In this document: positions 1 to 51,399 of the stretch, piece after piece
How positions within the stretch are numbered: the stretch's first letter is position 1
Layout: every line of letters starts with the position of its first letter
Source: a virus
IMG/VR virus record: IMGVR_UViG_3300017950_000010
Span: 1 to 51,399 of that record
Length of the DNA: 51,399 nt
Reading direction: 5' to 3' (one strand)
Made by a program: the position numbers and the translations under genes
The notes under the pieces: model-generated
The model's input: the letters and a program-made list of their open reading frames with translations, nothing else
Database searches by the model: none
What the model was told of the DNA's origin: nothing

Positions 1-44
1 AATGTTTCTTCTAGTAACTCCTGCAGTTCATCGTAATCAATCAT
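1..44 (-). CDS. Partial small protein, N-terminus only
   Basis: An ATG at 44 on the minus strand opens a frame that stays open to the window edge, giving only 14 residues (MIDYDELQELLEET). It is acidic and probably helical. A good ribosome binding site (GAGGAA) lies just upstream, overlapping the end of the 47-aa gene, so the two are probably co-translated. The gene continues beyond the left edge in the direction of early transcription. No family can be assigned from so short a piece. Confidence 0.5.
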   Translation of the reverse strand, partial: MIDYDELQELLEET

Positions 45-46
45 TT

Positions 47-190
47 CTATATTTCCTCTACTTCAAAATCAGAGTGATTTATATCACTATACTCAAAATC
101 TTCTTTTGCAATCTCAATTGCATGGTCTTCGCTAGTAGCTTTGACGACTCTCTCAATAGTCATCGTTACTTTATACCAATATTGAATCAT
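47..190 (-). CDS. Small hypothetical early protein (47 aa)
   Basis: The frame runs from ATG at 190 to TAG at 47. It begins MIQYWYKVTM, continues with a basic stretch (TIERVVKATS), and ends in an acidic tail (DFEVEEI). AGGAA lies 6-10 nt upstream of the ATG. The gene is the first after a strong sigma70-type promoter at 211-239, so it should be one of the first phage proteins made. T7-like phages often put small host-takeover proteins in this position, but I recognise no family. The product is small and probably soluble. An alternative start at the internal ATG (residue 10) is possible but has a poorer ribosome site. Confidence 0.6.
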   Translation of the reverse strand: MIQYWYKVTMTIERVVKATSEDHAIEIAKEDFEYSDINHSDFEVEEI

Positions 191-210
191 TATAAGTTCC
201 TTTCTAAAAT

Positions 211-239
211 TTTATAACTAGTTTTGTCGTTAAATGCAA
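211..239 (-). promoter_or_regulatory. Sigma70-type early promoter, leftward
   Basis: On the minus strand TTGCAT (234-239) and TATAAA (211-216) are separated by exactly 17 bp, close to the TTGACA/TATAAT consensus. Transcription would begin near 204, immediately before the ribosome site of the 47-aa gene. This is the best host-type promoter seen in the window. It would drive the small early genes and then, across the missing segment, DNA polymerase through RNA polymerase. Start-site mapping would confirm it. Confidence 0.65.
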
Positions 240-493
240 GTACTTTTTAAGCTTGTCTTTTAGGGTCGCCCTCTAGAGTTTTCCCCACAGAATTCTCGTA
301 ATTCCCCTTGAAAACCCCTTTTTAAAGGAGAATACTACCGAGGTTCTCCAGAGGAGCCCCAGGAGGACCCCTCTGAGGATGCTCTATAGTTTCCCTCTAG
401 GGAATTTTGCGGTCCTCTCTGGGCTATAATACGGCTTCCAAGTTAGACTCGAAGGGTTCTTAGGGAATTTCCTTTAGAGATTTTTATTTTATA
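240..493 (-). other. Non-coding structured region with repeated CTCTAGAG-type motifs
   Basis: No credible gene is visible on either strand. The stretch is rich in short inverted repeats and G/C runs, unlike its surroundings. Read on the minus strand it holds related motifs: GGGAAACTATAGAGC (381-395) and GGGGAAAACTCTAGAG (271-286). Both are preceded by an AATTC element. The ACTATAGAG core resembles the TATAG core of T7/SP6-type promoters, so these may be phage polymerase promoters. Early-region stem-loops or a replication origin are other possibilities. I cannot choose between them from sequence alone. Confidence 0.4.
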
Positions 494-565
494 TTATCCT
501 TTCCGTATACTATCTAGGATGAATGGGAAGGCGATTGCGAAGATAATAAATAGAGCGATACTCAT
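494..565 (-). CDS. Tiny single-pass membrane peptide (23 aa)
   Basis: ATG at 565 to TAA at 494 gives 23 residues: one hydrophobic helix (IALFIIFAIAFPFIL) followed by a short charged tail (DSIRKG). The start overlaps the stop of the 129-aa gene as ATGA, a classic translational-coupling arrangement, which argues that it is real despite its size. It resembles in size and layout other tiny hydrophobic peptides in this genome (1577-1675, 2232-2327, 43463-43519). The function is unknown. It could insert in the inner membrane and disturb or modify it, but this is inference. Confidence 0.5.
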   Translation of the reverse strand: MSIALFIIFAIAFPFILDSIRKG

Positions 566-951
566 GAGGCTTGCCTTTCGAGGATAGCCATATCGATACG
601 TTGTTGTATCTCTTTCTTAGCATCTTCAATTAGTGCAGAGGCAAACCTGCGGTCTACCATTTTCTTCTCGGTATCACTTAAGAGTTGATAATCGTCGTTC
701 TCATAAGTGAGTACTGCAATACCGTTATCAAGGAAGAACTCATCAAAGTTCTCAATGAGGTTCTCCCAGAAATCCTTATAGATAGGATCGTCAATAACTT
801 CGAGGAGAGCTTCATCTATTCCCTGTTCATACAGGTATTCATAGTGAAGTTCAAGGTGTTCATCCTCAATAGTATTAGCGAGAGGATCGATGATAGGGTT
901 AGCTAACATCATTGTTTGGATTGCGATGTCCATTTCTTTATAACGCGACAT
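562..951 (-). CDS. Hypothetical acidic protein (129 aa)
   Basis: The frame starts MSRYKEMDIAIQTM and ends ILERQAS. It is strongly acidic in the middle (IEDEHLELHYEYLYEQ, then ENFDEFF) with a more basic helical C-terminus. No signal peptide, membrane segment or metal motif is seen. AAAGGAAA lies 6-13 nt upstream of the ATG. It is the first gene after the hammerhead ribozyme at 972-1046, so its mRNA would begin with the ribozyme's 3' product. It lies directly after ssDNA-binding protein in the replication operon. A role in DNA metabolism or as an acidic DNA mimic is possible but unsupported. Confidence 0.7.
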   Translation of the reverse strand: MSRYKEMDIAIQTMMLANPIIDPLANTIEDEHLELHYEYLYEQGIDEALLEVIDDPIYKDFWENLIENFDEFFLDNGIAVLTYENDDYQLLSDTEKKMVDRRFASALIEDAKKEIQQRIDMAILERQAS

Positions 952-971
952 AACAGTTTCCTTTCAATAGA

Positions 972-1046
972 GAAGTCTGTCTCATCAGGCGTAGGAGACA
1001 ATACCTACACGACTCCCCGAAGGGAGTTTCGACTTTAGAAGTCTTC
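972..1046 (-). ncRNA. Hammerhead ribozyme, type II arrangement (downstream of SSB)
   Basis: On the minus strand the full hammerhead core is present in order. Stem II 5' half is GTC (1033-1031), followed by GAAA (1030-1027). Stem III is A-C-TCCC, a TTCG loop, and GGGA-G-T (1027-1012). The cleavage base is C (1011). Stem I is GTGTAGG/CCTACGC (1010-1004 with 995-989), followed by CTGATGA (988-982). Stem II 3' half is GAC (981-979), with an outer GAAG/CTTC pairing at 1043-1046 and 972-975. Every invariant core base (CUGANGA, GAAA, A-U, H17) matches. Predicted cleavage is between 1011 and 1010. The 5' stem II strand overlaps the SSB stop codon. Confidence 0.85.
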
Positions 1047-1484
1047 AGAAGCCTCGATGCTATCGAAATCAACTGATTCGGTTGGTTCATACTTAACTAA
1101 ATCAATCACTTGAACAGCGGAGAGACGAGTAATAATTTGTTCTCCACGAGGATAAGTGAATACCTTAACGGAACCTTTAGAACCGTTACCGATACACTTA
1201 GCATCACCGTACTCAGCACGGAAGTCTGCCTTATCAGCGGTGACTACTTCGACCTTAACGGCTTTACCCTTAGCACCCTTAGCGTAACGCTTAAAATTAA
1301 TCGCTACACCACCCTCAACTTCACGGACCTTACCGAAAGCTTCAAGTTCTTTACGACGTTTCTTAGGTACTACTACCTGAACATCGTACACTGGATCACC
1401 ACCGAAAGGGGCGTGAGGTGTATCGAGGAAAGCGTAGTTCAAAGTTACGTCGCGGATGATAGATGTTTTGATTGTGTTTGTCAT
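1035..1484 (-). CDS. Single-stranded DNA-binding protein, T7 gp2.5-like
   Basis: 149 aa. The N-terminal part looks like an OB-fold of the phage SSB type: a beta-rich start (MTNTIKTSIIRDVTLNYAFL), then a DPVYDVQVVVPKKRR strand with basic residues and a lysine-rich loop (KRYAKGAKGKAVKVEVV). The C-terminus is acidic and ends in phenylalanine (DFDSIEASEDF), the hallmark tail by which gp2.5-type SSBs contact polymerase and helicase. It would coat ssDNA at the fork and recruit the replisome. GGAGA precedes the ATG. The gene is bracketed by two hammerhead ribozymes, so its mRNA may be excised as a separate message. The family assignment rests on fold-like pattern and tail, not on a search. Confidence 0.75.
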   Translation of the reverse strand: MTNTIKTSIIRDVTLNYAFLDTPHAPFGGDPVYDVQVVVPKKRRKELEAFGKVREVEGGVAINFKRYAKGAKGKAVKVEVVTADKADFRAEYGDAKCIGNGSKGSVKVFTYPRGEQIITRLSAVQVIDLVKYEPTESVDFDSIEASEDF

Positions 1485-1511
1485 AATAAATCTCCATTAG
1501 TTTATGACTAT

Positions 1512-1583
1512 GAGGATCTGCCTCGTCAGTGCAGAGAGATCATTCTCTACAGACGCCCTAAGGCGTTTCGGCTTGGTTAATCC
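1512..1583 (-). ncRNA. Hammerhead ribozyme, type II arrangement (upstream of SSB)
   Basis: On the minus strand: stem II 5' GCC (1572-1570) and GAAA (1569-1566). Stem III is A-C-GCC, loop TTAG, GGC-G-T (1566-1553). The cleavage base is C (1552). Stem I is TGTAGAG/CTCTGCA (1551-1545 with 1536-1530), followed by CTGACGA (1529-1523). Stem II 3' is GGC (1522-1520), with outer GGAT/ATCC pairing (1583-1580 with 1517-1514). All invariant hammerhead bases are present, and paired bases differ from the copy at 972-1046 with pairing preserved. Predicted cleavage lies between 1552 and 1551. The element overlaps the stop codon of the 32-aa gene and precedes the SSB start by about 30 nt. Confidence 0.85.
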
Positions 1584-1675
1584 CAATGTGCTATCGTGAT
1601 TATCGCAATCGTTCCAGCGATGAAGAATCCGAATGGGGCGAAAAGTAAGGGGTGAGTTAAGATAAATTCTAACAT
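1577..1675 (-). CDS. Tiny membrane peptide (32 aa)
   Basis: ATG at 1675 to TAA at 1577 gives MLEFILTHPLLFAPFG followed by a second hydrophobic stretch (FFIAGTIAIITIA) and HWD. It has one long or two short membrane helices. A strong ribosome site (AAAGGAG) sits 8 nt upstream of the ATG, which supports a real gene. It is the first gene of the visible leftward operon, upstream of the ribozyme and SSB. Its stop codon lies inside stem II of the ribozyme, so ribosomes finishing this gene could influence ribozyme folding. The function is unknown. Confidence 0.55.
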   Translation of the reverse strand: MLEFILTHPLLFAPFGFFIAGTIAIITIAHWD

Positions 1676-1680
1676 AGTAG

Positions 1681-1872
1681 TTCTCCTTTCAAGAGAGTCC
1701 AAGCGAGCAAGTCGCAACAAAGAAGTAAGGGGGGTTCGAAATCAGAATAGGGTACTTAAAATAACATCTATACTTTCTTAGTCTCTCTTAAAGCTACCCC
1801 CCTAAGTTTTCTACGATTTCGCCTAGAATTCTATAAGTCCCTATAAGAAACTTTTATTAAAAGGAGAGGCCC
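1681..1872. promoter_or_regulatory. Divergent intergenic control region
   Basis: This gap separates the leftward replication operon from the rightward structural genes and should hold promoters for both. Rightward, CTATAAG occurs twice exactly 10 bp apart (1831-1837 and 1841-1847), just upstream of the first structural-side gene. That suggests a promoter or operator read on one face of the helix. Complementary runs AGGGGGGT (near 1725) and ACCCCCCT (near 1797) could form a long-range stem. On the minus strand AGTATAGATG (around 1770-1780) is another TATAG-like core. I see no strong sigma70 promoter here. Confidence 0.4.
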
Positions 1873-2232
1873 ATGCCTAGAATTGATCATAACGCTCGTC
1901 GCCGCGCTAGGCACGGAAACCTTCGCACTAACGGTGCGACCCCCCGAACTACTAGAGAAGTACAAACTGGTCGCGAAAAAGATAAAATTAGTTTTAAAGG
2001 TCACGCGCTAATAAAGAAAAAAGAATCTCCAACGGACTCAATGCGAGCTCGCAGTGTAGGTCGGGTAGTACTTGCTGGTCCTAAAGAACCAAGGAAGCCT
2101 ACTACTACTAAGACCCCAGAGAAAACTATGAAAGTAGGGAAGCCAGGTTATAACCGTAAAACTGTAGAAGTTAAAGATAAAGCCCCACAAGCTAAACGTA
2201 AACGTCGGGGACCTCCAGGGAAACGTCGGTAA
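1873..2232 (+). CDS. Highly basic hypothetical protein (119 aa)
   Basis: First rightward gene, with AAAAGGAGAGG before the ATG. The protein is extremely rich in arginine and lysine throughout (N-terminus IDHNARRRARHG, C-terminus KAKRKRRGPPGKRR-like) and in proline. It has almost no hydrophobic core, so it is probably disordered. Such composition suits binding to DNA, RNA or another acidic partner. It could be a packaged DNA-condensing protein or a regulator. I recognise no family. The stop overlaps the start of the next tiny gene as TAATG, so both are translated together. Confidence 0.7.
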   Translation: MPRIDHNARRRARHGNLRTNGATPRTTREVQTGREKDKISFKGHALIKKKESPTDSMRARSVGRVVLAGPKEPRKPTTTKTPEKTMKVGKPGYNRKTVEVKDKAPQAKRKRRGPPGKRR

Positions 2233-2327
2233 TGCCCCTAAGTATTTCGTACGTAGAAGTATTAATACTAATTGGAGTTTGGCTTAATACCTTTATAAAC
2301 ATCTACAAATTTTTTAAGGAAGATTAA
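2232..2327 (+). CDS. Tiny membrane peptide (31 aa)
   Basis: The start codon shares its A with the stop of the preceding gene (TAATG), so reinitiation is likely. The 31 residues run MPLSISYVEV, then a hydrophobic helix (LILIGVWLNTFI), then a basic/aromatic tail (NIYKFFKED). This is a single-pass membrane peptide of the same style as those at 494-565 and 1577-1675. The role is unknown. A small lysis accessory or membrane-remodelling peptide is conceivable. Its own Shine-Dalgarno is weak, so expression should depend on the upstream gene. Confidence 0.5.
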   Translation: MPLSISYVEVLILIGVWLNTFINIYKFFKED

Positions 2328-2328
2328 A

Positions 2329-2358
2329 ATGGCTAAATCTAAACGGAGGAAGACCTAA
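2329..2358 (+). CDS. Possible nano-ORF (9 aa, basic)
   Basis: A nine-codon frame, MAKSKRRKT, follows AAGGAAG at good spacing, and its stop overlaps the next start as TAATG. It contains the GGAGG ribosome site of the downstream 85-aa gene. Translating it may expose or occupy that site, making it a leader peptide rather than a functional product. It could equally be chance, because a purine-rich ribosome site naturally reads as Lys/Arg codons. Confidence 0.25.
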   Translation: MAKSKRRKT

Positions 2359-2615
2359 TGGCAAACCTTATAATAAAAGTAACAAACTCAGGCGCTACGG
2401 ATATTGACGAAGCAGCTGCTGGTACTTCTACTTTTTACGGATTAGACTCTGGTTCACACTTTCATACAAGCATTGCTGATCCAACTACAATTATAGAATT
2501 TGACGTTCATAAAAGCGGCGGTTCAATTTTTACTTATGTTGGTACGGCTACTTTAAAAATCGAACTAGGTTACATTGGGGCTCGCGGAGTATTTGATGTA
2601 ATCCTTAGTAGTTAA
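2358..2615 (+). CDS. Small beta-rich protein, paralogue of the post-capsid protein (85 aa)
   Basis: The protein is beta-strand rich with no charged clusters and ends FDVILSS. It clearly resembles the 77-aa protein encoded at 22965-23198. Both start M-x-L-x-x-K-x-TN, have an AA-x-x-S-x-FY-x-L segment, a TTI motif, an L-x-I-x-x-G strand, and end FD-x-(I/L)LSS. The other copy sits directly after the major capsid gene, where decoration or head-fibre proteins are often found. This copy may therefore be a second capsid-associated protein, although it lies before the terminase. GGAGG lies 10 nt upstream. The function is inferred from position only. Confidence 0.7.
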   Translation: MANLIIKVTNSGATDIDEAAAGTSTFYGLDSGSHFHTSIADPTTIIEFDVHKSGGSIFTYVGTATLKIELGYIGARGVFDVILSS

Positions 2616-2626
2616 GGATTAATATA

Positions 2627-4261
2627 ATGAAGAACAAGAGGACACTTGAGCTTCTTAAAGAGAAAGCTAAACGGGACGCCCTCAAGGTGTACGAAGGGGA
2701 CTTCGAAAAATTTTCTGCGGATAACATTAAAATCCTCACCAAAGATTCCTCCCAAGGTTTTGTCCCCTTCCTCTTTAACGAACCCCAACGGGTAATCAAT
2801 GAAGCCATTGATAAACAAATAGAGGAAACTGGTCGCGTACGCGTCATCATCCTCAAAGCGCGGCAGCAAGGCATATCTACCTATTGCGCTGCGCGGGTAT
2901 TCTGGAAGACTTACTTTACAGACTATTCCAAGTCGGTAGTGATGGCTCACGACAGTGCTACTTCGGATGCACTATTTAGTATGAGTCGAAACATTATTGA
3001 TAATATGCCCCCCGACTTAAAACCTACTCTCCAAAAGTCTAACGCTAAAGAAATCTTATTTGAAGAGAATAAAAGCGGTTACCGTCTATACACTGCTGGT
3101 TCGCCAGAAGCTGGACGAGGAACTACCCCTACCATTGCCCACCTTTCCGAGGTTGGTTTCTGGACTCACGACGAGAAAATTCTTGCGGGACTCTTTCAAG
3201 GGATCTCCCAAGCTGAAGGTACTGAGGTAATCTTAGAATCAACGGCTAACGGGGCTTCAGGAGAATTCTGGCGTCTCTTCCAAGGAGCGGCTAACGGGGA
3301 GAATGAGTATCTCGCAGTTTTCATTCCTTGGTTTGCAACTGAGGAATATCGACGCGACGCCCCTTCGGGGTTTGAGAGAACCGTAGAAGAAGATGAATTA
3401 GCTGAGAAGTACGATTTAGATGATGAACAATTATATTGGCGTCGCCTAAAGATTGCGGAAGGCGGTGAGAATAAGTTTCGGCAGGAGTACCCAGCTACGG
3501 CTGAGGAAGCATTTATTGTTTCGGGTAACACAGTATTCAACCAAGAGAAACTTAATGATCTCATAGCTACAGAAGCTGAAGCATTCAGAGAATTCAATCC
3601 GATGACGGGCGAATTTGTAGAAGCTAAAGAAGGCTCCCTAGAAATCTGGCAGTACCCTCAATTCGATGTACCCTTCATTATTGCAGCTGACGTAGCCCAA
3701 GGTGTAGGGAAAGATTATTCTTGCGCAGTAGTTATGAACTCCAATAGGGAAGTTGTAGCTATGTACCGAAATAACAGAGTAGACCCCACTGAATTTGGGG
3801 AGATTCTTTTTTATTTAGGTCGCTACTTCAATAATGCTTTACTATGTGTCGAATCGAATAGTATTGGTTTAGCTACGCTATTAAGGCTAGACCAAATGAG
3901 ATATGTCAACTTATACTACCAAGCTAGGATAGCTGATCTTTCTTCTGCGGAAGGTATTCGACCTGGATTCAAAACTACTATGTCAAGCAAACCGCAGATT
4001 ATTGGCTTACTCCAAAATGCGGTGAACGAAGATGATATACGTATTCCTTCAAAAACAATTATTAAGGAACTCAAAACTTATATATCCAGAGATTCTGGAA
4101 AGATGGAAGCCATGGCTGGTTGTAACGATGATACTGTTATGGCTTGCGCTATGGGTTTAGAAGTTTTGAGGACCCACGGAAACAAACTTACAAACGATAG
4201 AGTGTCATGGAGAGACCGCATAGGCGGTGCTATTATAAATGACGATACCAACTGGTTATAG
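2627..4261 (+). CDS. Terminase large subunit
   Basis: 544 aa. The N-terminal ATPase has a Walker-A-like loop in the variant form KARQQGIST (about residues 84-92), preceded by a VIIL strand. The C-terminal nuclease has an RNase H-type acidic triad: FIIAADVAQGVGKDYS (first Asp), CVESNSIG (Glu), and CNDDTVMA (Asp-Asp). These mark the motor that pumps DNA into proheads and cuts concatemers. The length is typical for the family. The start has only a weak purine-rich site. It is placed before the candidate small subunit and far from the portal, an unusual order since the small subunit normally precedes the large one. Confidence 0.92.
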   Translation: MKNKRTLELLKEKAKRDALKVYEGDFEKFSADNIKILTKDSSQGFVPFLFNEPQRVINEAIDKQIEETGRVRVIILKARQQGISTYCAARVFWKTYFTDYSKSVVMAHDSATSDALFSMSRNIIDNMPPDLKPTLQKSNAKEILFEENKSGYRLYTAGSPEAGRGTTPTIAHLSEVGFWTHDEKILAGLFQGISQAEGTEVILESTANGASGEFWRLFQGAANGENEYLAVFIPWFATEEYRRDAPSGFERTVEEDELAEKYDLDDEQLYWRRLKIAEGGENKFRQEYPATAEEAFIVSGNTVFNQEKLNDLIATEAEAFREFNPMTGEFVEAKEGSLEIWQYPQFDVPFIIAADVAQGVGKDYSCAVVMNSNREVVAMYRNNRVDPTEFGEILFYLGRYFNNALLCVESNSIGLATLLRLDQMRYVNLYYQARIADLSSAEGIRPGFKTTMSSKPQIIGLLQNAVNEDDIRIPSKTIIKELKTYISRDSGKMEAMAGCNDDTVMACAMGLEVLRTHGNKLTNDRVSWRDRIGGAIINDDTNWL

Positions 4262-4271
4262 GAGATATGAA

Positions 4272-4664
4272 ATGAAAGGAAAACATCCAGTTTCAGACAA
4301 ATCATTATCAAACCTTAACCCGATTACCTCCCCAGAAATGGCTGAAGAATATCGTAAGAAAGGTTTAGAAACTCGTATGCGTAATAAAGCTATTCGCGAA
4401 GAGATTAAAGAGAAAATGGAACAACTAGCGAAGGTCATTAAGGAAGATGAGAATTCATTCTCAGCCCTAGATGTCCTCCGTTATAATATGTACGAAGCAC
4501 TTGAAGAAGGTGATAAGAGCGAAGCTACCCGTATTGCAGCTATCATAGCAGAATACGAAGCACCCAAACTACAACGTCAAGAAGTTAATCAGACTATCAG
4601 TACATCTGATTTGTCGGACGAAGAGTTGGAAGTAGAAATCGCAAAGCTTACCTTAGTAAAGTAA
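4272..4664 (+). CDS. Putative terminase small subunit (130 aa)
   Basis: I chose ATG 4272 because GGAGATATGAA precedes it; a longer frame from 4239 overlaps the terminase and has no ribosome site. The product is helical and charged (residues 20-60: EYRKKGLETRMRNKAI, REEIKEKMEQLAKV). It ends with a DLSDEELEVEIAKL-like segment, the short acidic C-terminal helix common in phage small terminases. Position next to the large subunit supports a DNA-recognition role in packaging. It lies downstream rather than upstream of the large subunit. It could instead be an unrelated helical protein. Confidence 0.5.
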   Translation: MKGKHPVSDKSLSNLNPITSPEMAEEYRKKGLETRMRNKAIREEIKEKMEQLAKVIKEDENSFSALDVLRYNMYEALEEGDKSEATRIAAIIAEYEAPKLQRQEVNQTISTSDLSDEELEVEIAKLTLVK

Positions 4665-4688
4665 TTCGTACGCATAGAAGAGGACACT

Positions 4689-4934
4689 ATGTATACGATA
4701 TACACAAAAGACACATGCGGCTACTGTGAGAAGGCCGAGAAGTTACTCCAAGATAATTATCTTGAGTATGAGCTTATCGATGTGAACTCAGACCCCGAAA
4801 CTCTAAAAATGTTTAAGAGTCGGAAATGGTCTACTGTTCCCCAAATTATGAAAGGGAACTTGCACATCGGTGGGTACGAACAACTCAAGACACACTTATC
4901 TAATAAATATTACAAATCAGTTTACTCGGAGTAA
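4689..4934 (+). CDS. Glutaredoxin
   Basis: 81 aa, the size of a classic glutaredoxin. It starts MYTIYTKDTCGYCEKAEKLL with the redox pair CGYC at residues 10-13. It has the cis-proline motif TVPQI (about residue 54) and the GGYEQL glutathione-binding segment near residue 65. It would pass electrons from glutathione or thioredoxin reductase to the ribonucleotide reductase encoded 6 bp downstream. The two are surely co-expressed for dNTP supply during replication. GAGGACACT precedes the start. Confidence 0.93.
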   Translation: MYTIYTKDTCGYCEKAEKLLQDNYLEYELIDVNSDPETLKMFKSRKWSTVPQIMKGNLHIGGYEQLKTHLSNKYYKSVYSE

Positions 4935-4940
4935 CTACTA

Positions 4941-6803
4941 ATGGACACATATCAAAAATTTATTCACCTCTCACGTTACGCTCGTTGGGATGAAGAAACA
5001 CAAAAACGAGAGAGTTGGGAAGAAACGGTTACGCGCTACTTAAATTATTGGGGCGACCGTTTGAGCCAAGAAGATTACTCCGAACTTTACAAAGCGATTC
5101 ACTCAATGGAAGTAATGCCTTCTATGCGTTGTCTTTGGAGTGCTGGCGAAGCCCTCCAGAAGAATAACGTAGCAGGCTTTAACTGCTCATTTCTAGCTGT
5201 AGATTCCCCACGAGCCTTCGATGAAGCACTTTATATTCTAGCCAGCGGTACTGGTGTAGGCTTTAGTGTCGAAGCTAAGTTTGTGTCTAAGTTACCTATC
5301 GTAAACGATACTTTCACTCAAACCGAACGGGAGATTGTAGTTGGCGACTCTAAAGAAGGCTGGGCAAAAGCCATCCGAAAACAAATTGCCGACCTATATC
5401 TTGGTCAAGTACACCAGTGGGACTACTCAAAGGTACGACCCGCAGGAGCTCGGCTTAAGACGATGGGAGGACGGGCCAGCGGTCCTGAGCCTCTTATGGA
5501 CCTCATGGGTTTCATCGATAGAACTTTTAAAGGAGCCTCTGGACGAAAGCTAAATCCGATTGAATGCCATGACATCATGTGCAAGATTGGTGAGATTATT
5601 GTCGTTGGCGGTGTACGCCGGAGCGCTATGATTTCGCTTTCAGACCTTGGAGACCCTCAAATACGTGACGCTAAAAGCGGTAACTGGTGGGAACACTACG
5701 GTCATCGGGCACTAGCTAATAATAGTGCTTGCTACGAAGTAAAACCGGATATGGAGACTTTCCTAAATGAATGGACCGCCCTTGTCAAAAGTAAATCGGG
5801 AGAGAGAGGCATATTTTCGCGCGTTGCAGCTCAAGCAAAAGCGAGAGAGAATGGCCGCAGGGAGTCTGATTGGGACTTCGGAACAAACCCTTGCTCAGAA
5901 ATTATTCTGCGACCAAATCAATTCTGTAACTTATCGGAGGTAGTCGCTCGTGAAAAAGATACGAAAGCTAGCCTCAAGCGCAAAGTACGGTTGGCAACAA
6001 TTCTTGGCACACTACAAGCAACGCTTACGGACCTTCCCTACTTGCGAGCAGTGTGGAAACGCAATACTGCCGAAGAGTCACTGCTCGGAGTGTCTCTCAC
6101 CGGAATCCAGGATTGCCCCCTCCTCCATAACCCAGACGCGAAACTCCTGAAGGAAATGAAAGATGTTGCTATCGAAACAAATAAGGAATGGGCTGAGAAA
6201 TTGGGAATCCCCCAGAGTGCAGCTATCACTTGTATTAAGCCATCCGGTACTGTTTCGCAGCTTGTCAATTCTGCATCAGGTATACACGGGCGTTTTTCTC
6301 CGTATTACATTCGTACTGTGCGACAAGATAACAAGGACCCTATCACTGATTTCTTAAAAGATTCAGGGGTTCCAAACGAACCTTGCGCTATGAAACCGAA
6401 TAGTACTACTATCTTCAGTTTCCCCATTAAGTCTCCAGAAGGAGCCATTCTAGCTAACGAACAACCAGCCCTCGAACAACTTGAGAACTGGAAGAACTTT
6501 GCAGTGAACTGGTGTGAACATAAACCATCAGTAACCATTTACGTCAAAGACGAAGAGTGGTTGGAAGTTGGAGCTTGGGTTTATAGTAACTTCGAAATTT
6601 GTTCTGGCATTTCATTTCTCCCTTACAGCGATCATACGTATGCACAAGCACCGTATCAAGATTGTTCTGAAGAGGATTATGAAGCAGCCTTTGCAGCTTT
6701 CCCCTCCCAAATTAATTTTGGGGACCTCGTTAATTACGAAAAAGAAGATAACACGGAAGGCGCTCAAACACTTGCATGTGTAGCGGGGGCTTGTGAAATT
6801 TAA
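4941..6803 (+). CDS. nrdJ: Adenosylcobalamin-dependent (class II) ribonucleotide reductase, monomeric type
   Basis: 620 aa. It converts ribonucleotides to deoxyribonucleotides with a B12-generated thiyl radical. Diagnostic residues are visible. NCSFLAVDSP near the N-terminus carries the first redox cysteine, followed by ASGTGVGFSV. The active site is NPCSEIILRPNQFCNLSEV, holding Asn, the radical Cys, Glu and a second Cys 11 residues on. The C-terminal redox pair is ACVAGACEI (two Cys, 5 apart). This matches the monomeric Lactobacillus-type enzyme, somewhat shorter than its roughly 740 residues. It needs B12 from the host, a trait seen in marine podoviruses. It follows glutaredoxin and directly abuts the 2OG oxygenase gene. 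Confidence 0.92.
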   Translation: MDTYQKFIHLSRYARWDEETQKRESWEETVTRYLNYWGDRLSQEDYSELYKAIHSMEVMPSMRCLWSAGEALQKNNVAGFNCSFLAVDSPRAFDEALYILASGTGVGFSVEAKFVSKLPIVNDTFTQTEREIVVGDSKEGWAKAIRKQIADLYLGQVHQWDYSKVRPAGARLKTMGGRASGPEPLMDLMGFIDRTFKGASGRKLNPIECHDIMCKIGEIIVVGGVRRSAMISLSDLGDPQIRDAKSGNWWEHYGHRALANNSACYEVKPDMETFLNEWTALVKSKSGERGIFSRVAAQAKARENGRRESDWDFGTNPCSEIILRPNQFCNLSEVVAREKDTKASLKRKVRLATILGTLQATLTDLPYLRAVWKRNTAEESLLGVSLTGIQDCPLLHNPDAKLLKEMKDVAIETNKEWAEKLGIPQSAAITCIKPSGTVSQLVNSASGIHGRFSPYYIRTVRQDNKDPITDFLKDSGVPNEPCAMKPNSTTIFSFPIKSPEGAILANEQPALEQLENWKNFAVNWCEHKPSVTIYVKDEEWLEVGAWVYSNFEICSGISFLPYSDHTYAQAPYQDCSEEDYEAAFAAFPSQINFGDLVNYEKEDNTEGAQTLACVAGACEI

Positions 6804-7325
6804 ATGATTAAGAAATATCCTTTTAAAATTGAAGAAGAGACTAAACTTCTTTTAGAAAGTAAAGTGATGTCTTATTTAAAAACTACTTGTACCACTGAAC
6901 TTCATAATATTTCTATCTTAAATGATTTTCCTTTAGTATTATCTCAATTAAAAGAAGTTTTAAAAGAATATACTAAAGGTTTTAATTTCGATTTTCTATT
7001 AACGAAATCTTGGGGGATGCTACTTACACCTTCTACGCCGGACACGATATTACATTCTCATGGTTATTGCAATTTTTCTTTTGTATTTTATACTAAGAAA
7101 GAAGAAGGTTCAAATATTGTTTTTAAAGATTTAAATCATATTCATTTTGAAGTTCCCGCTGGAGAAGACGAAATTATTGTCTTCCCATCTTACTTACCTC
7201 ATTACATTAGAGGTAATAATAAAGAGACAAGAATTTCTTTTGCGGGAGATATCCTAGTCACTGCGTTAAAAAAAGAGAATCATTCAGAATTTTTAACGCC
7301 AGTTGAAACTTGGATTAAACTTTAA
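6804..7325 (+). CDS. 2OG-Fe(II) oxygenase family protein (173 aa)
   Basis: Residues around 95-155 hold the double-stranded beta-helix features. LHSHGYCNFSFVFYT gives the first metal histidines region. SNIVFKDL and a proline-glycine turn (VPAGEDEIIVFPSYLPHYI) carry the distal histidine. NKETRISFAGDI has the 2OG-binding arginine. This pattern matches the phage 'putative 2OG-Fe(II) oxygenase' group common in marine viruses; substrates are generally unknown. The gene starts immediately after the reductase stop with no clear ribosome site. It is much richer in A/T at third positions than its neighbours, which suggests separate acquisition. Confidence 0.75.
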   Translation: MIKKYPFKIEEETKLLLESKVMSYLKTTCTTELHNISILNDFPLVLSQLKEVLKEYTKGFNFDFLLTKSWGMLLTPSTPDTILHSHGYCNFSFVFYTKKEEGSNIVFKDLNHIHFEVPAGEDEIIVFPSYLPHYIRGNNKETRISFAGDILVTALKKENHSEFLTPVETWIKL

Positions 7326-7377
7326 TAAATATGAATTCTTACGGGCCGTTTCTAAGTTAAAAATAAGGAGCCGAATA

Positions 7378-7995
7378 ATGTTTAGATTAATAATTATTTG
7401 GCTCCTCTCAATTAATTTAGCTTTCGCTCAAAATGAACAGGTTGGAGATTTAAATACTAATACCCAAAATAGTACTGTCAACAGTAATAACCCTAGTACA
7501 AGCGAGACTATTAATTACAATGGACAAGGTTCCTCTTCGCAAATACCAGTTAACACTGCGGTATCTCCAAGCTATATGAGTAATGGATCTGATACTTGTC
7601 TCATTGGTTCTAGTGGTGGTGTTCAAGTTAATGTACTTGGAATCTCCGGTGGTTTTTATAGGCAAGACCCTGAGTGTAATCGGCGTAGAGACTCTAAGAC
7701 TCTGAAAGATTTAGGTATGAACATTGCAGCTATTGCGCTTATGTGTGAAGAAAAGGAAGTTTGGCTTTCCATGTTTAAAAGTGGAACACCCTGCCCAATA
7801 TCTATTAATGGTAAATTAATTGTAGGGAAAGCGGCGTATTACACTATGAAGAAAAATCCGGAAGTATTCATTCCAGATTACGAAGATAATGAGGATTACT
7901 ACAAATTAACTCTACAATTGGAGAAACCTAATGAAGAAAATTCTGATAGTAACCTTTCTATTTCTGAGCGCTACCGCACAAAGCTTCGCAAGTGA
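7378..7995 (+). CDS. Secreted or periplasmic protein with signal peptide (205 aa)
   Basis: ATG 7378 is chosen over an in-frame ATG at 7303 because ATAAGGAG precedes it and it begins with a clear signal peptide (MFRLIIIWLLSINLAFAQ) with an Ala-Phe-Ala cleavage site. The following 60 residues are Asn/Ser/Thr-rich and probably disordered. They are followed by a conserved-looking domain with SGGVQVNVLGISGGFYRQ, several cysteines (DPECNRRR, ALMCEEK, GTPCPIS) and a helical segment. The cysteines suggest disulphides in the periplasm. I recognise no function. Its 3' end overlaps the next gene, also secreted, by 65 nt. Confidence 0.75.
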   Translation: MFRLIIIWLLSINLAFAQNEQVGDLNTNTQNSTVNSNNPSTSETINYNGQGSSSQIPVNTAVSPSYMSNGSDTCLIGSSGGVQVNVLGISGGFYRQDPECNRRRDSKTLKDLGMNIAAIALMCEEKEVWLSMFKSGTPCPISINGKLIVGKAAYYTMKKNPEVFIPDYEDNEDYYKLTLQLEKPNEENSDSNLSISERYRTKLRK

Positions 7996-8695
7996 AATTG
8001 AAAACTTATTGAATATTAGTAAAACCCTTGCTAACAAGAAAAATCAAGCTCAATATCTTATGGGATACATCGATTACACTGGTCACTCAGGTGAAATCAT
8101 TGCTAATGATGGGATACTACCCTTATTAATTTCTCCTCAAGAACTTGAAGATTACAACGCTGCTTTAGAATCGGTTAAAAGCGCAGTTATTTATAATACG
8201 CAAATGCTTCTCCTAGATGCTCATGTAGATTCTATTGATAATATGCACAATGCTATTGATACTTTTTCGGATGCAGCACAAGAACTTGCAAAGCTTGATG
8301 CTGTAGTTTCTATTGCAGAACAAGCTAATACTATAGAACAAAAAGTAGAAGTTCAAAATTTTGTTAAAACAAATGACGTCGAAATTACGCAACAAGAAGT
8401 GGATAACTACAATAACTCACTTACGGAAGTTGTATCATACGCTCAACAAGCAGCTGGTTTCTTACAAGCTAGTATGAATACTGATATCACAACAACCGCC
8501 GACGCACAATTTGAATCTTTCAATACTAACACAGCTACAGTATCTGCTTCTTACTCTGCAGTAAATGATCAACTCTTGTTAGCTTGGGATAATGGTAGTA
8601 ATACTCTTTCATTCACAGATTACTTCTCTGCTAATTTTATTAGCCAAAGTGAACTTCTTGGAATGGGACAAAGTATTTATGATGGGCCACAATAA
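7931..8695 (+). CDS. Secreted helical protein with signal peptide (254 aa)
   Basis: It starts MKKILIVTFLFLSATAQSFA, a textbook signal peptide ending SFA/S. The mature part is largely helical with Gln/Asn/Ala-rich heptad-like runs (residues 90-170), suggesting a coiled coil. It ends with a beta/aromatic segment (FTDYFSANFISQSELLG). The start lies inside the end of the previous gene, so the two are coupled. With 7378-7995 it forms a pair of exported phage proteins expressed before the tail genes. They could modify the host surface (for example superinfection exclusion) or be virion parts matured in the periplasm. The function is unknown. Confidence 0.7.
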   Translation: MKKILIVTFLFLSATAQSFASEIENLLNISKTLANKKNQAQYLMGYIDYTGHSGEIIANDGILPLLISPQELEDYNAALESVKSAVIYNTQMLLLDAHVDSIDNMHNAIDTFSDAAQELAKLDAVVSIAEQANTIEQKVEVQNFVKTNDVEITQQEVDNYNNSLTEVVSYAQQAAGFLQASMNTDITTTADAQFESFNTNTATVSASYSAVNDQLLLAWDNGSNTLSFTDYFSANFISQSELLGMGQSIYDGPQ

Positions 8696-9090
8696 TGTCG
8701 ATTGAAGATACAGAACTAAAAATTGGCGCAGTAAAGCTTAGAGGCGTTTGGATTGCAATTGGTTTATCGATTTTAACTACGATGGGCGGTGGAGTCTGGG
8801 CGACAGCTGAATTTTACAATCGGATAACTGCTATGGAAGAAACTGTTGCGAATACTCCGGATACCAATAAGAAATTAACTGAACTCGGAATTAATTTAAA
8901 AACTATTATGGATAATCAAAAAGAATTGTTTGATATGAGAGATCGTATTTCGGCGGTTGAAAAATCTTCTGCTGAGAGCGTTATCTTAGTCGAACAATTT
9001 AAAGATAAGATTTCTAAACTAGACGCGATAAACCAAGATATAGATGACCTATGGAAAGGTTTAGACGCAGTTAGTAATCCATTAAACTAA
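8695..9090 (+). CDS. Membrane-anchored coiled-coil protein (131 aa)
   Basis: The start overlaps the previous stop as TAATG. About 15 polar residues precede one membrane helix (GVWIAIGLSILTTMGGGVWA, residues 18-37). The rest is a predicted coiled coil with regular hydrophobic spacing (TELGINLKTIMDNQ, MRDRISAVEK, EQFKDKISKLDAI). This N-in, periplasmic-coil layout resembles inner-membrane spanins and other phage lysis accessories, but no outer-membrane spanin lipoprotein is seen nearby. The assignment as i-spanin is therefore only a possibility. A structured non-coding RNA follows. Confidence 0.6.
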   Translation: MSIEDTELKIGAVKLRGVWIAIGLSILTTMGGGVWATAEFYNRITAMEETVANTPDTNKKLTELGINLKTIMDNQKELFDMRDRISAVEKSSAESVILVEQFKDKISKLDAINQDIDDLWKGLDAVSNPLN

Positions 9091-9099
9091 TAGAGATTA

Positions 9100-9230
9100 C
9101 CTTGGGCTGTGGTTAAGTAATAATAGCCCCAACGGAGCAGGCGTCGCGTTACGCCATTCGTTGTGAGTCGGAACACAACCGACCCGACAAGGGTTCCTAG
9201 GTATGAATGGAAACTGCCTACATAATTTAA
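9100..9230 (+). ncRNA. Unidentified structured RNA between two genes
   Basis: The 151-bp gap 9091-9241 is more GC-rich than its surroundings and packed with complementary segments. TTGGGCT (9102-9108) pairs with AGCCCCAA (9125-9132), and GGCGT (9140-9144) with ACGCC (9151-9155). TTGTG (9161-9165) pairs with CACAA (9174-9178). GTCGG (9167-9171) pairs with CCGAC (9179-9183), and GGAAC (9170-9174) with GTTCC (9193-9197). The last three pairings are mutually exclusive, so the RNA may switch between folds. It has no U-run like a terminator and no hammerhead core. It ends just before AAGGAG of the next gene and could be a riboswitch, ribozyme or small RNA. Confidence 0.5.
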
Positions 9231-9241
9231 GGAGATAAAAA

Positions 9242-9517
9242 ATGAGTATAACTTATCGCGGTGAAACTTTTAGTGGTTACAACATACCTAAACGTACCCC
9301 TAAACACCCAAAGAAAAGTCACGCAGTACTTGCTAAAGAAGGCGATACAGTTAAGCTTATTCGTTTTGGCGCTCAAGGGGTGAAAGGGGAAGGAAAGAAT
9401 CCTACCTCTAAAAAAGGTAAAGCCCGTAAAGCAGCCTATTACGCTCGTCACAACGCACAAGATTCGAGCCCTAGCAAGTTAAGTGCTCGCTATTGGTCTC
9501 ATAAAGTTAAATGGTAA
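9242..9517 (+). CDS. Conserved small basic phage protein (91 aa)
   Basis: Very basic, glycine-containing protein with FSGYNIPKRTPKHPKKSHAV near the start, then DTVKLIRFGAQGVKGEG, a Lys/Arg stretch (KKGKARKAAYYARH) and a C-terminal SARYWSHKVKW. I recognise this pattern (FG-x-QG, KARHA-like, A-x-YW-x-x-KVKW) from short uncharacterised proteins widespread in marine and other tailed phages. Their function is not known to me. Compact basic composition suggests nucleic-acid binding. AAGGAGAT precedes the start. The structured RNA directly upstream could regulate it. Confidence 0.75.
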   Translation: MSITYRGETFSGYNIPKRTPKHPKKSHAVLAKEGDTVKLIRFGAQGVKGEGKNPTSKKGKARKAAYYARHNAQDSSPSKLSARYWSHKVKW

Positions 9518-9521
9518 TATC

Positions 9522-9764
9522 ATGGCAATAATTAAACCCCCTATTACTAATAACGAAATGCAAGACTCTTGGTCGTTCAATACTACTTCACGCTTAGAAG
9601 ACATTGATGCTATTCTATCTTCTTTCAATCTTGAAACATGGACGATTGAAGAAGATAAGAGTGGAAAAATAATTTTTAATAAAAACGGCGTAACTAAAAT
9701 GCGTTTAGATAATTCTGGTAATCTTGAGATATCTGGTGTCTTAACTCAATCAGTAACATTCTAG
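9522..9764 (+). CDS. Small hypothetical protein before tail fibre (80 aa)
   Basis: I place the start at ATG 9522 ([16 protein letters not shown]), just after the previous stop; an upstream ATG at 9483 would overlap that gene. The protein ends with short repeated beta strands ([32 protein letters not shown]). This is the pattern seen in phage fibre or baseplate trimers where 'G-N-L-x-x-x-G-x-L' strands build a beta-prism. Together with its position 10 bp before the giant fibre gene this suggests a fibre-associated or fibre-attachment protein. The assignment is tentative. Confidence 0.6.
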
Positions 9765-9774
9765 GAGAAGAACT

Positions 9775-12700
9775 ATGACTAAAACAAGAGATATGTCCAA
9801 TATCCTGAATGGGACTCAAACGTCTGTAAACGCTGATAAACTTGATGGGCAAGATTCTAATTTTTATCTTGATCACAATAATTTTGTCAATGCACCAGAG
9901 GCGGGAATTGATCTTACAGCACTTTCAGTTTCTATTGCTGCTGGCGCTGATACTTCTACTTTAGCTTATAATAACCTTACAGGTGTATTTACTTTTACAC
10001 CCCAAACAGTTACTGGGCAAACTCTTACTGAACTCAAGAATGATGCAGAAACAGCGGCAACAAATGCGGCAGGTTCTGCTACAGCGGCTAACTTAAGCTT
10101 TTTAGATTCTGAAGAACAAGCAGAACTTGCTAAAGACTGGGCAATCAAAGAGAATGTCCCAGTTGAGAACCAAGATTATTCTGCAAAGTACAATGCGGAT
10201 CTTGCTGCTTCAAGCGCAACTGCCGCTGCTAGTTCAGCTTCTAGTGCAGCCACCTCAGCTAATAATGCTAACACTTCAGCCTCAGAAGCTTCTGACGATG
10301 CTACTACTGCAAGTGAAGCGATTGTTACTGTTCAGGCTGCAGAAGCAAACACGTTAGCTTACAAAAATACTGCTCAAACAGCAGCTACTAATGCATCTAC
10401 AAGCGAATCTAATGCTTCAACTTCAGCTTCAAATGCTGCTTCCAGCGCTTCCGATGCGGCTACACAGGCTTCTGCGGCAGCTACAAGCGCAGCAAATGCT
10501 TCTGACTCAGAGTCTAACGCACTTATTTCAAAAAATAGTGCGGCTACTAGTGCAAGCAGTGCAGCTACTTCAGCTTCCAATGCTAGTACAAGTGCTTCTC
10601 AAGCATCTGCAAGTGCTACTGCAGCTTCTAATAGCGCTTCAGCTGCCTCTACTAGCGAAAGTAATGCTGATACAAGCGAGACTAATTCAGCTAGCAATGC
10701 GGCGGCTGCTTTAATAAGCGAGAATAATGCTTTAACTTCAGCAAACAATGCAGCTACTTCTGAAAGCAATGCGGCTAACTCAGCTTCTAATGCTAGCACG
10801 AGTGCCTCTCAAGCATCTGCGAGTGCTACTTCAGCATCCAACAGTGCTTCGGCTGCTTCTACTAGCGAAAGTAATGCAGCCACTTCAGAAAGCAACGCAG
10901 CTACTTCAGCAAGTAATGCCTCTACTTCAGCGAGTAATGCGTTGGCATCAGCTAACGCTGCAGCTACTAGTGAAAGTAATGCTGATACGAGCGAAACTAA
11001 TGCGGCCTCCAGTGCGGCGGCTGCTTTAGTAAGTGCAAATAATGCGTCTACCTCAGAAGGTAACGCTGCTGCTTCTGAAAGTAATGCTAACACTTATGCG
11101 AATAATGCATTTACAAGTGCTTCTAATGCATCTATTAGTGAGTCTAATGCATCGACAAGTGCGTCTAATGCAGCTACTTCAGAAAGCAATGCATCTACTT
11201 CAGCGAGTAATGCGGCTACCTCAGAAAGTAACGCATCGACAAGTGCAAGTGCAGCAGCTACTAGCGAAGCAAATGCTGCGGCTTCTTACGATAATTTCGA
11301 TGATCGTTACCTTGGTGCGAAAGCCTCGGCCCCCTCTGTAGATAACGATGGGGATGCATTAGTTACGGGTGCGTTATACTTTGATACGACCGATGGTTCT
11401 ATGAAAGTATATAATGGATCTACTTGGCTCGACGCTTACGCTTCTCTTAGCGGCGCGCTTATTGCTACGAATAATCTTGCAGATCTTTCGAATATTTCTA
11501 CTGCTAGGGATAATCTTGAATTAGGTTCGACGGACAACGTAACTTTTAATAAAGCTACTATTACGAATTCAATTCAGCTTGGTACGGGTGTAGGTCATCC
11601 TGCATATAGCCAAGGTCTTGTGTGGTATGATAACATCCATAAAACACTTAATTACTACAGTGACGATCCAAACGTAATTCACGAAATTGGTATTGAAGAA
11701 CATCAACGAGTTTATAACAGTACAGGTTCGACAATCTTAAAAGGTCAACCATTATATTTTAGTGGTAATTATACTGGAAATGGATTAGACGTACCTACAG
11801 TTGGTTTAGCTGACGCTACAGATGTTAATGCTTACAACGCGCAAGGACTAGCTGCTAGTGATATTTCAAATGACTCTTATGGTTACTGTATTATTGCAGG
11901 CCAGATTGATGGCTTAGATACATCAGGGCTTAGTGATGGGACAAACTTTTTTGTTGGCCTCACTCCTGGGGCAGTTCAAAATGCTTCCCCAACTTACCCT
12001 AATTACCCTATGTGTCTTGGTTGGGTTGTTAACTCAGATGCTACTGATGGTGTCCTTTTAGTTAATCAACAAAACCATTCAGTAAATTCTTTCCGAGTAC
12101 GGGCTGACGCACACATTGGTGCAGATCTTCAAGTTGATGGTAACTTAACAGTTCTTGGAACTACCACCTCAGTATCTACTGCGGATGTTACAGCGGGTTC
12201 TCCGATGTTCCGCCTTAATGAAGGTAACGCTATCGGGGAAGCTGGTACAACCTTTACGGGTACTGGTCTTGATGATGCTTTCTTTGCAGGTCACTTTACA
12301 GGAACTACTGCTACAACTTATTACGTTAAGATTGATGGCGTAGGTACAGGTACTGGCGGTGTAGATACGTTCGCAGTTTCTACAGATAACTTTGTTACAA
12401 CTTTTTCTTCAGCTAACGATATTACAGGTGACGCTCAATTAATTCATTCAGCAGATAATATTTCAGTTGAATTCGGCTCTACTACTGGTCACACACTTAA
12501 TGACCTTTGGTCTGGTACTGCCAGTCCTATTAATGTCGATACTGGTTATTGGAGCAACCGTAATACGGGAGCCTCAGGCGTCGGTTATACACATATAGGT
12601 ATTTGGTTTGACGTTACTGATGGTAAATGGAAATTAGTTGATGAGTACGATCCAGTACCAGATGGTACTATTGACGCTGCTCATGCTTCTTATAATACAG

Positions 12701-14307
12701 CTACCTTAGTTGCAAACTTAGAAGGCACTGTTGATGGTCGTAATATTACTACTGATGGTAATAAACTAGACAACATTGAAAATAACGCAGATGTAACTGA
12801 CTCAGCAAATGTTGGAACGGCCCTCACAGGGTTCTCTACTGGAACTGATGCAGCATCTACTGATTTAATTCCTTACTACGATGTCTCAGCTGGGGCATGG
12901 GAAAAAGGAACAATTTCCAATGTAGCCCTTCAAGGACCGACAGGACCTACAGGTCCAACAGGACCCCAAGGTATTCAAGGCATCCAAGGTGATACAGGTC
13001 CAACAGGACCTACCGGACCTACCGGACTTACAGGTAACACTGGGCCTACAGGACCTACTGGTTCACCTGGGGCTATTGGTCCTATCGGGCCTACTGGTCC
13101 TACAGGTTCTACGGGGCCTGCAGGGGCTGACGGAGACGATGGTGCTATTGGCCCACCAGGACCTACTGGTCCAACTGGTGCAGCTGGTCCTACAGGCCTT
13201 ACTGGTGATACTGGTGCAACTGGCCCTACTGGTCCAATCGGACCGACAGGACCTACTGGGCCTACTGGCGCTACAGGACCTGCAGGGGCTGATGGAGATG
13301 ATGGTGCAACTGGTCCTACTGGACCTACTGGACCTGCAGGCGCTGACGGAGTCGATGGTTCCCCAGGACCTACAGGACCTACTGGGCCAACGGGTCCCAC
13401 AGGGCCTACGGGACCTGCTGGACCTGCTGGACCCCCAGGGCCTACTGGTGCTGCGGGACCTACTGGTGCTACCGGCCCTACCGGCCCTACAGGACCTACT
13501 GGGCCTGTTGACTATAGTACAATTAATGCTCCTTGGACCTTATCGGGTGGAGGTTCAGTTTCTTGGTCTGGGGCTAACTTAACTTGGACACAAAGAATTA
13601 TTGCAATTCCTGTTAATAAGTCTTTAGGTTCTGCTGGTTATTTTGATATTGGTCCAGCATCAAATTTTAATATTCCTGCATGGAACGCTTTGTTTTATGT
13701 ACCGCCAAGTGGTGTAAGTAACGGGTATAACGCTGGATATATGGTTTTAAAGGCCTATACAGATAATCAAGTTATTGGAGCTAATTGGATTTTTATTGCG
13801 TCTCATAATGGGGACACAGCTACTCTACATTTTGCACCTGGCTTTACAAACATTCCAGCTGGTGGTACTTATAATTCTGGTGGTGATACTCGTTCTTGGA
13901 CAATTGGAACAAACTCAAATGCTCAAGTAAATTCACTTGGGGTTGGAACTACTCCTAGTGGTACTGCGGGTGAAATTAGAGCAACAAATAATATTACGGC
14001 TTACTACTCGGATGATCGATTAAAAACTCGTTTTGGAAATATCGATTCTCCCTTAGATAAAGTATCTAAGTTAAATGGTTTTTATTATGAAGCCAATGAT
14101 GTAGCGGTATCATTAGGATATAAGAAAGAAAAAGAAGTTGGTGTTTCTGCACAAGAAGTCCAAGCTATTCTTCCTGAAATTGTTGTTCCAGCACCTATCG
14201 ATGATAAGTATTTAACTGTTCGTTACGAAAAAATTGTTCCGCTCCTTATTGAAGCAATTAAAGAACTTAAAAGAGAAATAGAAGAACTAAAGGGGGCTGC
14301 TGAGTAG
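9775..14307 (+). CDS. Giant tail fibre with Ala/Ser repeats, collagen-like segment and S74 chaperone (1510 aa)
   Basis: Residues 1-120 form the virion-attachment part, with [18 protein letters not shown] and [12 protein letters not shown] segments often seen in fibres. Residues about 140-505 are an Ala/Ser/Asn repeat (TSASNA, TSESNA) expected to make a long trimeric coil. A globular region follows (about 510-1050). Residues about 1053-1245 are a collagen-like run of Gly-Pro-Thr triplets. A C-terminal receptor-binding domain comes next, then a Peptidase_S74 intramolecular chaperone. The S74 part has the Ser-Lys dyad in YYSDDRLK (Ser1412, Lys1417), so self-cleavage before Ser1412 should release about 99 residues. 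GGAGAAG precedes the start. Confidence 0.92.
10200..11290 (+). repeat. Degenerate Ala/Ser/Asn-coding repeat in tail fibre
   Basis: About 1.1 kb coding for imperfect 6-7 residue units of the TSASNA / TSESNA type, with codons varied between copies so that DNA identity is lower than protein identity. It is expected to form a long rod. Such regions expand and contract easily. Long reading frames on other strands here are products of the repeat. Confidence 0.85.
12934..13506 (+). repeat. Collagen-like Gly-X-Y repeat in tail fibre
   Basis: Roughly 190 residues of Gly-Pro-Thr-dominated triplets, interrupted by acidic units (GADGDDG) that recur three times and may register the triple helix. Collagen-like segments are known in phage fibres as flexible or rigid rods. 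They usually lack proline hydroxylation, yet two 2OG-Fe(II) oxygenase genes are present in this genome. Confidence 0.9.
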
Positions 14308-14316
14308 CAGTCCCCC
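14292..14316 (+). terminator. Strong hairpin at the tail fibre stop codon
   Basis: GGGGGCTGCT (14292-14301) pairs with AGCAGTCCCCC (14306-14316) around a GAGT loop that contains part of the fibre stop codon. It is followed by AATATTCC rather than a run of T. It is therefore likely a weak terminator or an mRNA-stabilising/processing hairpin separating fibre and adhesin messages. Confidence 0.5.
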
Positions 14317-14339
14317 AATATTCCCCTCGGAGATTTATT

Positions 14340-15296
14340 ATGGCTTTACAAACTTCCGGTGCAATATCATTAAATGATATACACGTTGAAGCTGGCGGTA
14401 CTTCAGGTACTACAGCGAGCCTGAATGATTCAGACATTCGCGGCCTTATTGGTAAGGCTTCAGGTGCTACAATGTCTTTCTCTGAGTGGTATGGTGCAAG
14501 CGGAAGAGTTGCAATCAACTTAGCTATTGCTGCAGATACTCTTAACTATAATATTCAAGGCTCAAGAGGCGGTACATATGTAGCTGGAAGTACAGATGTA
14601 ACTCTTACAATTAACTCTGGTGTTACTGTTGGTTCTACAAGCACTGGCACATATGCTTTAGAAACAGGAAGCAGTTGGACATCTGGTGATGTCATTAGCA
14701 TTATCAATAACGGTACGGTTAAGGGTCGTGGCGGTAATGGTGGTAATGGTGGTAATGCTGTATATCCTTCTTCCGCTACTGCTGGCACTGCTGGTGGAGT
14801 TGGTGGTAATGCTTTCCGTGCGCAGTTTGCTACAACATTTACTAACAACGGTTCTGTTTATGGTGGCGGTGGAGGCGGCGGCGGCGGTGGCTCACAGTAT
14901 TCTCTTTTAGAGCTAAAAAGTGGAACTTCCTCAAGTGCTTATGCGGGTGCAGGCGGCGGCGGTGGTGCTGGCGTTAACGGAGGTTCTGGTGGTACTGGAG
15001 GAACAGCTTCTGGTGCTAACCTTAATGAACAAGGCGCTAACGGCAGCGCAGGAACAGCAACTGCTGGTGGTGCTGGTGGTGGTATTGCGGGCGCTGACCA
15101 AGGCATTGACGCTGGCGCTGGCGGAGGCTTGGGAGCCAACGGCGCTGCAGGTACTACTGGCTTTTTAATTCAAAGCGCACCACAAGGTGCAGCCGCAGGA
15201 GGTGCTGGTGGTTTAGCTGGTTTCTATCAAGTAGGCTCAAGTTTAATTAACAGTGGTTCTGGTATTGGTGGCACGGTAGGTGGTAGAAGTTCTTAG
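14340..15296 (+). CDS. Glycine-rich tail-tip adhesin / receptor-binding protein (318 aa)
   Basis: The N-terminal 60 residues contain the recurring phage motif SLNDIHVEAGG ... DIRGLIGKASGATMSFSEWYGA, which in many tailed phages precedes a variable adhesin. A beta-rich segment follows (about 60-130). The C-terminal 180 residues are dominated by glycine runs (GRGGNGGNGG, GGGGGGGGGG, AGGGGGAG) like the polyglycine-helix sandwich of T4-like gp38 adhesins. This suggests the part that touches the host receptor. It sits right after the giant fibre. GGAGATTTATT precedes ATG. The exact receptor cannot be inferred. Confidence 0.8.
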   Translation: MALQTSGAISLNDIHVEAGGTSGTTASLNDSDIRGLIGKASGATMSFSEWYGASGRVAINLAIAADTLNYNIQGSRGGTYVAGSTDVTLTINSGVTVGSTSTGTYALETGSSWTSGDVISIINNGTVKGRGGNGGNGGNAVYPSSATAGTAGGVGGNAFRAQFATTFTNNGSVYGGGGGGGGGGSQYSLLELKSGTSSSAYAGAGGGGGAGVNGGSGGTGGTASGANLNEQGANGSAGTATAGGAGGGIAGADQGIDAGAGGGLGANGAAGTTGFLIQSAPQGAAAGGAGGLAGFYQVGSSLINSGSGIGGTVGGRSS

Positions 15297-15325
15297 CTGA
15301 TATCAATAGTAAAAAAGGTTATAAT
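15297..15325 (+). promoter_or_regulatory. Possible sigma70-type promoter giving a leaderless start
   Basis: A perfect TATAAT (15320-15325) follows CTGATA (15297-15302, 4 of 6 matches to TTGACA) with 17 bp between. Transcription would start at or next to the ATG at 15332, giving an almost leaderless message. It stands at the beginning of the AT-rich cargo block and may have come with it. In AT-rich DNA such matches arise by chance. Confidence 0.35.
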
Positions 15326-15331
15326 AGTAAA

Positions 15332-15691
15332 ATGAATTATAAAGTACACGTATCAGGTTATATTGAAAGCACTCAACAGTTGCTTGTTTCTTTTTCTTGT
15401 GATGATACAAAACATGAAGCTAAAGATTATCAGTCGTTAGCTTTTGATATTGTTCCTTATGGTGACATGAGTGTTTCAGATATTTTAAAAGAAATTGCCA
15501 AGCAAGCCCCAACAATATGCCAAGACATTGTTATGTATGAAAAGGTTACAGATAATGACGAAAAGTCAGAAGAGTTTAGGTCTTTAATAGGCAAAGAATT
15601 TACATATAAATATAAAGATTTATTTATTACAGATGCTGTTCAATTAATAAAAGAATCAGCACCGGAGGCGGTTGAATCCGAAACATTGTAA
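15332..15691 (+). CDS. Hypothetical protein after adhesin (119 aa)
   Basis: Soluble alpha/beta protein (MNYKVHVSGYIESTQQLLVS, then DDTKHEAKDYQSLAFDIVPYG, C-terminus acidic). It has no membrane segment or recognised motif. Small proteins placed directly after adhesins in phages are often fibre-assembly chaperones, so that is one option. The gene is AT-rich compared with the capsid genes and has a weak AAAAAGG ribosome site. It overlaps the next start by one base (TAATG), indicating joint translation. Confidence 0.65.
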   Translation: MNYKVHVSGYIESTQQLLVSFSCDDTKHEAKDYQSLAFDIVPYGDMSVSDILKEIAKQAPTICQDIVMYEKVTDNDEKSEEFRSLIGKEFTYKYKDLFITDAVQLIKESAPEAVESETL

Positions 15692-16365
15692 TGATACAAA
15701 CTGATATTAAATTTGGCCCTAATGAGAACACTGACAATAAACTGTTAGTATCTGCTGCTTTTAATATTCACGAAGGTGGATATATGAGCAGGGATGATAT
15801 TCTTGAAATAGGACATAACGATGGGGAAATAGTATATCATCCAACAAGCTCTGGTTTAATTAGAAGTGGTGAAAATCATTTACTAACTAAAGGTAATATT
15901 CAGCTTGTTTATAATTTAAACAATAGTCTTACCGAAGAACAAATTCAAAACTACATTACATATGTTTATAACGATGAACCAAATGCAAGTGTTGTTTACG
16001 ATTCTGAAAATAATTTAATTAATTTATTTTATAATACATCTTATACTCAAAATTCGTTTAAACAATTACCAGCGAAGTATGCGCCGTTATCTGATACATC
16101 TAAATTTATAGTTAGTGAAGGTAGTGATGTGCTTTGTTTCCTTAGAATTGATGGTGAACCTGAAGCATGGACTGTAGAATATAGAGATATTACTGAAACA
16201 ACCACACTTAATAAACAAGGAAATTTGTGTTATTTCATATTTAGCACTGCTGTATCTATTAACGATAATCTTTTGATTCCCGCTAAAGCTTACAGAATAA
16301 TTTCAGATAATCTTGAAGTTGTTGTGTCTGAGAATACTAAAGTTATAAGGATGTATCGTGATTAA
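15691..16365 (+). CDS. Hypothetical protein, probably tail or cargo (224 aa)
   Basis: It is coupled to the previous gene by TAATG. The composition is beta-rich and aromatic (QIQNYITYVYNDEP, NNLINLFYNTSYTQNSF, EPEAWTVEYRDITETTT). The C-terminal part (AKAYRIISDNLEVVVSENTK) might form a small beta domain. There is no signal peptide, helix or catalytic motif that I can identify. Its 3' end overlaps the Coq4-like gene by 8 nt. Low GC matches the surrounding cargo block. It may be a structural accessory of the adhesin or a passenger gene. Confidence 0.65.
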   Translation: MIQTDIKFGPNENTDNKLLVSAAFNIHEGGYMSRDDILEIGHNDGEIVYHPTSSGLIRSGENHLLTKGNIQLVYNLNNSLTEEQIQNYITYVYNDEPNASVVYDSENNLINLFYNTSYTQNSFKQLPAKYAPLSDTSKFIVSEGSDVLCFLRIDGEPEAWTVEYRDITETTTLNKQGNLCYFIFSTAVSINDNLLIPAKAYRIISDNLEVVVSENTKVIRMYRD

Positions 16366-17077
16366 ATTTTTTAAAGCCCTTTATCAATGGTCTAGAATTC
16401 AAGAGGATATACCTGAAGATAGACCTAAAAGAGTTTTTCGAATGGTCAAATTACTTGGTAATAAAAAATATTTTGAATCTCGAAATAAATTTTTTGAGAC
16501 GAAACAAAATGTTGAATTATTAAAAAGAGAAAAGACTTTATCAGATCTACTTGAGAATTATAAAGACTTCAAAGATTTCCCTTTAAATTCTCTTGGAAAA
16601 GAATACTACAATTTTATGCAATCAGAAGAAGTTGATTACGCAAAATTTGTAGCGGCACATAATGAAGCCGAAATGAAGAATGATAATCCTTTATTCAACG
16701 AGTTTGATAAAAGAGAAAGAGATATACATGATCTTGTTCACATTATTTTCGGTTATACTCGTAGCCGCTTTGGGGAAGGTGCAACGTTAGTTACACAATA
16801 CTGGCAAGGCGGTTCAGCAGGTCTCGGAGCAATTATGTTGTTCGGAGTTTTAAGAACTATTTATAAGTGGCCATCTTCGGCTAAAACATTATTAACTGCT
16901 TGTAAAGATATTTATAAGCGTCAAAAGAATATTGACTTTAGGTCTTATCCTTTTGAGGACAATTTATTAACAGACATAAACGAGATTAGGAAACAGTTAA
17001 AGATTAGCCCACCAAGTTCGGCTATTCAAACTTGTGAACGTTTTACCTCGTGGTCTTGGAAAGGAGAAAGACGATGA
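16358..17077 (+). CDS. Coq4-like protein (239 aa)
   Basis: The centre holds the Coq4 signature HDxxH-x11-E exactly: His124-Asp125-Leu-Val-His128 and Glu140 (HDLVHIIFGYTRSRFGEG). It is preceded by the typical LGKEYYNFM segment and followed by a helical QGGSAGLGAIMLFGVLR part. Coq4 family proteins act in ubiquinone biosynthesis on the ring intermediate and bind a metal through this motif. The length (239) is normal for the family. In a phage this would be an auxiliary metabolic gene touching quinone or another lipid-like ligand. The N-terminal 60 residues are basic and divergent. It is translated with a tiny ORF and a 2OG oxygenase. Confidence 0.75.
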   Translation: MIKFFKALYQWSRIQEDIPEDRPKRVFRMVKLLGNKKYFESRNKFFETKQNVELLKREKTLSDLLENYKDFKDFPLNSLGKEYYNFMQSEEVDYAKFVAAHNEAEMKNDNPLFNEFDKRERDIHDLVHIIFGYTRSRFGEGATLVTQYWQGGSAGLGAIMLFGVLRTIYKWPSSAKTLLTACKDIYKRQKNIDFRSYPFEDNLLTDINEIRKQLKISPPSSAIQTCERFTSWSWKGERR

Positions 17078-17136
17078 GTTTTTTTGAAACTCTTTTATTC
17101 GCAGATTTGTTTATGCAAATGGGCGGATTAATGTAA
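17074..17136 (+). CDS. Tiny peptide between Coq4-like and oxygenase genes (20 aa)
   Basis: A strong AAGGAG ribosome site sits just before ATG 17074. The start overlaps the Coq4-like stop (ATGA) and the stop overlaps the next start (TAATG). Product: MSFFETLLFADLFMQMGGLM, hydrophobic and methionine-rich. The tight double coupling argues for real translation. It may serve only to hand ribosomes to the oxygenase gene, which lacks a ribosome site of its own, or be a micro-peptide. Confidence 0.45.
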   Translation: MSFFETLLFADLFMQMGGLM

Positions 17137-17690
17137 TGTGGTATAATGTACCACAAGCATTCAGTAAAGAATACTGTGAGGAAATAGTTAATTATTTTAG
17201 CACAAAAGAAACAGTAGACGCTACTATTGAAGGCTTTAGTATTAACAAAGATATTAGGGATACTAAAATAAAATTTACGGAAGACATTGCTAATAACAAT
17301 TCTTTCGAAAATAACTTACATACATCGATGGATCGACTTATTAAACGAGTCAATTCTGAATGGTACAATTATGATTTAAATTATAATGAAGCCCCTCAAT
17401 TTGGTGTTTATGGAAGTGAAACTAAAAGCTTTTACGATTGGCATGAAGATGTACTACATCAGTCAACCAATAAACAACTTAGAAAGCTATCAGTAGTAAT
17501 TCTTTTAAACGATAAGGACAATTATACAGGCGGGAACTTAGAGTTAAACCATCCAGAGGAACCACAAGACTTTAATAAGGCGGGTGATGCATTATTTTTC
17601 CCATCTTATTTAAGGCATCGAGTAACCCCCGTAGAAACAGGTACTCGATATTCTTTAGTTTGTTGGTCTAATGGACCGCCTTGGAGATAG
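17136..17690 (+). CDS. 2OG-Fe(II) oxygenase, prolyl-4-hydroxylase-like (184 aa)
   Basis: Clear P4H/PKHD-type features are visible. YDWHEDV has the HxD metal pair (residues about 106-108), and RKLSVVILLND...YTGGNLEL is the core strand and turn. GDALFFPSYLRHRVTPV carries the distal histidine. GTRYSLVCWSNGPPW has the arginine that holds 2-oxoglutarate. This family hydroxylates proline or related residues in proteins, or small substrates. It differs from the oxygenase at 6804-7325, so the phage has two. A tempting but untested substrate is the Pro-rich collagen-like tail fibre of this phage. The gene is AT-rich and translationally coupled upstream. Confidence 0.88.
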   Translation: MWYNVPQAFSKEYCEEIVNYFSTKETVDATIEGFSINKDIRDTKIKFTEDIANNNSFENNLHTSMDRLIKRVNSEWYNYDLNYNEAPQFGVYGSETKSFYDWHEDVLHQSTNKQLRKLSVVILLNDKDNYTGGNLELNHPEEPQDFNKAGDALFFPSYLRHRVTPVETGTRYSLVCWSNGPPWR

Positions 17691-17692
17691 AA

Positions 17693-17842
17693 ATGAGTAA
17701 ACCTTATTTAGGAAAAGTGACTGCAGAAGAACAGAAGCAGTTAAATAAAATTATGAACAGTCCAATTAAACGGACTAAAGAAGACAAGGCTAAACCAGCT
17801 AGAAATGTTAACTTAAACATTCGCGGTGAAAAGCCAAGCTAA
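17693..17842 (+). CDS. Small basic hypothetical protein (49 aa)
   Basis: ATG 17693 has TTGGAGATAG just upstream, overlapping the end of the oxygenase gene. The product starts MSKPYLGKVTAEEQ, is helical in the middle (KQLNKIMNSPIKR) and lysine-rich with a short tail NIRGEKPS. It has no membrane segment. Position right before the portal leader suggests the last gene of the cargo block or a small virion protein. The function is unknown. Confidence 0.55.
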   Translation: MSKPYLGKVTAEEQKQLNKIMNSPIKRTKEDKAKPARNVNLNIRGEKPS

Positions 17843-17895
17843 TCTCCATTGTCCTCGCCTGTTGAGGGTCATCAGGTGGAGATACAAAACCCTCA
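17843..17895 (+). ncRNA. Predicted H-type pseudoknot in the portal mRNA leader
   Basis: TCTCC (17843-17847) pairs with GGAGA (17878-17882), and CCTG (17858-17861) with CAGG (17873-17876). The hairpin loop TGAGGGT (17863-17869) is perfectly complementary over 7 nt to ACCCTCA (17889-17895) just downstream. This makes a plausible pseudoknot about 30 nt before the portal start. It may control portal translation or be an RNA-processing or protein-binding site. No gene occupies this segment on either strand. Confidence 0.45.
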
Positions 17896-17923
17896 CTTAC
17901 ATCGATTGATAGGAGTCATAGAC

Positions 17924-20149
17924 ATGGCACAAAAAGCACGAGGCTATCAGGAAGCTATTACCGACGACGAACTTTTGAATATTATTGATTCAGGAGTTAT
18001 GCATAGCGTTGGTCATTTCCTTAGTTCATCCGATCTCACACGAGAACGAATTAAAGCCACCTACGAATACGCAGGCATGGCTAAGGACCATCTTTCCCCT
18101 CAAGGGGTTTCAAGCATTGTTGCTTCAGACACAACTGAAGTAATTGAAGCTTACCTAGCTATCATCTCAGAGTTAATGTTTGAGAATATGAAGCTAGCAT
18201 CTTTCTTACCTTATTCAACAAGCCCAGCAGCCCTCATGAGTTCTCAACAAGCTTCTGATGTAGTTAACTATTGTCTCTTCAAGAAGAACGATGGTTGGCG
18301 CATCTTTAATACTTGGGTTAAATCAGCGCTCCTCTGGAAGACTTCAGTTATCCGTTGGGATTACTGCGAAGAGTATGAGCATCGCTTTGAAGAGTACGAC
18401 TCTATTAACCAAGTAGCCCTTGATGAACTTTTGGCTGACCCCGATATTGAAATCGTTGGTGACTTGTTTCTCGAAAATAATTTTGATTTAGAAAGCCCTG
18501 AAGCAGTTTATAAGGATGTACGTATTAAACGTAAAATCGATAAGTCCGGTGTTAAACTAGAAGTAGTTCCACCAGAAGATTTTCGTATCGACCGCGATGC
18601 ATCGTCTATTGAAGACGCTAGCTTTATTGCTATTCAACGGGAAATGACTCGTTCTGAAATTCGCAAACAATGGCCTGATGTCGCTGATGATATTGGTAAT
18701 TGGGATCGTTTAGGACAAGCTTTCGGTCAATCATTTGATGCTTACAATGAAGAACGTTCAGTTCGTAAAGAAGTAACTGGTCAAGAATATAACGAAGAAG
18801 GTAGTGCAAACGATTTCTTTGGTACTGAAGCTAACACAGAAGTATCAGTAACAGAATCGTGGTTACGGGTTGACCGTGACGGTGATGGCATTGCCGAGTT
18901 AAAACACTTTATCACTGTGGGAGACCATATCCTTTATGAAGAAGATATTGATATGGTTCCTCTTGCAGCCATTTGCCCGTTTGAAATTCCACATGAATTC
19001 TATGGTCTTTCAATGGCTGATATGGTTCGATCGTCTACTTTGGCGAGCACAGCTATTATGCGAGGATTCGTCGAGAATACTTACCTTACTAATTATTCTC
19101 CGAAGTTGGCTGACCCGAATGTTGTCGATTTCAGCGCCCTCCAAAATATGAAACCAAAACAAATTATTGCTACTAATGGTAATCCAGCAGCAGCAGTATC
19201 TCAAATGCCCCCAGAGGCAATTTCTTCTTCTACAGTACCCCTACTAGAGTTCTTGCAACTACATAAAGAACAAGCAACGGGTATGTCGAAGGCAGCCCAG
19301 GGGTTAAATGATGCGTTATATGTTTCAGGAAATAGTGAGCAAAAGGTTTCTCAAGTACAAAGCGCAGCTCAAAAACGTATTCAACATATTGTTCGTCGAT
19401 TTGCTGAGACTGGGTTTAAGCGTTGCATTCTTGGTGTATACCATCTTATGCGGCAAAACATGAAGGAAACTTTGTATAGTACCCCGAATAGCCAAGGCGC
19501 TTATAAATCCGTAGACATTTCTAAACTCCCCGAAACGATGGATGTTCAAGTGAATATTAACGTCGGTGAGAATAGTAATGATTCCCGTATGCAAAAAGTT
19601 AATGTTATTGGAACTCAAATCATTCCAGCCCTCCAACAGGCGGGTCAGGGTATTGCGGTTAAACCTGAAGCTGGTTTAGCGCTAGCTTACGAGTCTATTA
19701 AGGCTATGGGTCTCGACCCTACACAATACCTTCGGGATTACGAAGATCCAACCTTCCAACAGGAAGCACAACAAGCTATGGCTCAACAGCAACAAGACGC
19801 TCAAATGGAGAAACAAGTTGCTCAAGCAGTTCAACAAGGCCAAATGGCTTTGAATGAAGCTAATATTCGTTATACCCAAGTTCAAGCAGATAATTCTCTG
19901 CAAGACAATACTAAACAACTTGCAGTTGCCCTTGACAAGTCTAACCAAGAATGGTCTAAACTTGCTTTGGAAGCTGCTAAAGATGGCATGTCCTTACCAC
20001 CCCGCCCCGACTTCGAAGAGTTATTCCAACTCGCTATGACGGGCATTCAGGCCATGTCTAATCAATTACCCGTCTCCCCAGCGTCTGCTGTTCCTTCTGA
20101 GGAAGAAGAAGCTATGATGGCTGAGATGATGGCACAAGGACAAATATAA
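17924..20149 (+). CDS. Portal protein, P22-type (741 aa)
   Basis: I chose ATG 17924 because GATAGGAGT precedes it; a longer frame from a TTG at 17849 runs through the pseudoknot. Portal features are present. The segment VPPEDFRIDRDASSIEDASF is followed by an ITVGDHILYE strand, and PHEFYGLSMADMVRSSTL is typical of P22-type portals. After it come a helical stem region and a C-terminal Gln/Met-rich barrel helix (residues about 590-690). Twelve copies would form the packaging and ejection channel. The size is like P22 gp1 (725) and far larger than T7 gp8 (536). Scaffold and capsid genes follow. Confidence 0.88.
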   Translation: MAQKARGYQEAITDDELLNIIDSGVMHSVGHFLSSSDLTRERIKATYEYAGMAKDHLSPQGVSSIVASDTTEVIEAYLAIISELMFENMKLASFLPYSTSPAALMSSQQASDVVNYCLFKKNDGWRIFNTWVKSALLWKTSVIRWDYCEEYEHRFEEYDSINQVALDELLADPDIEIVGDLFLENNFDLESPEAVYKDVRIKRKIDKSGVKLEVVPPEDFRIDRDASSIEDASFIAIQREMTRSEIRKQWPDVADDIGNWDRLGQAFGQSFDAYNEERSVRKEVTGQEYNEEGSANDFFGTEANTEVSVTESWLRVDRDGDGIAELKHFITVGDHILYEEDIDMVPLAAICPFEIPHEFYGLSMADMVRSSTLASTAIMRGFVENTYLTNYSPKLADPNVVDFSALQNMKPKQIIATNGNPAAAVSQMPPEAISSSTVPLLEFLQLHKEQATGMSKAAQGLNDALYVSGNSEQKVSQVQSAAQKRIQHIVRRFAETGFKRCILGVYHLMRQNMKETLYSTPNSQGAYKSVDISKLPETMDVQVNINVGENSNDSRMQKVNVIGTQIIPALQQAGQGIAVKPEAGLALAYESIKAMGLDPTQYLRDYEDPTFQQEAQQAMAQQQQDAQMEKQVAQAVQQGQMALNEANIRYTQVQADNSLQDNTKQLAVALDKSNQEWSKLALEAAKDGMSLPPRPDFEELFQLAMTGIQAMSNQLPVSPASAVPSEEEEAMMAEMMAQGQI

Positions 20150-20452
20150 ATGGATAAATATAAAAAGACAGCTGAGAAGAAGCTGACTGGAAAAGTTCAT
20201 CCTGACGTACTCGCTAAGGAAGCTTTGATTAAATCAGAGTTTTCTTCGCGGGAACGCGAGAATTTCTTTAATGACGCTTACGGAGAAGTCTTAGTAGACT
20301 TATTTGTAGAGTGGCTTAAAACAGACCCCCATGAAACTAAGAGCCGTGAATTCTTATATAATACAGCTTTAGCTTTGGGCTCCGTAAAAGAGAAACTAAT
20401 TTCTATTGAAACTTACGGGAAGAACATTCCAATTTTAACTGAGGACAACTAA
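20150..20452 (+). CDS. Hypothetical protein after portal (100 aa)
   Basis: The gene abuts the portal stop. It is a helical, charged protein (MDKYKKTAEKKLTGKVHPD, then REFLYNTALALGSVKEKLIS). There is no cysteine, signal or membrane segment. Its location between portal and scaffold suggests a head-assembly role such as a head-completion or portal-associated factor. No family is recognised. The ribosome site is weak, so it probably relies on coupling with the portal gene. Confidence 0.65.
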   Translation: MDKYKKTAEKKLTGKVHPDVLAKEALIKSEFSSRERENFFNDAYGEVLVDLFVEWLKTDPHETKSREFLYNTALALGSVKEKLISIETYGKNIPILTEDN

Positions 20453-20653
20453 ATGAACGAACATAAAGAAAAAGCGATTGCAGTATTAGAAGCTGCGATT
20501 GAACGCGATATTAAGATGATTGCTCAACATCCAGTACGAGTTTTAGATACTGTGAATACCTTGAGCAACATGATTAAAATTCGAGATTATATTAAAGCAG
20601 AAGTAGCTGTACCCAAAGAAGCACCTACAAAAGCTAAAGGAGACAAGAAATAA
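20453..20653 (+). CDS. Hypothetical helical protein before scaffold (66 aa)
   Basis: Starts directly after the previous stop. It is an all-helical small protein (MNEHKEKAIAVLEAAIERDI ... TLSNMIKIRDYIKAE) with a Lys-rich tail (EAPTKAKGDKK). The tail and small size suggest binding to an acidic partner, possibly the very acidic scaffold encoded next, whose start overlaps this stop. The function is unknown. Confidence 0.65.
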   Translation: MNEHKEKAIAVLEAAIERDIKMIAQHPVRVLDTVNTLSNMIKIRDYIKAEVAVPKEAPTKAKGDKK

Positions 20654-21783
20654 TGGATGATACTGAAGTAAACGAAGTCGCTACCCTCGATGAGGATGCC
20701 ATTTCTACTGATGTTAATACCGATCGCACTGAAGATGAAATCTTGGCTGACATTCTAGCTAGTACCGAGTTCCTCGATGAGGATGAAGTACCTAGTATGG
20801 AATCTCTACCCGATGAGATTGAAGAAGAAGTCGATCCTGACGAGTCCGATTCAGAAGACCCAATGGATGAAGACGAGTCAGAAGATGATGTTGAAGACGA
20901 GATTGATGAAGAATCTGAAGAAGACAATGAAGACGAAGATGCCTCTGATAAAGACGCTACCGACGAAATTATTGCCTACGAAGAAGATGAAGTTGATTGG
21001 GAGGTCCACGTTCCCGTAACCATTGATGGTGAACAATCCCTCGTATCCCTTGCCGAACTTCGCAAAGGATATGCTACCGAACAACATCTCTCAAAGAAGG
21101 GTCGCGAACTAGGCGAAGCACGGAAAGAAATTGAAGCGGAACGAGAACAACGTCTCGGTGAACTTGTTAGTCTCACTGAAGCCGTTAATACTATGCTATC
21201 TGTTAATGAACAAGAACTTGCTCAACAGTATCACGCTGTTGACGCTGAGATTAAGAAAGCTAGGGAAGAAGGTAATACTTACGATTTAGCCGAACTTAAA
21301 GATAAGCGAGAACAAGCACAGCAAGCATATTGGGAAGCTCGAAATACCCGTGAAGCAGTTATTACTCAAACGCAACAACAGCGACAAACAGCTGAAGCGC
21401 AAGAGTGGAATCAGAAAGTAGAAAAATTCTTTACTGAAATTGAAGAAGTAATCCCAGGATACGACGAAAAGTATGCTGCGAACCTTCGGGAATTCGGTAG
21501 TGAACTTGGACTATCCGAAGAATTTATGATGACTGTAGCCGATGTATCGATTGTGAAGGCATTAGATGATTACCGCAAACTTAAACAAGGTGTCAATACT
21601 GGTGCTAAGAAACGAGCTAAGGCTTCTATTAAGAAAACTCCCGTAAAAAAGGCTAAACCAGCCCAACAAAAACAGCGGGACGCTGACCAAATGATGAAGG
21701 CTCGTGCATTCCGAAAGGATGCTTCACAAGACGATCAAATGGCTTTCCTCCGTAACTACGCCTCAAAATCTCTTAACCAATAA
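20653..21783 (+). CDS. Scaffolding protein (376 aa)
   Basis: The first 130 residues are extremely acidic (repeated Glu/Asp, for example EDESEDDVEDEIDEESEED). A central domain follows (DEVDWEVHVPVTIDGEQSLV), then AELRKGYATEQHLSKKGREL and a long Gln/Glu-rich coiled coil. The C-terminus is basic (KKRAKASIKKTPVKKAKPA), a common capsid-contacting tail. This architecture is typical of scaffolds that guide capsid assembly and then leave. The location between portal and capsid fits. The start overlaps the stop of the 66-aa gene (TAATG). Confidence 0.88.
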   Translation: MDDTEVNEVATLDEDAISTDVNTDRTEDEILADILASTEFLDEDEVPSMESLPDEIEEEVDPDESDSEDPMDEDESEDDVEDEIDEESEEDNEDEDASDKDATDEIIAYEEDEVDWEVHVPVTIDGEQSLVSLAELRKGYATEQHLSKKGRELGEARKEIEAEREQRLGELVSLTEAVNTMLSVNEQELAQQYHAVDAEIKKAREEGNTYDLAELKDKREQAQQAYWEARNTREAVITQTQQQRQTAEAQEWNQKVEKFFTEIEEVIPGYDEKYAANLREFGSELGLSEEFMMTVADVSIVKALDDYRKLKQGVNTGAKKRAKASIKKTPVKKAKPAQQKQRDADQMMKARAFRKDASQDDQMAFLRNYASKSLNQ

Positions 21784-21801
21784 AAAATCAGGTGATTTTA
21801 A

Positions 21802-22911
21802 ATGGCAACAAATCCATATGCAACTCGTTCGTCTGCAAGCATTGCTTCAGGCACGAGTAACACTAACGTTTCAGAGCGTGAAGATCTAGCTAATTTTATT
21901 AGCATGATCACCCGTGATGAGACCCCTTTCACATCTTCTATCGGTAAATCGAAAGCAACATCTGTATACCACGAATGGCAAACAGATAGCCTCGAAGCCC
22001 CTGGTAACAGCCGTCTCGTAGAAGGCGCTGACTATGCAACTCCAGATGCAACTGGCTCAAACGCCGATGGTGCATCAGGTGCGGAAGCTTACAAAACTGG
22101 TCCTAACCGGACTCGCTTGGGTAACTTCACACAAATCAACGGTAAAACCATTGCTGTCTCAGGTACGAAACGTGCCGTAGACCAAGCTGGTGTTGCTGAT
22201 GAGTATGCTTACCAGTTGAAAAAGCGCGGTACAGAACTGCGTCGTGACGTAGAAGCCGACATTGTAAACAGCAACCAAGTAGCCTCTGGCTCAGGTGCTC
22301 GTACAATGGGTGGTTACACTTCATGGGTAAACAACGATGACACTGTTGTCTATAAAGACGACGGTTCTTCAACCATCGATTGCGCCTCACCAGCCCTTGC
22401 TAACCAAGGCGAAGGTTCAACAGGTATCACTGCAGGTTCTGCTGATGGCTACGACGCCATTACCCTTGCCGATATCGACACAGTAATGCAAGGCATCTAC
22501 GAGCAGGGCGGTAACGCTACTACTCTGATGACTGCACCAAAAATTCGTCGCGACATTTCTGCGTTGGCCCACGCCTCAGGTGTGAACACTCGCCGTAACG
22601 TTGACGAAACTGGTTCACTGCGTCAGTCAATCGACGTTTACATGAGTGACTTTGGCGATATTGCTATCGTTCCAAACTACATCATGGGTCTGAATGTTCC
22701 TACGTATACTACTACTACAGCGAACACTTCATTCGGTAACGCATTTGCGTTCATCTACGATCCAAGCTACTGGGCCATTGCGACTCTTCGTCCAATGAGC
22801 GAAGTAGACGTAGGTCAGAAAGGTGATAGCACTGTTGGTATGCTCGTAGAAGAGACTACCCTTGAGTGCAAAAACCCGAAAGCTTCAGGCGCTATTTACG
22901 GCCTCAAGTAA
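21802..22911 (+). CDS. Major capsid protein, SU10/DUF5309-like
   Basis: 369 aa. It opens MATNPYATRSSASIASG followed by EDLANFISMITRDETPFTSS and a KATSVYHEWQTDSLEAP stretch, which I recognise from the DUF5309 / SU10-type HK97-fold capsid group. Codons are more GC-rich and more optimised than neighbouring genes, as expected for the most abundant product. A UUCG-loop terminator follows, the same relative position as T-phi after T7 gene 10. CAGGTGATTTTA precedes the ATG. Confidence 0.9.
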   Translation: MATNPYATRSSASIASGTSNTNVSEREDLANFISMITRDETPFTSSIGKSKATSVYHEWQTDSLEAPGNSRLVEGADYATPDATGSNADGASGAEAYKTGPNRTRLGNFTQINGKTIAVSGTKRAVDQAGVADEYAYQLKKRGTELRRDVEADIVNSNQVASGSGARTMGGYTSWVNNDDTVVYKDDGSSTIDCASPALANQGEGSTGITAGSADGYDAITLADIDTVMQGIYEQGGNATTLMTAPKIRRDISALAHASGVNTRRNVDETGSLRQSIDVYMSDFGDIAIVPNYIMGLNVPTYTTTTANTSFGNAFAFIYDPSYWAIATLRPMSEVDVGQKGDSTVGMLVEETTLECKNPKASGAIYGLK

Positions 22912-22918
22912 TTTCTGT

Positions 22919-22949
22919 GGGGAGATCCTTCGGGGTCTCCCCCTTTATT
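22919..22949 (+). terminator. Terminator after the capsid gene
   Basis: GGGGAGATCC (22919-22928) and GGGTCTCCCC (22933-22942) pair around a very stable TTCG loop, followed by CTTTATTC. It should reduce read-through and protect the capsid mRNA 3' end. T7 has a terminator at the same place. Confidence 0.85.
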
Positions 22950-22964
22950 CTAGGAGAATAACTA

Positions 22965-23198
22965 ATGTCTTTAGTTCTTAAAATTACAAACCCAACAGGG
23001 ACAGCCTCAGGTGGGGTAGCAGCTAATTCAAGCCGTTTCTACCAACTTAACGATGCTGCTTATGTTGTAACAGGCGATGATGATACAACAATTACTTCGG
23101 CTGTAGTAGGCGCGACTACTTATACTACTACTACTCTTGTAATCAAAGTAGGTCACTTAGGTCGCAATCAAGCATTTGATGAACTTCTTTCATCTTAA
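22965..23198 (+). CDS. Putative capsid decoration / head-fibre protein (77 aa)
   Basis: Beta-rich, with almost no charge (MSLVLKITNPTGTASGG, then NSSRFYQLNDAAYVVTG, ending FDELLSS). It is a paralogue of the 85-aa protein at 2358-2615 (same start, FY-x-L, TTI, L-x-I-x-x-G and LSS end). Placement immediately after the capsid and its terminator, with its own good ribosome site (TAGGAGAATAA), favours an abundant capsid-surface role. No family is recognised from sequence alone. Confidence 0.65.
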   Translation: MSLVLKITNPTGTASGGVAANSSRFYQLNDAAYVVTGDDDTTITSAVVGATTYTTTTLVIKVGHLGRNQAFDELLSS

Positions 23199-23216
23199 TT
23201 TCCGTAGGAGAGGACA

Positions 23217-23561
23217 ATGAAGAAATGGGATATCACTCCTGGAATCGATATTAAAGATTCTACTCTGAGGGGTGAAGTTTATTATGATAAAGGTGTTAAG
23301 GCAGATTGGCGTATTACGCAAGACCTTGACCCCTTTTTAAAACAAGTTAAGCTTGAAAGGGAGCAATTAGATGCTAGCCCTCAAGCAAGAAAAGGTCACT
23401 ATCGAAAATTTGCTACGATACCCGATGTGATCGCTATTGAAATTTTACAAAATCACGGTCTCGATATTCATCATCCTGAGTTTATGAAAACAAAGGAAGA
23501 AGTCCAGAAACTTAAAAGAGTTATCATGGCAGAATACCCAGACTTAATTGTGAGTACTTAG
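23217..23561 (+). CDS. Hypothetical protein between capsid and adaptor (114 aa)
   Basis: Soluble alpha/beta protein. It starts MKKWDITPGIDIKDSTLRGE and has a tryptophan-containing strand (KADWRITQDLDPFL). The C-terminal half is helical and basic (ARKGHYRKFATIPDVIAIEI, EEVQKLKRVIMAEYPD). No catalytic motif is evident. The place between decoration protein and tail adaptor suggests a head-tail joining or head-completion role. GTAGGAGAGGAC precedes the start. Confidence 0.65.
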   Translation: MKKWDITPGIDIKDSTLRGEVYYDKGVKADWRITQDLDPFLKQVKLEREQLDASPQARKGHYRKFATIPDVIAIEILQNHGLDIHHPEFMKTKEEVQKLKRVIMAEYPDLIVST

Positions 23562-23570
23562 GAGGCTCTT

Positions 23571-24890
23571 ATGTCTACACCTCTTTATGATGCGCTTGTA
23601 ACGAAAGTGCGAGATTGGTCTAATAGGGACTCGGAGTCTCTACCCGATTCGATTGTCAAGGATTCCCTTGGTTACGCTTCGGAAACCGCTTATCGCGAAC
23701 TCCGTCTTCAAGGTATGGAAAAAGTTTACAGCTTTGAAGCAGATAATGATGGCAATACTTTTAACGTTCCAAGCGATCTTAAAGAGTACATTTCTCTCCG
23801 GCAAGTTACTAGCGCTTTTGCTAATGTAGCTGGTACAGAAACTTTTTCTTTTACCGCTACAACTGGTCAAGCTACTTTTATTGGTAACGATAACGATGGT
23901 AAACGTTTAGTTTATATTCCTAACTCTATTTTAGTAACACTTAACGGTGTTTTCTTATCGTCAAGTGATTATACTGCATCTAACGGCGTAAGTATTACTT
24001 TGACTGTACCTACTTTTTCTTCTGATGAATTGAATGTTGTTGCATTTAATAGTGTGTTAGATAGTGCTTCCGTTGAAACTTTTGAATATACAGCTACGGC
24101 AGGTCAAACTACTTTCACAGGTGTTGACGATAATAATAATGAGTTATCTTACAAGTTAAATCGTGTTCTCGTAATAATTAATGGTATCTACCAAGCAGCC
24201 TCTAGCTTTACGGCTACAGATAGGACTTCAATTATTATTAGTCCAGCCGCTAACCTTAATGATAAGATTGAAATAATTTCCTTTAATGAGACTTCAGTTT
24301 ATTCTTCCGAAGTTTCTACGATTGAGCGCGATACAGTTACTTATGATAATCGTGCAGATTACAGAAGTTTTGTTAGTGATTCTACAAACAAATATTCTTC
24401 TCACCTTTGGACTCGTCGTGGAGATAAGATTATTGTTAATCCACCTTTCAAAAAAGGTGATGCATTTGAATTATATTACTATTCAGATGGTTCTAATCTA
24501 GGTTCTGAATACCCAGTCACTAGTGCTAACTTCCAAAAAGGACTTGTTGAAAGTTCTTCATTAGAAGCTGGCGGGACCCCTCTTTATTTCACATCAGCTA
24601 CTACCCCTGTTATTGGCGAAGATATACCTTCGAATACTCAAGGCGGTGCGTATACTAATGTGTTTTATTATAAAGGATTAGAAGAACCTAATTACTTACG
24701 GGATAACCAAGAGCGTCTTTTAATTTATATTGCCTTATCATTTATCAATGATTACCTAGGCGAAGATACTGCATCTCAAAAATATGAAACAAAATCTGCA
24801 AGTTTAATTCAACGTTTAAGTAATGAAGAAGTTTTCAAACAAGCTTCTGGCGGTAACGTTCGAGTTAATTTCGATGGACCACTAATTTAG
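23571..24890 (+). CDS. Tail adaptor (gp11/gp4-like) with two inserted repeat domains (439 aa)
   Basis: The N-terminal 85 residues (helical, MSTPLYDALVTKVRDWSNRD, then YASETAYRELRLQG) and the C-terminal 190 residues look like the adaptor that sits between portal and nozzle in podoviruses. Between them are two tandem copies of a roughly 75-residue beta domain: ETFSFTATTGQATFIG ... LNGVFLSSSDYTAS and ETFEYTATAGQTTFTG ... INGIYQAASSFTAT. Such domains are common in tail-fibre-associated proteins. They would project from the adaptor ring and could hold fibres. GGAGGCTCTT precedes the start. Confidence 0.75.
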   Translation: MSTPLYDALVTKVRDWSNRDSESLPDSIVKDSLGYASETAYRELRLQGMEKVYSFEADNDGNTFNVPSDLKEYISLRQVTSAFANVAGTETFSFTATTGQATFIGNDNDGKRLVYIPNSILVTLNGVFLSSSDYTASNGVSITLTVPTFSSDELNVVAFNSVLDSASVETFEYTATAGQTTFTGVDDNNNELSYKLNRVLVIINGIYQAASSFTATDRTSIIISPAANLNDKIEIISFNETSVYSSEVSTIERDTVTYDNRADYRSFVSDSTNKYSSHLWTRRGDKIIVNPPFKKGDAFELYYYSDGSNLGSEYPVTSANFQKGLVESSSLEAGGTPLYFTSATTPVIGEDIPSNTQGGAYTNVFYYKGLEEPNYLRDNQERLLIYIALSFINDYLGEDTASQKYETKSASLIQRLSNEEVFKQASGGNVRVNFDGPLI

Positions 24891-24903
24891 GGAAAAATAA
24901 AAA

Positions 24904-25044
24904 ATGAAAGAGTTAGTTGACCTCGCCGCTTGCGGTACAATACTCACCTCGTACTTAGGTTTCTTACCGCCAATCGCAGCAGGCTTTGCTATTATTTGGT
25001 ATTTAGTTATGTTGTACGATCGATTTTATAGAGGGAAGAAATAA
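24904..25044 (+). CDS. Small two-helix membrane protein, holin-like (46 aa)
   Basis: ATG 24904 to TAA 25044. Residues 8-22 and 23-39 are hydrophobic (CGTILTSYLGFLPPIAAGFA, IIWYLVMLYD) with a basic C-terminus (RFYRGKK). Small two-helix proteins of this kind in podoviruses act as class II holins. The stop overlaps the start of the next membrane protein (TAATG), so the two are expressed as a unit, perhaps holin with a partner. Confidence 0.6.
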   Translation: MKELVDLAACGTILTSYLGFLPPIAAGFAIIWYLVMLYDRFYRGKK

Positions 25045-25553
25045 TGTTTGGATTGTCTAGCACAGCCCTCAGCGGTATTATTGGTGGCGCTGGTGGCTTT
25101 ATATTTAAGCTCATCGGGCAAGCTGCTGAAATGAAAGCTGCTGAGAAAAAACATCAGATGGATGTTATGGCTATGCAGTCCGAAAATTACTTTAAAGCCC
25201 TCGATAAAGAAATTGAACTTGTAAAAGTTAAAGCCGAATTCGAAGAACGTGTTTCTTCTTTAGACCCGCTACGCGCTGTTACTCGCAGAATTATTGCAGT
25301 TGGTCTTTTGGCCCTTGTCGCATTTCTCCCGCTATACGTTATATTTGGTGGATTAGAATGGATTTGGCTTTTAGAGAATAGTACCCAAGATGGGTTTTGG
25401 ATTTTCTCTACAAAAGAAATTATACATACTATTGTAACTAAAACAGGTTTACCTGTAGAATGGCTATTTGGTGTTTCAGAAGCTTTCGCTTTAGTAATTA
25501 GTTTTTACTTTGGTGGATCTGCCGCGCAGATATCGAGCCCCTACAAAAAATAA
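25044..25553 (+). CDS. Three-helix membrane protein, candidate holin (169 aa)
   Basis: An N-terminal glycine-rich amphipathic segment (GIIGGAGGFIFKLIG) is followed by a charged helix (AEMKAAEKKHQMDVMAMQ). There are then hydrophobic helices at about residues 85-105 (IIAVGLLALVAFLPLYVIFG) and 145-163 (FALVISFYFGGSA). The layout resembles the 3TM holins of gene-transfer agents and some marine phages. Adjacent to a smaller holin-like gene and between tail genes. An alternative is an inner-membrane channel for DNA ejection. Confidence 0.55.
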   Translation: MFGLSSTALSGIIGGAGGFIFKLIGQAAEMKAAEKKHQMDVMAMQSENYFKALDKEIELVKVKAEFEERVSSLDPLRAVTRRIIAVGLLALVAFLPLYVIFGGLEWIWLLENSTQDGFWIFSTKEIIHTIVTKTGLPVEWLFGVSEAFALVISFYFGGSAAQISSPYKK

Positions 25554-25568
25554 TACAGGAGTCTATAC

Positions 25569-28500
25569 ATGGCTGATGAAAAAAACCTTTTACCCTTAAT
25601 TGGTCTCGACCAAGCGGGTATTATTAAAGATGTCCCAGGGCATATTCTGCCGCAACCTGCTTTTACTGATGGGAAAAATATTTTATTTAAAAATTCTTCC
25701 GTTCAAAAACGTAAGGGAACAATTAAAGCAGTAGACGACGTTTCAGCGATTGTAGCTACAGTAGTAAGTACTTCTGGAAATAAAATAACATTTAACGTTG
25801 ATCCCGCCCTTACTGTTAATAGTGAGTTTGAAATTGCTAATGCAATTCCTTCTGAATTTAATGGAACTTATAATGTTACTTCCGTAAGTGAAGATAATAA
25901 AACAGTTACTGTTTCACAAACTCTTACGCCTTATACAAGTAGCGGTACGTATTCGTTTACTCCAAAAATTGATTTTGTAGATTATTGGCCAGCCCCTAAC
26001 AATCCACAGTATATTGAAGTACAACAGAACGACGCTGCTAGTCCAGCGGCCCCTGTGTTTAACTCTATTAGGGCAGGCGGCATTCGCGAAAGGATTGCTT
26101 TAAAATCTTACGAAGTTAAAGGGATTACCCAATCACTAACACCTACTATTACTTTTGAGGGTGACCCTTTTAATCTGACTAATTACGATTTAAACGGAAC
26201 ACTTGTTGTTAGACCTGCTGTAGAAAGAGAAATTAAAGCAGGAGAAACACTTAAAGTATTTAACGCAAACCCCGCAACGTATGATGGGAGTTATATTGTT
26301 ACTTCGATTACATACAATACTGGAACAGGCGAAACTGAAATCTTATGTTCTTCAGATTCCGTAAATACCTTGTTATTAAATGTTTACACAACGGATAGCG
26401 CCGATCTGCGGAGAGACACTTTCTCACCAACAAGTTATCTTGGAATTACTTCTCAAGATTGGCAGTCTACTTTTTTTGCTGGTGGCTACGCTTACGTTAT
26501 TAACGATGGATATCATACTCCTCATTATTTACTTGCTTCTTTAGGGAGTAACTATGTAACCCCTCAGTTAACACCTCTCCCAGGTTGGGATTGGCAACGT
26601 TATCTTGGTGAAGAAGTTCATGTGTCCTGTAAAGTTATTCGCGGCTTTAAAGATACTCTCATTGCAGGTAATCTAAATCTTTACCCCATTACAAATGGTG
26701 AACCTTCTTTAAACCCCTCTAATAGTAAACCTGGAACAATTCGAATTTCTCGAACAGCAGCGCCAGGAGAAGTACCAACGTCTTGGCAACCAGCTTTAAC
26801 AGAAGCTTTCGTTGAAGAGCGTGAATTATCTACTACTTCAGGTATCATGGATATTGTTCCGTTACAAGGTTCGGCGATCGTTTATACGACAAATTCAATT
26901 CACAGTATTAAATATGATTCTCGCGGTAACGTTTCAGATGAACTTATTGCTGATGGTTATGGTGCTCTTGAAACTGGTTGTGTACTTGAATTTGATGGTA
27001 AACATATTGTTATTGGTTCCGATGATATTTATATGTTCGGAGGACACCCAGGCTCTATCCAATCAATTTGTGATGGAAAGATAAGGGATTATTTTTATAA
27101 TAATTTAAGTCCAACCCCATCGTATCTTGATAACATTTTTATGATTCGAGATACTTCCTTAGATGAAATTCATATTTATTATCCTACTAAACTTTCAACT
27201 AATGGTTTTTGTAACGAATATTTAGCTTGGAATTACCGTAATAACACTTGGACTATTAACGAATGCAACGATCTCGTATCAGGTTTCTTAGGACCAGTCC
27301 GAGGTGGTGGTGTCGCAGGTGGTACTGTCACTTTTTCTGGTGTAGGTAATCTCGCGAGTTCTTCCCGATCAGATCAACAATCAATTACAGTTGATCTTGA
27401 TGCTGATTACACAATTATTGGTGGTAATGAAGTTCAAACTTTAGATTACTCTGCGGTTAATACAACAGCAGCCTCTACGTATAGTGAAGAAAAATTAAAT
27501 ATTACGATACCATCTGAAATCATTCCTTTCAACGAAGAAATTGTTGAGTTTAACTTTGATAATTCTTTTGATTCAGGTGCTTCTTCTAGAGATATTGGAA
27601 CACAAACAGGTTCTACTTCAGGTGTAGGGACGTATTCAGATATTGGCGATACAGAAATTGATTTAGTTGTCTCTAACGTTACGACGTCTTATCCTTCAGA
27701 ATTTATTAGCTTTTTTAATCCTGAAAGTTCTGTTTACCCTCGATATATTTTTTCTAGTTATGGTATTCTATATGAAGACCAAATCCCTTTTACACCGAAT
27801 ACAATCACAGTTGGGCAAGTTACTTTTGAGAACGAAAATGAGGACGGCGTTATAAGAACTAGTCCAAGTTTTGTTGAAGCAAAAGCTACTAGGGATAGTT
27901 CTTTTATTTATATTTTTGCTGAAGATGTAGTTTATGCTGACAGTTCTGGTTCATCATTGGCTAACCCGCCTGATCAATTTTTTGTTTTTCGCCAATACGA
28001 TGGTAGCGGAGTTGCAGAAATAATTCCTAGTTCAAGTGGTCCTATGGGATTCAGTGACGGTAATTTTTTGGAAGTAGTTGCAACTAGCGCAGCTTCAGTT
28101 AAATATGAGTTAACTAATATCCCAACGGGGTCTGATATTGATTTCGTTGTAGATAGCCAAACCCTAACTGAAAGTTCACCGTCGCATATTTTTGTTAATG
28201 AAACAAATACTTCACGTTCATGGAGTATGACAGGTACAGTACCTACAGTAAGTCATTCTAGTACTACTAATGCGGATGGTTCTTTAGCTGCAGGTTCTGG
28301 TACAACTTCCCCGACAAACATTTCAGGGTTTACTGGTTTAAACTTAGTTGAAAATATTACTCAAGATATTCCTGTTGGAACAAATGTAGCTCGCGCATCC
28401 GGCTGGGTAGCAGTTGACGAAGCAGCGAGTGATGTTGATTTTTCTAATCTTAATACTACGCAAACTTACTTTTCTATTGGGGGGACAGTTAATAACCAAA

Positions 28501-31307
28501 CACTGCAAACAGCAATCAGTGAAGAACCCTGGTTTGCTGATTCAAGTCAAAATGCTATAGCTTTTGATAATGTAGGGTATTATTTAATAAGACAATATAA
28601 CTCATTAACAGGTGGTTCTTTCCAAAACGAAAGGTTTGTATTATATGAAGTGACTAGGGCAGGTGTTGTTTACCCTGATTTTAGTGGAGGCGAATCTACT
28701 GATACGTATTATGCTAATTACAAAATCTTAGGTGAAATCAGTTATATAAATAATAATATATCTTCTAGAAATGCTTTTTCTTTCGATACTACTGAAGGTT
28801 CAAGTGTTGATGCAATTTATACTTTAACCAATGGTTCAACAGTAAATGTAGGAGAAGTAACTTTATCGATAGGTATTGAAACTATAACGGATATTTCTTT
28901 TGCACCTAACGACACACTCACTCTTAATTTTGAAGAGGTTTCTGCAAAGAATTGGTCGGTAATACTTGGAACCGCAGCGCAATTTGCTTTATCAGGTGAT
29001 AACTCTTTTCCAGATTTATCTACTCAATCATTTCCGGCTAATATAGGTGCGGCAACTGCAGTATCGTATGCTTCTAATATTATTAATGGTTCTAATGCAA
29101 TATTAAGGTCACAACCAAAAAGTTCTGATAATACAATACTTCAAGTGTTTTACCCTAATTCAGATGTTTCAGGAACAAACACTAATATTACTCTTACGCT
29201 TACTCAAAACGATGGCTCTAACGTAATATCAGACGGGGTTACTCCCGTAGGTGGCGTAGCTACCTCAACAGGTACTCGTGTTGCTCAAGGTCAATTTTTT
29301 ACTCAATATAGAATTGTAATTGAAGATAATGAAACTAACCAAGTAATTAATATTACTCCTACATTTAACTCTACTAACATCAATCTCAGTGGCGCTCAAA
29401 ATACTTTTGCAGCTGAGGTAGGTGAGTATTTTAGGGATGAAATTATATCGGCAGTTAATTCTAGTGGATTTATGACTAACGAGCCTGATTGGTATGACGA
29501 TGGCTCTTCTGGTTCTTCTGGTTCGGATTACGTTATTCGTATTGGTACTCAAGATATTGAAAATTATTCTGTTACTTTAACAAATATTAATACAACAAAT
29601 CCTTCATATCCTGGAGCTTCTAGTGGTACTAATAATACATTTAGTTTTGTAGATAGATTAAGTTCAGATGGCCCTCATACGCCAGATACTTTAGTAGTTA
29701 AAAGCCCAACAAATACTACAATAACTTCATTAACAACACGTTCTGGAGAGAGTATTGAGAGTATAATGAGTCGGGTAGCTTCAGCTATCCAAACAGATAC
29801 TAATGATGGTTGGGGTGCATCTCACAATGCATCTAACGATACTATTACGTTTACTGCTACAGCACCAGGGAGATATCCTCTTAATTACAGTAATGGTGCA
29901 CCCGCTGATTTAGTTTATACTGATTACGCTGTAATTAAATTTGATTATACGCAAGGAACTAACGTGTCTTCTGCGGGTAATATCCCAGATATTAACGCAG
30001 TTATTACTACTCAAGGAGCAGACGAATCCGTTAAACTTACTTTAGTAGACCCATCAAGAGACAATTCAACTCTTAATGGCCCTTACGAAGATACATTTGA
30101 AGCTGGCGGTGCTACAAACGAAGACATTGCTAACTCGATTAAAAATCGTATCGATAGTGTTTGGGTTAATTGGTCGGCTTCCGTTGTTGACACAGGAGTA
30201 GCTGCCTCAGGTACGGCTACAGGTAATCAGTGGAGAGTTACTTTAACTTCTACGACTAATGATTGGATTCTTAAGAATCGCACTTCATCTGATATTACTT
30301 TGAATGATGTTATATACCCAGCGGATCGTGCAGTATATATTAAAAAAGTAGAATACGGAAGCGGTGTTACAGGGAATGCATCAAGCGCTGTTGCTGGAAC
30401 TAACTTTAATGCTGATACAAATGTATCTACTAATTTTATTCCAGCGGACATTCAAATAGGTCATCCTACAATTAATCCAACGTCTATTACAGCTAGGGTT
30501 GAGTATGCATCTTCAGTAGTTAGCCAATTAGTTACATTACCTTCAGAAGGTAATTCTAATAGCATGGCAACTGAACTTGCAAGTATTTTGAATTCTTCTG
30601 CGGTCCCAGCGTTATCTGCGACTTCAGCAGGCTCTACTTTAACTATCACAACGAATGATTTAACTCAACAAATTAATAATATTACTTTTTTATTTGATGA
30701 ACAAACCACTCAAAATGAACGTAATAGTGTTAGCAGAACTAATGGTAATGATATTGCAGGTTCAGGTGCTATTCCAAGTACAGTTCTTGCTTTAGATACA
30801 GTAACGGATTCAGATAGACCTTATCCTGCAAATAGTTTTAACCTTAATAAGTTTTATCCTATTGTAGCTAGTCAGACTTCTATTGTTTGCGAAGGCATTG
30901 GTTATGCATTTAATGCTGATCCTCCGAATAATGTAGTTGGGTCTTCTTATGATTCTTACGTAGAACGCGTACAATTACCTATTGATAATTCAGTTGAATA
31001 TAAGAAAGCAATTTCGTATATTCAATTATTAGTTGAAGATGGGAACGTTAAAGTTAAAATTTCTGGGACAGACGCTCCAGGGAAACAAACTAATTTGTAT
31101 GTAGACCATAATGGTGACGCTGTTAACTTTAAAGAGTTTGATTACGACGACGATTATAAGTTAGACTTCCGCACTAATGGAAGGGTTATTAACTATTACA
31201 TCAAAGACGGTTCAGATTATCTTGTAACTGATAGTGAATATAAAGGATGGCGAGTATCTGGAGTAGGCTTTAAAGTCGAACCAGCAGAATCTCGCGGTAA
31301 ACGATAA
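25569..31307 (+). CDS. Giant tail nozzle / tail tubular B-like protein (1912 aa)
   Basis: The N-terminus (DQAGIIKDVPGHILPQPAFT ... NILFKNSSVQKRKGTI) and residues about 280-600 (FSPTSYLGITSQDWQSTFFA; DTLIAGNLNLYP; HSIKYDSRGNVSDELIADGY; YNNLSPTPSYLDNI) match the beta-propeller core of podovirus nozzle proteins. A roughly 1100-residue insertion follows, very Ser/Thr/Asn-rich and beta-repeat-like (about 610-1740), before a C-terminal beta domain (VERVQLPIDNSVEYKKAISY). Usual nozzles are about 450-800 residues, so this is two to three times normal. The insertion may form side appendages. A strong terminator follows. Confidence 0.78.
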   Translation: MADEKNLLPLIGLDQAGIIKDVPGHILPQPAFTDGKNILFKNSSVQKRKGTIKAVDDVSAIVATVVSTSGNKITFNVDPALTVNSEFEIANAIPSEFNGTYNVTSVSEDNKTVTVSQTLTPYTSSGTYSFTPKIDFVDYWPAPNNPQYIEVQQNDAASPAAPVFNSIRAGGIRERIALKSYEVKGITQSLTPTITFEGDPFNLTNYDLNGTLVVRPAVEREIKAGETLKVFNANPATYDGSYIVTSITYNTGTGETEILCSSDSVNTLLLNVYTTDSADLRRDTFSPTSYLGITSQDWQSTFFAGGYAYVINDGYHTPHYLLASLGSNYVTPQLTPLPGWDWQRYLGEEVHVSCKVIRGFKDTLIAGNLNLYPITNGEPSLNPSNSKPGTIRISRTAAPGEVPTSWQPALTEAFVEERELSTTSGIMDIVPLQGSAIVYTTNSIHSIKYDSRGNVSDELIADGYGALETGCVLEFDGKHIVIGSDDIYMFGGHPGSIQSICDGKIRDYFYNNLSPTPSYLDNIFMIRDTSLDEIHIYYPTKLSTNGFCNEYLAWNYRNNTWTINECNDLVSGFLGPVRGGGVAGGTVTFSGVGNLASSSRSDQQSITVDLDADYTIIGGNEVQTLDYSAVNTTAASTYSEEKLNITIPSEIIPFNEEIVEFNFDNSFDSGASSRDIGTQTGSTSGVGTYSDIGDTEIDLVVSNVTTSYPSEFISFFNPESSVYPRYIFSSYGILYEDQIPFTPNTITVGQVTFENENEDGVIRTSPSFVEAKATRDSSFIYIFAEDVVYADSSGSSLANPPDQFFVFRQYDGSGVAEIIPSSSGPMGFSDGNFLEVVATSAASVKYELTNIPTGSDIDFVVDSQTLTESSPSHIFVNETNTSRSWSMTGTVPTVSHSSTTNADGSLAAGSGTTSPTNISGFTGLNLVENITQDIPVGTNVARASGWVAVDEAASDVDFSNLNTTQTYFSIGGTVNNQTLQTAISEEPWFADSSQNAIAFDNVGYYLIRQYNSLTGGSFQNERFVLYEVTRAGVVYPDFSGGESTDTYYANYKILGEISYINNNISSRNAFSFDTTEGSSVDAIYTLTNGSTVNVGEVTLSIGIETITDISFAPNDTLTLNFEEVSAKNWSVILGTAAQFALSGDNSFPDLSTQSFPANIGAATAVSYASNIINGSNAILRSQPKSSDNTILQVFYPNSDVSGTNTNITLTLTQNDGSNVISDGVTPVGGVATSTGTRVAQGQFFTQYRIVIEDNETNQVINITPTFNSTNINLSGAQNTFAAEVGEYFRDEIISAVNSSGFMTNEPDWYDDGSSGSSGSDYVIRIGTQDIENYSVTLTNINTTNPSYPGASSGTNNTFSFVDRLSSDGPHTPDTLVVKSPTNTTITSLTTRSGESIESIMSRVASAIQTDTNDGWGASHNASNDTITFTATAPGRYPLNYSNGAPADLVYTDYAVIKFDYTQGTNVSSAGNIPDINAVITTQGADESVKLTLVDPSRDNSTLNGPYEDTFEAGGATNEDIANSIKNRIDSVWVNWSASVVDTGVAASGTATGNQWRVTLTSTTNDWILKNRTSSDITLNDVIYPADRAVYIKKVEYGSGVTGNASSAVAGTNFNADTNVSTNFIPADIQIGHPTINPTSITARVEYASSVVSQLVTLPSEGNSNSMATELASILNSSAVPALSATSAGSTLTITTNDLTQQINNITFLFDEQTTQNERNSVSRTNGNDIAGSGAIPSTVLALDTVTDSDRPYPANSFNLNKFYPIVASQTSIVCEGIGYAFNADPPNNVVGSSYDSYVERVQLPIDNSVEYKKAISYIQLLVEDGNVKVKISGTDAPGKQTNLYVDHNGDAVNFKEFDYDDDYKLDFRTNGRVINYYIKDGSDYLVTDSEYKGWRVSGVGFKVEPAESRGKR

Positions 31308-31313
31308 TATAAG

Positions 31314-31342
31314 AGAGGGGTCTTTCGGGACCCCTCTTCATT
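31314..31342 (+). terminator. Terminator after the nozzle gene
   Basis: AGAGGGGTC (31314-31322) pairs perfectly with GACCCCTCT (31329-31337) across a TTTCGG loop; TCATTG follows. It separates the tail message from the ejection-protein module. Confidence 0.8.
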
Positions 31343-31351
31343 GAGGACAAA

Positions 31352-31864
31352 ATGATTATACGAAATATTACTGACAGTGACATCTGTCAGCTTATCGCTC
31401 TTTGCGAAAAAGAAAATACCCCACGAGCACATCAAGGTGATGGGCTTGGGTATAACTCTTATAATGAATATGTATGGATTAAGAATACTCTTAATTTATA
31501 TGAACAAGCTAAAGACCCTTCGTCTGGGAATCTTTGCATAGGGGTGTTCGATGAGAACAACGTTATGTTAGGTTTTCTTACAGCCAGTTATTTTTCGAAT
31601 TGGTATACTGGGTCGTACATTGCAGATATGAAAGATGTTTGCACAGACATGACCCATGAAAAATACCATGAGGTCTTTGAAAAGTTATTTAGACGGTTTA
31701 TCAATCACTACGCTCAACTCGGTGTTACCGATTGGCGAGCGGATACGATTAGGTCTCAAGACGATAACGGTCTGAAGTTTGGTAATTACATTAAGAAACT
31801 TTTTGGCAAAGAGAATGATATTGTTCTCAACACTTCCGTTAGGGGAGTAAACACAAGTAATTGA
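31352..31864 (+). CDS. GNAT-like acetyltransferase family protein (170 aa)
   Basis: It starts MIIRNITDSDICQLIALCEK, the usual first strand-helix of a GNAT domain. GNLCIGVFDENNVMLGFLTA gives the central beta strands, YIADMKDVCTD the motif-A-like strand, and a helix with FRRFINHYAQLGV follows. The canonical Q/RxxGxG/A acetyl-CoA loop is not obvious, so activity is uncertain. Proteins of this type precede internal virion proteins in several podoviruses and may modify or be part of the virion. GAGGACAAA precedes the ATG. Confidence 0.6.
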   Translation: MIIRNITDSDICQLIALCEKENTPRAHQGDGLGYNSYNEYVWIKNTLNLYEQAKDPSSGNLCIGVFDENNVMLGFLTASYFSNWYTGSYIADMKDVCTDMTHEKYHEVFEKLFRRFINHYAQLGVTDWRADTIRSQDDNGLKFGNYIKKLFGKENDIVLNTSVRGVNTSN

Positions 31865-31874
31865 GGAAACAATT

Positions 31875-32651
31875 ATGAAATACGAAAACGAAATGTTCCA
31901 AGACCTCATGGGAATCGTTAGGGAAACCGATGATAAATGGCTCAATAAAAAACTTAATAGCCATATCTGTTATAAGGGTGGAGGAGGCCGTACTACTACT
32001 ACTACTGCCGCTACAATTCCTGAAGAATTCAAACCATTCGCCGAAAAATACGCTGGTATGCTTAGTGCTTCTACTGGGAAATTCGGGCAGGTAGGCGAAG
32101 AAGCCGAAGCACTCAAACAAGCTCAAGCCCAAGCATTAGGGCGGGCTGGTAATATCCAAGAAATTGGCGCAGCAGGTTTGCAAGCACAACAAGAGGCTCT
32201 TCGTGGAGAAGGCCTTTTCGGTGCTCGTGATTTATCTGCACAACAAGCAGGTCTTGCAGCGGATGCTCAAAGACGTCTTGGCTTAGGTACTGCGCAACGC
32301 CAAGCAGGGGCTGCTATGGGTGGCGGTGCAGGTGGCGCTCGCGCTGCTCTTGCACAACGTGAAGCTGAATCTCAAGCGGGTACACAACTTGCTAGCCAAC
32401 TCGCAGAACTTGAAGGTCAAGACTTAGCTGCTCGTCGTGCTGCTTCTGCAGCTGCTCGTGGTGAAACGGGTATGATGCAAAAAGCTGGTATGGCTGATAT
32501 CGATATCCTTCGGGGAGTAGGTCGGGAACAAACTGATCGTGCTCAACTGATGGCTGAACAACCTGTTCGCGGTCTTAAAGAGATGGGCAGTATTTTTACA
32601 GGTATCCCAATGGGCCAAACTTCAGTTCAAAGAGGAGGCGGAGGTAAGTAA
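31875..32651 (+). CDS. Internal virion (ejection) protein, Ala/Gln-rich (258 aa)
   Basis: After a glycine-rich loop (YKGGGGRTTTTTAATIPEEF) nearly the whole protein is an Ala/Gln/Glu/Arg helix (residues 55-235), with a central flexible GAAMGGGAGGARAAL hinge, and it ends TSVQRGGGGK. This is typical of small ejection proteins (T7 gp14-like in role) that form a channel part in the cell envelope. It leads the ejection module and overlaps the next gene by TAATG. Role by composition and position. Confidence 0.7.
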   Translation: MKYENEMFQDLMGIVRETDDKWLNKKLNSHICYKGGGGRTTTTTAATIPEEFKPFAEKYAGMLSASTGKFGQVGEEAEALKQAQAQALGRAGNIQEIGAAGLQAQQEALRGEGLFGARDLSAQQAGLAADAQRRLGLGTAQRQAGAAMGGGAGGARAALAQREAESQAGTQLASQLAELEGQDLAARRAASAAARGETGMMQKAGMADIDILRGVGREQTDRAQLMAEQPVRGLKEMGSIFTGIPMGQTSVQRGGGGK

Positions 32652-33574
32652 TGCGTAGTAAAAAAGATATGATGTGTTCTTGTGGGAAGCCGAAAGGTAG
32701 TTGTAAATGTGGTACTTCTAAAGTTAAAGGTTACTACATGGGCGACGCTGCAGTAGCTACTCCCCAACAAGAACAAGAAATGATGGCTATGCTTCCTGGG
32801 TTTCGCGCTCAAGCGCCCTTAGCCCCTCCTGAAGAAGGTCCTAGCCCCCTCGCGCAAGCAGCAACCGGACTTGCTACGGCTCCCGTAAGTAATTATGTTA
32901 TGGAGCAAGGCTCTATGGCTCTTGATTCGGCTAAAGATCTTATGGGTGGTAAAGTTATTGGTGAAACCGCGGGTGATGCAGCTTATAAAACAGCTGTCGA
33001 AGGTGGTAAGAGTGCTACTGAAGCAGTTAAGGCAAGTGCTGCTGCTACAGATGCAGCTACCGCAGCTTCGGGTGCAGCTAGTTCTGCTCTTTCAGGTTTC
33101 GGCGGGGCGGCTGCTGCAGACCTTCTTACTAAAGGTAAAGTAGATGAGAAGACACTTCTTAAAGGTGGACTCGCTATGGGTGCTAACATGCTTCTCCCTG
33201 GCTCTGGTTTCCTTGTAGGTCCTGTTCTTTCTGCTTTTGGTCTCCAAGATGGTACTGCTGAAGTACCCCCGATGGGTTATGCTAATGGTAGTAAGGAAAT
33301 TTCTCCTGAAGAATATCAGATGAACCTTATTAAAGAACGCATTCTTAATCCAGCTGAAGCATACGTTGAAGAACGACCTATGCTTCAAGCACCTTTATTC
33401 CTTGCAGGCGCTGCTCAAAAATTTTCTCGCGGTAAATTACCTTTAGGTAGTTTTGGTGGGGGTAAATTAGAAGGTGGTAAAGATCGTATTGCTTATCGTC
33501 ACGATACTCTTGGTGACATTGAGTACAACCCTAAAGACGAAAGAGTTATGTACAAGAAAACAATTCGATTCTAA
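32651..33574 (+). CDS. Internal virion protein with N-terminal Cys cluster (307 aa)
   Basis: The N-terminus has four cysteines in CSCGKPKGSCKCG (about residues 9-21), a likely zinc site. A Pro-rich segment follows, then a long Ala-rich helical part (about 85-165). Glycine-rich hydrophobic stretches (LAMGANMLLPGSGFLVGPV) could insert in membrane. The C-terminus is basic with VMYKKTIRF. Its place in the ejection module suggests that it leaves the virion with the DNA. The function is not recognised. Confidence 0.65.
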   Translation: MRSKKDMMCSCGKPKGSCKCGTSKVKGYYMGDAAVATPQQEQEMMAMLPGFRAQAPLAPPEEGPSPLAQAATGLATAPVSNYVMEQGSMALDSAKDLMGGKVIGETAGDAAYKTAVEGGKSATEAVKASAAATDAATAASGAASSALSGFGGAAAADLLTKGKVDEKTLLKGGLAMGANMLLPGSGFLVGPVLSAFGLQDGTAEVPPMGYANGSKEISPEEYQMNLIKERILNPAEAYVEERPMLQAPLFLAGAAQKFSRGKLPLGSFGGGKLEGGKDRIAYRHDTLGDIEYNPKDERVMYKKTIRF

Positions 33575-33584
33575 GGAGGGTTTG

Positions 33585-35924
33585 ATGTTAGTTGAACAAA
33601 TCAAACAAGAAGAAGGCTTCTCACCGAAAGTTTACGTCGATACCGAAGGGTATCCCACGATTGGTTTTGGTCGACTCCTTGAAAAGAAAAAGATGACGCA
33701 AGAAGAAGCTGAAGCTAAGTACGGTAACTTAATTGTTACTGAAGAAGAAGCTGAAAAAAATCTTCGGGATTACCTAAATGAAGCTGCCCTTCCAGATGCT
33801 ATAAAATTTGTTGGAGAAGATAATTTTTCTTCTTTGAAACCAGAACAACAAGAAGCATTAGTAAGCATGGCTTATAATCTAGGTAGTGGGACTCTTAATA
33901 AATTTAAAGGGTTAAAGAAAGCTATCCAAGAAGGTGACTTAAATAAAGCTGCTTTTGAAATTTTAGATTCTAACGCCTCTAGTCAGGCGCTTGATCGTTA
34001 CGCAAAAATTGCATCTACGTTTGGAGAGTTACCTTCAGCTGAAAAGTTAAGAACTACTACCTCTGGTAAGAAGTTACTAACGCGTCTTCAATCTCAAAAA
34101 GAATCCGGTTCGTACGTACCTGAAGAATATAACTATTTACTCCAAGAGGAAGTACCTATGGCCAGACCTACGAACCCCGAAGCGGGTCCTAGTGATACTG
34201 TTCCTGCAATGCTTACACCTGGGGAAGCAGTTATTCCTGCACCTGCTGCTCAGAATCCTGAAAATAAAAAACAGATAGCTGAAATGCTTAATGAAGGTCG
34301 CGTTAAAAACGATATCGCAGAAGCTAATGGAGTTCCCGTTACTTCACCGGAAGTCGCTAATATCCCTAAAGAAGAAGTGGGAGGTGGTTTCTTTTCTAAT
34401 ATTAAAGAAGCCCTCGGCTTCGAAGGAGGCACTATGGAAGTACCTAATATGGGAATGATGATTCCACCTAAAGACCCTACTATGGATAAGATGGAACAAT
34501 TAGCTTTCAAACAAATGGACTACGAAATGAAGTCTAAAAATCGTACGAGAGATACCGTAGAAAAAATCGGCTTAAAACATCTTGAAGATACTGCTACAGC
34601 CGAAATGAAACAAATGGCTCTTGACGAGACTATGCGTAATTACGGTCTCGAAGTACCTATGCCTATGCAGCCTGTTCCACAAGCCCAAGGCTTTCAACAA
34701 GGTACTGGCAACGTTTCTTATTTTAACCCAGAAGGTTTTAGTAAAAATGAAATGTATGCAGACCGTCCAGGATTAGGCTTCGTGCAAACATTTGGTGGCG
34801 GCCCTAAATTAATGGAAGATGTTAGCGATGCGGAATTAGCAGAGATATCTCGTTTTGGTCAAACTACAGCAGAACAAATGACTGCTGGTTCTGAACTAGA
34901 AAGACGTATGAGTCAAGTCCCAATGGGTTCTGAAGTAACTCGCGTAACACCTGAAGTTCCTATTAAAATTGCTGGTAGTGATACTACAATTACGCCCCCT
35001 AAACCTGTTCAACAAGTGGTTTTACCTGAAGTTGAAAAAGCGAAAGTTACTCCAAAGGATACCTCTGGGAATACAAGTGGTTTATTTTCTAGTCTTGGAA
35101 AAACTCTTGGCGCTGGCTTTACAAATGCTTTCAAAACAGTATTTGACCCGCAATCGATTGCTACTGCTGGTATTTATTACGGAGTAAATCGCTTACTCGG
35201 TTATGACGATGCTACAGCAGCTAAACAAGCAGCAATAGGTTATCAAACAGGCCAACAACAACTTGCGCTTAGGGCTAAACTAGAAGCGGAAGCATTAAAA
35301 GATACACAAAAGACTCAAGCCCAAAGAGATAAAGAAGATATTTCTAATCAAGCAAAATTACGTGAGGCTTCTGAATCCCAATTTAAAACTGCGTTTGATC
35401 AAGTCCTTACTAAAGAAGGCTCTCAAGCAGCTTATGGGACTACCCCAGAAGCCCTTACAGGTGAAGTTGTAGCTGCACTTAGAAATCAAAACGTAGATAT
35501 GTCAGACCCAATGCAAGTTGAGTATGCAATGAACCTTGTTCCATCTGTTGTTCAACAATATAAAGAGAGTATGCAACGAGGTGAGGAAATTCTTTCAGTT
35601 CAAGATGCTTTTGATAGAGTATTCCGTTCTAAATTAGAAGTAAGTGATGCCTTATCAGTTAAAGACGATGAAGGTGAGATTACAGGTGTTGTTAAAACTG
35701 GAGTGACTGCTCCGTTGTTCAATCAAATTCGTAAGAATATTCCTAACGCTAATACACCTTCTGGCCAAGCTGAGTTTGAGTCTCGTCTTTCAGCAGCTTA
35801 TAAGTTGTTTCAAGAAAGAAAAGGTGACATTAATCTTCCTGCACCTGGTCCTGGGGAGAATGAGTTTACAGTATTCTTAAGGGAAGTACTTAATCAAGGA
35901 AGTATTCGTGATTTCAAAAAATAA
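33585..35924 (+). CDS. Virion-associated lysozyme / ejection protein (779 aa)
   Basis: ATG 33585 follows AAGGAGGG; an in-frame upstream start at 33474 has no ribosome site and overlaps the previous gene. Residues 1-150 form a T4-type lysozyme (GH24). Catalytic Glu lies in QIKQEEGF, Asp and Thr in VDTEGYPTIGFG, and the second half has QQEALVSMAYNLGSGTLNKF. The remainder is a long low-complexity helical protein with GPSDTVPAMLTPGEAVIPAP, as seen in tape-measure-like ejection proteins. It should digest peptidoglycan locally at DNA entry, replacing the transglycosylase of T7 gp16. No separate endolysin is visible, so it may also act in lysis. Confidence 0.85.
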   Translation: MLVEQIKQEEGFSPKVYVDTEGYPTIGFGRLLEKKKMTQEEAEAKYGNLIVTEEEAEKNLRDYLNEAALPDAIKFVGEDNFSSLKPEQQEALVSMAYNLGSGTLNKFKGLKKAIQEGDLNKAAFEILDSNASSQALDRYAKIASTFGELPSAEKLRTTTSGKKLLTRLQSQKESGSYVPEEYNYLLQEEVPMARPTNPEAGPSDTVPAMLTPGEAVIPAPAAQNPENKKQIAEMLNEGRVKNDIAEANGVPVTSPEVANIPKEEVGGGFFSNIKEALGFEGGTMEVPNMGMMIPPKDPTMDKMEQLAFKQMDYEMKSKNRTRDTVEKIGLKHLEDTATAEMKQMALDETMRNYGLEVPMPMQPVPQAQGFQQGTGNVSYFNPEGFSKNEMYADRPGLGFVQTFGGGPKLMEDVSDAELAEISRFGQTTAEQMTAGSELERRMSQVPMGSEVTRVTPEVPIKIAGSDTTITPPKPVQQVVLPEVEKAKVTPKDTSGNTSGLFSSLGKTLGAGFTNAFKTVFDPQSIATAGIYYGVNRLLGYDDATAAKQAAIGYQTGQQQLALRAKLEAEALKDTQKTQAQRDKEDISNQAKLREASESQFKTAFDQVLTKEGSQAAYGTTPEALTGEVVAALRNQNVDMSDPMQVEYAMNLVPSVVQQYKESMQRGEEILSVQDAFDRVFRSKLEVSDALSVKDDEGEITGVVKTGVTAPLFNQIRKNIPNANTPSGQAEFESRLSAAYKLFQERKGDINLPAPGPGENEFTVFLREVLNQGSIRDFKK

Positions 35925-35941
35925 TTTTAAGGAGAAACGTC

Positions 35942-38900
35942 ATGGCAGATGATAATACTATGCAGGAAGCACAGGCTATTTTGTTTGGCGTTTCTCCTGT
36001 TGAACCTCAATATAAAATTGAAGGCTCGGCTAACCGACTTATCGACCCTGATACGGTCGCCCTCGCAGAACCTATTAACGGTTATAATCGTATTCGCCTT
36101 CCTGGGATTGATGCCCTTGAAGTTGAGCATATGACTACTGATAATAAAGTAATTCGAGGGGAACTTGGCGGTTCACAATTACATCAAGATGTTTTAGACC
36201 TTGTTAATAAAGGTAACTTTAATAAAGTAATCACAACTGATTCGGTTGATAACACTGGCAAACGTCTTATCGGTGACTTACAAAATGAACAGGGTGAAAC
36301 TTTAAGTCGTAAACTTCTTTATCATAATTTAGTTACGCCGAATGAATATTCTTCAAGAGAACAAATTAATGCTTACCTTGTTGGTGGACTTCAAAAAGAA
36401 ATTAGACGTAAACAAGGTACTATGGATGAATGGGATTTAGCTTCTGATCGTCTTACTCAAAACATTTCCTCTGGCGGCCTCGAAATAAAACCACTTGCTA
36501 TTAATGAAGCTGAATATGCTTCAGCCCCTAATATGTTTAGAGGGGTAGCTGTTCGTAATCGTGATAGAACAATTATGAATAAAGCTCAAAGCACACTTAA
36601 TACAGCTTGGGAACTTGGTAAATTAGGAATGGCAGAAGGGGCTTACGGTTCTTTAGAAATGCTTGGCGACTTAATTGACAGTGATTCACTTACTAAATAT
36701 GGTGAAGCTCACCAAAGACGTCTTCAATATGAAATTGAGAAACTCCCCGTATTAGAAAATCAAAGTGCTTTTGATGAAAACGGTAATTGGACCATTGATG
36801 GTATTGCAGAGTTTGGTAATTATCTTTATACAAATGCAGTCATATCGTCGCCATATATGCTTAACACAATGCTCGCAGGCGCGTTGGCTCCTGCTACTAT
36901 GGGTGCTTCTTTGCTTGCGCCAGCTAGTGTTTACGCAGGTCAAGTTTATAATGAACAAGATGAAGATAATAAAAACCCAGTAGCAGCCCTTATGTCGGGT
37001 ACTGCTCAAGCTGCGTTAGACCTTTTAGGTCTTCGTATCGCTGGTGGTGCTGGGAATTTCCTTACAGTAGCCGGACGTAGGGCTGTTGTAGATGCAGTTC
37101 GCGCAAAGAAAAAATTATCTTTAAAAGATGCAGAAGAACTTGTTACTAAATCTTTCCAAACGTCATTGAGAAGTATTACCAAAGAAGCTCGTGAAACTTT
37201 AGCCGAAGAAATTGGTATGAAGCAAGCACTTAAAGGCATCGGTAAGGGTGCAGCTATTGGTGCTGTATCTGAAGGCGTAACTGAGTCAGCCCAGGAATTA
37301 CTTGCTATGGCTGGCGAGATGAAAGATGTTGATTATAATGAAGCACGATCTAGGCTTTTAAATGCCGTAGTTGCAGGGGCTACCCTTGGTGGTGGTTTCG
37401 GTACTGCAGCAGCTACTACAGACTATATGAGCGTCCGTAATTCAATTTCTAAAACATTTAAAACCGAAGCTGAAGGTGATCGAGATACTAAATGGCAAAA
37501 CCGTGAACGGTTAGCTACAAATAAAGTTCGTAGTGTAGACGAAGTTATTGATGAATATAATAGTAAGACACAAAAATATCAAACTAAAGGGTTAGATGAT
37601 TTAGCGGTTAATGAACGAGAACGAAGGGATGCTGCAGGAACTGTTAGCAATGCTATTTCTTACTTTAAACGTGCTGGCCTTCAAGGTGCTGTTCAAGGTT
37701 TTAAAACAAATCTTTTGAATAAGTACATTGAACGCGGCGAGATTATGAGAAGCCTTGGTTCTGTTCTAGGTGCTAACAAAATTCACCATGGAGTAGATGA
37801 TGAGATTGCTTTGCAAACTCGTGAAGCATCTTTGAATGATATTTTATTTGAAGAAGAACAAGCGCAACAACTCTTCGGTGTTAACGGTTCTAATGCTGTA
37901 TCAGAGATTATGTATAATAACGATGTTATCCAGTATCTTGAAAACCTTATGCGTATTCGTCAAGGTAAGAATTTTGCTTCCCTCGAAGAAGCAGCTAAAA
38001 GTAGCGGTAAAAATCTTGAAGGCCCAAACGCTAAATATCAAGAAGCCATTTTAAAATTTGGCGATCAAATGTATAATCTAGATATCCTTAAAGGACAAGA
38101 TATTGGTACATCTCTTACTGATCGTGTTATTAATAAAGGTTTTCTAGAAAAGAATATTGAAGAGTTTAAAGCTTTGCTCGTTGAAAAGAAAGGGGTAGAC
38201 CCTCAAGCAGCAGAACGTATTGCTAATGACATTCGAGATTTACAGTATATTGAAAAACCTGAATCAGCAGTTGACGATTTACTATTAGACTTCTCTGATT
38301 TATCTACCGATTACAATATTAAAAATTTACAACAAGACCCTGACTTCGCTAAGTTTTACGATAACAATATTTTTTATAATCTATTTACTAGCAATGCTTC
38401 ACATGCTGCTCGTTATGTTAATAGTAAATACTTTGGTAAAGGCGGTTCTAAAATTGCTGGTATGCTTCAACTCGCTAAAGAGAATGGAGAGATATCTCAA
38501 AATGAAATGGAATTTTTGGCAGCTGAATTATCCGATTATCAACGGATGAAGAATAACGAGTATGGTCGTATTGAAAATGATTTCTTAAGGAAGTCACAAC
38601 AAAATGTTTTGTTTTTCACTACATTAAATCAGCTTCCCCTTGCTACTCTTGCATCATTAGTTGAGCTTGCTCTTTCTACTCGGATGCTTAGTCGCGATCT
38701 CGTCTTTAAAGCAATTGGCCCTGCTACAAAAGCCCTTGGGCTTGAAATGAATAACTACATTAATGAGATATCGGCAAAAACAAAAGTAACACAACGTAAA
38801 AGTTATTTAGCAGGTTCCAGAGCGTTGCTTAAATCTTCTGGTTATCTTGTTCAATCTCAAGGTGCGCGACAACGTGCGGGTATTGATGAAGTTTCGGGTA

Positions 38901-39775
38901 AGAAAAATAATCTTATGAATTCATTCTTTAAGCTTATTGGTCTTCAAGGTTTTACTAACTTTTCTCGTTCAATTCGTCTTGGTATTTCTGGTGATTACAT
39001 TATGGATCAAGTCTCTGTACTTGCAGAGGGTGAAGCAAATACTATTGGAGCTCTAGAAGCCCGTGAAAACCTTGTTCGACTAGGTGTTGATATTGATTTC
39101 CTTGTAGATAAATACAAAGTCCCTGGGCCGTTAACTTCAACTGATATGGAATATCTTAATACTCAGCTTCTTAATGGTAGCATTGCGTTTACAGATTTAG
39201 CGGTAGCCCACCCCCGTGTAGGTAATCGACCTAAGTTTTATAGCGATAAACGATTGGCACTCCTAATGGCTTTCCAAGGGTTTATTGCAACGTTTACTTC
39301 AACGATCCTCCCGCAAATTTATCGTGGACTCGCAGGGCGAACTATTGGTGCGCGTATGGAGTCAGTTAAAACAATTGCATTACTTATTGCATTTGGTTTT
39401 CTTGCTCAATACCTTCGTGACCTTCTTAAATACGGTGAAGTTCCTGATTGGATGGACGATGAACAAAAATTTCAGCGAGCCATTTATTCATCGGGTCTCC
39501 TAGGTACTGGTGAAAGGGTTTATGATATGTTCGATCCCTTATACCCCCAACGTACTTCAGGTGCTGTTGATAGTATTGGTAACTTCCTTGAAGGAGAAAT
39601 CCCAGCGGTTTCTTACGGCGCTCGGATTGCTGATACTGTTGGTAAAGCACTCGACGGAGAGTATGGAGCAGCAGCTAAGGGCGCATTTAAATCATTACCA
39701 TTAGTCGGACCGCTCCATCAAGGGGCAGTTGAAACACAAGATATAGTCGATAAGGCTCTAAGAGGAAAATATTAA
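35942..39775 (+). CDS. Large ejection protein with N-terminal SNase-like domain (1277 aa)
   Basis: Residues about 24-132 look like a staphylococcal-nuclease fold: Asp37-Thr38 (IDPDTVAL), Arg52 and Asp57/Glu60 (RIRLPGIDALE), Arg108 (GKRLIGDLQ) and the final LSRKLLYHNLV helix. Spacings Arg-Asp 5 and Asp-Glu 3 equal those of SNase. The rest is a long helical virion protein with an Ala-rich hydrophobic stretch (about 295-340) and a C-terminal membrane-active-looking part (IALLIAFGFLAQYLRDLL). It lies between lysozyme and polymerase-like genes. It might degrade host DNA, trim DNA ends, or have lost activity and only bind. AAGGAGAAA precedes the ATG. Confidence 0.65.
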   Translation: MADDNTMQEAQAILFGVSPVEPQYKIEGSANRLIDPDTVALAEPINGYNRIRLPGIDALEVEHMTTDNKVIRGELGGSQLHQDVLDLVNKGNFNKVITTDSVDNTGKRLIGDLQNEQGETLSRKLLYHNLVTPNEYSSREQINAYLVGGLQKEIRRKQGTMDEWDLASDRLTQNISSGGLEIKPLAINEAEYASAPNMFRGVAVRNRDRTIMNKAQSTLNTAWELGKLGMAEGAYGSLEMLGDLIDSDSLTKYGEAHQRRLQYEIEKLPVLENQSAFDENGNWTIDGIAEFGNYLYTNAVISSPYMLNTMLAGALAPATMGASLLAPASVYAGQVYNEQDEDNKNPVAALMSGTAQAALDLLGLRIAGGAGNFLTVAGRRAVVDAVRAKKKLSLKDAEELVTKSFQTSLRSITKEARETLAEEIGMKQALKGIGKGAAIGAVSEGVTESAQELLAMAGEMKDVDYNEARSRLLNAVVAGATLGGGFGTAAATTDYMSVRNSISKTFKTEAEGDRDTKWQNRERLATNKVRSVDEVIDEYNSKTQKYQTKGLDDLAVNERERRDAAGTVSNAISYFKRAGLQGAVQGFKTNLLNKYIERGEIMRSLGSVLGANKIHHGVDDEIALQTREASLNDILFEEEQAQQLFGVNGSNAVSEIMYNNDVIQYLENLMRIRQGKNFASLEEAAKSSGKNLEGPNAKYQEAILKFGDQMYNLDILKGQDIGTSLTDRVINKGFLEKNIEEFKALLVEKKGVDPQAAERIANDIRDLQYIEKPESAVDDLLLDFSDLSTDYNIKNLQQDPDFAKFYDNNIFYNLFTSNASHAARYVNSKYFGKGGSKIAGMLQLAKENGEISQNEMEFLAAELSDYQRMKNNEYGRIENDFLRKSQQNVLFFTTLNQLPLATLASLVELALSTRMLSRDLVFKAIGPATKALGLEMNNYINEISAKTKVTQRKSYLAGSRALLKSSGYLVQSQGARQRAGIDEVSGKKNNLMNSFFKLIGLQGFTNFSRSIRLGISGDYIMDQVSVLAEGEANTIGALEARENLVRLGVDIDFLVDKYKVPGPLTSTDMEYLNTQLLNGSIAFTDLAVAHPRVGNRPKFYSDKRLALLMAFQGFIATFTSTILPQIYRGLAGRTIGARMESVKTIALLIAFGFLAQYLRDLLKYGEVPDWMDDEQKFQRAIYSSGLLGTGERVYDMFDPLYPQRTSGAVDSIGNFLEGEIPAVSYGARIADTVGKALDGEYGAAAKGAFKSLPLVGPLHQGAVETQDIVDKALRGKY

Positions 39776-42700
39776 TGGCTAAGTTTACAGTTACCCCTAC
39801 GGGGCAGGCCGGACAACTAACTCCCGAACAAATTGAGGAGATGGAAGCTCGGCAAACGGTATCGTTACCTAAAGGTGCGCAGCCAGAACTCCCTACAGAA
39901 TCCCTAGGGTTAATCGATCAAGCACGAACAATCTTGGCTGGCGGGGCTTTCGTATCCCCTCCAGACCAAGCCCCGTTTGTTGCTCCTGAACAACCAGCAC
40001 TTCCTGGAGTTACACCTGAGTTAAGCGCTATGGTAGATCCAATGGGTCGTCCAGTTACTGGCGAAGAACGCCAAGCACTTGTTCAAGAAGAACTTCAAAG
40101 GCAAGCCCAAGAAGTTGAAGAACGTTTAGGCCCACTCGATTTAATTGCTCGTGAAGATTTTGAAGAAGCTTATTCTTATCTTGATGACCCTACTACTGTT
40201 GGAACTATGCAACGGGCTGCAATGGATACTGGTGAAATCCTTTCTCAGTATAACTATGCTACTGAGGGTGAAGCAAATCAAACGGGTATTGATGTTCTTA
40301 ATAACTTAGTTGAGTCGCCATCATCTGTTGTAACTAATAATTCTATTATTAAATCGCTTATTACTATTGGTAGCGGTGCATATGAAAAATCTGAAAGAGA
40401 CCCTAACTTAGGTTCTATGTTTGAAGATGAAGCTACAACTGAATCTCTTTTAGACTTCAGTGATTTATCTTCGGGTAAAGAACAAGGCATTGTCGGTGGC
40501 GGCATTGAAGCAGAGACATTTCATTCAATGATGGGTAATCAAATGTTTAATAACATTCATCGCCCTCAGGTAAATGAATTTGGACAACCTATTGCTCGCC
40601 CTATAGTACAAGACCCTACGAATACTAATATGGCTGGGCAGTTAGCTTCCCAAGCTTTAGTTGATACAGGGTTTCTTCTTAAAACACAAAGGCCGTTGGT
40701 TAACGACGTTAATAATAAACTACCCCCTGAACAAAACCCTATGATTGACGTGTATGTTGTAGGACCTTCAGGACATAAGTTCATTATGAATGCTAAAGAA
40801 ATTGCTCGTAATGAAGATCTTAATAACCTTAACGGGCGGACTCAAGTAGTACCTGTAGGGGAGTCAGGGTTTTATAGTGGGGCACTAGCTCTTACTCGCC
40901 GAGGTGATATTAAGCGTTCAGGTCAAAGTAAAAAACCGGAAAGCCTTGCAAGTTACCAAAGGAAAGCAGGTCAAGTTGGTCGTACTGTAAATCCTAATGG
41001 ATTTTTTATGTATGCCCTTATGAATAGCCTTGTTAATACAGGCGCATTAGATGAAACTACTAATGCCCAATTAAATAAAATTCTTAATACATCTGTTGGT
41101 GAGAAATCAGATGATGTAGTCAATGATAAAGTTCGAAAAAGAGAAAAGGAACTTAGTCTGTTAGCGCAGAATCTTTTAGAAGGTAAGACTAGATATGCTC
41201 CGCATTTTTTAGATCCCTCAGTTAATCGTCTTTACGATGATACTATTGATATGAATGCTCAACGATATACACAGGTTCGTGGGGCTATTCAAGCGGCTAA
41301 GAGAAGTGTTATTTCACCTAGTTATACTGACGTTACTCCTGGACAATCACTTGTTCCTAGCTCAGTAGCTATTAATTTCGTTGATTCCCTTCGGAATAAT
41401 TTTGATAAAGAGTTTTCTCTTAACGAAAAAGAATTATCATTCTTATGGTCATTATCAAAAAACTTACACAGTGATTCTGATGGATGGACTATTGAACGCA
41501 CATTAGGAGAGCTTACACCAGAGAAAATGCAACAGTTTGCACAGAAAGGTGCTGTCCTCAAAAAAGTTCTTCCCCAAGATGCTAATGAAGCTACTGTTTC
41601 AATGGCGCTCTCAGGTCAAATGTTACTTCCCCAACTATCCGAAGCAGACATGTCCACCTTAAAAGAAATCATTGGGACTATGGGTAAAAAGGATTGGGGT
41701 TTCAAACTTCAATCATATATTGATGCCCATAATTACATGACTAAAAATCAGTTCATGCCATCTACACTTACTGAAATGGATATGAACTCTGCTGGTCGTG
41801 CATTCTTAGCTGCTGATATTGGCAATGAAGATGTTCTTGAACGGGTCGGCCTCATTTATGAGAATCTTAGTTTCGATCCAGAGAACCCTACTACATTACC
41901 ATTTGGTTCTCCTAGAAAACACTTTTATGACTTATCATCTATCGTCGTAAAAGATTTTTATAATACTCCAGAGAAGTCTGAACAAGGTCAAGTTTTACTT
42001 TCAGCTTTAAAAGCAGCAGAGAAAGAGTATGGACAAGAGTTTGTTGATGACTTCGGTAAAAAAGTACTACTAACAACTGATTATGGTAAGGCTATTACGG
42101 CGCACACTGATGCTGCTCAAGCTCTTTTTGATAAGTATCCCTCAATATTAAACGCAGTATCTCGTTTCTCTAATAATCCAACTAGAGAAATGGCTGATGT
42201 TTATTCTCAAGTTCTCTTTAGGGCTATTGATACATTTCAAATGAGTACGCCCAAGAAAATGTCGATGGCGTTGGGGTTAGTTAATAAAGTACCTAGTCCT
42301 ACTGGTTATTATAATGAGTCTATTCCTTTTGGAATGACTAAAATGATTCCTACATCTACATCTATGGTAGCATTGGAAGGTCCTCAATTACAACCGTTAA
42401 CACCTCAGGTAGATCCTGGGGCGCGTGGTCGTATTAAAACCTTTGATGAAAATCCCTATATGCCACCTGCTATGAGCGCTGTAGCAAATGCTATTGGCCC
42501 TGCGCTTGGTCAGTATAGGGAATCTATTATTCTTGAAACGGCAGTTAATGAAGTCAATAAGAATAACGACATACCAGATTTCTTTATCCCTGTATTTGAT
42601 AATCTAATTGTTAATAGTACAGACGCGCTTAAGTATCATTATGCAGCAAATAATATTGCAACTAAAAATGCTTTCGCTTGGAATATGAAACAAGAATTCT

Positions 42701-43122
42701 CTGAAGACTTTCAAAAGAAATTTGCGGAAGGTGTTAAAGAAATCCCTGAGTTAGTTTCTCTTGATAAGAATTCGCCGTATCATCCTATGCTTCAACATCT
42801 AGATGAGAACGTTAGGTTCTTAGAGAGAGTTAAAAGGGATGATCCTGATCTCGCTAAAGGTGTTAAAGAAAATGTTAAAGGCGTAGAACAGTTTATTGAA
42901 ATCGCTAAGGCAAACGGTTATATCCCTATCACTCAACGAGGTGCTGATGTACCTCCGATTAGTGAGCAACAATATAAAAATATATTGCAAGCCTTTATGG
43001 TTATAAACAAATTGCGCGGTGAAAAGAATAACATGGTTAAGTGGTTAAAAGACCACGAAGGTAAACGTGATAGAGCGTTAAATAAAATTTTCCGTCAACG
43101 TTACATTTACTTTATGACATAA
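39775..43122 (+). CDS. Large virion protein with a degenerate single-subunit RNA polymerase-like core (1115 aa)
   Basis: The C-terminal half shows motif-A-like TEMDMNSAGRAFLAADIGNE (Asp669) and motif-B-like GKKVLLTTDYGKA (Lys762, Tyr770). Motif C is matched by FIPVFDNLIVNSTDA (Asp942). Spacings are 101 and 172 residues; in T7 RNA polymerase Asp537-Tyr639-Asp812 are 102 and 173. The K(K/R)xx(L/M)TxxY pattern also matches this phage's own RNA polymerase. A helix-rich DWGFKLQSYIDAHNYM segment precedes motif A, as in T7. The DxxGR arginine and the fourth motif-B residue are not clear, and His of motif C is Phe. It is last in the ejection module and may be a virion RNA polymerase or a derived binding domain. 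Confidence 0.55.
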   Translation: MAKFTVTPTGQAGQLTPEQIEEMEARQTVSLPKGAQPELPTESLGLIDQARTILAGGAFVSPPDQAPFVAPEQPALPGVTPELSAMVDPMGRPVTGEERQALVQEELQRQAQEVEERLGPLDLIAREDFEEAYSYLDDPTTVGTMQRAAMDTGEILSQYNYATEGEANQTGIDVLNNLVESPSSVVTNNSIIKSLITIGSGAYEKSERDPNLGSMFEDEATTESLLDFSDLSSGKEQGIVGGGIEAETFHSMMGNQMFNNIHRPQVNEFGQPIARPIVQDPTNTNMAGQLASQALVDTGFLLKTQRPLVNDVNNKLPPEQNPMIDVYVVGPSGHKFIMNAKEIARNEDLNNLNGRTQVVPVGESGFYSGALALTRRGDIKRSGQSKKPESLASYQRKAGQVGRTVNPNGFFMYALMNSLVNTGALDETTNAQLNKILNTSVGEKSDDVVNDKVRKREKELSLLAQNLLEGKTRYAPHFLDPSVNRLYDDTIDMNAQRYTQVRGAIQAAKRSVISPSYTDVTPGQSLVPSSVAINFVDSLRNNFDKEFSLNEKELSFLWSLSKNLHSDSDGWTIERTLGELTPEKMQQFAQKGAVLKKVLPQDANEATVSMALSGQMLLPQLSEADMSTLKEIIGTMGKKDWGFKLQSYIDAHNYMTKNQFMPSTLTEMDMNSAGRAFLAADIGNEDVLERVGLIYENLSFDPENPTTLPFGSPRKHFYDLSSIVVKDFYNTPEKSEQGQVLLSALKAAEKEYGQEFVDDFGKKVLLTTDYGKAITAHTDAAQALFDKYPSILNAVSRFSNNPTREMADVYSQVLFRAIDTFQMSTPKKMSMALGLVNKVPSPTGYYNESIPFGMTKMIPTSTSMVALEGPQLQPLTPQVDPGARGRIKTFDENPYMPPAMSAVANAIGPALGQYRESIILETAVNEVNKNNDIPDFFIPVFDNLIVNSTDALKYHYAANNIATKNAFAWNMKQEFSEDFQKKFAEGVKEIPELVSLDKNSPYHPMLQHLDENVRFLERVKRDDPDLAKGVKENVKGVEQFIEIAKANGYIPITQRGADVPPISEQQYKNILQAFMVINKLRGEKNNMVKWLKDHEGKRDRALNKIFRQRYIYFMT

Positions 43123-43132
43123 TAATAATAAT

Positions 43133-43182
43133 AAGAAAAGCCCCCATGGGACTCCTATATGGAATCTCATGGGGGCTTTTTT
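43133..43182. terminator. Bidirectional terminator between the two arms
   Basis: GCCCCCATG (43140-43148) and CATGGGGGC (43168-43176), with an inner near-complementary stem, form a long hairpin. AAAAG lies on the left and TTTTTT on the right, so it can stop transcription from both sides. It lies where the rightward virion genes and the leftward replication operon converge. The nearby AATAATAATAATAA is a stop-rich simple repeat. Confidence 0.92.
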
Positions 43183-43185
43183 AAT

Positions 43186-43461
43186 TTAACCTTTCATAAG
43201 GTTTTTAATGTTTTCTCGCGCTTTATTTCTGAATTCATTAGCACGTACTTGAGCTTCTTCCTCGGTATATCGTTGAGAAGTCTCAGGGTTTAACTCTGTT
43301 TTAAAGTGTTCTAAGTTAGCCTCATACATTCGGTCGAGAACGTAATCATTGTACTTAGGGGTATTCAAAATATCTGAAGGAACAGTTAATCCTAAGGCTT
43401 GAGCGTGTTCAGCATCAGTAACATTCTCGCCTCGAAGGGCGGCGGCATTGTAATTTTTCAT
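43186..43461 (-). CDS. Small paralogous protein B of a tandem pair (91 aa)
   Basis: Begins MKNYNAAALRGENVTDAEH and shares the frame of its upstream neighbour: MKNYN-x-x-AL-x-G, a GL turn, then a TP-x-x-ND/YND-x-x-LD-x-x-Y segment, and a helical charged tail. Last gene of the leftward operon before the bidirectional terminator. It is probably soluble and helical. Two diverged copies side by side suggest duplication. I know no function. The ribosome site is weak (GAGAG). Confidence 0.7.
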   Translation of the reverse strand: MKNYNAAALRGENVTDAEHAQALGLTVPSDILNTPKYNDYVLDRMYEANLEHFKTELNPETSQRYTEEEAQVRANEFRNKARENIKNLMKG

Positions 43462-43462
43462 T

Positions 43463-43519
43463 TTAATCTCTCATCATAATTAATAGTAAAACAGGAAAGG
43501 CAATAGTTGCAATTAACAT
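43463..43519 (-). CDS. Tiny membrane peptide between the paralogues (18 aa)
   Basis: The start shares a base with the stop of the 82-aa gene (TAATG) and the stop lies 1 nt before the next ATG. The product MLIATIAFPVLLLIMMRD is one hydrophobic helix with a charged end. Coupling on both sides and similarity in style to the other tiny hydrophobic peptides of this phage argue for translation, though it may merely pass ribosomes across the gap. Confidence 0.4.
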   Translation of the reverse strand: MLIATIAFPVLLLIMMRD

Positions 43520-43767
43520 TAATCATCCTTCAGCGCATCGATCATGCACTTTGTTTCTTGGTAAATCTCATAAGCCTTCGCCGTAGCGTATTCTTCATCA
43601 GGCTTTAACTTCATAAAGTCTTCAAGAGTTCTCTGGTAGAGGGCATCTAGATATGCATCGTTAATACCAGGAGTAAAGGCAAGGTCTTCTGAAAGACCCC
43701 ACTCCTTTATTATCTCCATATCATCTACTTCCCAACCTTGAAGGGCTAAGTAATTATAGTTTTTCAT
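43519..43767 (-). CDS. Small paralogous protein A of a tandem pair (82 aa)
   Basis: ATG 43767 is chosen because TTAGGGGAACT precedes it and the product then starts MKNYNYLALQGWEVDD, aligned with the paralogue's MKNYN start. An upstream ATG at 43806 would overlap the polymerase end. The rest (TPGINDAYLDALYQRTLEDF, then a charged helix) matches the neighbour in order. It starts 7 nt after the RNA polymerase stop, so it is made together with the polymerase. It may modulate transcription, but nothing shows this directly. Confidence 0.7.
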   Translation of the reverse strand: MKNYNYLALQGWEVDDMEIIKEWGLSEDLAFTPGINDAYLDALYQRTLEDFMKLKPDEEYATAKAYEIYQETKCMIDALKDD

Positions 43768-43774
43768 AGTTCCC

Positions 43775-46105
43775 CTAACAGAAAAAGTATTTTGAATTGT
43801 ATACATTGTTAATCTCTAAAGAACCTAATGAGGCTTCTGTCTCAAAGCTATCAGGGTCAGTTAACAATGCTTCCTTAATCTCATTGTAATAGTTTGCATT
43901 ATCGTAAAGCCGCACGAAGTAATCGCGGACTAACGTATTTAATTTTGTAATGTCGCAAGCGTGAGTAGAGAAGCTATCGTGTACGGCCCCGAAAGAACCT
44001 TCCCATTCAGAGGCTACCAACATTAAATGAGCAGCATCTTGTGAATGAATAAAGTTAGGGGAGATACCAGATATGTATGCTCCAATGTCAGCTATGTGAG
44101 TATCTACTCTACCTACGTGTTTAATTTGTTTCCCAGCAATACGCCCACGATGCTTAATAGCTTCTTGTCGGTTCCGCTGGTATATCACTAGGAAATTAGA
44201 TGGAGTCCACCATTGAAGATGAACATTCCGGTCATCTATTTCCTTCCGGTAATTCACTTGATGTACCGCAGCCTCTTGAAGAAACGCCATTGTAGCTAAA
44301 GGACCAGGACAAACCCTATCGATAGCCTTAATGATACACTGTGCTAACCCTATACAGTCGATCATAGTGATGCCATACTTATCTGTATAGCCCTCCTTAT
44401 AACAATCTGCATACATACTCACAGACATCCTCTTTGCCCCACAGGAGTATGCTCTAGTCATAGCGGCACGTTTAGCAATACCCTTTCTAATATCTCTCAT
44501 GGGCATTGACTTGATTATGCTTATTAGGCGTTCATCATTATTCTCTTGGACTACTGTGTAGAGTTCTTTGGCTACTTTAACGTAGAAGTCCGATTGAATC
44601 TCAGTGTCAATAAGCGATACTAACTTACCAGCTTGTTCATCCTTAGATATAGCAGCAAGGTGTTGCCAACCATTATTAGATCCATCGATAGGGATAGGGA
44701 GATAAGTAATGTGGTCAGGCCCATCATTCTGTACATGAATCATTTCAATACAAGCAGCGAGGAAGCTAAACGCTTTCTCCCCGTGGAGTAAACCTTCTTG
44801 GGCTGTCCTATTAATTAAATTTAAGTTACTATAAGTCCAACGCGCCCTATCTTGTAGGGTCATCTTATCAACTGAGATAGACCGGAGTCCTTCTGAGAGG
44901 AGATAAGCTTTATAATCTGAAGTAACCCACTCAGGGATGTCATCGATCTCGTATGATTGATTGTAAGAAGTAGCTGTATGAATAGCAAGCCATTTAATAC
45001 CGTCTTCCCCAATACGTTTACCATCAGCAAACATCATGAGACCCCTAGCAAGGTCGTTACCTTGAAAGTTAAGGTAAGGCTCAATGAAATATAATCGACC
45101 CCGATAATCAAAGTCAGCGTATTGCCAGAAGACAGTACTGCCGATAGCCTCAGCTTTGTGGAGGATAGTTTTCATAGCGTAATTCTTAGACCTCGCTCGG
45201 AGGACTAGTAATTTCTTATTCCACTTAAGTGTAGCTTCATTATAAGCCTCTTGGTTTTCTTTAGTATCTTCCTTCATCAACTTTGAAAGAGCAATCTTAA
45301 CATCTGATGGGTCGCCTTCCTCTGGCATATCAGTTTCTTCATGAAGGATTTCTTGGAAGCGATCTTTGACTACCTTAAGGACATCTTGGTTGATACCCCA
45401 AGGAGTCTGTTGAATTACATTTAAACCCTGAACGAACTCACTAGTCTTCATCTCGTAATCTTGGAAGGTAGTTATGTATTCTTTATCCCAACCCTTAATA
45501 AGACTCCGAGGCCCCGTAGGGGTATTCTGAAATAAAGCAGTGACCTTCTGAGGCTTCTCAAAAGAAGTACCTATTAAAATCTTCTTATCAATAGTGGCGT
45601 CATCCTTAAGGGAAGCCCAAGTATCAGTTGCCCTTAGAGCGTAGGGTACGTTAAGTAGTTTAACGTTGTACTCAGGGTGTGTCTTATAAGTGTCAGGGTA
45701 AATCTTCTTGAGTTCACCCATGTAAGCAATGCGAGCCTCCGTTTGTTCGGAACCCCGAATGAGGTCTGAGTAACCCGTAGCGACTACTGAGTCGAGGATA
45801 CAATCGCCAATGCGAAGATGATTCCTAAAGTCTTCCTTAGGTTTATCTACCCCATACTCCAGTCCGATTCTCCGACAAATTTCTCTTCCAATAGCTGTAG
45901 ACACAGTAGTAAGACGAGCGTATCCATACGGGAATTCCTCGTCGTATTTATTATAGTGTGTTCCTAAAGTATCTAGTCCAGTCATAATGAATTCAACGAG
46001 GCGGTGTTCGTGCTCTCGGAGAATCTTAGAACCAGGGTTTGCTTTAGGATTATTAATGTTAACAGATTCAACCTTAAGTTTTAAATGGTCTACAATGTCC
46101 TTCAT
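43775..46105 (-). CDS. T7-like single-subunit DNA-directed RNA polymerase (776 aa)
   Basis: All family motifs are intact. DxxGR occurs in ADFDYRGRLYFIEP, followed by NFQGNDLARGLMMFADGK. Motif A is PIPIDGSNNGWQHLAAI. Motif B is RDIRKGIAKRAAMTRAYS, holding Arg, Lys and Tyr at the usual spacing. Motif C is GAVHDSFSTHA. The region SPNFIHSQDAAHLML precedes motif C as in T7. Shorter than T7 (883 aa) mainly in the N-terminal domain. It would transcribe the phage's middle and late genes from its own promoters. Unlike in T7, where it leads the early region, it is near the end of the leftward operon. GAAGGACTC precedes the ATG. Confidence 0.96.
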   Translation of the reverse strand: MKDIVDHLKLKVESVNINNPKANPGSKILREHEHRLVEFIMTGLDTLGTHYNKYDEEFPYGYARLTTVSTAIGREICRRIGLEYGVDKPKEDFRNHLRIGDCILDSVVATGYSDLIRGSEQTEARIAYMGELKKIYPDTYKTHPEYNVKLLNVPYALRATDTWASLKDDATIDKKILIGTSFEKPQKVTALFQNTPTGPRSLIKGWDKEYITTFQDYEMKTSEFVQGLNVIQQTPWGINQDVLKVVKDRFQEILHEETDMPEEGDPSDVKIALSKLMKEDTKENQEAYNEATLKWNKKLLVLRARSKNYAMKTILHKAEAIGSTVFWQYADFDYRGRLYFIEPYLNFQGNDLARGLMMFADGKRIGEDGIKWLAIHTATSYNQSYEIDDIPEWVTSDYKAYLLSEGLRSISVDKMTLQDRARWTYSNLNLINRTAQEGLLHGEKAFSFLAACIEMIHVQNDGPDHITYLPIPIDGSNNGWQHLAAISKDEQAGKLVSLIDTEIQSDFYVKVAKELYTVVQENNDERLISIIKSMPMRDIRKGIAKRAAMTRAYSCGAKRMSVSMYADCYKEGYTDKYGITMIDCIGLAQCIIKAIDRVCPGPLATMAFLQEAAVHQVNYRKEIDDRNVHLQWWTPSNFLVIYQRNRQEAIKHRGRIAGKQIKHVGRVDTHIADIGAYISGISPNFIHSQDAAHLMLVASEWEGSFGAVHDSFSTHACDITKLNTLVRDYFVRLYDNANYYNEIKEALLTDPDSFETEASLGSLEINNVYNSKYFFC

Positions 46106-46116
46106 AAAGAGTCCTT

Positions 46117-46548
46117 CTAAGTTACAATGTGGTTACGGGCTAATTGTTCAACTATTATATCTGCTTTTTCAAGTAAATGCAAGCCTTCTTTATCGGAAAA
46201 TATCTTTTTATATACAACTCTTTTAATACCAGCCTGTAAAATCAGTCTAGCACAATGCCGACAAGGGCCTAACGTTACATATATTGTAGCGTCCTCAGTA
46301 GAAATACCTTTCCTAGCACACTTAGCAATAGCGTTTTGTTCAGCATGAATAACCCAAGGGTGTGTTTCACCTTCGTCATTCCGAGTTTCATTAGAGAATC
46401 CTGTAGGCGCTCCGTTCCAGCCTTCCGCTAGAATACCTTCACGAATAATTAGTGCGCCCACTTTATGTTTGCTATCAGTAGACATTTCACTTATTTTTAA
46501 AGCAAGATCCATGTATAGCCTATCGTATTTAAGTTGTTTCAAATCCAT
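46117..46548 (-). CDS. Deoxycytidylate (dCMP) deaminase
   Basis: 143 aa, typical for the family. The zinc-binding site is seen as WVIHAEQNAIA (His-Ala-Glu) and LGPCRHCARLI (two Cys). The N-terminal GWNGAPTGF loop is characteristic of dCMP deaminases. It converts dCMP to dUMP, feeding dTTP synthesis together with the ribonucleotide reductase. It shares a TAATG overlap with the primase-helicase upstream. No thymidylate synthase is seen in the window. Confidence 0.92.
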   Translation of the reverse strand: MDLKQLKYDRLYMDLALKISEMSTDSKHKVGALIIREGILAEGWNGAPTGFSNETRNDEGETHPWVIHAEQNAIAKCARKGISTEDATIYVTLGPCRHCARLILQAGIKRVVYKKIFSDKEGLHLLEKADIIVEQLARNHIVT

Positions 46549-48179
46549 TATACAAAACTTTCTACATTAAATTCGTCGAGAAGATTTAATCGGCCCGTAT
46601 CGTAATCGTAAAAGACTTTACCAGCCGGACCAGTCAAACCAGTGTAGCGGCTCTTAAGAACTTTCATCTGAATAGTATTACGTAACAGCTCATCCTCACT
46701 ACCTACATCACGAGCGAAAGCAATGATGTCGTAAGAGACTTGTTTAATAGAGCCTGAGCCTTTGATGTCATCGAGGGAAGCTATCTTACCATCCTCAAAT
46801 GACTGACCTGCATTACCCATCTTACGTAAGTGAGATACAAGACCAATCCATACATTCCACTTCTTACAGATACTCCGTAGGTCATTCATAATCTTATCGA
46901 TAGCTTCGTTACCAGTAAGACTATCAGCCCCTTCAGAGACTAAGATAGTAATATGGTCTAAGAAAATGTATTGGCAACCTGAAGCGCATAAGAATTCGAT
47001 GAGTCCAATAACATCGTTATTCACAGAACCGTTATGGTCTAGAATTTGAATACGACCATCAGCTAATATCTCATCAAAACCAATTCGAAGTTCTTCTAGT
47101 GGTATCTCTTCTTTAGCTGGGTTCTTATTGAGCATCATACCCGAAAGCTTCCTAGCAGTTTCAGCAGGAGATTCTTCGAGGGCTACAATACCTATCTTGT
47201 CTTTTGTAGATCGATGCAGATGAGCCACAATTTCGCGGAGTATTGTTGATTTCCCTGAGCCTGTACCTGATGTCCACAAGGTGATCTCACCTCGCCGCAT
47301 CCCTTTAAGCTTATCATTGAGACCAGCAAGGCACTCAGGATAAGGTATCGATTCAATTTCATTGTATGCCTCTAATTGTTTCCACACTTCTTCGCCAGCT
47401 ACAATACCTGCAGGGGTATAGTTGCGAGCATTCCAAATCATCCGAAGTAATTCTTCAGGTCCGGCTTCAATTAAGACTTCGTTAGGGTCTTTATACTTAC
47501 CTAAGTCAGTCACCTTAGCTTTATCGTAACCAATAATCTTAACGGCTTCCTGCAAACCTTTCTGACCTGCCGCATCGTTATCGTACATGAGGATTACTTC
47601 ATCGAAGCTTCGGAGATATTCTCGTTGGGCTAAGATAGTCTTCTTAGCAGTAGCCCCGTTAGGTACTGAAACTACAGGCCAGATAGTACCTTTAATAGCG
47701 TAAGCAGTAGCAACAGCCATAGCATCGAATTCACCTTCAGTGATTACAATACGTCTTCCGTTAGATGGGAAAACGTTTTGACCGAATAAACCTACTTCTT
47801 TAAAGTCACCTATAGTCGAGAATTGTTTTGGTAGTTCACGTACCTTGTATGCAACCAATTCAGTACCTCGATAATAAGGATAGAGATAAGAGCAAATGCT
47901 CCCGTCACTATCATACTCAGCGAGAACTCCGAAATGCTCTGCCACGGTCTTGGTAATGTTCCGTTCGCGGCAACCACGACTAACCAAACCATCGGCCCGA
48001 TGAAGGCCATTAGAAGGTTTAGAATTATTAACTGCAAGTGTAACCACTTCATTTTCCTTTCCTATATTATGAGTATAATGTTGACATACGTAACAATAAG
48101 CGTGGTCATCATCGTAAACAGCGTTACCATCTGATGAGCCACATTTATTGCATTCAGTCTTGTATAGTTCCTGAGACAT
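46548..48179 (-). CDS. Primase-helicase, T7 gp4-like (543 aa)
   Basis: The N-terminal zinc ribbon has Cys10, Cys13, Cys29 and Cys32. A TOPRIM primase core follows (VITEGEFDAMAVA, then EVILMYDNDAAGQKG). The C-terminal RecA-like helicase has Walker A TSGTGSGKST (about residue 300), Walker B YIFLDHITILVS and the KSRYTG arginine-finger region near the end. It makes primers and unwinds DNA ahead of the phage polymerase. Length is close to T7 gp4A (566). It is in one operon with polymerase, exonuclease and deaminase. Confidence 0.95.
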   Translation of the reverse strand: MSQELYKTECNKCGSSDGNAVYDDDHAYCYVCQHYTHNIGKENEVVTLAVNNSKPSNGLHRADGLVSRGCRERNITKTVAEHFGVLAEYDSDGSICSYLYPYYRGTELVAYKVRELPKQFSTIGDFKEVGLFGQNVFPSNGRRIVITEGEFDAMAVATAYAIKGTIWPVVSVPNGATAKKTILAQREYLRSFDEVILMYDNDAAGQKGLQEAVKIIGYDKAKVTDLGKYKDPNEVLIEAGPEELLRMIWNARNYTPAGIVAGEEVWKQLEAYNEIESIPYPECLAGLNDKLKGMRRGEITLWTSGTGSGKSTILREIVAHLHRSTKDKIGIVALEESPAETARKLSGMMLNKNPAKEEIPLEELRIGFDEILADGRIQILDHNGSVNNDVIGLIEFLCASGCQYIFLDHITILVSEGADSLTGNEAIDKIMNDLRSICKKWNVWIGLVSHLRKMGNAGQSFEDGKIASLDDIKGSGSIKQVSYDIIAFARDVGSEDELLRNTIQMKVLKSRYTGLTGPAGKVFYDYDTGRLNLLDEFNVESFV

Positions 48180-48312
48180 CTTCTTCTAAAACCTTTCTTA
48201 GTACAGATAAAAAACCTTCAGCTACAAGCATCTCAAGTTCTTGACCAGTAGCTTTTAAGGTAACAATAGCGGAGCCATCGTTCTCTTCAATTACTTCTGT
48301 AATCTCTATCAT
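48154..48312 (-). CDS. Small hypothetical protein between endonuclease and primase (52 aa)
   Basis: ATG 48312 overlaps the GIY-YIG gene stop (ATGA), and AAGAGGTGG precedes it. The product starts MIEITEVIEENDGSAIVTLK and continues with a helix (QELEMLVAEGFLSVLRKVLE). It is acidic, soluble and ends inside the start of the primase gene (26-nt overlap). Coupling on both sides supports expression. It may be a replisome accessory. No family is recognised. Confidence 0.6.
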   Translation of the reverse strand: MIEITEVIEENDGSAIVTLKATGQELEMLVAEGFLSVLRKVLEEDVSGTIQD

Positions 48313-48965
48313 GTCCACCTCTTAGCGTTAACAATACGTTCATGTCGTTCTTTATCAAAGCCTAATCCAAGATGAGAAGCGCGAATACGTTTCTCCGCTT
48401 GTTTATTAGCGTAATCATCTCGGAATAAGGCGTCCCGAAGATATATCTCTCGCATCTCATAAGCATTAAGTTGTCCTGGTGTTGGGAGGCTATATAGGAT
48501 ACGGCCTTCAACATCATCAATGTTTAACTCTGAGAAGTCTCCTGAGCCTGTATATTGTTTCCAATCAGGCTGGGAGAACTTCTTAGAGCCTACGTAGATA
48601 CGACCAGTAGTTTTATCTTTAAGTTCATAAACAAAACCGATATGATGAGGGTCTACTAGTTCTTTATTAGGTAGCTTCCAGTGACCGTAATCACCTTCAT
48701 TAATCTCATCGACTATATAGTCATCCTTCTGATATGTTTCAAATGCTACATACCATCGGCGTCCATCGCGGGTACAAAGGGTTAACGGCCCTTCCCATCC
48801 ACGTTTTAATTGGAGAGACTTATATAAACTCTCCTTACACCAGAGAACCCCTTCCGAAGAAGACAACTTACGATCGCCCCCTTTCGGTTGCGGCGCTGCT
48901 GTAATCTTTAAGCGGTCATACCTGATGAATGTGTAATCACCCATTTCAAATGTCCTAGATGTCAT
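48309..48965 (-). CDS. GIY-YIG-type endonuclease (218 aa)
   Basis: The C-terminal half has the GIY-YIG core: GFVYELKDKTTGRIYVGSKK, then QYTGSGDF, a catalytic-type Glu in AYEMREIYLRD and a conserved Asn in DDYANKQ. The N-terminal 110 residues form a separate domain of unknown type, rich in aromatic and basic residues. It sits in the replication operon where T7 carries its endonuclease I, so it may resolve branched DNA or degrade host DNA, by inference. It overlaps the exonuclease gene by 11 nt. It could also be a domesticated homing enzyme. Confidence 0.7.
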   Translation of the reverse strand: MTSRTFEMGDYTFIRYDRLKITAAPQPKGGDRKLSSSEGVLWCKESLYKSLQLKRGWEGPLTLCTRDGRRWYVAFETYQKDDYIVDEINEGDYGHWKLPNKELVDPHHIGFVYELKDKTTGRIYVGSKKFSQPDWKQYTGSGDFSELNIDDVEGRILYSLPTPGQLNAYEMREIYLRDALFRDDYANKQAEKRIRASHLGLGFDKERHERIVNAKRWT

Positions 48966-49698
48966 AGCCCAATAGCTTTCCGACTTTTTCTACATCAATC
49001 TTCCGGTCATAAAAATCACCGAAGCCAATGTCGAACCAGTCTTTTTCATTGCGTTTAATATGAATTAAATGACCAACGAATGTTAATACATCTTCATAAT
49101 CTTTATTGAATCTTTCTTTATATTCCCTAATGACTAGGTTCTTCCATTCATTAGTAGAACTAAGTAACTTCGCAGCTGTCTTAGGGCCTACCCTATGGAG
49201 GCCTTTAATGTTATCCGTCGAGTCACCTGTAAGTAACTGGGAGTAATAATTAAAGTCAGCTTCCTTTTGAGTAAGACTAAACTGTTCAGACTTATCTGGA
49301 TTGTAATAGTTGAATGGATCGCAGAATAAATCTTTATCAATAGCTACAACAACAAAGTCATCTTCATTATGTTTACATTCATGGGCTGCTGTACGAACTA
49401 AGTCGTCAGCCTCACACCCATCAGATTGAATACCGACTTCCTCTTCCTCAAGCATAGCGTATAGCTCAGGGACTATCGAGGCGGGGTCAGCTTTAGGCCG
49501 ATTAGCTTTGTATAAAGGGAAATCTACTGACCGGAAATTCTCTACACCCTTAAGATAGATGTGGAGATTATCTGACCAAAGATCGTCCTTAATGTAGTTC
49601 AATTTACTATTGAACTTCGCGAAAGCTTCATCAACGGTTACTACGTTGAAACAAGACTTATATACAATGCTATCAGCATCAATTAAAATTTGAGTCAT
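48955..49698 (-). CDS. 5'-3' exonuclease (FEN/T5 D15-like, role of T7 gp6)
   Basis: 247 aa. Metal-binding acidic clusters are in MTQILIDADSIVY, in the CEADDLVRTAA motif, and in VVAIDKDLFCDP. A helix-hairpin-helix follows (GDSTDNIKGLHRVGPKTAAK). YKANRP supplies basic DNA contacts. These are the hallmarks of flap-endonuclease-like phage exonucleases that remove primers and degrade host DNA. It lies just after DNA polymerase as in T7, where gene 6 follows gene 5. Confidence 0.92.
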   Translation of the reverse strand: MTQILIDADSIVYKSCFNVVTVDEAFAKFNSKLNYIKDDLWSDNLHIYLKGVENFRSVDFPLYKANRPKADPASIVPELYAMLEEEEVGIQSDGCEADDLVRTAAHECKHNEDDFVVVAIDKDLFCDPFNYYNPDKSEQFSLTQKEADFNYYSQLLTGDSTDNIKGLHRVGPKTAAKLLSSTNEWKNLVIREYKERFNKDYEDVLTFVGHLIHIKRNEKDWFDIGFGDFYDRKIDVEKVGKLLGYDI

Positions 49699-49886
49699 TT
49701 CCAGCGATCTTTCAAATCAGTTAATGCTGTATGATAATAAGAGACTATCATATAAAGATAAGCTACAATTAGTAACCAATGGAATGTTGTAAATTCCATC
49801 ATAGCAGTCTCAACCATAAACTGTGGGATAGCCCAAGCTAATACTATTGTAGTTAAGATGATTGAAATAAATAAACGTTTAGGCAT
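49695..49886 (-). CDS. Small two-helix membrane protein (63 aa)
   Basis: ATG 49886 is selected since AAGGAACTATAAT precedes it; a longer frame from 49946 has no such site. Helices at about residues 5-22 (LFISIILTTIVLAWAIPQF) and 32-50 (TTFHWLLIVAYLYMIVSYY) end in a charged tail (TDLKDRWK). Lies between two replication genes and overlaps the exonuclease start by 4 nt. It could link replication to the membrane, or inhibit a host function. No family is recognised. Confidence 0.65.
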   Translation of the reverse strand: MPKRLFISIILTTIVLAWAIPQFMVETAMMEFTTFHWLLIVAYLYMIVSYYHTALTDLKDRWK

Positions 49887-49887
49887 A

Positions 49888-50082
49888 TTATAGTTCCTTA
49901 TTTTTAGTGAATGAAACGGAAAACATTTCAGGTTCTTCTGGCGCATACTTAATCTTACGCCAACCCATTTCTAATTTATAACCTGACATATCAGGGTTTA
50001 AAGCTTTTCTTTGAGCCCAAGCTTTTCCTGCTTCTTCATCAGGGAATAATCGATTAATATAACTGTTAAATGTTTTAACCAT
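49888..50082 (-). CDS. Small hypothetical protein after DNA polymerase (64 aa)
   Basis: The start overlaps the polymerase stop as TAATG. Basic, aromatic protein (MVKTFNSYINRLFPDEEAGKA, RKIKYAPEEPEMFSVSFTKN). No membrane segment or motif. Coupled production with the polymerase suggests a replisome accessory, but nothing further can be read from the sequence. Confidence 0.65.
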   Translation of the reverse strand: MVKTFNSYINRLFPDEEAGKAWAQRKALNPDMSGYKLEMGWRKIKYAPEEPEMFSVSFTKNKEL

Positions 50083-51399
50083 TAATGTGTCTCCGCTAGG
50101 TTGTTACCGATTTCGTAATCACCCGACATAATAGTTACGCCGAGAAGCTTTGGGGCTTCAGTTAAACCTTCAACAAGAATTGCACCAAGTCTTTCGGCGT
50201 GTTCTTCCTTACAGCTATACTGAAACTCGTCGTGATACATTAGTCTTGGTTCACATTCAATATCTTCTTCCGCTATACGTTCCTTAATATAACCAATAGC
50301 AATCTTCATAGTAGCAGCTTCAGCTGATTGAAGAAGATAATTAAGTGTTTGATAAGACTCTCTTACATAGATACGCTGACCACCTAAGCCCCGAATGAAT
50401 CCGTGACCAGTTAAATGTTTAGCACGTTTAAATTGTTCTTCCAATTTAGATTTGAGTCGTGCTAATCCTGGAATAGCTTTAGCGTACTTATCTTTAGAAG
50501 CATTACCAACGTCAGCGTTCATAACACCCGTAATGTAAAGCCCTAACTTAGCAGCACCAGCACCGAAGAGATAAGCGTAAATCCATCTCTTAGCTGCAGC
50601 CCTAGAACAACCTAGGATATCTGCGTTCTTCTGGTGAACATCACCATTGAGGACTTCATTAGTAAAGTCTTCATCCCCAATGTAATGGGCTAGAACTCTG
50701 AACTGATTACCAGCAGAGTCAGCGCCGACTACTACATGACCTTCCTCTGGGAGAAACAATGCACGCATACGCTTTCCCCATTCCTCAGTCGCTCCAGGAA
50801 GGTTGGCGATAATCTCATGCCTCCATCTAAATGTAGGCGTTCCAATATTCCAAGCCCTTCCGTGTAGTCTCGTACAACCACGTTCATCAGTGACAGAATC
50901 TCGGACCCATCCTTGTGTAATACTAAGGCGTGATCTAAGAGTAGTCCAGTCATCGATACTTCTGCCGATGTCTCCAAGCTTTTCCAGACTGGAAGTAGTA
51001 AGCTTAGGACCTGTTCGTTGAAAATCACCGGAAGGAAGTCGTTTGACGTTCCAATCATCAGGTTCCCATCCGATTCCATATAAGTACTCCTTCACTTGTT
51101 CTAAATTGCCTAGTCTTGTTTTGACCTTACGGCTTCGTTGAAACTCGACATTAGGATTAATAGGAGGCTCATCAAGAAGAGCATCGTTAGGAGTGATATT
51201 CCTATCAAAGTACTCACTAAGAATACGGCAAGTTGCCGCAGTATACTCACCATTCTTTTTATACTTAGGGGTCTTCGGGGTCTTATCGATGAGCTCCGTA
51301 TGCATACCCAGAGATGGCTCAACTTTCCTTTCGATATTAGCCATAGCTGTTTGTAGTTGAGTAATAAGAATATTAGCTTGTTCAAGATCGAACCTCCAT
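50082..51399 (-). CDS. DNA polymerase, A family, T7 gp5-like (C-terminal part; 5' end beyond the window)
   Basis: The frame is open to the window edge (it reads through ATG 51344, preceded by WRFDLEQANILITQLQTA). The 439 residues seen are the palm-fingers-thumb. Motif A is VVVGADSAGNQFRVLAHY, followed by LNGDVHQKNADIL. Motif B is RAAAKRWIYAYLFGAG. Motif C is MYHDEFQYSC. The N-terminal 3'-5' exonuclease domain, about 250 residues in T7, should lie beyond the edge. It replicates the phage genome, probably with host thioredoxin, though the thumb insertion for it cannot be judged. Exonuclease and primase genes follow in the operon. Confidence 0.95.
   Translation of the reverse strand, partial: WRFDLEQANILITQLQTAMANIERKVEPSLGMHTELIDKTPKTPKYKKNGEYTAATCRILSEYFDRNITPNDALLDEPPINPNVEFQRSRKVKTRLGNLEQVKEYLYGIGWEPDDWNVKRLPSGDFQRTGPKLTTSSLEKLGDIGRSIDDWTTLRSRLSITQGWVRDSVTDERGCTRLHGRAWNIGTPTFRWRHEIIANLPGATEEWGKRMRALFLPEEGHVVVGADSAGNQFRVLAHYIGDEDFTNEVLNGDVHQKNADILGCSRAAAKRWIYAYLFGAGAAKLGLYITGVMNADVGNASKDKYAKAIPGLARLKSKLEEQFKRAKHLTGHGFIRGLGGQRIYVRESYQTLNYLLQSAEAATMKIAIGYIKERIAEEDIECEPRLMYHDEFQYSCKEEHAERLGAILVEGLTEAPKLLGVTIMSGDYEIGNNLAETH

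Follow-up and report, generated by a model that had tools for sequence, protein, structure and literature searches.

Two type II hammerhead ribozymes around an SSB gene

The window, by which we mean the whole 51,399-base virus record analysed here, carries on its minus strand a gene (1035–1484) for a 149-aa gp2.5-like ssDNA-binding protein (SSB) whose tail ends in EDF. The protein matched PHROG 112, the gp2.5-like SSB family (E 3.2e-10). Its sequence profile had no match in the PDB and fold comparison was needed: Foldseek returned T7 gp2.5 (1je5, E 5.8e-6) and the SSB of phage Enc34 as the best matches of the AlphaFold2 model (mean pLDDT 80). Family profile, gp2.5-type fold and an acidic tail with a terminal aromatic residue were all found.

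On the same strand, SSB is preceded by a cistron for a predicted membrane microprotein of 32 aa with an SD (1577–1675; conserved in the related contig L001 at 3307–3405) and followed by ORF129 (562–951), an open reading frame for a 129-aa protein that had no PHROG or Pfam match and for which a search for further relatives returned only the three already known. The leftward unit and the terminase side run in opposite directions from about 1700–1860, and leftward transcription presumably begins in this divergent intergenic region (1676–1860, minus strand). The string CTTATAGGGACTTATA at 1832–1847 (minus) within it has the look of a T7-type promoter core and is conserved in L001, L002 and L004; the window holds one exact copy of the string, and with 3 mismatches the count was no higher than chance. 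A sigma70-like TTGCAT-17-TATAAA at about 205–240 (minus), identical in L001 and ahead of the next gene set, is likely a separate promoter after ORF129. The intergenic region at 245–485 (minus) is rich in short palindromes such as CTCTAGAG, and its stability was not clearly higher than that of shuffles (z −1.3). A tRNA remnant in the leader (TTCGAACCCC) was rejected, as ARAGORN finds none. The same strand encodes DNA polymerase, primase-helicase and a T7-like RNA polymerase at the far end of the record, in the order found in Roseobacter phage CRP-7, and a GIY-YIG (SegE-like) endonuclease gene (48309–48965, minus) stands amid the replication genes.

Two minus-strand elements flanking SSB, H1 upstream (1512–1573) and H2 downstream (971–1034), matched the type II hammerhead ribozyme family RF02276 (Hammerhead_II) with 44.6 and 42.3 bits, both exceeding its gathering score of 37 bits, and a search against all of Rfam gave E-values of 5.6e-6 and 2.2e-5 for the two. 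H2 was missed under fast search filters and was above the cut-off in the other searches; H1 and H2 were the only type II hammerheads that the RF02276 search found in the record. Both contain the invariant type II core (CUGANGA ... GAAA ... UH), as CUGACGA/GAAA/GUC in H1 and CUGAUGA/GAAA/GUC in H2. On reading, stems I–III are intact, with stem II open and stems I and III closed (stem III of H2 is CUCCC-UUCG-GGGAG). A pseudoknot between loop I and the 3′ tail, which covaries among relatives, has 5 bp in H1 (GAUCU/AGAUC, tail at about 1515–1521) and 4 bp in H2. Minimum-energy folds of the two contained stems I and III and left stem II without its expected pairing, in a folding model that cannot draw the pseudoknot. 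Fold, core, cleavage site and pseudoknot are shared with Hammerhead_II and nothing essential differs, making both elements members of the family.

The order along the transcript is microprotein–stop–H1–SD–SSB–stop–H2–SD–ORF129. The microprotein stop codon lies 3 nt ahead of H1, the SSB stop codon TAA directly adjoins the start of H2, and each hammerhead is followed by a short leader with an SD and then the next gene (SSB or ORF129). The GUC triplets end at 1552 and 1011, which places the predicted cleavages at 1552|1551 in H1 and 1011|1010 in H2, with SSB as the sole gene between them. By hammerhead chemistry the excised RNA (1011–1551, minus) would be 541 nt long, with a 5′-OH at 1551 and a 2′,3′-cyclic phosphate at 1011, and the predicted products would carry a stem I hairpin at the 5′ end and a stem III hairpin at the 3′ end. 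The original prediction is upheld in these points: two conserved ribozymes bound exactly one cistron, the GUC-derived positions give exactly the ends proposed for the piece, and the hairpins fall where it put them. It had also supposed that SSB has no promoter or terminator at its ends, in agreement with a scan around the locus that gave no more promoter-like sites than expected and no terminator-like site.

The ribozymes are thus placed to excise a monocistronic SSB RNA, and we infer its excision in the cell and a stabilisation of the message. Cleavage of H2 may be partial. At 1030–1045 (minus), the SSB codons Asp-Phe-stop make a hairpin, GACUU-CUA-AAGUC, which offers the H2 stem II strand a rival pairing and would compete with the ribozyme, and a ribosome at the SSB stop would cover H2. 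Through this stop-codon hairpin, cleavage could possibly be coupled to translation termination.

Conservation of the ribozyme fold among relatives

Three IMG/VR contigs, L001–L003, encode SSBs 82–92% identical to that of the window and contain three hammerheads each (one of the nine below the cut-off). H2 is conserved in all three, and H1 in these and in L004, a separate contig record that shares a 4,133-nt identical stretch with the window and has the same H1 junction. The slot between hammerheads a and b of these relatives (L001 3409–3976, L002 3603–3979, L003 3415–3977) has a variable gene content: gene X (137 aa) in L001 and L003, an unrelated 78-aa gene in L002 and none in the window.

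A structure alignment of 13 hammerheads (11 distinct sequences) revealed an intact core in every copy and pairing in 97.3% of the structure cells. Compensated changes occurred in 11 of the 21 pairs, including all seven of stem I, and the 11 distinct sequences held 43 double-changed base-pair cells, a number that none of 500 shuffles reached. The loop I/tail pseudoknot varied in step among the aligned copies (GAUCU/AGAUC, GAAC/GUUC, GUCU/AGAC). Given that stem I and the pseudoknot changed in this compensatory way, the hammerheads are, on comparative sequence evidence, under selection as folded RNA. The Rfam E-values, the orthologous copies in relatives and the excess of double-changed pairs over all shuffles exclude a chance origin of H1 and H2.

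Among 50,697 named phage records, the SSB search found one relative only, CRP-7 (L008, MK613349), the closest cultured relative identified. Its hammerhead at 570–636 (50.1 bits) lies elsewhere than beside the matching SSB gene, upstream of a second SSB-like gene, gp02. The 3′ part of that hammerhead overlaps the annotated start of gp02 (619–1116), whose real start is likely 658. The gp02 product looks like a second gp2.5-like SSB (PHROG 112, E 0.0019), and a different membrane microprotein (about 50 aa) occupies the same place ahead of the CRP-7 hammerhead. Prophage relatives were sought in genome contigs and none was found. More distant SSB relatives came from 50 records, most of which may be fragments; 48 had no type II hammerhead, and in the other two it lay about 7 kb from the SSB gene.

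Hammerhead series and homology breakpoints

A pattern scan of viral contigs yielded at least 120 stretches, and a covariance model built for this survey identified 162 hammerheads in 93 loci. In unrelated phage contigs, as many as eight or nine hammerheads followed one another in series, spaced mostly 160–1700 nt apart, and two same-strand hammerheads bounding one gene, as in such series, were found in the window phage. Across 68 phage contigs, a stop codon stood directly before 103 of 137 hammerheads (8% at random positions), a start with an SD followed within 40 nt in 107 (13%), and both were present in 78 (1.5%). A hammerhead's own tail could pair with its loop I over at least 4 bp in 143 of 150 cases, as against a mean of 87 and a maximum of 104 for shuffled tails. 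At L094 5046–5185 (minus), two hammerheads directly adjoin in tandem.

In one respect the original prediction is not supported as worded: it had read the pair as a way of giving a single gene, SSB, its own stability. Because a second gene is flanked alike in L001–L003, hammerheads are absent from most distant SSB relatives and the stop/SD context is common, H1 and H2 are, as judged from sequence context, two links of a common phage arrangement and not an SSB-specific device.

Hammerheads were also observed here for the first time to coincide with breakpoints of homology between gene cassettes. Upstream of H1, the window is 93% identical to the hammerhead a side of L001 and 50% to the b side; downstream it is 99% identical to the b side and 47% to the a side. 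Within H1, the stem III loop is of type a, and from stem I on most distinguishing bases are of type b. By this comparison the window looks like the product of a crossover within hammerheads a and b that removed gene X, the reverse event, insertion of gene X in the relatives, being possible too. In an unrelated high-GC clade, a single hammerhead in L103, L087 and L094 corresponds in L091 to two that enclose a 258-nt cassette, and the left and right identities of L091 to L103 and L087 follow the same pattern as those of the window to L001. A hammerhead identical over 68 nt is found in two related phages, L084 (5022–5088, minus) and L100 (8339–8405, plus), between unrelated neighbour genes. Hammerheads coincided with 11 of 62 and 41 of 124 ends of blastn matches while covering 3.8% and 7.1% of the loci; this enrichment is suggestive, the counts being inflated by short paralogous matches and by the fact that phage breakpoints generally favour gene boundaries.

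The left half of a hammerhead (stem II strand and stem III) would form the 3′ end of the upstream gene. The right half (stem I, core and pseudoknot tail) would serve the downstream gene as its 5′ leader, and the two halves would be joined across the cut by only about 3 bp of stem II. Through recombination inside hammerheads, an entire gene could therefore be gained, lost or replaced with a functional ribozyme left in place, and such recombination would be the cause of the breakpoints. Because each half belongs to one neighbour gene and no more than a few stem II pairs bridge the cut, we tentatively suggest, as a possibility that we hold below even, that type II hammerheads serve as gene-exchange joints as well as RNA-cutting sites and that ribozyme-punctuated operons have been selected partly for evolvability. 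Alternatively, hammerheads may mark gene boundaries rather than cause exchange, as breakpoints also occur at ordinary phage gene boundaries. Neither Perreault et al. 2011 (PMC3088659) nor the open-licence literature searched contained the exchange-joint reading.

Probable ribozyme punctuation of the phage mRNA

From their presence and position, the selection on their structure and the homology breakpoints, we consider it likely that H1 and H2 are active self-cleaving punctuation between the cistrons of a polycistronic mRNA, in a type II layout that also makes cassettes exchangeable. A long leftward transcript starting around 1700–1860 would read through microprotein, H1, SSB, H2 and ORF129, and each hammerhead would fold once its 3′ half had been transcribed and then cut the chain in vivo. 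Both ends of each cistron would thereby be fixed: the 5′ end as a 5′-OH directly at the stem I hairpin, with the SD downstream, and the 3′ end as the stem III hairpin bearing a cyclic phosphate. By analogy with engineered ribozyme insulators, the translation and decay of each gene would become independent of its neighbours. Judging from the sequences, the phage mRNA probably cuts itself into one-gene pieces.

In phage T7, RNase III processing of the early mRNA yields discrete hairpin-ended mRNAs from one long phage transcript; this route requires a host enzyme and leaves 5′-phosphate and 3′-OH ends. The outcome predicted here is alike in its discrete hairpin-ended mRNAs, but the RNA would cut itself and leave 5′-OH and cyclic phosphate ends.

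The idea that flanking hammerheads yield single-gene phage mRNAs is not new: Perreault et al. described hammerheads flanking single prophage genes in 2011 and proposed such mRNAs, with examples at ardA in Agrobacterium tumefaciens, Clostridium scindens and Azorhizobium caulinodans (PMC3088659). In that study, cleavage was observed in vitro for tandem phage-associated hammerheads and in E. coli for one triple arrangement (PMC3088659). Those prophage clusters share with the window closely spaced hammerheads, of type II (and others), that surround a single gene or a short block, whereas the phage here is related to CRP-7 and has a T7-like RNA polymerase, the flanked gene is SSB, and breakpoints at hammerheads are absent from the discussion in that paper (PMC3088659). 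Theta ribozymes of gut phages are likewise small ribozymes that process phage transcripts, but they have an HDV-like fold and lie beside tRNA genes, not between protein cistrons (PMC10879173). RiboJ-type insulators place a hammerhead between upstream RNA and the RBS, which leaves a 5′ hairpin and a defined leader (PMC6206723); they are engineered and stand as a single copy after a promoter, whereas the ribozymes of the window are natural, lie between cistrons and would also provide a matching 3′ end.

Active hammerheads might instead mainly lower or time expression, acting as a regulator and not a stabiliser, if the cut started decay of the flanking RNA or if ribosomes at the abutting stop gated cleavage. 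Stop codons do adjoin the hammerheads, at this locus as in the majority of other phage examples, and the SSB stop-codon hairpin overlaps the H2 stem II strand. We nevertheless regard this as unlikely: unrelated genes share the stop-adjacent placement, a better fit to general punctuation than to gene-specific control, and engineered hammerhead insulators raise rather than lower transcript and protein levels, including expression of the gene behind them (PMC6206723). By analogy, this insulator effect is the best available hint of the effect on SSB.

Less probable still is that the hammerheads are neutral hitch-hikers, tolerated spacers of no use to the phage that ride with exchanged genes. Such passengers would fit the lack of hammerheads in most distant relatives that carry this SSB family, and also the identical hammerhead between unrelated genes in L084 and L100, which suggests movement by recombination; the compensated changes across all seven stem I pairs and the pseudoknot, together with the intact cores and the strict stop/hammerhead/SD position, point to selection for both folded RNA and place. 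Closure of the excised RNA into a circular SSB message, by the ribozyme or a host RtcB-type ligase, is very improbable. In its favour, the RNA would end in a 5′-OH and a cyclic phosphate, and joining the left half of H2 to the right half of H1 preserves three stem II pairs (GUC/GGC, one G-U); against it, Perreault et al. sought circular or spliced tandem-hammerhead products and found none (PMC3088659), and nothing in the present evidence requires a circular message.

If, as we favour, the ribozymes punctuate the mRNA and cut in infected cells, they would provide an enzyme-free route from a long transcript to mRNAs that hold one gene each and have defined ends, as a natural equivalent of engineered ribozyme insulators. 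The role of hammerheads in phages has been a standing question since 2011, and the locus offers a compact test bed for it: the role of its one gene is known, it has two ribozymes where relatives have three, and a cassette has been naturally lost (or gained). The breakpoints further suggest a testable reason why the type II form might be preferred.

Follow-up and report, generated by a model that had tools for sequence, protein, structure and literature searches.

Background

Type II hammerhead ribozymes with a pseudoknot are found in bacteria, where clusters of them flank single prophage genes (Perreault et al. 2011, PMC3088659). In that study, tandem hammerheads cleave in vitro, the triple arrangement of A. 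tumefaciens also does so in E. coli, and 4 of 18 consensus hammerheads tested gave no cleavage in the assay used; the authors propose that hammerheads process long phage transcripts (PMC3088659). The study also describes HHphage hammerheads of the haloviruses HF1 and HF2, in which a mapped transcript 5' end lies at most 3 nt from the cleavage site (PMC3088659). A 2017 review lists the role of type II hammerheads as open (PMC6155905).

The locus described here is part of a viral stretch of 51,399 nucleotides (IMG/VR record IMGVR_UViG_3300017950_000010), called the window below. It contains two type II hammerheads, ribozymes A and B, around a gene for a gp2.5-like single-stranded DNA-binding protein (SSB). 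The bacterial and prophage examples (RF02276) set out in PMC3088659 have the same permutation, core and loop I-tail pseudoknot, and likewise form clustered copies around single phage genes; relative to them, the host phage group and the flanked gene are new. HHphage, as described there, is likewise a hammerhead of a lytic virus and lies a few bases ahead of a gene for DNA replication (a helicase), but it occurs only once and its core is altered, whereas the cores in the window are canonical and two copies surround one gene.

Two further systems are similar in part. Single-subunit phage RNA polymerases produce long RNAs, and the early RNA of T7 is cut between genes by host RNase III. These T7 sites resemble the present junctions as intergenic cuts in long phage RNA that leave hairpin-capped mRNA ends, but the RNA in the window is predicted to cut itself without host RNase III, giving 5'-OH and 2',3'-cyclic phosphate ends. 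The RiboJ-type insulators of synthetic biology are also hammerheads set before a ribosome-binding site, where they trim the 5' end so that a hairpin remains. However, they are engineered elements, derived from a hammerhead of a plant satellite RNA that has another permutation, whereas the element in the window is natural, type II and pseudoknotted.

Two hammerhead ribozymes flank an SSB gene

Ribozyme A is a type II hammerhead, predicted to cleave in the cell. An earlier note, made from the letters of the window, had proposed a hammerhead here on the minus strand, and the Rfam check bears this out: ribozyme A scores 44.6 bits against Hammerhead_II (RF02276) with cmscan, above the gathering score of 37 bits, with positions 1573-1512 (-) covering the full-length model (1-66). 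The E-value is 5.6e-6 over the window and all of Rfam, and 1.3e-9 when the record is searched with this single family. The R1 model, which includes the copy itself, gives 83.5 bits. The core CUGANGA, the GAAA and a cleavage triplet of the NUH type (GUC) are all present, and stems I and III are closed by loops while stem II is open, as in type II hammerheads (helices 1 to 3 are paired in 97-100% of cells in the alignment of relatives).

Table 1. Features of the SSB locus and its surroundings in the window
Feature	Coordinates	Strand	Remarks
Type II hammerhead ribozyme A	1512..1573	-	Junction of 32-aa ORF and SSB gene; predicted cleavage 1552/1551
Ribozyme A, stem II	1572-1570/1522-1520	-	GCC/GGC, bases read directly
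Ribozyme A, GAAA	1569-1566	-	
Ribozyme A, stem III	1566-1562/1557-1553	-	5 bp
Ribozyme A, cleavage base	1552	-	C, triplet GUC
Ribozyme A, stem I	1551-1545/1536-1530	-	7 bp
Ribozyme A, CTGACGA	1529-1523	-	Its second C is the non-conserved position N7
Ribozyme A pseudoknot	1515..1541	-	5 bp; loop I GAUCU 1541-1537 with 3' tail AGAUC 1519-1515
Type II hammerhead ribozyme B	971..1034	-	Junction of SSB gene and 129-aa gene; predicted cleavage 1011/1010
Ribozyme B pseudoknot	975..999	-	Loop I GUCU 999-996 with tail AGAC 978-975; co-varied relative to ribozyme A
gp2.5-like ssDNA-binding protein gene	1035..1484	-	149 aa; phrog_112 E 3.2e-10; sole gene between both cleavage sites
32-aa ORF upstream of ribozyme A	1577..1675	-	Conserved: 91% identity in L002, 100% in L130
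129-aa gene downstream of ribozyme B	562..951	-	ORF with no assigned function; conserved, 53-87% in L002, L003, L004 and L124
Single-subunit phage RNA polymerase	43775..46105	-	phrog_414 E 2.2e-107; phrog_2166 N4-like

The bases read (Table 1) agree with the note's order of stem II, GAAA, 7-bp stem I and CTGACGA, and its predicted cleavage site is correct, the cut falling after the C of a directly read GUC. Its placement of the ribozyme start within the stop codon of the 32-aa gene was mistaken: the TAA occupies 1579-1577, and stem II opens 4 nt past it, at 1572. A start inside the upstream stop codon is true for many relatives, such as phage CRP-7. The note also lacked the pseudoknot, both strands of which are kept on the downstream cleavage product, and its account of an SSB mRNA cleaved upstream, although right about the site, was half of the picture, as it overlooked the second ribozyme after the SSB gene.

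Ribozyme B scores 42.3 bits against RF02276 in a permissive Rfam scan (E 2.2e-5) and 82.1 bits with the R1 model, in which this copy too is included. It begins just past the TAA of the SSB gene and stops ahead of the ribosome-binding site of the 129-aa gene, and its stem III carries a cUUCGg tetraloop. In the minimum-energy fold of positions 971-1035, the final A of the SSB stop belongs to an alternative stem (AAGUC/GACUU), whose formation would compete with that of the pseudoknot. Ribozymes A and B are the only RF02276 matches in the record, 14 control genomes gave none, and other Rfam families have no more than weak, sub-threshold matches in the window or CRP-7. Minimum free energy alone does not discriminate the two ribozymes (z of -1.7 and -1.9), and promoter and terminator scans found no more than chance.

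The note's assignment of the flanked gene to SSB is supported by the phrog_112 match (Table 1) and by an acidic C-terminus with an aromatic end (...EASEDF). SSBs of related lineages with an SSB-flanking ribozyme end in ...EDF or ...DFDF; among relatives, the phrog_112 profile matches those of L124 (3.9e-9) and L003 (1.2e-7), and is weak for CRP-7 (1.8e-3) and L148 (2.9e-3). The source phage is of the T7-like kind, and its RNA polymerase, DNA polymerase, primase-helicase and SSB genes lie on a common strand. Amid the replication genes, a protein at 48309-48965 has weak matches to homing endonuclease (1e-6) and NAD synthetase (4.5e-8) families. No direct terminal repeats of at least 20 bases, as in a circular contig, occur at the contig ends.

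Conservation and covariation in relatives

Type II hammerheads number three each in the related contigs L002, L003 and L004, two in L124, and one each in L148, L150 and Roseobacter phage CRP-7 (L001, MK613349.1). Ribozymes go unmentioned in two roseophage papers, of which one describes CRP-7. The 129-aa protein as query recovered only two further contigs, both already known. By the earlier note, a mutated invariant base in close relatives would have spoken against the ribozyme, but all invariant core positions are kept in the 11 distinct sequences, and N7 alone varies within the core.

The covariation that the note suggested looking for is present in the stems and in the pseudoknot. Among the 11 distinct sequences, 96.9% of stem and pseudoknot cells are paired, compared with 76.2% in shuffled alignments and 31-53% when the partners are slid, and both-side changes occur in 45 cells versus 12.0 in shuffles. 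The covariation score is 0.598 versus 0.185, and the slid controls fail. Stem I has both-side changes at all 7 pairs. Of the pseudoknot cells (helix 4), 89% are paired, and two of its pairs have changed on both sides; the pseudoknot appears as GAUCU/AGAUC in ribozyme A, GUCU/AGAC in ribozyme B and GAACU/AGUUC in some relatives. The invariant catalytic bases and the compensatory changes elsewhere show that selection acts on the folded RNA. Related SSB genes in L155 and L006 have no detectable ribozyme, so it is presumably dispensable in some lineages.

L192 (9837-10292), L193 (10059-10376) and CRP-7 (7832-8218) each have another SSB-like gene farther down the strand, with 37-41% identity to the SSB of the window, and no ribozyme was detected adjoining any of the three. 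The annotated start of CRP-7 gp02 (619-621) is the AUG within the ribozyme core CUGAUGA, but translation probably begins at the ATG at 658, behind GAAAGGAT. The annotated start of UOF82099.1 in L129 (MW202801.1, 6049-6051) is likewise the AUG of CUGAUGA. We do not favor this AUG as a real start, as in-frame open extensions occur in about 21% of cases, near chance by our own informal estimate. Gene callers may thus mask type II hammerheads by placing starts inside the ribozyme. CRP-7 has two more junctions with hairpins, at 310-420 and 1110-1200, that have in common a CCTGTAATGGG core followed by TAATCCTG and that match no Rfam family.

Probable processing of the SSB transcript

The motif, core, covariation, position and recurrence of ribozymes A and B are observed features of the locus. 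We consider it likely that the two hammerheads process a polycistronic mRNA and leave a hairpin at both new ends, much as RNase III does in T7; cleavage in the cell, protection of the ends and a benefit to the phage are what the sequences would predict. The leftward transcript, which the RNA polymerase of the phage probably makes as a long polycistronic RNA, would carry one self-cleaving type II hammerhead per gene junction around the SSB gene. Each would fold once transcribed and cut after GUC, so that gene-sized mRNAs arise. Points against this reading are the 4 of 18 consensus hammerheads that gave no cleavage in the assay of Perreault et al., the alternative stem of ribozyme B, and the SSB genes of L155 and L006, which have no detectable ribozyme.

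The upstream RNA would end as stop codon-GCC-GAAA-stem III hairpin-UC>p, and the downstream RNA would start with a 5'-OH and the stem I hairpin and retain the loop I-tail pseudoknot. Judging from the order of the strands, both new ends would keep an intact hairpin because type II hammerheads open at stem II, and this is the sole permutation for which that holds. A separate SSB mRNA is probable because hammerheads flank the gene on each side. The predicted excised RNA (1551-1011) is 541 nt long and contains the SSB gene alone; it would have a 5'-OH end with hairpin and pseudoknot, and a UUCG hairpin right after the stop codon. The likely benefit would be independent stability and expression of each gene, with both products protected from exonucleases.

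Position relative to stop codons

An exact-core pattern was used to survey viral contigs (with stem II as GCC/GGC or as GTC/GAC) and one genome per bacterial or archaeal species, and the matches listed include at least 301 type II hammerheads on contigs of viruses and bacteria. Stems I and III covary strongly in 131 distinct viral copies among these matches, and a pseudoknot of at least 4 bp can form in 87, versus 20 with shuffled tails. The nearest upstream ORF on the strand of the ribozyme commonly has a stop codon that ends no more than 4 nt ahead of stem II and no more than 1 nt into it. Among the matches listed, this rule applies to 67 of 101 (66%), 98 of 131 (75%) and 36 of 59 (61%) copies with both stems, but to none of the 46 matches from bacterial genomes that are stem-less and to 2.3% of random anchors. 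The first set suggested the rule, and the two others were added afterwards as replication, with the limits unchanged.

Most commonly, among the matches listed, stop codon and ribozyme are immediately adjacent, or stem II begins with the G of a TAG stop. Upstream stops within the ribozyme are rare (2-7% of the matches listed). The next start codon is usually 20-36 nt past the ribozyme and mostly has a Shine-Dalgarno-like sequence, although the choice of genes favors such starts (again among the matches listed). With a stop codon at one side and a Shine-Dalgarno sequence and start codon 20-36 nt away on the other, the ribozyme fills the gene junction.

Within 6 kb of a 71-kb viral contig (L202, IMGVR_UViG_3300036851_000550, 1077-7043), nine type II hammerheads lie on one strand, several directly abutting stop codons, and the genes around them include one for a 361-aa protein probably of the DUF932 family. 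Seven with a GTC/GAC stem II occupy 3 kb of the viral contig L219 (8402-11317). SSB as a general partner of type II hammerheads was rejected, as the genes in the survey are varied and mostly of no known function. Among the matches listed, phrog_112 was found in 3 of 129 surveyed proteins, one of them the window's own, and only the ribozymes of L124 and L022, among 301, directly precede an SSB of the window family.

The stop-codon rule is a strong constraint, for which any functional theory must account. One explanation is a translation-gated switch, in which a ribosome finishing the upstream ORF would cover the 5' strand of the ribozyme, delay or block cleavage, and thereby set SSB expression. 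The highly nonrandom start of the ribozyme at the stop codon (61-75% versus 2%, among the matches listed) fits this idea, as does the rarity of stops inside the ribozyme in the same matches, which suggests that ribosomes are kept out of it. Nevertheless, we regard such a switch as unlikely. Compact packing of junctions would give equal positions, and the downstream side is tight too; ribozyme A itself starts 4 nt after the stop. Because folding is intrinsic and cleavage irreversible, a transient ribosome would merely delay the cut, and there is no sign of a ligand-binding or alternative domain.

Gene exchange at ribozymes

In L002, the genes follow one another as 32-aa gene, 137-aa gene, SSB and 129-aa gene, with a ribozyme at each of the three junctions, whereas the window has 32-aa gene, SSB and 129-aa gene, with ribozyme A at the first junction and ribozyme B at the second. 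On its left, ribozyme A has the flank of the first L002 copy (82% identical) and on its right that of the second (99%), and the two converse pairings do not rise beyond background or near it (50-56%). Diagnostic bases place the switch from copy 1 to copy 2 inside ribozyme A. L002 and L004 have the first ribozyme and the sequence downstream of it in common (87%), and the genes before it are unrelated (51%). Before the SSB gene, L003 compared with L002 or L004 is 52-54% identical on the left and 90-95% on the right. Therefore, each difference in gene content just upstream of the SSB gene breaks at a ribozyme, in a small sample of four phages. A gene-order swap between L124 and L004 was dropped, as the 95-aa and 102-aa genes involved have no demonstrated relationship.

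These hammerheads are short, conserved and repeated, and for that reason could act as joints where genes are gained, lost or swapped. Phage type II hammerheads might, tentatively, mark the borders of insulated gene cassettes, each hammerhead running from the stop codon of one gene to just ahead of the next ribosome-binding site and cutting the message into hairpin-capped ends, and might also be joints at which genes are exchanged with expression unbroken.

Alternately, recombination could be the main benefit, with near-identical border ribozymes serving as homology for the gain, loss or swap of cassettes and cleavage being secondary. The composite flanks of ribozyme A, the L002/L004 and L004/L003 gene replacements that break at a ribozyme, and the greater similarity of ribozyme copies within a contig (77%) than between contigs (66%), which base composition may inflate, are all consistent with this proposal. 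However, homology alone needs neither invariant catalytic bases nor compensatory changes, and recombination can be a consequence rather than a cause of ribozyme retention. It is thus quite unlikely to be the main benefit.

Other explanations and significance

Perhaps the excised RNA is joined into a circular SSB message by the host ligase RtcB. By established chemistry, the predicted 5'-OH and 2',3'-cyclic phosphate ends are RtcB substrates, and two ribozymes surround exactly one gene. Yet separate hairpins would cap the two ends, with no common stem to hold them together, and a search by Perreault et al. (2011) for circular or ligated RNA from tandem hammerheads gave no such product (PMC3088659), so a circular message is very improbable. 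That ribozymes A and B are chance matches or inactive relics is more improbable still: pattern matches missing one or both stems do exist in bacterial genomes (62 of 122 among the matches listed), but here two matches above the gathering score lie in one operon, covariation is present, and conservation is deep (the CRP-7 SSB is 28% identical to that of the window, and the ribozyme region is 84% identical as DNA).

Processing of the mRNA by the two hammerheads thus remains the reading that we prefer. Type II hammerheads are known as a kind, but little appears to have been written on their strict position just past stop codons or on a role as joints where genes are swapped. The literature searched, which takes in little of the subscription literature, states neither the stop-codon rule nor breakpoints at ribozymes, and these two general observations may be new. 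As a test case the phage is compact: a single defined replication gene lies between its two ribozymes, its natural relatives carry from one to three of them, and the cultured phage CRP-7 has a related ribozyme-SSB junction.

Follow-up and report, generated by a model that had tools for sequence, protein, structure and literature searches.

The 1115-aa protein encoded at the end of the late operon in IMG/VR virus record IMGVR_UViG_3300017950_000010 is probably a second, single-subunit RNA polymerase (RNAP). Profile homology, the predicted fold and a conserved active site support this identification, which an earlier note on the same DNA had proposed; catalysis is inferred. The protein is probably a compact DNA-dependent enzyme which is made late, packaged with the ejection proteins, injected with the genome, and used to transcribe the first genes before a T7-like RNAP takes over. 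Single-chain RNAPs packaged in the virion are a defining trait of N4-like phages and are viewed as very large proteins with several domains; to our knowledge, such an enzyme has until now been known only as the giant N4-like protein of about 3,500 residues.

The window (the whole stretch of DNA that was analysed, 51,399 bases) contains the following features around the polymerase gene:

33474..35924, plus strand: 816-aa ejection-module protein with a lysozyme domain (Pfam Phage_lysozyme, 5.9e-15)
35942..39775, plus strand: 1277-aa ejection-module protein directly upstream, without Cys; its stop overlaps the polymerase start
39775..43122, plus strand: putative virion RNA polymerase, 1115 aa (ORF, 47-member family, profile-profile comparison, AlphaFold/Foldseek)
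43130..43186, no strand assigned: hairpin with 26-nt arms, flanked by A and T runs; probable bidirectional terminator between two convergent polymerase operons
43775..46105, minus strand: 776-aa T7-like RNA polymerase (second, intracellular; Pfam RNA_pol 1.2e-56; PHROG 414 2e-107; 10 Cys)
50082-51344, minus strand: phage DNA polymerase

The 1115-aa ORF is real, and its ATG start overlaps the 1277-aa ORF's stop by one base (TAATG). Disorder is predicted for residues 1-75, and the remainder is predicted to be folded. The C-terminal third of the 1277-aa protein is related to the LUZ24 gp50 virion protein (PHROG 6958, 1e-30; LUZ24-like Pseudomonas phages). Other genes in the window encode TerL, ribonucleotide reductase, portal, scaffold, major capsid protein, tail fibre and the lysozyme-bearing ejection protein; the minus strand carries the T7-like RNAP, dCMP deaminase, primase/helicase, exonuclease and DNA polymerase. 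The residues singled out by the earlier note (D669, K762/K763, Y770 and D942) are present at the spacings it gave, 101 residues from Asp to Tyr and 172 from Tyr to Asp (it listed 102 and 173 for T7), and both this protein and the 776-aa RNAP contain the pattern K-K/R-x-x-L/M-T-x-x-Y a single time. The 1115-aa protein does coexist with a T7-like RNAP encoded by the same phage, which is not unusual in itself since N4 also encodes RNAPII besides its virion RNAP (vRNAP) (PMC4496689). The closest cultured phage is Roseobacter phage CRP-7, a podovirus, for which a T7-like RNAP is the only RNAP described (PMC6918029).

Taken alone, the window protein has no match in Pfam, PHROGs or PDB sequences by single-sequence searches, and no relatives in the phage collection (tblastn) or in viral_contigs (peptide patterns). 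A match to Pfam Nif11 (E 0.005) falls under Pfam's cut-off and was judged to be due to chance. CRP-7 gp33, encoded at the same genomic place, aligns with the window protein over 638-830 (E 2e-4). As a query against phages gp33 retrieved only itself, and two further family members retrieved nothing. Given the lack of single-sequence matches and the syntenic alignment of gp33, relatives were fetched via the adjoining T7-like RNAP. Iterating a profile over all ORFs of T7-like-RNAP loci yielded 47 distinct homologues, gp33 included, with divergence down to 11-16% identity; complete members are 1115-1294 aa long. The family gene lies directly downstream of the T7-like RNAP gene and convergent with it, 225-755 bp away, in 59 of the 61 loci that extend at least 1.5 kb downstream of that RNAP; both exceptions have a more distant RNAP (28% identity). 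Wherever an ejection-protein gene was detected as the neighbour on the contig, it lay between a 24 nt overlap and 18 nt upstream of the family gene. No earlier report of the family was found in the literature searched, in which subscription papers were poorly covered.

The family is homologous to single-subunit RNAPs. In hhalign comparisons its profile matches those of N4-type vRNAPs (prob 98.2, E 4.9e-14, 556 columns) and of T7-like RNAPs (prob 95.1, E 3e-8), and the controls are null: five neighbour protein families, the reversed profile and ten column shuffles all give prob <=0.5. Most of the signal is supplied by one clade (L080/L038). The window's own 4-sequence sub-clade, without its relatives, reaches a modest 2.2e-4 with N4-type vRNAPs; its links to the other family clades score 6e-37 to 2e-6. 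In independent HMM libraries, single members match PHROG 414 RNA polymerase (best 7e-8) and PHROG 2206 virion RNA polymerase (5.3e-9). The family profile has no significant match among PDB sequences, so the link to PDB rests on the predicted folds and on hhalign with phage RNAP alignments.

Structure prediction, which the earlier note had named as a check, gives a single-subunit RNAP fold for both family members modelled. For the AlphaFold model of the window protein (pLDDT 75.7, pTM 0.79), 50/50 of the PDB matches listed by Foldseek are single-subunit RNAPs at prob 1.00; the best is yeast mitochondrial RNAP (2.1e-14), and T7 RNAP (~1e-12) and N4 mini-vRNAP (3.9e-12) are among them. RNAPs and vRNAPs are also matched in BFVD. 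A member of the CRP-7 clade (L004, 13% identical) gives a weaker model (pLDDT 64.7) with the same structural elements and the same single-subunit RNAP matches among those listed (best E 7.5e-10). Whole-chain TM-scores are about 0.4 with large rmsd, so the domain arrangement is not established. In the window model Asp669 ends a strand, Tyr770 ends a helix and Asp942 lies in a beta-hairpin turn. The motif positions are thus placed where palm and fingers need them, as judged from predicted secondary structure without distances, and they are conserved in the homologues. To this extent the protein withstood the refuting conditions set by the earlier note. The active-site residues of the window protein are:

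41212..41262, plus strand: altered T/DxxGR motif, residues 480-496; R485 is equivalent to T7 R425 and N4 R424, and N494/Q496 to T7 N433/Q435
41779..41781, plus strand: motif A Asp669, equivalent to T7 D537 and N4 D559; invariant, at the end of predicted strand 665-670
41914..41916, plus strand: Arg714, at the position of T7 Tyr571; invariant in the family
42058..42087, plus strand: motif B Lys762-Gly771, equivalent to T7 K631..Y639-G640 and N4 K670..Y678-G679; at the end of predicted helix 754-769
42598..42600, plus strand: motif C Asp942, equivalent to T7 D812 and N4 D951, with Phe before it as in N4; in the turn of predicted hairpin 937-940/943-947

Across the 47 homologues R485, D669, G692, R714, Y770, G771 and D942 are invariant or nearly so, and K762 is either K or R. 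When 20 family, 11 N4-type and 14 T7-like cores were aligned together without constraints, R485, D669, K762, Y770 and D942 fell in the same columns as their T7 (R425, D537, K631, Y639, D812) and N4 (R424, D559, K670, Y678, D951) equivalents. The Asp of motif A, the Tyr of motif B and the Asp of motif C are each found in 20/20 family members, and the motif-B Lys is K in 17 and R in 3. Because these residues are conserved across 47 homologues and align with the catalytic positions of T7 and N4, the motif match is more than chance. The DxxGR motif and the motif-C His had been called missing or altered in the earlier note, and the enzyme possibly degenerate. The T/DxxGR motif is altered, with Gly in 9/20 members and Asp absent, but it is not missing: its Arg (R485) is invariant, and N4-type enzymes vary in this column too. 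Phe does replace the motif-C His in the window protein, but this is normal for N4-type vRNAPs (6/11, N4 included). Another member (L014) and CRP-7 gp33 have His there; gp33 has all the motifs but also differs from the window protein in having Arg instead of the motif-B Lys. Since the catalytic residues are invariant, degeneracy is judged unlikely.

Two positions set the family apart. The motif-B Arg (T7 R627, N4 R666) is D758 in the window protein, and is Arg in 2/20 and Lys in 6/20 family members. Lys stands here in 13/14 of the T7-like RNAPs compared, the adjacent ones, T7 itself having Arg, so the superfamily does not strictly demand Arg at this position. At the T7 Tyr571 position 20/20 family members have Arg, whereas all T7-like and N4-type enzymes compared have Tyr; we infer that the invariant Arg compensates for the lost motif-B Arg.

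Packaging of the protein in the virion is inferred from gene position, lack of cysteine and analogy, without proteomics. The family gene closes the late operon, adjoining the ejection proteins, and a strong, probably bidirectional terminator comes after it; the gene for N4 gp50 occupies the equivalent genomic place. Cys is absent in 44/47 family members, and the adjacent T7-like RNAPs (n=62) contain 11.9 on average and 8 at minimum. N4 gp50, gp51 and gp52, ten other Schitoviridae vRNAP segments, and T7 gp15 and gp16 have no Cys either. At this phage's average Cys frequency the probability of finding none in 1115 aa is ~5e-4. The absence of Cys is supportive but not conclusive, as some ordinary structural proteins (N4 MCP) also lack it. 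The flanking regions of the N4 enzyme are said to serve injection and encapsidation (PMC5512222); as they are absent from the family, packaging would need another signal. Large ejection proteins (T7, N4, CRP-7, window) are generally Cys-free and cytosolic phage enzymes are not; Cys absence could act as a general marker of ejected proteins.

That the motifs are chance matches in an unrelated ejection protein might be argued from the lack of any single-sequence match in Pfam, PHROGs or PDB, but profiles, folds and residue invariance have already refuted this, and practically nothing speaks for it any longer. A relative of A-family DNA polymerases or of primases is only slightly easier to credit and remains very improbable. 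In its favour, the palm and the K-x7-Y-G pattern are also found in A-family DNA polymerases. In Pol I a steric-gate Glu stands at +5 after the motif-A Asp and Phe/Tyr at +4 after the motif-B Lys; the family has Gly (17/20) or Asn, as in RNAPs, at the former position and M/V/T/L at the latter. These residues suggest, as far as sequence can, an RNA rather than a DNA polymerase. The PDB matches listed are also all RNAPs, and the phage has its own DNA polymerase.

It is unlikely, but less readily set aside, that the protein is an RNAP-derived ejection protein which has lost catalysis and now acts structurally, in the ejection channel or in pulling DNA. Helical, structural proteins are common among ejection proteins, the R627/R666 equivalent is lost, T/DxxGR is weak and Tyr571 has become Arg. 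However, R485, D669, Y770-G771 and D942 have stayed invariant or nearly so despite 11-16% identity, and a scaffold would not be expected to retain the two metal-binding Asp residues together with the Tyr that selects the substrate. It is also quite unlikely that the protein is an active RNAP confined to the cell, working late in infection without being packaged. Such an enzyme is allowed for by a virion location that is inferred from position and composition with no proteomics, but it would not be expected to lack Cys in 44/47 members when 62 adjacent T7-like RNAPs have at least 8, nor to share this composition with N4 gp50-52 and T7 gp15/gp16. The overlap of the polymerase start with the ejection-gene stop also stands against it, and a late-made second RNAP would duplicate the T7-like one. 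An active and packaged polymerase thus remains the preferred reading.

The N4-type vRNAP (gp50, Schitoviridae) resembles the family in its single-subunit RNAP fold and motifs, in having no Cys, and in being encoded by the last late-operon gene, convergent with replication genes. Around the motifs some members are most N4-like (motif A, VEIDGRTHGP in L038 and VEADGVTNGP in N4; motif C, PIFDAF and, in N4, KIFDGM, with IFD in common). The N4-type enzyme differs in length (~3500 aa, the family being one third of this at 1115-1294 aa) and in having an HExxH metallopeptidase and a large C-terminal domain; HExxH occurs in 0/47 family members. N4-like RNAPs have been described as always fused to such metallopeptidase or giant flanking domains (PMC5512222). 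The N4-type enzyme also keeps motif-B R666 and Tyr571, whereas the family is mostly without the motif-B Arg and has an invariant Arg at the Tyr571 position; furthermore, it is hosted by Schitoviridae, and the family's phages are not Schitoviridae. In a phylogenetic tree the family, N4-type and T7-like enzymes lie on three separate sides of branches with SH-aLRT 80, 99 and 100, and the family does not group within the vRNAPs of Schitoviridae. It could still share an origin with N4 vRNAPs, given the very long branches and an SH-aLRT of only 80 for family monophyly. The window protein is nevertheless not a plain N4 vRNAP: it belongs to a separate clade, and lacks the N4 flanking domains and the motif-B Arg. 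The T7-like RNAP of the same phage (776 aa) is alike in fold and catalytic residues, but belongs to another clade, is Cys-rich, lies on the opposite strand with replication genes, and has a canonical DxxGR, Q-H after motif A and HD at motif C. In StenR_269, another non-N4 podophage, a large protein was suggested to be a vRNAP from its size, lack of Cys and helicity (PMC10747016); the likeness lies in that suggestion, made partly from Cys absence, and no sequence comparison is involved. The evidence is evenly balanced on whether the family forms a lineage of its own, the third among phage single-subunit RNAPs, specialised for virion delivery without giant N4 flanks. In that reading the substrate contacts of the lost motif-B Arg would pass to the invariant Arg at the Tyr571 position, and two phage RNAPs, one packaged and one cell-made, would act in relay.

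The proposed order of events is inferred. The family RNAP would be expressed late, its gene closing the structural operon, and would then be packaged alongside the ejection proteins and ejected ahead of or with the DNA. Once injected, it would transcribe the first genes; the T7-like RNAP gene would be among them, reached directly or by read-through, and its product would then take over transcription. N4 likewise uses its vRNAP to make RNAPII (PMC4496689, PMC12633501). Early promoters for the family RNAP are also inferred. In CRP-7 a 20-bp element and close variants (0-3 mismatches) precede five operons in both arms, including that of the RNAP gene:

L001 (CRP-7) 2025, 7146 and 14763, plus strand, and 38262 and record position 57212, minus strand: 20-bp element TATAGTCCCCTATTAAAAGG

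The element also precedes the T7-like RNAP gene in CRP-7 relatives, and there is none before CRP-7 gp01-gp05. Presumably one of the two phage polymerases uses it as a promoter, and it could belong to either. In the window no equivalent of this element was recognised, nor was any shared promoter-like repeat found. In the early intergenic regions examined, where exact promoters are undefined, no N4-like hairpin promoters were recognised and there was no excess of hairpins with 3-5-nt loops. Hairpins lying between the first genes of CRP-7, considered as vRNAP promoters, were rejected, being in part a type II hammerhead ribozyme.

Several other RNA elements were observed in these phages. Type II hammerhead ribozymes, all above the Rfam gathering score, lie directly upstream of early genes:

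Window 1512-1573 and 971-1034, minus strand: two hammerhead ribozymes in tandem gene spacers
L001 570-633, plus strand: hammerhead ribozyme at the homologous place in CRP-7, also found in relatives L111-L114

Conserved spacer hairpins with the loop TGTAATG lie beside early genes (L001 1100-1200 and 322-420; L111-L116). Their stems are CACACC/GGTGTG and CCTCC/GGAGG, the second being kept in relatives with other loops. A further conserved spacer element, GGGTAAACTGGAAGGAACGAAACCTGAGAGTTTACC (L001 1540-1600; L111-L116), has a stem that is altered on both sides in L113 (ACACT/AGTGT); it has no Rfam match at gathering score and is possibly a structured RNA. CRP-7 also contains a group I intron (L001 36986-37196, minus strand) between two pieces annotated as ribonucleotide reductase genes.

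Relatives of these podophages, the CRP-7-type group, are widespread in seawater (PMC6918029). The marine podophages carrying the family would, it seems, pack a small self-contained RNAP besides the T7-like RNAP made in the cell, and a function is given to a family that is annotated as a hypothetical protein in CRP-7, the only isolate found carrying it. If true, this explains how transcription starts in these podophages, and an enzyme the size of the N4 catalytic domain shows that the flanking domains are dispensable for packaging and ejection. CRP-7 gp33 is small material from a cultivable phage for the question of how a folded polymerase passes a short tail.
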